Under the pieces are notes generated by a model. It made no database searches and had not been told where the DNA came from. It saw only the letters and a list, made by a program, of their open reading frames with translations. Position numbers and translations under genes: made by a program. Below, piece after piece: positions 1 through 20,177 of a DNA stretch of 20,177 nt. This DNA comes from CBDUXP01 sp965371225 [NCBI: uncultured bacterium] (GTDB taxonomy: Bacteria > Abyssobacteria > SURF-5 > CBDUXP01), in assembly GCA_965371225.1 (NCBI GenBank), contig CBDUXP010000066.1, positions 1 through 20,177 of the forward strand, given 5' to 3'. Within the stretch, counting starts at the first letter, position 1; each line of letters starts with the position of its first letter.

Positions 1-594
1 CTTCCGCGTCGTCGGCAGCGGCACGATCTCGTCGTCGAACTTCCCAGTCTCCTGTCCCGCCGCGGTCCGCTGCTGGCTCAGCAGCGAGAACGCGTCCTGC
101 CGCTCGCGGCTGATGTCATAGCGTTCGGCCACGATGTCGGCTGTCTCGATCATGGGCATCCACAAGGCGGGCCATTCCTCCATCAGCTTCTCTTCGGTGA
201 AATTCTCGCGGTTCATGGTGGGCCCCACCACGGAGATGGATTCCACGCCGCCGCCGATAGCCACCGGCGCCCCGTCCATGACCACCCGTTGTGCGGCGAC
301 GGAAATGGCCTGGAGCCCGGAGGAGCAGAAGCGGTTGATGGTGGTGCCGGCGGTGGTTTCCGGGCAGCCCGCCCAGAGGGCCGCGTTCCGCGCCACGTTG
401 TGCCCGGTGGCGCCTTCGGGCCACCCGCAGCCGATGATGACGTCTTCCACCTCGCCCGGCTCGATCTTCGCGCGCTCGATGGCGTGCTTGATGCAATGGC
501 CGGTGAGCACGGCGCCGTGCGTGTTATTGAACCCGCCGCGGTGCGCCTTGGCGAGCCCGGTGCGGGCGGTGGACGCGATGACTGCTTGTCGCAT
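1..594 (-). CDS. Thiolase (acetyl-CoA acetyltransferase family), N-terminal part
   Basis: Thiolases cleave 3-ketoacyl-CoA with CoA in beta-oxidation, or run the reverse Claisen condensation. This reading frame gives 198 residues and leaves the window at position 1, so the C-terminal half with the HGG/CGG motifs is not visible. The start is MRQAVIASTARTGLAKA, a typical thiolase N-terminus. The nucleophile motif NRFCSSGLQAI is present, with the acylated cysteine at about residue 90, followed by GGGVESIS and a segment around MGITAE-equivalent residues 138-150 (MIETADIVAERYDI). The ATG at 594-592 was chosen because GGAGGAG lies 6-7 nt upstream and homologous proteins begin this way. It is followed upstream by the co-oriented DUF1330-type gene, which probably shares its transcript. 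The family is certain; whether it is degradative or biosynthetic cannot be said. Confidence 0.93.
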   Translation of the reverse strand, partial: MRQAVIASTARTGLAKAHRGGFNNTHGAVLTGHCIKHAIERAKIEPGEVEDVIIGCGWPEGATGHNVARNAALWAGCPETTAGTTINRFCSSGLQAISVAAQRVVMDGAPVAIGGGVESISVVGPTMNRENFTEEKLMEEWPALWMPMIETADIVAERYDISRERQDAFSLLSQQRTAAGQETGKFDDEIVPLPTTRK

Positions 595-634
595 GGATCT
601 TCTCCTCCGGTAAGGACGTTCGGGCGGTGCGGTC

Positions 635-925
635 TCAGGTCAGGCCCCGCGCCATGATGATGTTGGCGCGGGCGGCCTTGAATCGATGTTGCGCGAGGGC
701 CTGATACTCGGGCGAGTGGTACCAGCGCTGCATTTCCTCGGCCGAGGGGAACTGCAGCAGCACCGTGCGGGTGTACGGCCAATCGCCCTCGATGGTCTCG
801 ACATCCTCATCCACGGCGAGCAACTGCCCACCATAGTTCGCGAAGATGTCCAGAAACCCGGCTTCGTACTTGCCATACTCGCCGCGATCGGAGATCTCGA
901 GCTGCGCTACCACGTAAACCGACAC
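635..925 (-). CDS. DUF1330-family small protein (dimeric alpha-beta barrel fold)
   Basis: This is a 96-residue protein of the DUF1330 / ferredoxin-like alpha-beta barrel type. Features typical of the family are VYVVAQLEISD at the N-terminus, then YGGQLLAVDEDVE, EGDWPYTRTVLLQFPS, and WYHSPEYQALAQHR near residues 68-81. The biochemical role of DUF1330 is not established; related dimeric alpha-beta barrels bind small hydrophobic ligands or act as monooxygenases or isomerases. I chose the GTG at 925-923, preceded by a G-rich stretch (CTGGGGGGCAC), because homologues start with a short residue run before the first beta strand. The frame stays open far upstream to about 2743, but that part only mirrors plus-strand genes. 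It lies 40 nt upstream of the thiolase gene in the same direction, suggesting co-transcription. Confidence 0.85.
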   Translation of the reverse strand: MSVYVVAQLEISDRGEYGKYEAGFLDIFANYGGQLLAVDEDVETIEGDWPYTRTVLLQFPSAEEMQRWYHSPEYQALAQHRFKAARANIIMARGLT

Positions 926-1022
926 GTGCCCCCCAGTTGGCTCGGGCCCAGGTGGCCCACAGCTTATCCCATGAGTCCGCCCCGGGTCAGGCGGCCGGGG
1001 GACACCGCCCAGCCGCGGGGCC

Positions 1023-1051
1023 TGGCATCCCCGGCGAGGCTGGCCTACAAT
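1023..1051 (+). promoter_or_regulatory. Probable sigma-70 promoter for the Cys-rich gene
   Basis: TGGCAT (1023-1028) and TACAAT (1046-1051) are separated by exactly 17 nt. This predicts transcription from about 1058 and a leader of about 54 nt before the ATG at 1112. The acyl-CoA synthetase gene downstream has a very similar arrangement (TGGCAG, 17 nt, TACGAT), which supports the reading. Confidence 0.5.
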
Positions 1052-1111
1052 CCGGGCGGGGAGCTGCCGCGATGCGGCGTGTCCCGCGGGCGGGGCAGGA
1101 GGCGGTGCCAC

Positions 1112-1870
1112 ATGCTGAAACTCTCTGAAATGGCGAAGCTGGGCCGGCGGGTGCGCCAGGATGACCTGGAGGACCTGGTGCGGCCCACCCAGGAACACAT
1201 TAATAGGGCCATCGAGGATGGGCGGCTGGCCCAAGCCCAGGCGCTGGTCGACTACACGATTCCCGAGGGCAAGAGCCTGCACGATCTCATGTGCGATTGG
1301 GTCTGGAACCTGCTCACGGAAATTGCGAACCGGCACGGGGAAGAGGAGATGTACGCGATCCTGCGCGCGAGCCAGGCGGGGTGGATGATGAAACGCACGT
1401 GGAAGGCGTTTCTGCAGATGACGGTGGAGGAACGGGTGCAGGTGACGGCGGAGATGATGCGCGCGCACCGCTGCGGGCCCGACCAGGACGGCACCGCGGA
1501 GATCATCGAGGAGGAGGACTGCTTCCGCATCGTGATGGATCCGTGCGGCAGCGGCGGGCGCATGCGCCGCGGCGATCCGGTGGACGGCACGCCCTCGCGG
1601 CTCGGGCCGCCGTACGACTTCGGCTGCACGCAGGAGGCGCACGACTGGAGCTTCGGCCGGAAGGACGTGCCGTATTACTGCGTCCATTGCGCGGTGAATG
1701 AGGACCTGCCCATGGAGTGGGGCGGGCATCCGCTGTGGGTGACCGACTACGATCCGGACGCGGCGAAGCCCTGCGCGTGGCGGTTCTACAAAACGGCGGA
1801 CGCGATTCCGGAGGAGTACTACACCCGGGCCGGGCGGGAGAAGCCGCAGCCGGGCGAGGGCCAGTACTAG
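1112..1870 (+). CDS. Uncharacterised Cys/His-rich protein (possible metal-binding site)
   Basis: I do not recognise this 252-residue protein with certainty. The N-terminal half looks helical and charged. The C-terminal half carries clustered cysteines and histidines: C137, PCGSGGR (C145), FGCTQEAHDW (C172, H177), YYCVHCA (C190, H192, C193) and C221. The CGSGGR and CxHC segments together look like a zinc or other metal site, or a redox site; this is inference only. A resemblance to the ATC-hydrolase-like / DUF6125 group of metagenomic proteins is possible but I cannot confirm it. There is no signal peptide or membrane segment, so it should be cytoplasmic. The ATG at 1112 follows AGGAGG by about 8 nt. 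It sits between a thiolase operon on the other strand and VOC, SDR and acyl-CoA synthetase genes, so a role in the same catabolic pathway is plausible. Confidence 0.85.
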   Translation: MLKLSEMAKLGRRVRQDDLEDLVRPTQEHINRAIEDGRLAQAQALVDYTIPEGKSLHDLMCDWVWNLLTEIANRHGEEEMYAILRASQAGWMMKRTWKAFLQMTVEERVQVTAEMMRAHRCGPDQDGTAEIIEEEDCFRIVMDPCGSGGRMRRGDPVDGTPSRLGPPYDFGCTQEAHDWSFGRKDVPYYCVHCAVNEDLPMEWGGHPLWVTDYDPDAAKPCAWRFYKTADAIPEEYYTRAGREKPQPGEGQY

Positions 1871-1905
1871 GAGGGCGGACGCAGCGGTCCGCGGCCCCGG
1901 CGCGG

Positions 1906-1934
1906 TTGGGCCGGGCTGCGGCGCATGTGATAGC
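1906..1934 (+). promoter_or_regulatory. Possible promoter for the VOC-SDR gene pair
   Basis: TTGGGC (1906-1911) and GATAGC (1929-1934) are spaced 17 nt apart, with an extended -10 TG at 1926-1927. The VOC start codon is 26 nt further on. The -10 hexamer is imperfect, so this is a candidate only. Confidence 0.35.
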
Positions 1935-1960
1935 CTGCGCTGGGAAGGGGGCGAGCCGCC

Positions 1961-2827
1961 ATGCTGAAACGCGTGGACCGTATACAAGTGGCCGTACACG
2001 ACCGCGTTGCAGCCGTCGCCGCGTATGCGGCGCTGTTCTCCGCCGAAATCGTGCGCGAGGATCGCCTCTCGTGCCTGGACGCCGACCGCACCGTCGTGCA
2101 GATGGGCGTGAGCGACGTGGAGTTCCTGCAGCCCACGGCTGCGGGCGCCGTCCAATCGCACCTGGACCGCTGCGGGGAGGGGCTGTTCGCCGCCGGGTTT
2201 GCGACTAACAACATCGCCGCCCTGAGCCGGCACCTGAGCGAGCGGGGCGTCGAGTACATTCAGGAGCGCGGGCAAATCCATATCGAACCCGCCCGCGCGC
2301 GCGGGTTGCGGTGCGTCATCACGCAGCCGGGGGACCGCGAACCCGCCGGGAACCGCGTGCGCTACCTGTACGAGGTCACGTTCGTCGTGGACGATGCCGC
2401 GGAGTCGGCAGACTACTACGCCGACCTGTTCGGCCTGGACCGGACCCGGTTCCACGACCTGGGCAGCGAGCTGTACGGCTACACGGGCATCCTCACCCTG
2501 TTCGATCCGCCGGACCGGCTGGACCGCATCGAGCTGACGCAGATTACGGACGCGTCGAAGCCCATGGGCCGGTTCAAGACGCGGCGCGGCGGCCCCTGTC
2601 TGTACATGTGCTACCTGGAGGCGGCGGACCCCAAAGCCATCATCGACGCGTGCGAGCAGCGCGGCGCGCGCTGGGCGCCACACCGGCTCAACGATGATGC
2701 GGCGCAGCCCGAAGGCCTGTACGTGCACCCGTCCGCCACGCACGGCGTGCTCATCGGCGTCAGCCGCCCCGACTTGGCGTGGTTGTGGTCCGGCGACCCA
2801 GCCCGCGCGGCCGGCGACGCGTCCTAG
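1961..2827 (+). CDS. Two-domain VOC (glyoxalase/bleomycin-resistance fold) protein
   Basis: This 288-residue soluble protein has two tandem VOC modules, roughly residues 5-118 and 134-268. Each begins with a beta strand (VDRIQVAVHD; YLYEVTFVVDD) and carries the pattern of a hydrophobic strand followed by a helix with paired acidic residues. The C-terminal VHPSATHGVLIGV (residues 255-267) resembles methylmalonyl-CoA epimerase and glyoxalase-like enzymes, and H261 fits a metal ligand. The glutamate often found after GVLI in that group is a glycine here, so epimerase activity is doubtful. ATG at 1961 is preceded by a GGAAGGGGG ribosome-binding site. The SDR gene begins 33 nt after the stop, so the two are likely co-transcribed. 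The substrate is unknown; dioxygenase, epimerase or CoA-ester roles are all possible. Confidence 0.85.
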   Translation: MLKRVDRIQVAVHDRVAAVAAYAALFSAEIVREDRLSCLDADRTVVQMGVSDVEFLQPTAAGAVQSHLDRCGEGLFAAGFATNNIAALSRHLSERGVEYIQERGQIHIEPARARGLRCVITQPGDREPAGNRVRYLYEVTFVVDDAAESADYYADLFGLDRTRFHDLGSELYGYTGILTLFDPPDRLDRIELTQITDASKPMGRFKTRRGGPCLYMCYLEAADPKAIIDACEQRGARWAPHRLNDDAAQPEGLYVHPSATHGVLIGVSRPDLAWLWSGDPARAAGDAS

Positions 2828-2859
2828 CCACAGCGGGCACGCCTACAAAGGAGACGGCG

Positions 2860-3666
2860 GTGGGGAAGCTGGACGGGAAAGTCGCGCTGGTCACCGGCGC
2901 CGGGCGTGGCATTGGGCGCGCCATCGTGGAGAAGCTGGCGGGGGACGGGGCCTCCGTGATGGCGAACGATCTGGATGCGGAACCGCTGGCGGAGACCATC
3001 GGTGCGGTAATCGCTGCGGGGGGAACGGCGCTCGCCTTTCCGGGGGACGTGACCGACCCGGGTTTCGGCGACCGGTTCGTGGCGGCGGCCCTGGAGCAGT
3101 TCGGCGACGTGCACATTGTGGTGAACAACGCGGGGTACATCTGGAATGCCGCGGCGCTGAAGCACACGGACGAACAGTGGCAGGCCATGCTGGACGTGCA
3201 CGCGACGGCGCCGTTTCGGATCGTGCGCGCGGCCGGCCGACACTTCCGGGAAGCGGACCGGAGCGTGACGCGGAAGATTGTCAACGTGTCGTCGATCTCC
3301 GGGGTGTACGGTGCCGCGACGCAACTGAGTTACTCGGCGGGGAAGGCCGCGCTCATCGGGCTGACGAAAACCCTGAGCAAGGAATGGGGCCACTACAACG
3401 TGACGGTGAACTGCGTCGCGTTCGGCCACATCGAGACACGGCTGACGGCCCGCTTCGAGGACGAGCCCGATACCATCTCGGTCCAGGGGCGGGAACTCCC
3501 GGTCGGCCTCGACCCGACGACCTACGAGATGATCCGGCAGATGACGCCACTGGCCCGCACCGGCACCCCGGAAGATGCGGCCGGGGCGGTCTACCTGTTC
3601 TGCATCCCCGAGTCCGACTTCATCAGCGGCCAAATCGTAATTTGCAGCGGCGGGCTGGTGTACTGA
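2860..3666 (+). CDS. Short-chain dehydrogenase/reductase (SDR, FabG-like)
   Basis: This is a classical SDR of 268 residues that oxidises or reduces a hydroxyl/keto group using NAD(P). The Rossmann motif TGAGRGIG is at residues 12-19, NNAG at 89-92, the catalytic serine in NVSSISG (S145) and the YSAGK motif at Y158/K162. An aspartate (D37) after the second beta strand argues for NAD(H) rather than NADP(H). The C-terminal region SDFISGQIVICSGG matches the usual SDR end. The start is GTG at 2860, supported by AAAGGAGA just upstream; an in-frame ATG at 2782-2784 lies within the VOC gene and would add about 26 non-family residues. It follows the VOC gene and precedes an acyl-CoA synthetase, fitting 3-hydroxyacyl-CoA or other lipid-derived alcohol oxidation. 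The substrate is not predictable. Confidence 0.93.
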   Translation: MGKLDGKVALVTGAGRGIGRAIVEKLAGDGASVMANDLDAEPLAETIGAVIAAGGTALAFPGDVTDPGFGDRFVAAALEQFGDVHIVVNNAGYIWNAAALKHTDEQWQAMLDVHATAPFRIVRAAGRHFREADRSVTRKIVNVSSISGVYGAATQLSYSAGKAALIGLTKTLSKEWGHYNVTVNCVAFGHIETRLTARFEDEPDTISVQGRELPVGLDPTTYEMIRQMTPLARTGTPEDAAGAVYLFCIPESDFISGQIVICSGGLVY

Positions 3667-3674
3667 TTGAACCC

Positions 3675-3696
3675 GGCACGGCATTGCTGCCGTGCC
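3675..3696. terminator. Perfect 9-bp hairpin after the SDR gene, possible terminator
   Basis: GGCACGGCA (3675-3683), a TTGC loop and TGCCGTGCC (3688-3696) form a perfect stem 9 nt after the SDR stop codon. There is no U-tract after it, so it may be a weak or Rho-assisted terminator or an mRNA 3-prime stabiliser. A new promoter follows at 3740. Confidence 0.5.
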
Positions 3697-3739
3697 CTAC
3701 GCAGAATGGCTCATGCAGGGGCGGCGCCTGCGTCGCCTG

Positions 3740-3768
3740 TGGCAGTGGGCCGACGCCTTTGGTACGAT
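3740..3768 (+). promoter_or_regulatory. Probable sigma-70 promoter of the acyl-CoA synthetase gene
   Basis: TGGCAG (3740-3745), a 17-nt spacer and TACGAT (3763-3768) lie upstream of the ATG at 3833. The predicted leader is about 58 nt. The arrangement closely parallels the one at 1023-1051. Confidence 0.5.
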
Positions 3769-3832
3769 GCGCGGTCGGCGCCCTTGGGGGGGCGGCCACC
3801 GGTTTCACACTGCCCGTGTCTGGAGGCGCGAT

Positions 3833-5374
3833 ATGAATCTGGCGCTATTGGCTGAGCATAATCTGGCGGAGTTTGGCGAGTACGAGCGGCTGATCTACGA
3901 GGGCGGGACCTGGACGAACCGGCAGCTCCACGACGCGAGCTGCAAGCTGGCGGGCGGGCTGAAGGCGCTGGGCATCGGCCCGGACGACAAGGTGGTGGTG
4001 GTGCTGCCGAACTCGCCGGACGTGTTGGTCTGCTTCCCGGCCATCTGGCGCACGGGCGCGACTTCGGTCCCGGTGCTGTTCCTGCTGGAAACCCACGAGA
4101 TCGCTTACATCCTCCAGAACTCCCGTGCCAAGGTGGTGATCACCTCCCCGGACCTGCACTGGAAAGTGGAGGAGGCGCGTGCGGGGGCGGACGCGCTGCA
4201 GCACGTGGTGGTCACGGGCGACCCAGGCCAGACGCCTGAGGGGTGCGAGAGTTTCGAGCAACTGATCGCCGAGAGCGAAGCCATGACCATCGCGGTGGAG
4301 CGGGACAAGGCGGACGTGGCGAACATCCTCTATACGAGTGGCACGACGGGGCAGCCCAAAGGCGTGATGCAGACGCACCACAACCTCTATAGCAATGCGG
4401 TCAACGGGCAGAACACGGGGCGGCGCGCCGAGCCGGACGACGTGAGCCTGTTGGTGCTGCCGCTGGCGCACAGTTTCGGGCTCGCCGTGCTCATCGGCGG
4501 CTACCTGAGCGGCGGCAAGGCCGTGCTCATGACCTGGTTCGATCCGGAGAAGGTGCTGCAGAACCTGGACCGGTACCAGGTGAACTACATGGCGGGGGTG
4601 CCCACCATGTACGTGTACATGCTGCACCATCCGGACGCGGAGAAGTACGACACCTCGCACGTGCGCTCGTGGCTGGTCGGCGCCGCGCCGATGCCGATGG
4701 AACAGCTCAAGGCGTTCGAGGAGAAATTCGGCGGCATCATGTACGTGGGGTACGGCCTCACGGAATCCTGCCCGGGCATCGCGACGGAACGGGAAGACCT
4801 GCCGCGCAAGCCGGGGTCCACCGGCATCCCTATGGAAGGGGTGGAGGTGAAGATCGTCGACGACGAGGGGAGCGAGATACCCCGCGGCGAGATCGGCGAA
4901 CTGTGCGCCCGGGGCGAGAACATCAGCCCCGGCTATTTCGAAATGCCCGACCAGACGGCGGAGACGTTCCGCAATGGGTGGCTGCACACGGGTGATATGG
5001 CGCTTATGGACGAGGACGGGTACGTCTTTATCGTCGAGCGGAAGAAGGACCTCATCATTCGCGGCGGGTTCAACGTGTATCCGAAGGATGTGGAGGAGAT
5101 CATCCACCAGTTACCGGGGGTGCAGGAGTGCGCCGTGGTCGGCGTGCAGGATGAATTCATGGGCGAAGAAGTCATGGCGTACATCGTGCCCGCGGCCGGG
5201 GCCGAGTTGACCGTCGAGCAAGTGATCGCCCACTGCCAGGAGCACCTGGCAAAGTACAAGACGCCGAAGTTCGTGGAGTTCATCAGCGACATGCCCAAGA
5301 CCACCATCGGCAAGATCCAGAAGAAGGAACTCCGGAAGCTGGCGGAAGACGCGCGCGCCGGCGCGTCCAACTAG
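3833..5374 (+). CDS. AMP-forming acyl-CoA synthetase (ANL superfamily)
   Basis: This 513-residue enzyme activates a carboxylic acid with ATP to an acyl-adenylate and then transfers it to CoA. All core ANL motifs are visible: the phosphate loop YTSGTTGQPKG (167-177), VGYGLTES (305-312), the HTGD motif (385-388), ERKKDLI with the hinge region (402-408), GGFNVYPKDVEE (411-422) and the C-terminal catalytic lysine in TTIGKIQKKEL (K494). The length and order fit medium/long-chain fatty-acyl-CoA or aryl-CoA ligases. The start ATG at 3833 has TGGAGG 7-8 nt upstream; a longer in-frame ATG at 3692 overlaps the hairpin and promoter region and adds no family sequence. There is no signal peptide. Together with the thiolase, SDR and VOC genes it suggests an acyl-CoA degradation cluster. 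It converges on the selenoprotein gene with only 23 nt between the stop codons. Confidence 0.94.
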   Translation: MNLALLAEHNLAEFGEYERLIYEGGTWTNRQLHDASCKLAGGLKALGIGPDDKVVVVLPNSPDVLVCFPAIWRTGATSVPVLFLLETHEIAYILQNSRAKVVITSPDLHWKVEEARAGADALQHVVVTGDPGQTPEGCESFEQLIAESEAMTIAVERDKADVANILYTSGTTGQPKGVMQTHHNLYSNAVNGQNTGRRAEPDDVSLLVLPLAHSFGLAVLIGGYLSGGKAVLMTWFDPEKVLQNLDRYQVNYMAGVPTMYVYMLHHPDAEKYDTSHVRSWLVGAAPMPMEQLKAFEEKFGGIMYVGYGLTESCPGIATEREDLPRKPGSTGIPMEGVEVKIVDDEGSEIPRGEIGELCARGENISPGYFEMPDQTAETFRNGWLHTGDMALMDEDGYVFIVERKKDLIIRGGFNVYPKDVEEIIHQLPGVQECAVVGVQDEFMGEEVMAYIVPAAGAELTVEQVIAHCQEHLAKYKTPKFVEFISDMPKTTIGKIQKKELRKLAEDARAGASN

Positions 5375-5397
5375 GCCGGGCGCGCGGCGCCGGTCGC

Positions 5398-6510
5398 TCA
5401 GGTTGCCGGTGCGCCGGTGAAGTGACCGATCCCGAGTTCTACCCCGAGAGCGGTGCGTAGGTCGGCGCCGCCGGTGTCCAGCGGGATCCCCGTGGCATCC
5501 GCCATGCGGTCGTTCTTGCTGAAGACGGCGGCGACGGCCGCTGCATCCACCGCACCCTCCGGACCGACGGCGGCGATCAGGTCCCCGCGTATCTCCGCGA
5601 GCGCCGCGTCGTCCTCACCGAGCACGGCTTCCGCGAACGCGGCGAGCGTCCGTCCGTGCGGTATACCGGCGTCGCCGTCGCCCGCGCCGTTCACGATGGC
5701 CAGATCGGCTTCTTCGTTCACCGCATCGCCGCTCCACCGGAGCAGCATCGCATGCGCGCTCGTTCAGTAGAAGCAGCCGTTGAGCGCCGAGACGCGGGCC
5801 GCGATCAACTCGATCTGCGGGCGGGTGATCGCGCGGCCACCGTTGCTAGCGACTTCCATCAACTGCCCCATGGGCATGTAGTGCGCCTCACCGAACTCCT
5901 GGTGCTGGCGCACTTCGGCGGGCACGAGGCTCAGCGCGCGGGCGATATAGGGCGCGTAATCGGCCCCCCCATACACGTCGGCCTCCGGGCCCGTCGCGTC
6001 CGCCGGCGCGATCATGGGCACCCACGCGCGGTCGTCCTTCGCTGACGCGGGCCGCAGGCGCGACGGCTCGCCCGGCACCGGGACCGGCAGTTCCGGCAGG
6101 GGTGCGCCGATGCCCCGCGCGAACGTGTCGACGCAGACGACGCTGACGACTACGCCCACGACCTCCACGTACTGCGCATCGTCGAGTTCTTGGGCCATCA
6201 CCCTGTCGAACCAACTCTTAGTCAGGCGGCCGGGATCCGTGCGCACCCGGTGAATGACATCGACGACCGGCTCAGGCAGTCCCCCCAGACTGTCGTGGGC
6301 CCCGTCGATGGCGTAGGGCGACAGGGCATCCTTGCGCTCGCGGCAGAGGCGGCAGTGCAGGGCGTGACGCGTCTCGGCCGCGATGGCGACCCGTTCGGCG
6401 CCGGTCCACCACGTGCCCGGTTCCGCGAGGCGCTGCCAGGCGCGGCGGTGCGTCGCGTCCAGGTCCTCGCGCACGGCCAGCGGAGCAGAGGCGTAAGAAA
6501 GTTCGGTCAT
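5398..6510 (-). CDS. AhpD-like alkylhydroperoxidase-related selenoprotein (UGA read as selenocysteine)
   Basis: Read through one in-frame TGA (5766-5764), this gene encodes 370 residues with selenocysteine at position 249. Before the TGA the frame ends RPQIELIAARVSALNGCFY; after it continues TSAHAMLLRWSGDAVNEEADLA. The joined site C246-F-Y-U249-T-S-A-H253 is the AhpD/carboxymuconolactone-decarboxylase motif CxxCxxxH with the second cysteine replaced by Sec, and E234 upstream fits the family glutamate. An N-terminal half with H52-C-R-L-C56 (ERKDALSP) looks like a second, related pair. AhpD proteins are thiol-dependent peroxidase/reductase partners, so peroxide reduction is the likely role. AhpD-like selenoproteins are known from marine metagenomes. 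ATG 6510 follows GGAGGG and starts 22 nt after the desaturase stop, so it is the last gene of the operon. Stopping at the TGA would cut the protein inside its active site. Confidence 0.9.
5722..5752 (-). promoter_or_regulatory. Bacterial SECIS-like hairpin downstream of the Sec UGA
   Basis: On the mRNA, GCUGCUCC pairs with GGAGCGGC (8 bp, one G-U pair) around a GGU loop at 5738-5736. A U-G pair and, after one A-A mismatch, four further pairs extend the stem. The apical loop begins 26 nt after the UGA and has G at its first two positions. The published bSECIS model requires a 3-14-nt loop with a guanine in its first two positions, about 16-37 nt from the UGA. This hairpin meets each criterion, judged by hand. 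Confidence 0.8.
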
Positions 6511-6532
6511 GACGATCCCTCCAGTGCGGCGC

Positions 6533-7441
6533 TCAGCGGGCGCTGAGCACCTGGCGGAACCCGCGGTCGATGCGGATATTGTGGGCGTCCAATTCGGCGC
6601 GCATCCCGCGGAATACCCGGCGGATGCGGTAGAACGGCACGCGTGGGTACAAGTGGTGGATGATGTGTACGTCTTCGCCCATCATCAGGATGGCGCTTCC
6701 GGGGAAGAACGTGGTCCGCGTTGACTGATAGGGCGCCTCACTGTCGTGCGGATGATGTGGAATCCACTGGAACACGACCATGAGGTACAGCATCGCCAGG
6801 CGCGCGGGCACGTACCAGAGCAAGACTACCTCAGCCCCGTACCCCGTTGCGATGCCGGCGGCCAGGACCGCAAGCTGGACCCGCCGCACCAGCAGGCCGT
6901 GGCGCAGGGCCTCACCGATGCGGGGCAGTTCCGTCCACTTGGGCCGCGCGGCGTCCGCCACCTTCGGCATCACCGGCAGCAACCCCATCAGGGTGTGTTG
7001 CGCCCAGCGCCGCGACACATCCCACAACGTCCCCTTCACGTCCACGTCCGGATCCAGGTCGGGATTGTTCAGGTACGCGTGGTGCAGCGCGTGCATTTCC
7101 CGGTGCGTGCGGAACGGGATGGTCAACGGCAGGCTCGCCAACCAGCCGATACTTTCGTTGAGCCAAGTCAAGCGCGGGTGCGTCCCGTAGATGTTGCGGT
7201 GGCAGGCTTCGTGAAACGGCATGTAGAAGCAGAACCCCAGCCACCCGTTGATGAGGCACGCGGCCCAGTACGGCACCGTCCCGCCCACCGCGAGCGCGAT
7301 CGTCCCCACATAACACGCGGTGATGCCGATGAAATACGCGACGGTTCCCCACTGAAACGACTCGATGTTCGCCGCGGCGATGCGATCCTGGGTGGGCGAC
7401 GTGACGGAAGTCGCGGGTGACGCGACAGTGGCCTCTGTCAT
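6533..7441 (-). CDS. Membrane fatty-acid desaturase (PF00487-like)
   Basis: This 302-residue integral membrane protein has the di-iron histidine boxes of the fatty-acid desaturase / hydroxylase superfamily: HEACH (77-81), HREMHALHH (113-121) and HIIHH (259-263), plus HHPH at 229-232. Hydrophobic stretches lie around residues 33-53, 58-75, 96-110, 186-209 and 211-226. Such enzymes use O2 and electrons from ferredoxin or a similar donor to insert a double bond into a fatty acyl chain, or to hydroxylate carotenoid rings. I favour a fatty-acyl substrate from the His-box spacing and the TetR neighbour, but a carotene hydroxylase/ketolase-like role is not excluded. The ATG at 7441 follows AAGGAGGGAGG. 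It lies 57 nt after the TetR gene and 22 nt before the selenoprotein gene, so all three probably form one operon. Confidence 0.9.
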   Translation of the reverse strand: MTEATVASPATSVTSPTQDRIAAANIESFQWGTVAYFIGITACYVGTIALAVGGTVPYWAACLINGWLGFCFYMPFHEACHRNIYGTHPRLTWLNESIGWLASLPLTIPFRTHREMHALHHAYLNNPDLDPDVDVKGTLWDVSRRWAQHTLMGLLPVMPKVADAARPKWTELPRIGEALRHGLLVRRVQLAVLAAGIATGYGAEVVLLWYVPARLAMLYLMVVFQWIPHHPHDSEAPYQSTRTTFFPGSAILMMGEDVHIIHHLYPRVPFYRIRRVFRGMRAELDAHNIRIDRGFRQVLSAR

Positions 7442-7498
7442 GGGTTCCTCCCTCCTTCAGTGCACGCGGCGACTGTGGTCTCCAGTCCCCGCACCTGT

Positions 7499-8185
7499 CT
7501 ACGCGGCATCCGCGGTCGCGGCGCCGTCCAATGCGCGGACCAGCAGCGAAACTTGCGGGGCGACAGCGTCAAGTTCCGCTTGCAGCCTCGGGCGCGCCGC
7601 CGGGGTGGCGACCGCCATCAGCACCAGCGCCCAACAGTGCAACACTTGCGTGTGAAACGCGGTGTCATCGAAGAGGCCGCGCGCCCAGTGGCGCACCGCG
7701 TGGCTGTACGCCGAGAGAATCTGGTGCGCGAGCAGCGCAGGTTCCACGTCCGCGGTCAAGAACCCTTCGGCCGTCGCCGCGGCGATGGCCTGTTCTTGCA
7801 GGAGCCGGCAGCGGCGCCGAATTGCGCGATCCTCGGGAGCACTCGAACCGAAATCCAGGGCCGCGATGACCGGACGGTACAGCGTTCCGTTCGCCGTGAA
7901 CTGTTCGATCGACACGGTCACGATCGCGCGCGACCGGTCAATGGGATCGTCAAGCGCCAGCCGGTCCAGCGTCGCCGACAAGCCATCCAAACCCTCATTG
8001 AAGAGGGCGTACAAGATGGGTTCCTTCGCGCCGTAGAGGTTGTACAGCGTCCCGGTGCTGACCTCCGCTGCGACTGCCAGCCTGCGCATGGACAGGCCTT
8101 CGACCCCGCCGGCCACGATGAGCTGTCGCGCGGCCTCCAGTATGCGGTTGCGCCGCCGCGCTTTTCCCAGTTCCCGAACATTCAT
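7499..8185 (-). CDS. TetR/AcrR-family transcriptional regulator
   Basis: This 228-residue protein has the TetR DNA-binding domain at residues 11-60: RILEAARQLIVAGGVEGLSM, then RRLAVAAEVSTGTLYNLYGAKEPIL. The remaining ligand-binding part is helical and unassigned. The ATG at 8185-8183 was chosen over the longer ORF (to 8302), because a strong promoter lies directly upstream and the family starts here. It is first in the operon with the desaturase and the selenoprotein. TetR-type regulators of desaturases such as DesT and FabR sense acyl-CoA composition, so a similar effector is a reasonable guess, but this is inferred only from context. Autoregulation is likely, because the palindrome at 8199-8216 lies in its own promoter. 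Confidence 0.92.
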   Translation of the reverse strand: MNVRELGKARRRNRILEAARQLIVAGGVEGLSMRRLAVAAEVSTGTLYNLYGAKEPILYALFNEGLDGLSATLDRLALDDPIDRSRAIVTVSIEQFTANGTLYRPVIAALDFGSSAPEDRAIRRRCRLLQEQAIAAATAEGFLTADVEPALLAHQILSAYSHAVRHWARGLFDDTAFHTQVLHCWALVLMAVATPAARPRLQAELDAVAPQVSLLVRALDGAATADAA

Positions 8186-8196
8186 GACGCTCCATA

Positions 8197-8224
8197 ATAT
8201 TAGTACGCGTTCTAATTTTGTCAA
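8197..8224 (-). promoter_or_regulatory. Strong sigma-70 promoter of the TetR-desaturase-selenoprotein operon
   Basis: On the minus strand, TTGACA (8224-8219) and TAATAT (8202-8197) are separated by 16 nt. The -35 is a full consensus match and the -10 is one mismatch off. The TetR ATG is 11 nt downstream of the -10, so the leader is very short. No other convincing promoter is seen before the desaturase gene. Confidence 0.75.
8199..8216. promoter_or_regulatory. Probable TetR operator (18-bp palindrome in the promoter spacer)
   Basis: ATTAGTACGCGTTCTAAT is an inverted repeat with a single mismatched pair, centred on ACGCGT. It fills the spacer between the -35 and -10 boxes of the TetR promoter, where a bound repressor would block RNA polymerase. 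The size and position are typical of TetR autoregulatory sites. Confidence 0.65.
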
Positions 8225-8315
8225 GTGGGCGGATTCTCCCCCTCGGGCCGCCCGGAGCCCACCTGCCCGGCCGGCCGACCCGATTCCCCGTGCCGCCGCC
8301 ACCCCGGGGCTGCCC

Positions 8316-8321
8316 TATAAT
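8316..8321 (+). promoter_or_regulatory. Consensus -10 box (TATAAT) just before the histidine kinase start
   Basis: TATAAT lies 10 nt before the GTG at 8332, so the transcript would have a leader of only a few nucleotides. No good -35 box is visible at 17 nt upstream. The nearest plus-strand alternative start is internal to the transmembrane segment. Confidence 0.45.
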
Positions 8322-8331
8322 CACAGCTGCC

Positions 8332-10341
8332 GTGGCCCAAACGTTTTCCCGCCGTCCCCGCATCATTCCCTCGCGCCTGCTCGTGCTGGGCGTGGGGACG
8401 ACCATGGTTGGCCTCTGCGTCGCCGGCATCATGGTCCTCACGCCAGGGCTGCGGGCGCGGCAGCGGTTGGCCGAGGGTATCCGGGGCCAGGTGTCCACCG
8501 TGAGTACCCTGCTGGGGGGGGCCACCGTGCCGTCGCCGGAGGAATTGGACCGGGCACTGGCAAACATGACCGCGACAGTCGCTGCGGTCCCCGACCTGGA
8601 TGCCCTCGCGTTCATCGCGATCGACTCCGGCCAGCTCTTCCGCCACGAGGGCGGGCGGATGGTCCCCATGGGCACCCTGCAAGACCCCGCCGTCTGGCTG
8701 CGGTTGCGGAACGGGGAGCGCGCGATTGTGGTCGAGACGGACCGGTACGTGATCTACGAAGGCTTGGAGATCCCCGGGCAGGATCTCGGAGTGCAGCTCG
8801 TCGTCAGCCAGGAGGCGTTCGCGCGGACGGAAGCGCAACGGAACGTGTCGACCGTGGTCGGCGGGATGATCCTGTCCACCCTCGTGGGCACGCTCCTCAT
8901 GCTCCTGTTGGCGCGGCGCCTGGAAGAATCCCGCGGCGAGTTGGAATTGGTGTTGGAATCCACCCAGGAACCGGTGATGATGGTGGATGGGAATCAACGG
9001 CTGGTGTTCGCGAACCGGCCGGCGCGGCTCCTGTTCGGCCGGGGCGGGGACGACCGGTTGGCCGGCCAGCCGCTGCTGTCTTTGTGTCCGACGCCCGAAG
9101 TGGCGCAGTTCTTTACGTCGCTGCTTCTGGACGAGCGCCCGAGCAGCAATGAGTTGCACGCGTCCATGCCCGGCTATGCGCAGGATGCGGTGTTCCGCGG
9201 CCAGGCCGTGCCCGTGCTCACGGAGATCGGCCGCACGTTGGGCAGTCTGCTCGTGCTGCGGAACGTCACGCTGGAGAAGCGGCTCGAGGATCGGCGCATT
9301 TCGCAGACGATTCACGAGCTGAAGGGGATGCTCGGGGAGGCGACGGGCTTCATTCGTCAAGTGGTGACCCGGTTGCCGCACGAGGACCGGCCCGAGAATC
9401 AGATGTACCTGAACCTCAGTCTTGAGAAGTTGCAGCACTGTTACATCACCGTGGGCGGCATGGTGCGGAACATCGCGAGCGCCTTCATGCCGGAGGACAT
9501 GGACCTGCATCCCCGGCACGAGGATTTGGGCGACCTGGTGCGCCGCAACGCGCAGAGCTTCGCGGCCATGCTGCCGCCGGACCAGCCGCATCCCGCCGTG
9601 GAGGTGCACGTGCCCGACCGGCTCACGGCCGTGTACTGCGATGCGGAGGCCATTTCGCGCATCATGATGAACCTGATGCGCAACGCCCACCAGCACTGCC
9701 CCCGCGGCGCCATCGACGTCCGCGTGGTGGAGAACGGCGCGCAGGTCGAAGTGTCCGTGACAGACGCCGGCAGTGGCATCGCCGCGGAACACCTGTCCCG
9801 CGTATTCGAGCCGCACGAGAGTTTCCGCCGCGGAGGGACGGGGATGGGACTGTCGGTCTGCCGCGATTTCGTCCGCGCGCAGGGCGGGGACATCTGGGCG
9901 GAGTCGGAGGGCCGGGGGCGTGGCGCGACCTTCACCTTCGCGCTGGCCAAGTCCCAGCCGGCGATCCTGGCGAAGGACGCCACCGTCGTGGGCCACCTGG
10001 GCATCCGGTGCGCCGAGATGGGGTATGAACCGACCGTGCTCGACGACCTCTTGACCGTCGTGAAGCACGTGGCCGAACTCCACCCGAACTTCATCCTGCT
10101 CGACCTGGATTTGCGTGGAACCTTGACGGGCCCCTCCCTGGCGTACCGGCTCAAGCGCAGCGAAAGCGTCGGCCGGATCCCGATCGTGGCGGTGGCGGCC
10201 GATCTGGATGCGGCCCGGGCCGCCATCGCCCGGTATGAGGGCCTCGAACTGGATGCGTTCATCGACCGGGACTGTACGGCCGAGCGCTTTGCGTCGATCG
10301 TGCAGATCATGGACGCGTACTGGTACGTTTCCCAGTCGTAG
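8332..10341 (+). CDS. Membrane hybrid sensor histidine kinase with C-terminal receiver-like domain
   Basis: From GTG 8332 the protein has 669 residues. TM1 (about 15-36) follows a basic start (RRPRIIPSR), then comes a periplasmic region of about 135 residues and TM2 (about 172-194). A PAS-like segment follows (ESTQEPVMMVDGNQRLVFAN). The presumed phosphorylated histidine is H328 in TIHELKGML, in an atypical dimerisation helix. The ATPase domain has N447/N451 (MMNLMRNAHQH), the G1 box VTDAGSG (D478) and the G2 box GGTGMGLS (about 501-507). The C-terminal domain has a candidate phosphoacceptor in FILLDLDL (D591) but lacks the usual acidic pair and the conserved K-P motif. It would act through the NtrC-type regulator encoded 9 nt downstream. 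A TTG at 8218 would give a longer start lying in the TetR promoter, so I reject it. The signal sensed is unknown. Confidence 0.88.
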   Translation: MAQTFSRRPRIIPSRLLVLGVGTTMVGLCVAGIMVLTPGLRARQRLAEGIRGQVSTVSTLLGGATVPSPEELDRALANMTATVAAVPDLDALAFIAIDSGQLFRHEGGRMVPMGTLQDPAVWLRLRNGERAIVVETDRYVIYEGLEIPGQDLGVQLVVSQEAFARTEAQRNVSTVVGGMILSTLVGTLLMLLLARRLEESRGELELVLESTQEPVMMVDGNQRLVFANRPARLLFGRGGDDRLAGQPLLSLCPTPEVAQFFTSLLLDERPSSNELHASMPGYAQDAVFRGQAVPVLTEIGRTLGSLLVLRNVTLEKRLEDRRISQTIHELKGMLGEATGFIRQVVTRLPHEDRPENQMYLNLSLEKLQHCYITVGGMVRNIASAFMPEDMDLHPRHEDLGDLVRRNAQSFAAMLPPDQPHPAVEVHVPDRLTAVYCDAEAISRIMMNLMRNAHQHCPRGAIDVRVVENGAQVEVSVTDAGSGIAAEHLSRVFEPHESFRRGGTGMGLSVCRDFVRAQGGDIWAESEGRGRGATFTFALAKSQPAILAKDATVVGHLGIRCAEMGYEPTVLDDLLTVVKHVAELHPNFILLDLDLRGTLTGPSLAYRLKRSESVGRIPIVAVAADLDAARAAIARYEGLELDAFIDRDCTAERFASIVQIMDAYWYVSQS

Positions 10342-10350
10342 GGTCGGCCT

Positions 10351-11712
10351 ATGTCAGACGCCAATATTCTCATCATCGACGACGAGTTGGAGACCGTCGA
10401 ACCCATCATCCTGTACCTCCAGCAGGAAGGCCACCGGGTGCAGGTGGCCTTCGACCGCGCGGAGGCCTTGGACCTGCTCGCGAAAGAGCCGTTCCACTTC
10501 GTGTTTCTCGACTGGGTGCTGGAAACGGAGATCGGCCTCGAAGTGCTGACGGCCCTGCACGCGCAGCATCCTTACCTGGACATCGTCGTATTGAGCGGCA
10601 ATGCCTCGCTGGAAATGGCCACCCAGGCAATCTCTCATGGCGCGTACGACATCGTGCGCAAAGAGCGGGCGGCGAACGGCGAGGACTGGGGCGTGCCGCC
10701 GCGGCTGCCCGTGGTGCTCAACAACCTGCTCCACCGCCAAATGGATCGCGACGTCCTGGCCCTGCACCTGGACGGGAAATACCACATGATCGGGGACGGG
10801 GCGCACATGCAGGCCCTGGACGAGGAGATCGAACGCGTGGCGGGCACGGACCTCACCGTGCTCATCCACGGGGAGAGCGGCACCGGCAAGGAGTTGGTCG
10901 CGCACAACATCCACCGCCGCAGCCCGCGCCGAAACGGCCCGTTTGTGCCGGTGAACTGCAGCGCGCTGACCATCACCCTCGTGGAGAGCGAACTGTTCGG
11001 CCATGAGAAGGGCGCGTTTACCGGCGCCGCCTCGGCGCACGCGGGCAAGTTCGAACTCGCGTCGGGCGGGACCCTGTTCCTCGACGAAATCGGGGACTTG
11101 AGCTTGGAGGCCCAGGCGAAACTCTTGCGCGTCCTGGAAGATAAAACCGTGATGCGCGTCGGCGGGACGAAGGGCATCCAGGTGGACGTGCGGGTGCTGT
11201 GCGCCACGAATCGCGACATCGATGCGCGGATGGCGGAAGGCCTGTTCCGCGAAGACCTCCGGTTCCGCCTGGGCTATCGGATCGAATGTCTGCCCCTGCG
11301 CGACCGCCCGGAGGACCTCCCGGCCCTGTGCGATTTTCTGTTGGACACCATCTGCCACGAACTGCATCGGCCGGTGCTCCATCTGACGGCCGACGCGCGG
11401 GACGCCCTGGGCGCCTACCACTGGCCGGGCAACGTGCGGCAATTGCGCAACGTGTTGCAGTGGGCGGTGCTCCGCTGCAGCGGAGAAATTACCGGCGCCG
11501 TCCTGCACGAGCACGAAGATCTCGGCGGGACCCGGGGAGCGCCGGCCATGCGCTATGACGGGCTGACCTTGCGGGAGGCGATCCGCGCGTTCGAGATTGA
11601 TCTGATCTCCCGGGTGCTCGCGCAGAGCACGAACAAGCGCGAAGCGGCGCGCGCGCTCGGTGTCGATGAAGGAAATTTCAGCAAGAAACTGAAACAGCTT
11701 GGTCTGTCGTAG
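10351..11712 (+). CDS. Sigma-54-dependent response regulator (NtrC family)
   Basis: This 453-residue protein has the full NtrC architecture. The receiver (1-105) has acidic residues D10/D11, phosphoacceptor D54 in FVFLDWVLE and a lysine at K104, but no proline after it. The AAA+ domain has Walker A GESGTGK (174-180), the sigma-54-contacting loop GAFTGA (221-226), Walker B FLDEIGD (243-249) and arginine-rich sensor residues near REDLRFRL (300-307). A Fis-type HTH ends the protein (about 425-447, REAARALGVDEGNFSKKL). It should activate sigma-54 promoters when phosphorylated by the adjacent kinase. The ATG at 10351 is 9 nt after the kinase stop. The obvious target is the -24/-12 promoter at 11910-11925, 198 bp downstream of its own stop. 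Confidence 0.95.
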   Translation: MSDANILIIDDELETVEPIILYLQQEGHRVQVAFDRAEALDLLAKEPFHFVFLDWVLETEIGLEVLTALHAQHPYLDIVVLSGNASLEMATQAISHGAYDIVRKERAANGEDWGVPPRLPVVLNNLLHRQMDRDVLALHLDGKYHMIGDGAHMQALDEEIERVAGTDLTVLIHGESGTGKELVAHNIHRRSPRRNGPFVPVNCSALTITLVESELFGHEKGAFTGAASAHAGKFELASGGTLFLDEIGDLSLEAQAKLLRVLEDKTVMRVGGTKGIQVDVRVLCATNRDIDARMAEGLFREDLRFRLGYRIECLPLRDRPEDLPALCDFLLDTICHELHRPVLHLTADARDALGAYHWPGNVRQLRNVLQWAVLRCSGEITGAVLHEHEDLGGTRGAPAMRYDGLTLREAIRAFEIDLISRVLAQSTNKREAARALGVDEGNFSKKLKQLGLS

Positions 11713-11713
11713 A

Positions 11714-11738
11714 GGTACGTACCGGCCGCCCCGGCCGG
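11714..11738. terminator. GC-rich palindrome and hairpin after the NtrC gene
   Basis: Just after the stop codon lies the palindrome GGTACGTACC (11714-11723). It overlaps a stem of CCGGCC (11722-11727) and GGCCGG (11733-11738) with a GCCCC loop. No U-tract follows, so this may be a weak or Rho-assisted terminator, or a protein-binding site. The rest of the 239-bp intergenic region (11713-11951) is visibly less GC-rich than the genes around it. Confidence 0.35.
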
Positions 11739-11876
11739 GCCTGTGCCGGGATGGAGCGCGCGCATCCATGTGGAATGTACAAGTGATCCCCCGTCAGGGC
11801 GCGGCTTTTCAGGATACTTTCGTCAAATGAGTAGCCAGAATCTGTTGGAATTACAGTGGTTATGCCTCACCCATCA

Positions 11877-11887
11877 CACAGACTGTG
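11877..11887. promoter_or_regulatory. Inverted repeat upstream of the sigma-54 promoter, candidate activator site
   Basis: CACAG-A-CTGTG is a perfect 5-bp inverted repeat, 22 nt before the -24 element. The half-site CACAGA recurs at 11924-11929 and, inverted (TCTGTG), at 11949-11954. It could be bound by the Fis-type HTH of the upstream regulator, although NtrC enhancers usually lie farther away. Confidence 0.3.
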
Positions 11888-11909
11888 CTGAATGAGCCAT
11901 TAAACGGCT

Positions 11910-11925
11910 TGGCCTTGTCCTTGCA
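11910..11925 (+). promoter_or_regulatory. Sigma-54 (-24/-12) promoter of the receiver-kinase pair
   Basis: TGGCCTTGTCCTTGCA fits the sigma-54 consensus TGGCACGNNNNTTGCW in spacing, with TGGC at -24 and TTGCA at -12. Transcription would begin about 11936, leaving a leader of about 16 nt before the GTG at 11952. The gene directly upstream encodes an NtrC-family activator with an intact GAFTGA loop. Confidence 0.75.
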
Positions 11926-11951
11926 CAGATTAGGGGTGCGAGGGTAAGTCT

Positions 11952-12335
11952 GTGTATTCTGACGCGCACAAGGTTCTCATAGTCGACGACGAGTTGGATT
12001 CCGTCGCGCCGATCCTGCAGTACTTTGAATCGCAGGCGTGGACCGTGTTGACCGCCTGTGATGAGCGGGAGGCGGTCATGGAACTGGAGCTCCATCGGCC
12101 CGGGCTGGTGCTGCTGGATTTGGTCTTAGAGCGGGAGAGCGGTTTGGAGATTCTGAGACGCATTCGGGAACTCGAACCCGGCGCACGGGTGGTCATCATC
12201 AGCCGGTACTTTGATACCGAACTGATCAAGCAGAGCTTGCGCTGCGGCGCGGTCGGGTTCGTGCAAAAAGCCGGGCCCGGGCAACTACCGGCCGGTTTTA
12301 CCGCGCTGGTCGAAGGCGCGATCGCTTCCTCGTAA
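11952..12335 (+). CDS. Stand-alone CheY-like receiver domain protein
   Basis: This 127-residue protein is a single receiver domain with no output domain. The acidic pair is D12/D13 in VLIVDDEL, the phosphoacceptor D56 in LVLLDLVLE, a switch serine at S84 (VIISRYF) and the conserved lysine K106 in FVQKAG. The GTG start at 11952 is preceded by GAGGGTAAG and sits 16 nt after the predicted sigma-54 start. Its sequence resembles the receiver of the upstream NtrC-type protein (both DDEL-x2-V-x-PI and LD-x-VLE-x-E-x-GLE), suggesting a local duplication. Only 8 nt separate it from the Ser/Thr kinase gene, so the pair is co-transcribed. It may be a phosphate sink, a competitor, or an adaptor or target of the protein kinase. 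Confidence 0.88.
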   Translation: MYSDAHKVLIVDDELDSVAPILQYFESQAWTVLTACDEREAVMELELHRPGLVLLDLVLERESGLEILRRIRELEPGARVVIISRYFDTELIKQSLRCGAVGFVQKAGPGQLPAGFTALVEGAIASS

Positions 12336-12343
12336 CCCGACGC

Positions 12344-13318
12344 ATGGCCAAGAAGAAGGATTTCGAGGCGGCGTACCGCAAGTCGCTGGCCGCCCATGGC
12401 TTTCAGTATCGCAAGGTGATCGGTCGCGGCGGCATGAGTCGGGTGGACGAAGTGCTGCACAAGACCAGCGGGCAGATTTACGCGATCAAGCACCTGGGCC
12501 CTCACACCCCCGACGATAAGCGCGATCGGTATCGCCGCACGCTGCGCCGCGAAGGCGAGTACCAGTTCGATCATCCGAACGTTATGCGCGTGATCCAATC
12601 CTTCGCGGACGGCGGCAACATATTCCTCGTCATGCCGCGCATGCAGCGCAATCTGAAGCACCTGTTGGACAAGGGGAAGACCTTCCCCATGAACCTCCTC
12701 ATCGACGTCATCCACCAGACCGTCGCCGGCCTGATCTACCTCCACCAGCAGGGGGTGGTCCACCGGGACTTGAAGCCCTCGAACGTCCTGTACAACTACG
12801 ACGGTACGGACCTGCACGTGGTGGTCGCGGATTTCGGGCTTAGCCTGGATAGTTGGGCGCAGTTAGCGCGCATGTTCAAGCGCACCATTCGCGCGCACGT
12901 GACCAAAGCCGGCACCCCCACGTACGCCTCGCCCGAACAGATGCGGCGTGGCGGCCGCTGCGATCGCCGCTCCGACGTGTATTCCCTGGGGCGAATCATG
13001 GACGACCTGTTTGGCGAAGCCATGACGCCCGGCGGCGAAACGCCGAAGACGCCGCAGCAACGCCGCCGCCTGCGCCACCTGGAGAAGGGCGTGTACCTCT
13101 ATAAGCGCGAAGGCTCTGCGGTGCTGGGCGGCAAAGTGGTCAACCGCCTGCCGTACGAACTGCAGCAGCTCATCCTCGAATGTCTCCAACGGGAACCCGA
13201 CCGCCGGCCGCAGGACGTGTCCGCCATCTACTACGCGCTCAGCAAGATCCTGATGCGGAACCGCACCCGGAGCATGTCGCACGCCATGGTGAGCGCCTCC
13301 GCCACCGCCGCTCCCTAA
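12344..13318 (+). CDS. Soluble Hanks-type Ser/Thr protein kinase
   Basis: This 324-residue protein has the eukaryotic-like kinase fold. The glycine loop is GRGGMSRV (27-34), the ATP-binding lysine K49 is in AIKH, E70 fits the alpha-C glutamate, HRDLKPSN is at 140-147 with catalytic D142 and N147, DFG at 163-165, and the activation segment ends TPTYASPEQ. SDVYSLG follows. All catalytic residues are present, so it should be active. There is no transmembrane helix or PASTA/extracellular domain, unlike the PknB type; the tail (about 290-324) is basic and short. It follows a receiver by 8 nt with no clear ribosome-binding site, suggesting translational coupling. The substrate is unknown; the receiver encoded upstream is a natural candidate regulator. 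Confidence 0.93.
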   Translation: MAKKKDFEAAYRKSLAAHGFQYRKVIGRGGMSRVDEVLHKTSGQIYAIKHLGPHTPDDKRDRYRRTLRREGEYQFDHPNVMRVIQSFADGGNIFLVMPRMQRNLKHLLDKGKTFPMNLLIDVIHQTVAGLIYLHQQGVVHRDLKPSNVLYNYDGTDLHVVVADFGLSLDSWAQLARMFKRTIRAHVTKAGTPTYASPEQMRRGGRCDRRSDVYSLGRIMDDLFGEAMTPGGETPKTPQQRRRLRHLEKGVYLYKREGSAVLGGKVVNRLPYELQQLILECLQREPDRRPQDVSAIYYALSKILMRNRTRSMSHAMVSASATAAP

Positions 13319-13352
13319 CCGATCCGCCGCGCGCCGGGCGCGCACCCCCCCG

Positions 13353-13361
13353 TGCTAGACT
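13353..13361 (+). promoter_or_regulatory. Extended -10 promoter of the Crp/Fnr-type gene
   Basis: TG-C-TAGACT forms an extended -10 element. Its end is 10 nt from the ATG at 13372, giving a near-leaderless transcript. No convincing -35 box is seen. The distance matches that of the TATAAT at 8316 from its GTG start. Confidence 0.4.
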
Positions 13362-13371
13362 GCCGCCGATC

Positions 13372-14067
13372 ATGAGCGACGCGCTGGCAGACGTGCTGGC
13401 GGGCGCCGGGCCGCTCGCGCCGTTTGCGGCAGACTTGACCGCGGCGTGGCAGCCGGTGGCCACCCGCCGGGACTTCGCCGCGCGCGACGTGCTCTTCATT
13501 CCCGATGACGCGGTCACCGCCCTCTACGTGCTCTGCGCCGGGCGCGTGAAGGTGACCTCGGTCAGCGGGCAAGGCAAGGAGTTGATCATGGCCTTGCTCG
13601 GGCGCGGCGACCTCCTCGGCGAACTGTCGCCCACGTACGACGGGCCGCACTGCACCTTCGCCGAAGTGCTCGAACCCGGCACCGCCTGGCAGATTCCCTA
13701 CGACGCGGTCCGGCGCACGCTGGCCCAGGATCCGCGCGTGGCGCTCGCGTTCATGCAGGTCAACGCCGCCCGCAGCCAGGCGTTGGAGCGCCGGCTCGCG
13801 GACCTGGTCTTTCTGGAAGTGCCCCAGCGGCTCGCTGCCGTGCTCGTGGACCTGAGCGGCCAGCCCGGGGGCGACGTGATGCTCACGCACTACGACTTGG
13901 CCGGCCTCATCGGCTCCACCCGGGAGACCACCACCCTCTTCCTCAACCGCTTTCGCGAAGCGGGCTGGGTGCGGCTGGACAAGCGGAACGTGCACGTGGC
14001 CGACGGGGCGGCGCTTCGCGAGGTGGCGAGCGGGGCGCGCCGGCTGGAGACGGCGGACCGCTCATGA
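13372..14067 (+). CDS. Crp/Fnr-family transcriptional regulator
   Basis: This 231-residue protein has an N-terminal cyclic-nucleotide-binding-like beta barrel (about 15-125, with LYVLCAGRVKVTS and LLGRGDLLGELS) and a C-terminal winged HTH (about 150-210; THYDLAGLIGSTRETTTLFL with R184/E185). The FNR-type cluster of four N-terminal cysteines is absent; only C55 and C94 occur, so an Fe-S sensor is unlikely. Effector and targets cannot be read from the sequence. ATG 13372 was chosen over longer in-frame ATGs because it follows the extended -10 element and starts a family-like sequence. Its stop codon overlaps the next start (ATGA at 14064), so it is translationally coupled to the glycosyltransferase gene. 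Confidence 0.92.
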   Translation: MSDALADVLAGAGPLAPFAADLTAAWQPVATRRDFAARDVLFIPDDAVTALYVLCAGRVKVTSVSGQGKELIMALLGRGDLLGELSPTYDGPHCTFAEVLEPGTAWQIPYDAVRRTLAQDPRVALAFMQVNAARSQALERRLADLVFLEVPQRLAAVLVDLSGQPGGDVMLTHYDLAGLIGSTRETTTLFLNRFREAGWVRLDKRNVHVADGAALREVASGARRLETADRS

Positions 14068-14747
14068 CGCTCTCCATCATCGTGCCCGTCCTGGACGAAG
14101 AGGCCCTGTTGCCCGGCGCCCTGGCCCGGCTGCGCGCCCTGCAGCCCGCGCCCGAAATCTTGGTGGTCGATGGCGGCAGCACGGACGGGACCCGGGCGCT
14201 GTTGGCCGGCTGCGGGGAGATTCGCGTGTTGCAGGCGCCGCAGGGCCGCGCCGTCCAGATGAACGCGGGCGCCCGGGCCGCGACGGGGGACTGGCTGCTG
14301 TTCCTCCACGCCGACACGCTGCTCAGTCCCGAAAGCTATGCCGCCGCCCGGGAGGTGATGGCCGCCGGCACCGCCGCCTGGGGCTGGTTCGACCTGCGGT
14401 TCGATGATGCGCGTCTGGGGTATCGGCTCCATGCGCTCGCGATCAGCACGCACGCCCGGGTGCGCCGCGCGCCGACGGGGGATCAGGGCCTCTTCGTGCG
14501 CCGGGCGGGGTTCGAGGCCGTCGGCGGGTTTCCCGAGCAGCCGCTGCTGGAAGACGTGGCCTTTGTCCGCGCGCTACGGGAACACGGGCCGGCGGTGTGC
14601 GTGCGGGCCCCGGTGGTCACCAGCGCCCGGCGCTGGCGCGAGCACGGCCTGCTCCGCACCATCCTCCGCATGTGGGCGCTCAAGCTCCAATACCTCGCCG
14701 GCCGCGACCCCCACACCTTGGCCGCCTTGTATCCCCACGTGCGGTGA
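14064..14747 (+). CDS. Family-2 glycosyltransferase, TIGR04283-like (rSAM/selenodomain-associated transferase 2)
   Basis: This 227-residue protein is a GT-A-fold glycosyltransferase. Motifs are SIIVPVLDEE (4-13), VVDGGSTDGT (34-43), the DxD-like LHADT (81-85), TGDQGLFVRR (138-147) and LLEDV (161-165). The pattern matches TIGR04283, named rSAM/selenodomain-associated transferase 2, also annotated in arsenosugar biosynthesis. That assignment is from memory of the family, not a search. The donor and acceptor are unknown. The start overlaps the Crp/Fnr stop by 4 nt, so the genes are translationally coupled. No transmembrane helix is seen. The family name is interesting beside a selenoprotein gene, but the family is widespread and often has no selenium link. 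Confidence 0.88.
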   Translation: MTLSIIVPVLDEEALLPGALARLRALQPAPEILVVDGGSTDGTRALLAGCGEIRVLQAPQGRAVQMNAGARAATGDWLLFLHADTLLSPESYAAAREVMAAGTAAWGWFDLRFDDARLGYRLHALAISTHARVRRAPTGDQGLFVRRAGFEAVGGFPEQPLLEDVAFVRALREHGPAVCVRAPVVTSARRWREHGLLRTILRMWALKLQYLAGRDPHTLAALYPHVR

Positions 14748-14781
14748 TGCAGCGACCTCGCGCATTGGGACGCGGCATCCA

Positions 14782-15669
14782 ATGACCGACCTCAAGACCT
14801 TCCGCGGGATCGTGCCCGCGATGCTGACACCATTTACGCCGGGCGGCGAGTCGGTCGCGCTGGATCGCATTCCGCCGCACTTGCGGTACCTGGAGGAGCG
14901 CGGGGCCGACGGCGTGCTGGCGTTGGGCACGAACGGCGAGTGCAGCGCGCTGACGCCCGAAGAGAAACGCGCGGTGTGCGATACCGTGCTCGTGCACAAG
15001 GGCGGCCTGTACGTGCTCGTGGGGGTGACCGTGTGCGCGCTGCCGGAAGCGGTGAGTCTCGCGCGGCACGCGGAGGGCGCGGGCGCGGACGCGCTGCTGG
15101 TGGCCCCCCCGTTCTATTTCCCCGACTTGCGCCTGGAGGGCTTGCTCGCGTACTACCGCGCGGTGTTCGAGGCGGTCGCGTGCCCCGTTCTTCTCTACAA
15201 CATTCCGAGCTTCACGAAAATCGAAATTTCCGATGCGCTGATCGAAGCGTTACAAGCCTACCCGCACCTGGCCGGATTGAAGGACACGTCCATGGATGCG
15301 GCGAAGACTCGCCACTACGTGGAGACGTTCCCGGGCCTGCGCATTTACTGCGGCAGCGACCTGGACCTGGGGGCCGCGCGCGAGTTCGGCGCCGCCGGCC
15401 ACATCTCGGCCAGCGGTAACGTGGTCCCCGACTGGATGCAGGAGGTGCTCCGTCTGGGCCGCGAGGGGCAGTACTGGCGGGCGGCGCAGGCGCGGGTGGA
15501 CGCGTTCCACGCCCTCTGCAACCAGTTTCCACCCCGCGCCGCGCTGAAGTACCTGCTCCACCTGCGCGGCGGGCCCGAGAGCGATGTGCGGCCGCCGCTC
15601 ACGAGCCTGACCGCTGCCGACAAGTCCGCGCTCGAGACCCGCGCAGCGGACATCGGCTTACTGTCCTAG
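14782..15669 (+). CDS. DapA/NanA-superfamily class I lyase (not a typical DHDPS)
   Basis: This 295-residue TIM-barrel enzyme belongs to the dihydrodipicolinate synthase / N-acetylneuraminate lyase superfamily. GTNGEC (49-54), YNIPS with Y139, and the Schiff-base lysine K167 in AGLKDTS are in place. The position matching E. coli DapA Arg138, which binds the carboxylate of aspartate semialdehyde, is phenylalanine (F144 in PSFTK). True DHDPS therefore looks unlikely, and a 2-keto-acid or sugar-acid aldolase/dehydratase is more probable. The ATG at 14782 lacks a clear Shine-Dalgarno sequence but starts at the family-typical TFRGIVPAMLTPF. It follows the glycosyltransferase gene by 34 nt and is likely in the same transcript. 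The exact substrate is unknown. Confidence 0.88.
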   Translation: MTDLKTFRGIVPAMLTPFTPGGESVALDRIPPHLRYLEERGADGVLALGTNGECSALTPEEKRAVCDTVLVHKGGLYVLVGVTVCALPEAVSLARHAEGAGADALLVAPPFYFPDLRLEGLLAYYRAVFEAVACPVLLYNIPSFTKIEISDALIEALQAYPHLAGLKDTSMDAAKTRHYVETFPGLRIYCGSDLDLGAAREFGAAGHISASGNVVPDWMQEVLRLGREGQYWRAAQARVDAFHALCNQFPPRAALKYLLHLRGGPESDVRPPLTSLTAADKSALETRAADIGLLS

Positions 15670-15676
15670 ACGTCGG

Positions 15677-15694
15677 GGCGCAATATATTGCGCC
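15677..15694. terminator. Perfect 18-bp palindrome between convergent genes
   Basis: GGCGCAATATATTGCGCC lies 7 nt after the lyase stop codon, in the 149-bp gap before the amtB stop. As RNA it can form a 7-bp stem with a short loop in either direction. There is no T-run, so it may be a bidirectional weak terminator or a DNA-binding site. I see nothing else in the gap. Confidence 0.4.
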
Positions 15695-15818
15695 GCGCCG
15701 CACGATCTCGCGCGCGGTCTGTCCTGCTGCTTGGTCCCCGAAATTGCCGCGGCGGGCGACGCCGGATGGCGCGCCCGCCGCTGGATGAAGGAGCCGGAGG
15801 CCAGGTGAGGGGGAGTGT

Positions 15819-17270
15819 CTACGCCTCCTGAGCTGCCTTGAGGGTCGGTGCGCCGACCATCGCCGTCGCGCCACCGCCGGGCGCGCTGCCCGGACCGCCG
15901 GCCGCGGCGTCGGCGGGATACGCCTCCATGCCCATCTCGCTGAGGTCGAGCCCTTCGTACTCCTGTTCGGGCGTGACGCGCAGGCCGATGGTCATACGGA
16001 TGATGGACCAGACCACGAAGGAGACGACCACGGTGAACACGCCGACCGCGACGACGCCGATGGCCTGCGTGACCAGCTGGCTGGTGCCGCCGCCAAAGAA
16101 CAGGCCCTTCATGCCTGCCGGGGCGCCGGGACTAGCGAACAGGCCTACCGCCAAAGTGCCCCAGATGCCGCACACCAGGTGCACACTGGTGGCGCCGACC
16201 GGGTCATCGATCTTCACGCGGTCGAACGCCATGACCGAGAAGACCACGACGACGCCGGCGATGAAGCCGATGATGACCGACGAGGTAATACCCACCGCGG
16301 CGCAGGGGGCTGTGATCGCCACGAGCCCCGCGAGGGCGCCATTCACGATCATGGACAGGTCGTACCCGCCCAGCCGCATGCGCGCGGTGATGGTCGCCCC
16401 GATGACACCCGCTGAGGCGGCCATGGCGGTAGTGGTGGCGATGTGGGCGATGGCGCCGCCATCGGCGGCCATGGTGCTGCCGGGGTTGAAGCCGAACCAG
16501 CCGAGCCAGAGCACCAAGCCGCCCAACGTGGCCAGGGCCATGTTATGCCCGGGCAAGGGATGGACGCTGCCGTCCTTGCGGTACTTGCCCAGGCGCGGGC
16601 CGAGCAAGAACGCCCCGACGAGCGCGGCCCAGCCGCCGACCGAGTGCACCACCGTCGAACCGGCGAAATCGTGAAACCCCATGTCCTGCAGCCAGCCTTC
16701 ACCCCAGATCCAGTGGCCGGTCACGGGGTACATCACTGCCACCAGCACGAACGCGAACGCGATGTACGCAGGGAAGTGGATGCGCTCGGCCACGGCCCCC
16801 GACACGATGGTGGCGGCGGTCACGGCAAAGACCAACTGGAAGAAGAACTTAGCAAGCAAGGGCACGCCCGCCCACGCGATCGAACCGTAGACGCCCTCGT
16901 ATCCGTCGATCACCGGACTATTGTCTGCGCCCAGCAGCGCCAATCCGGACGAGCCGAACCAATCGGTGCCGTCGCCGAACATGATCGCGAAGCCCAGCAG
17001 CCAGAAGGCGATGGACCCGATGGCGAACACGATGAAGTTCTTCGCCAGGATGTTGACGGTGTTCTTGGCGCGGCAGAAGCCGCTCTCCACCAAGGCGAAT
17101 CCCGCGTTCATGAAGAAGACGAGGAACCCGGCGATCATCACCCAGAGGGTATCCATCGTGATCTGCAGATTGGCGAGCGCTTCGGCGGTGGTGGGCTCCT
17201 CGGCCAGCGCCACGGTGGGCGCCGCCACCAGAGCTGCGAGCAGTCCGATTCCTGGGATCCATTTCCGCAT
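15819..17270 (-). CDS. amtB: Ammonium transporter AmtB
   Basis: This is a 483-residue Amt/MEP/Rh channel that moves ammonium across the inner membrane. A signal peptide (MRKWIPGIGLLAALVAAPTVALA, residues 1-23) precedes the eleven-helix core. The twin pore histidines are H209 (STVVHSVGG) and H364 (TSVHLVCG), equivalent to H168 and H318 of E. coli AmtB, and GHWIWG, FNPGST and VSGAVAERI are typical. The cytoplasmic tail keeps the GlnK-binding segment (EYEGLDLSEMGMEAYP). The tail then runs on about 30 Ala/Gly/Pro-rich residues. The ATG at 17270 follows AAGGAG by 8 nt; the upstream in-frame residues have no family likeness. glnK is directly upstream, the classical order, but a strong terminator lies between, so amtB probably also uses its own sigma-54-like promoter at 17350-17366. 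Confidence 0.96.
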   Translation of the reverse strand: MRKWIPGIGLLAALVAAPTVALAEEPTTAEALANLQITMDTLWVMIAGFLVFFMNAGFALVESGFCRAKNTVNILAKNFIVFAIGSIAFWLLGFAIMFGDGTDWFGSSGLALLGADNSPVIDGYEGVYGSIAWAGVPLLAKFFFQLVFAVTAATIVSGAVAERIHFPAYIAFAFVLVAVMYPVTGHWIWGEGWLQDMGFHDFAGSTVVHSVGGWAALVGAFLLGPRLGKYRKDGSVHPLPGHNMALATLGGLVLWLGWFGFNPGSTMAADGGAIAHIATTTAMAASAGVIGATITARMRLGGYDLSMIVNGALAGLVAITAPCAAVGITSSVIIGFIAGVVVVFSVMAFDRVKIDDPVGATSVHLVCGIWGTLAVGLFASPGAPAGMKGLFFGGGTSQLVTQAIGVVAVGVFTVVVSFVVWSIIRMTIGLRVTPEQEYEGLDLSEMGMEAYPADAAAGGPGSAPGGGATAMVGAPTLKAAQEA

Positions 17271-17349
17271 CGTGCGTTTCTCCTTCTCGTCCTCGTCTGA
17301 CGTGCACTTCGACGCCGCACGCCCCCGGGCGGCGGTCGGCGGGGTGATG

Positions 17350-17366
17350 TTCAAGGGCGGTGCCAA
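17350..17366 (-). promoter_or_regulatory. Sigma-54-like promoter of amtB
   Basis: On the minus strand TTGGCACCGCCCTTGAA has an excellent -24 element (TTGGCAC) and the correct spacing to a -12 element reading TTGAA instead of TTGCA. Transcription would start near 17339, about 70 nt before the amtB ATG. The same -12 variant occurs before glnK. Confidence 0.55.
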
Positions 17367-17464
17367 TGGGTGGTCGCGGGGTAACCCGTTGGGCGGCGGC
17401 GGGTTGGCTCGGTGGTGGCCGACGGCCGGCCGGCCGGAATCTGACTAAAGGACAGGCGCTTGCT

Positions 17465-17499
17465 AAAAAAACGGGCAGCGCCACCCCTGTGGCGCTGCC
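17465..17499 (-). terminator. Strong intrinsic terminator between glnK and amtB
   Basis: On the minus strand an 11-bp perfect stem (GGCAGCGCCAC / GTGGCGCTGCC, loop AGGG) is followed by CG and a run of seven T residues. It lies 31 nt after the glnK stop codon and is the clearest intrinsic terminator in the window. Readthrough or attenuation would let part of the transcript reach amtB. Confidence 0.9.
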
Positions 17500-17529
17500 G
17501 CACGCACGCGAAAGTGATCGGGCGCCGGG

Positions 17530-17868
17530 TTACAGCGCGTCGTTGCCCGACTCGCCGGTCCGGATGCGCACCGCGCCCTCCACCGGCAGCGTAAAGACCT
17601 TGCCATCCCCGATCTTGTTCGAGTTCGCCGTCTTGACGATCGTGTCGACCACCCGTTGGGCCAGGTCCTCCTGGACGAAAATTTCCAACTGGACCTTCGG
17701 CGTGAACTCCACTTCGTACTCCGCGCCGCGATACGTTTCCTTATGGCCCTTCTGACGGCCGTACCCCTTGACCTCCGTCACCGTCAGGCCTTGCACCCCC
17801 AACTCCTGCAAGGCGTCTTTCACTTCTTCCAATTTAAAGGGCTTGATGATGGCAATGACGAGTTTCAT
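17530..17868 (-). CDS. glnK: PII nitrogen-regulatory protein GlnK/GlnB
   Basis: This 112-residue PII protein binds ATP/ADP and 2-oxoglutarate and controls AmtB and nitrogen assimilation. It starts MKLVIAIIKPFKLEEVKDAL. The T-loop has YRGAEYEVEF with Y51, the uridylylation site, and the ATP-binding part includes KTANSNKIGDGKVFTLPVE. ATG 17868 follows AGGAG; an in-frame start 45 nt further upstream adds no PII sequence. The gene precedes amtB in the usual order, so the product most likely is GlnK, gating AmtB when nitrogen is plentiful. A sigma-54-like promoter (18035-18051) predicts NtrC control. The PII signature is unambiguous; the GlnK rather than GlnB label rests on amtB linkage. Confidence 0.96.
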   Translation of the reverse strand: MKLVIAIIKPFKLEEVKDALQELGVQGLTVTEVKGYGRQKGHKETYRGAEYEVEFTPKVQLEIFVQEDLAQRVVDTIVKTANSNKIGDGKVFTLPVEGAVRIRTGESGNDAL

Positions 17869-17884
17869 GCTCGCTCCTGTCTCG

Positions 17885-17904
17885 CCTGCGCCGCGAGGCG
17901 CAGG
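17885..17904 (-). promoter_or_regulatory. Perfect 8-bp hairpin in the glnK leader next to the ribosome-binding site
   Basis: CCTGCGCC and GGCGCAGG pair around a four-base loop. On the transcript the stem ends 16 nt before the start codon and directly precedes the AGGAG. It could modulate ribosome access or stabilise the mRNA. The leader is about 155 nt if the sigma-54 promoter is correct. Confidence 0.45.
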
Positions 17905-18034
17905 ATCGTCCACACGCGTCGGCGGGCCTCGCCGGGCGGCGCATCAGTATACCGGGTCGGCGCACGCCCCTCGCAGAGGGTGCGCGGGGCCCCGCACGGT
18001 GTCTGGTCCACGTGCAATGTCCCCGCGCTCACCG

Positions 18035-18051
18035 TTCAAGGCCCGTGCCAA
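18035..18051 (-). promoter_or_regulatory. Sigma-54-like promoter of glnK
   Basis: TTGGCACGGGCCTTGAA on the minus strand has a full -24 consensus (TTGGCACG) and a -12 element TTGAA at exact spacing. The start point would be near 18024, 156 nt before the glnK ATG. It shares the TTGAA variant with the amtB promoter, which makes both more credible. I see no other promoter in the 526-bp glnK-porin gap reading towards glnK. Confidence 0.6.
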
Positions 18052-18120
18052 ATCAGACGAGCCGCGGCCGGCACGCGGCGTCGCCCGCGCAAGGGTGCAT
18101 CCCGCGCCGTCTCCCGCCCG

Positions 18121-18164
18121 CCGCCCCCCCCCGACCCCCCCGGCGCGGCCCCGGGGCCGGGGGG
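18121..18164. repeat. Homopolymeric C tracts and extreme G/C hairpin in the glnK-porin gap
   Basis: A run of nine C (18124-18132) and one of seven C (18135-18141) are followed by the palindrome GGCCCCGGGGCC (18147-18158) and a G6 run to 18164. CCCCCCGGC (18136-18144) can pair with GCCGGGGGG (18156-18164). The minus strand carries several G runs that could form a quadruplex. The tract sits between the two divergent promoters. Confidence 0.6.
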
Positions 18165-18199
18165 TTGATGTGTGCATAGACTTTGGGCACAATGCTGCT
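18165..18199 (+). promoter_or_regulatory. Promoter region of the porin gene (sigma-70 or sigma-54, overlapping)
   Basis: TTGATG (18165-18170), 17 nt and CACAAT (18188-18193) make a plausible sigma-70 promoter. The same bases contain TGGGCACAATGCTGCT (18184-18199), with GG and GC at the exact sigma-54 spacing but weaker flanks. Either way the leader to the ATG at 18395 is 185-195 nt. It holds a small hairpin (18298-18313) and a possible 37-codon upstream ORF (18245-18359). Confidence 0.4.
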
Positions 18200-18394
18200 T
18201 CAACGGGCGGTGCACGTCGTGGGGAGGGAGCCTACCCCCGCCCGGATGGCCATTTTGGGGGACCCAGGGGCTGGCATTCCGCTTGCTCCTGCACCGGCGG
18301 GCGCTGACGCCCGAGATGGCCGACACAGCCAGTCGATCGGCTGCCGCGCGGCGCGGTAGTGAGTGATTGGACACCGGGAAAGGAGCACGGCAGG

Positions 18395-19750
18395 ATGCAG
18401 TGGAGACGAACGCTTGCGGGAGGGGTGGCCGCCGCCCTGGCAGTGGGATTTGGCGCGCCGGGGGTCACATGGGCGGACGATGCCGAGATGCGCGAGCTGG
18501 TGGAAGCGCTCCAGCAAAAAGTGGAGGCGCTCGAGAACCGGCTGGCCGACCAGGAGGCCGCCAGCGGCGACGTCCACCGGCTGGAGGGTGAGGTGGTCAC
18601 CCTGCGCGACGACATCGCTAATTGGCAGGACGTAGCTGTCGACAGCGGCAGCGACTTTTCCATCAGCGGATACGTGGAGACGTCCTACAACTACAACTTC
18701 AACAATCCGCGCGGGCCGCATCCGGGGTCGCAGGGCTTCGGGACCGGACAGAATCGCCTGCGAATCTTCGATAACAATTCCAGTACGTTCGAGCTCAATG
18801 CGGCCCGACTGACGCTGGAGAACACCGCGGACGAGGTCGGGGATGCCGGGTTCCGCGTGGACCTTACTGTGGGCACGCAGGCGGACCTGATCGCCAGCGG
18901 GAACACGGGCGCCGGGGATGATGACATCGACCTGACCCAGGCGTATGTGAACTACATCGCGGACGTCGGGAACGGGCTCGAAGTGAAGGCTGGGAAATTC
19001 GTCACCTGGATCGGCTATGAAGTCATCGAGGCGCACGACAATCCCAACTACAGCCGCGCCATGGCGTTCGGCTACACCATTCCGTTCGCGCACACGGGGG
19101 TCGGGGTCAGCTACCAGTTCAACGATCTGGTGCGCTACAGCCAATACCTCGTGAACGGGTGGGACAATGCGCTCGACGAGAACGACGCCAAGTCGACCGG
19201 TGGGCAATTGGTCCTGACACCGTCCGAGGACCAGACGGGCGGCATTCCGGTGGAGTTCTACTTCAACTGGATCGCAGGGCAGGAAGGGCCCGGCGGCGCG
19301 GGCGACGACAGTCGCTTCGTGCTGGACTGGATCATCACGGCCCAATTGAATGACCAGTGGGGCGTCGCGCTGAACATCGACTACGGCGAATCGGAGTTCG
19401 AGGATGCTCCCGCTATGGACAGTGATTGGTTTGCCATTGCGGGCTACGCCACCTACCAGTACACCGATGCGCTCGGCTTCGCCATGCGCCTGGAGTACTT
19501 CAGCGATGAGAACGGCAATCGCACGGGCCTGGTGGGCGCTGTGCCCGTCGACCCGACCTTCCTCCCGGGCGAGGACCTGGAAGTCTGGGAGATCACGGGA
19601 ACGGTCAACTACTGGGTGACGGACAACCTGCTCACCCGGGCCGAACTCCGGTACGACTCCGCCGACGAAGACGTGTTCCTGGGCGATGGGTTCGGCGACT
19701 TCGAAGATTCCCAGTTCACCCTGGGACTCGCGGCCACGTATCTGTTCTAA
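18395..19750 (+). CDS. Outer-membrane beta-barrel porin (Bbp2/OmpL-like)
   Basis: This 451-residue protein has a signal peptide (MQWRRTLAGGVAAALAVGFG, cleaved after about residue 27, TWA-DD). A short coiled-coil follows (about 30-75, MRELVEALQQKVEALENRLA). The rest is a beta barrel rich in alternating aromatic strands: SGYVETSYNYNFN, LDWIITAQLNDQWGVALNIDYG and a closing LGLAATYLF with the C-terminal phenylalanine used in barrel assembly. This fits the Bbp2 (OmpL-like porin-2) family, whose members give diffusion of small solutes. The substrate is unknown; being divergent from glnK-amtB, a nitrogenous solute is possible. ATG 18395 follows AAGGAG; earlier in-frame starts (18359) would bury the signal peptide. 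It ends before a good terminator. Confidence 0.88.
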   Translation: MQWRRTLAGGVAAALAVGFGAPGVTWADDAEMRELVEALQQKVEALENRLADQEAASGDVHRLEGEVVTLRDDIANWQDVAVDSGSDFSISGYVETSYNYNFNNPRGPHPGSQGFGTGQNRLRIFDNNSSTFELNAARLTLENTADEVGDAGFRVDLTVGTQADLIASGNTGAGDDDIDLTQAYVNYIADVGNGLEVKAGKFVTWIGYEVIEAHDNPNYSRAMAFGYTIPFAHTGVGVSYQFNDLVRYSQYLVNGWDNALDENDAKSTGGQLVLTPSEDQTGGIPVEFYFNWIAGQEGPGGAGDDSRFVLDWIITAQLNDQWGVALNIDYGESEFEDAPAMDSDWFAIAGYATYQYTDALGFAMRLEYFSDENGNRTGLVGAVPVDPTFLPGEDLEVWEITGTVNYWVTDNLLTRAELRYDSADEDVFLGDGFGDFEDSQFTLGLAATYLF

Positions 19751-19777
19751 CCTCGATAGGGGACGGTACGCGCGCAG

Positions 19778-19816
19778 CGCCCCGGTCGGACGATCCGGCC
19801 GGGGCGCGCGCCTTTT
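19778..19816 (+). terminator. Intrinsic terminator of the porin gene
   Basis: A 13-bp stem (CGCCCCGGTCGGA with TCCGGCCGGGGCG, including one U-G pair) with a CGA loop is followed by CGCGCC and TTTT. It lies 28 nt after the porin stop and just before the convergent TonB-like gene. The U-tract is short. Confidence 0.75.
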
Positions 19817-19819
19817 ACG

Positions 19820-20177
19820 CTACCCGCGCGCGTCCGCCAGCCGAAACACGATGGGCACGCGTACGGTGCTGGCGAGCGCGCGGCCGCCGACGCGCGCCGG
19901 AGTGAACCGCCATTGGCGGACCGCGGTCGAGGCGGCGGCGTCGAGTACCGCGTGTCCGGTCGACTGCGCCAATGTCAAGCGCTGCACGGTCCCCTGGGTG
20001 CTGATGCGCACGTCTAGCAGCACGGTGCCTTCCCAACCGTTGCGCCGCGCCACGGCGGGATAGGGGGGCGGGGCGTTCGCCCCGGCCACCGGTACCGCCG
20101 GTTCGGCTTCCGCCGCTCCCCCCAGCGCCGGTACCGAGGGCGCGGCCGGGAGACCAACCGCTGCCGGGGCGCCCACG
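19820..20177 (-). CDS. TonB-family C-terminal domain protein, partial
   Basis: The frame enters from the right edge and ends at 19820, giving about 118 residues. A Pro/Ala-rich linker is followed by the TonB C-terminal fold: PPYPAVARRNGWEGTVLLDV, then QSTGHAVLDAAASTAVRQWRFTPARVGGR and a final STVRVPIVFRL. This domain contacts the TonB box of outer-membrane transporters in the periplasm. The N-terminal membrane anchor is outside the window. A GTG at 20176 is in frame but is probably internal. It is convergent with the porin gene and shares no visible operon here. The domain call is firm; whether it is TonB proper or a TonB-like energy-transducer paralogue is open. Confidence 0.85.
   Translation of the reverse strand, partial: VGAPAAVGLPAAPSVPALGGAAEAEPAVPVAGANAPPPYPAVARRNGWEGTVLLDVRISTQGTVQRLTLAQSTGHAVLDAAASTAVRQWRFTPARVGGRALASTVRVPIVFRLADARG

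Follow-up and report, generated by a model that had tools for sequence, protein, structure and literature searches.

The closest described system appears in PMC1088965 (2005) as hypothetical protein 1, for which that paper gives four CXXU sequences, a count of Cys homologues, and a SECIS prediction. A 2026 review (PMC13188914) lists the NCBIfam family NF041238 as "AhpD-related protein (hypothetical protein 1, Sargasso Sea metagenome)" with a CxxU motif. The CFYUT family and its CxxU/Sec site are therefore already in print in these two sources; a search of a literature collection under the name "CFYUT" found no paper. Marine metagenomes also contain the AhpD-like 1 and 2 selenoproteins of PMC2398784, which resemble the CFYUT protein in having CxxU within a CMD/AhpD core but are assigned in that paper to COG2128 and pfam02627.

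Single-domain AhpD and peroxidase-related proteins (6k40, 2prr, and the Mycobacterium tuberculosis AhpD 1gu9) are similar to the C-terminal lobe of the CFYUT protein in sequence and, for 6k40, in fold. They differ from it in that the CFYUT protein would have two lobes per chain and Sec replacing the second Cys. Human sestrin2 is described in PMC4674687 as twofold pseudo-symmetric, like an AhpD-type dimer, and as relying for its activity on Cys125, Tyr127, and His132 in the N-terminal domain; the AhpD-type protein of R. eutropha is described in the same paper. Bacterial fused double-AhpD analogues of sestrins (Corynebacterium, Comamonas, Rokubacteria, and YciW) are reported in PMC11429811, along with the sestrin leucine pocket and the GATOR2-binding DDYDY motif, and two of these analogues have cysteines in the C-terminal lobe only. 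They share the two AhpD-like lobes with the CFYUT protein, and the account of them in PMC11429811 does not present them as selenoproteins. Here, we compare with these systems a gene found in a 20,177-nt stretch of DNA, the whole of which is referred to as the window.

A CFYUT-family gene with an in-frame UGA

The gene lies on the minus strand; it starts with an ATG at 6510 and is closed by a TGA at 5400-5398 (Table 1). It had been entered in an ORF list as a frame of 248 amino acids (6510..5764) closed by a TGA; gene calling that halts at this UGA cuts the protein at residue 248 and loses one third of it. The preliminary description had reported the sequence C-F-Y-stop-T-S-A-H in frame and 121 further codons. 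Both observations hold, with the UGA at 5766-5764, the coordinates as given, and the strand, which had not been named, being minus.

The product read through the UGA matched NF041238 ("AhpD_rel_CFYUT, alkylhydroperoxidase-related (seleno)protein") with 489.8 bits against a cut-off of 175. The match spans residues 13-365 of the protein and positions 1-356 of the 357 in the model, and the protein carries C-F-Y-TGA-T with the UGA at the fourth position; the Pfam match is confined to a CMD core at residues 226-273. On the evidence of its sequence, the gene is a member of the known CFYUT selenoprotein family. It has in common with NF041238 and the Sargasso Sea hypothetical protein 1 the near end-to-end match, the CxxU, the UGA, and a SECIS-type hairpin; no defining difference was found, and its nearest relative, L001, is only about 57% identical. 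The two-part form of the protein, which had earlier been put forward as novel, is already described by the 357-position model and is normal for the family.

The length of the open frame is by itself weak evidence for coding past the UGA. At the base composition of the window, a stop-free run of 120 codons is expected by chance in about 6% of cases, and the case for coding must therefore come from relatives. A scan of genome contigs identified six related loci, five of which cover the UGA site. All five have a stop at this position, continue in frame, and are conserved downstream; thus, close homologues ending at the same point, which had been named as an observation that would speak against Sec, were not seen. 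After the UGA, 49% of the amino acids were identical to those of L001 over 120 codons and 38% to those of L002 over 121 codons, as compared to 62% (245 codons) and 45% (243 codons) before it, and in both comparisons codon position 3 differed more than positions 1 and 2 on either side of the UGA. The identity together with the third-position excess points to protein-coding selection beyond the UGA, and we conclude from these comparisons that the downstream part is under such selection, somewhat looser than that on the upstream part.

Table 1. Coordinates of the features in the window.
Feature	Position	Strand	Remarks
CFYUT-family gene, predicted selenoprotein	5398..6510	minus	370 residues, Sec at 249 (TGA read as U)
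In-frame UGA, predicted Sec codon 249	5764..5766	minus	TGA in 94/94 member rows >100 bits, TGC in L081
CxxU active-site motif C246-F-Y-U249-T-S-A-H253 (predicted)	5752..5775	minus	conservation in 59 members
Bacterial-SECIS-type hairpin	5728..5746	minus	7-bp stem, 5-nt loop, invariant G; alignment A1 columns 21-39
N-terminal C53-R-L-C56	6343..6354	minus	both Cys in 57/95 aligned members
Fatty acid desaturase / carotene-hydroxylase-like gene	6533..7441	minus	PF00487; best NCBIfam match CrtR-type, below cut-off
TetR-type regulator	7499..8302	minus	PF00440

Matches to NF041238 over the cut-off were present in all six genomes of the first six loci, in 57 of 377 genomes from the phylum of G001, in 2 of 251 from the phylum of G003, and in 54 of 138 from the order of G006. 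Plasmids yielded no match. In several loci, paired CFYUT genes lie close together, either on opposite strands (L093, L094, and L095) or in tandem (L082).

For the comparison of the UGA site, we used 94 member rows scoring above 100 bits, the window included. These are not all distinct genes, as the gene of L046 also occurs in L095, and they represent a part of all family places found (members from the order of G006 come from 14 of its 54 genomes with the family). Twelve further rows that scored no more than 100 bits (10 with TGA and 2 with TGC) were set aside, and two motif matches (CTG and GCG) were dropped because they were located elsewhere in over-long read-through frames. All 94 rows carry TGA at the site. 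The search for a Cys codon in homologues, which the preliminary description had suggested, yielded one Cys version among members, L081 (one of the two TGC rows set aside), which scores 193.2 bits against the NF041238 cut-off of 175 and is without the hairpin. L081 lies at G757:C4:32179-33117, and its genome keeps SelA; this locus is a predicted Sec/Cys exchange without loss of the Sec trait.

Active site, fold, and proposed chemistry

In alignment A3, which comprises 59 of the 95 members and no other sequences, E234, C246, position 249, and H253 are invariant, while F247 and Y248 are at least 90% conserved. The residue following Sec varies (U-L in L012, U-M in L132, and U-V in several loci of the order of G006), and thus the T in the name CFYUT is not universal. 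The spacing of E234, C246, Y248, U249, and H253 equals that of Glu74, Cys86, Tyr88, Cys89, and His93 in the AhpD-type protein of R. eutropha.

We modeled the structure from a six-sequence alignment with Cys in place of Sec (mean pLDDT 82.9, pTM 0.88). The best structural matches were to sestrin2, with the lobes in the same order (Z 16.9, rmsd 3.4, 241 residues, model 1-343), and the C-terminal lobe matched the AhpD 6k40 (Z 12.3, 178 residues, model 159-354). Foldseek alone gave no match below an E of 0.001, with 6k40 at 0.012 and sestrin2 at 0.19 at best. PDB sequences matched by the 59-member profile were AhpD, peroxidase-related, or CMD proteins (6k40 at E 1e-15), and at E up to 10 the profile found 13 PDB sequences, no sestrin chain among them. 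A comparison of the two lobes by hhalign aligned only 36 columns (probability 14, P 0.0019), and thus the inter-lobe repeat rests on the structure model. Folded alone without an alignment, the N-terminal lobe gave a poor model (pLDDT 52).

The new point emerging from this analysis is the similarity of the model to sestrin2 across both lobes, with the predicted redox site in the C-terminal lobe. In the literature searched, we did not come across a two-lobed, sestrin-like protein that carries Sec in its C-terminal lobe. In the model, the CFYUT protein and sestrin2 both have two AhpD-like lobes per chain, and in both the active lobe carries Cys, a Tyr at +2, and a His at +7. In contrast to the CFYUT protein, sestrin2 has its active site in the N-terminal Sesn-A and Leu128 rather than a predicted Sec at +3. 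The N-terminal C53 of the window protein is followed by Leu55 at +2 and Lys60 at +7, and the full motif is found at C246. If the sestrin-like fold is true, this would be a bacterial selenoenzyme that shares its scaffold with a human sensor of stress and nutrients, and the division of labor between lobes in fused AhpD proteins would be open to direct test. A more far-reaching proposal is that CFYUT proteins form a bacterial branch that uses Sec within the lineage of fused double-AhpD proteins to which the sestrins belong. In this view, the CxxC of the N-terminal lobe would be a shuttle supplying a CxxU peroxidase center in the C-terminal lobe, and the loss of the N-terminal Cys in part of the family would parallel the division of labor between sestrin lobes; this we consider doubtful.

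With respect to the mechanism, the chain would fold as two AhpD-like lobes, of which the C-terminal one would be a hydroperoxidase or thiol oxidoreductase center. Either U249 or C246, probably the Sec, would attack the hydroperoxide, and U249 and C246 would then form a selenenylsulfide, with E234, Y248, and H253 serving as a proton relay; the enzyme would be regenerated by a thiol donor. The N-terminal lobe would be mainly structural; where its CxxC is kept, as is the case here, it may pass on electrons.

We lean toward peroxidase-type chemistry, because the proton-relay spacing matches AhpD-type peroxidases and sestrin2 and because the best PDB sequence matches are AhpD or peroxidase-related proteins. 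These same observations make it less likely, although by no means remote, that the protein is a Sec protein with another redox chemistry, such as reductive dehalogenation or disulfide exchange. The debrominase Bmp8 is also among the fold matches (Z 11.8), and thus the type of reaction is not determined by the fold; in addition, no conserved neighbor was found that points to a substrate. As a whole, a CFYUT Sec protein acting through the chemistry proposed above is likely to be the best explanation of the locus.

A hairpin downstream of the UGA and the reading of the codon

The hairpin starts 17 nt past the UGA, and its columns (21-39 of alignment A1, which consists of 88 distinct 45-nt rows) are counted from the U of the UGA. 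The second base of the loop is G in all 88 distinct rows. As the main control, synonymous codons were resampled from each gene's own usage. Across the 94 rows, an average of 6.66 of the 7 stem pairs was observed as compared to 3.79 expected; the complete stem (7/7 pairs) was present in 72 of the 94 rows, and the hairpin was more stable than the synonymous resamples in all rows but one (93/94). Codon +8 is CTC in 94/94 rows, where 39.2 were expected, and codon +11 is AGC in 84 rows (25.7 expected). The first control, in which codons were shuffled within columns, showed no difference (-13.83 versus -13.74 for 42 nt, -15.1 versus -15.28 for 48 nt, and -17.77 versus -18.06 for 54 nt), because such shuffling keeps the conserved columns. 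We infer from the codon-level test that the hairpin is preserved by selection on synonymous sites, and the test defines this element for the CFYUT family. In its position directly behind the UGA and in the G of its small loop at the apex, the hairpin is of the kind expected of a bacterial selenoprotein gene.

Covariation was compared with 500 shuffles, which ignore kinship. At one stem pair, A-U takes the place of C-G in 20 rows. The number of cells with changes on both sides was 25 versus 8.0 in the shuffles, none of which reached 25, and none of the 500 reached the observed covariation score or the observed number of cells paired. The latter amounted to 94.8% of the stem cells, as compared to 27.8-54.1% for slid partners. 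Two of the five measures were not above the shuffles, namely pairs changed on both sides (2 versus 1.7) and further pair types (8 versus 6.7, reached by 58 of 500). A covariance model built from the hairpin rows scored the window element at 55.2 bits and the next match in the window at 6.3; as the window was among the sequences used for training, this score shows uniqueness within the window rather than independent detection. Outside the training set, two short AhpD-like loci with TGA scored 18.0 (L060) and 13.8 bits (L059).

Next, we evaluated the Sec machinery in the genomes of the relatives. A tRNA-Sec over the cut-off was found in 6/6 genomes of the first loci, in five of them at 65-77 bits; that of G004 is marginal (49.2 bits against a cut-off of 47, near other weak matches). 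SelB was over the cut-off in four of these six genomes, and in G001 and G003 the best matches lie at contig ends and are below it. In the phylum of G001, SelA was present in 56 of 57 genomes with the family as compared to 182 of 320 others (Fisher P ~1e-11, not corrected for kinship), the exception being G192, which has a CFYUT gene and in which no SelA was found. The order of G006 showed no enrichment of SelA over the cut-off (44/54 family genomes versus 66/84 others). These per-genome SelA tallies were counted by eye. Within the window, no tRNA gene was found.

Together, the family match, the TGA in 94/94 rows with a single Cys version, the hairpin, and the Sec machinery of relatives support the reading of the UGA as selenocysteine given in the preliminary description, and we regard Sec decoding at this codon as close to certain. 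By the established route of Sec decoding in bacteria, the hairpin would be bound by SelB with its Sec-tRNA, and Sec would be inserted at the UGA. The same evidence makes it very improbable that the UGA is decoded otherwise, be it as Trp in a UGA = Trp code, by plain readthrough, or with the 248-residue form being the functional one: the only member found without TGA, L081, has Cys and not Trp, the gene itself terminates at a TGA, and the 248-amino acid ORF was the only broken ORF noted; the Sec machinery of relatives, the SECIS-type hairpin downstream, and the conservation of the part past the UGA in the five relatives covering it also speak against such readings. Although a TGA is one base away from the Cys codons, an ordinary nonsense change in a pseudogene or a misread TGC or TGT can be dismissed with near certainty, as all 94 member rows, from many genomes, share a TGA at this position, the sequence downstream is conserved as coding, and the hairpin is held by selection on silent sites.

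Neighboring genes

The Sec gene is the last of a minus-strand row that begins with the TetR-type regulator (8302-7499) and the desaturase (7441-6533); the gaps are 57 and 22 nt, the desaturase adjoining the selenoprotein gene 22 nt upstream on the same strand. This arrangement suggests a local operon, and the local context would perhaps point to lipid or carotenoid peroxides as substrate. However, a tblastn search at 1e-8 detected no counterpart of the desaturase, the TetR regulator, or the VOC, DUF1330, and 1100-1870 proteins of the window at any of the 90 loci of relatives, whereas the acyl-CoA ligase of the window was found at three and an SDR at six of them in the same search. Since only 51 of the 90 loci extend over at least 5 kb, the absence of neighbors is weakly tested. 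No such row of genes was observed next to the relatives' genes, and the operon context therefore carries little weight; we set it aside as a functional clue. The novelty attributed earlier to the operon is accordingly not borne out, with desaturase and TetR relatives at 0/90 loci, many of which have short flanks. Clustering of flanking ORFs at 54 loci recovered the gene itself and groups resembling its other frames (48, 21, and 9 loci), and each of the remaining groups among the 16 listed was present at no more than 7 loci.

Elsewhere in the window, an ammonium transporter (over the amt cut-off) stands beside a PII-like protein on the minus strand at 15819-17913, an ordinary nitrogen pair. On the plus strand, genes for a sensor kinase, a sigma-54 response regulator, a lone receiver-type protein, and a Ser/Thr kinase follow one another in a row at 8218-13318.

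Other AhpD-like genes with a TGA at the CxxU position

The loci L059 and L061-L068, from genomes of the phylum of G003, contain AhpD-like genes, mostly of about 200 codons, with a TGA at the same CxxU position. They are distinguished from CFYUT members, which score above 100 bits, by scores of 28-47 bits and by a C-x-[FY]-U motif. These genes likely encode further AhpD-like selenoproteins; their motifs are C-R-[FY]-U, C-H-Y-U, C-V-Y-U, and C-Q-Y-U.
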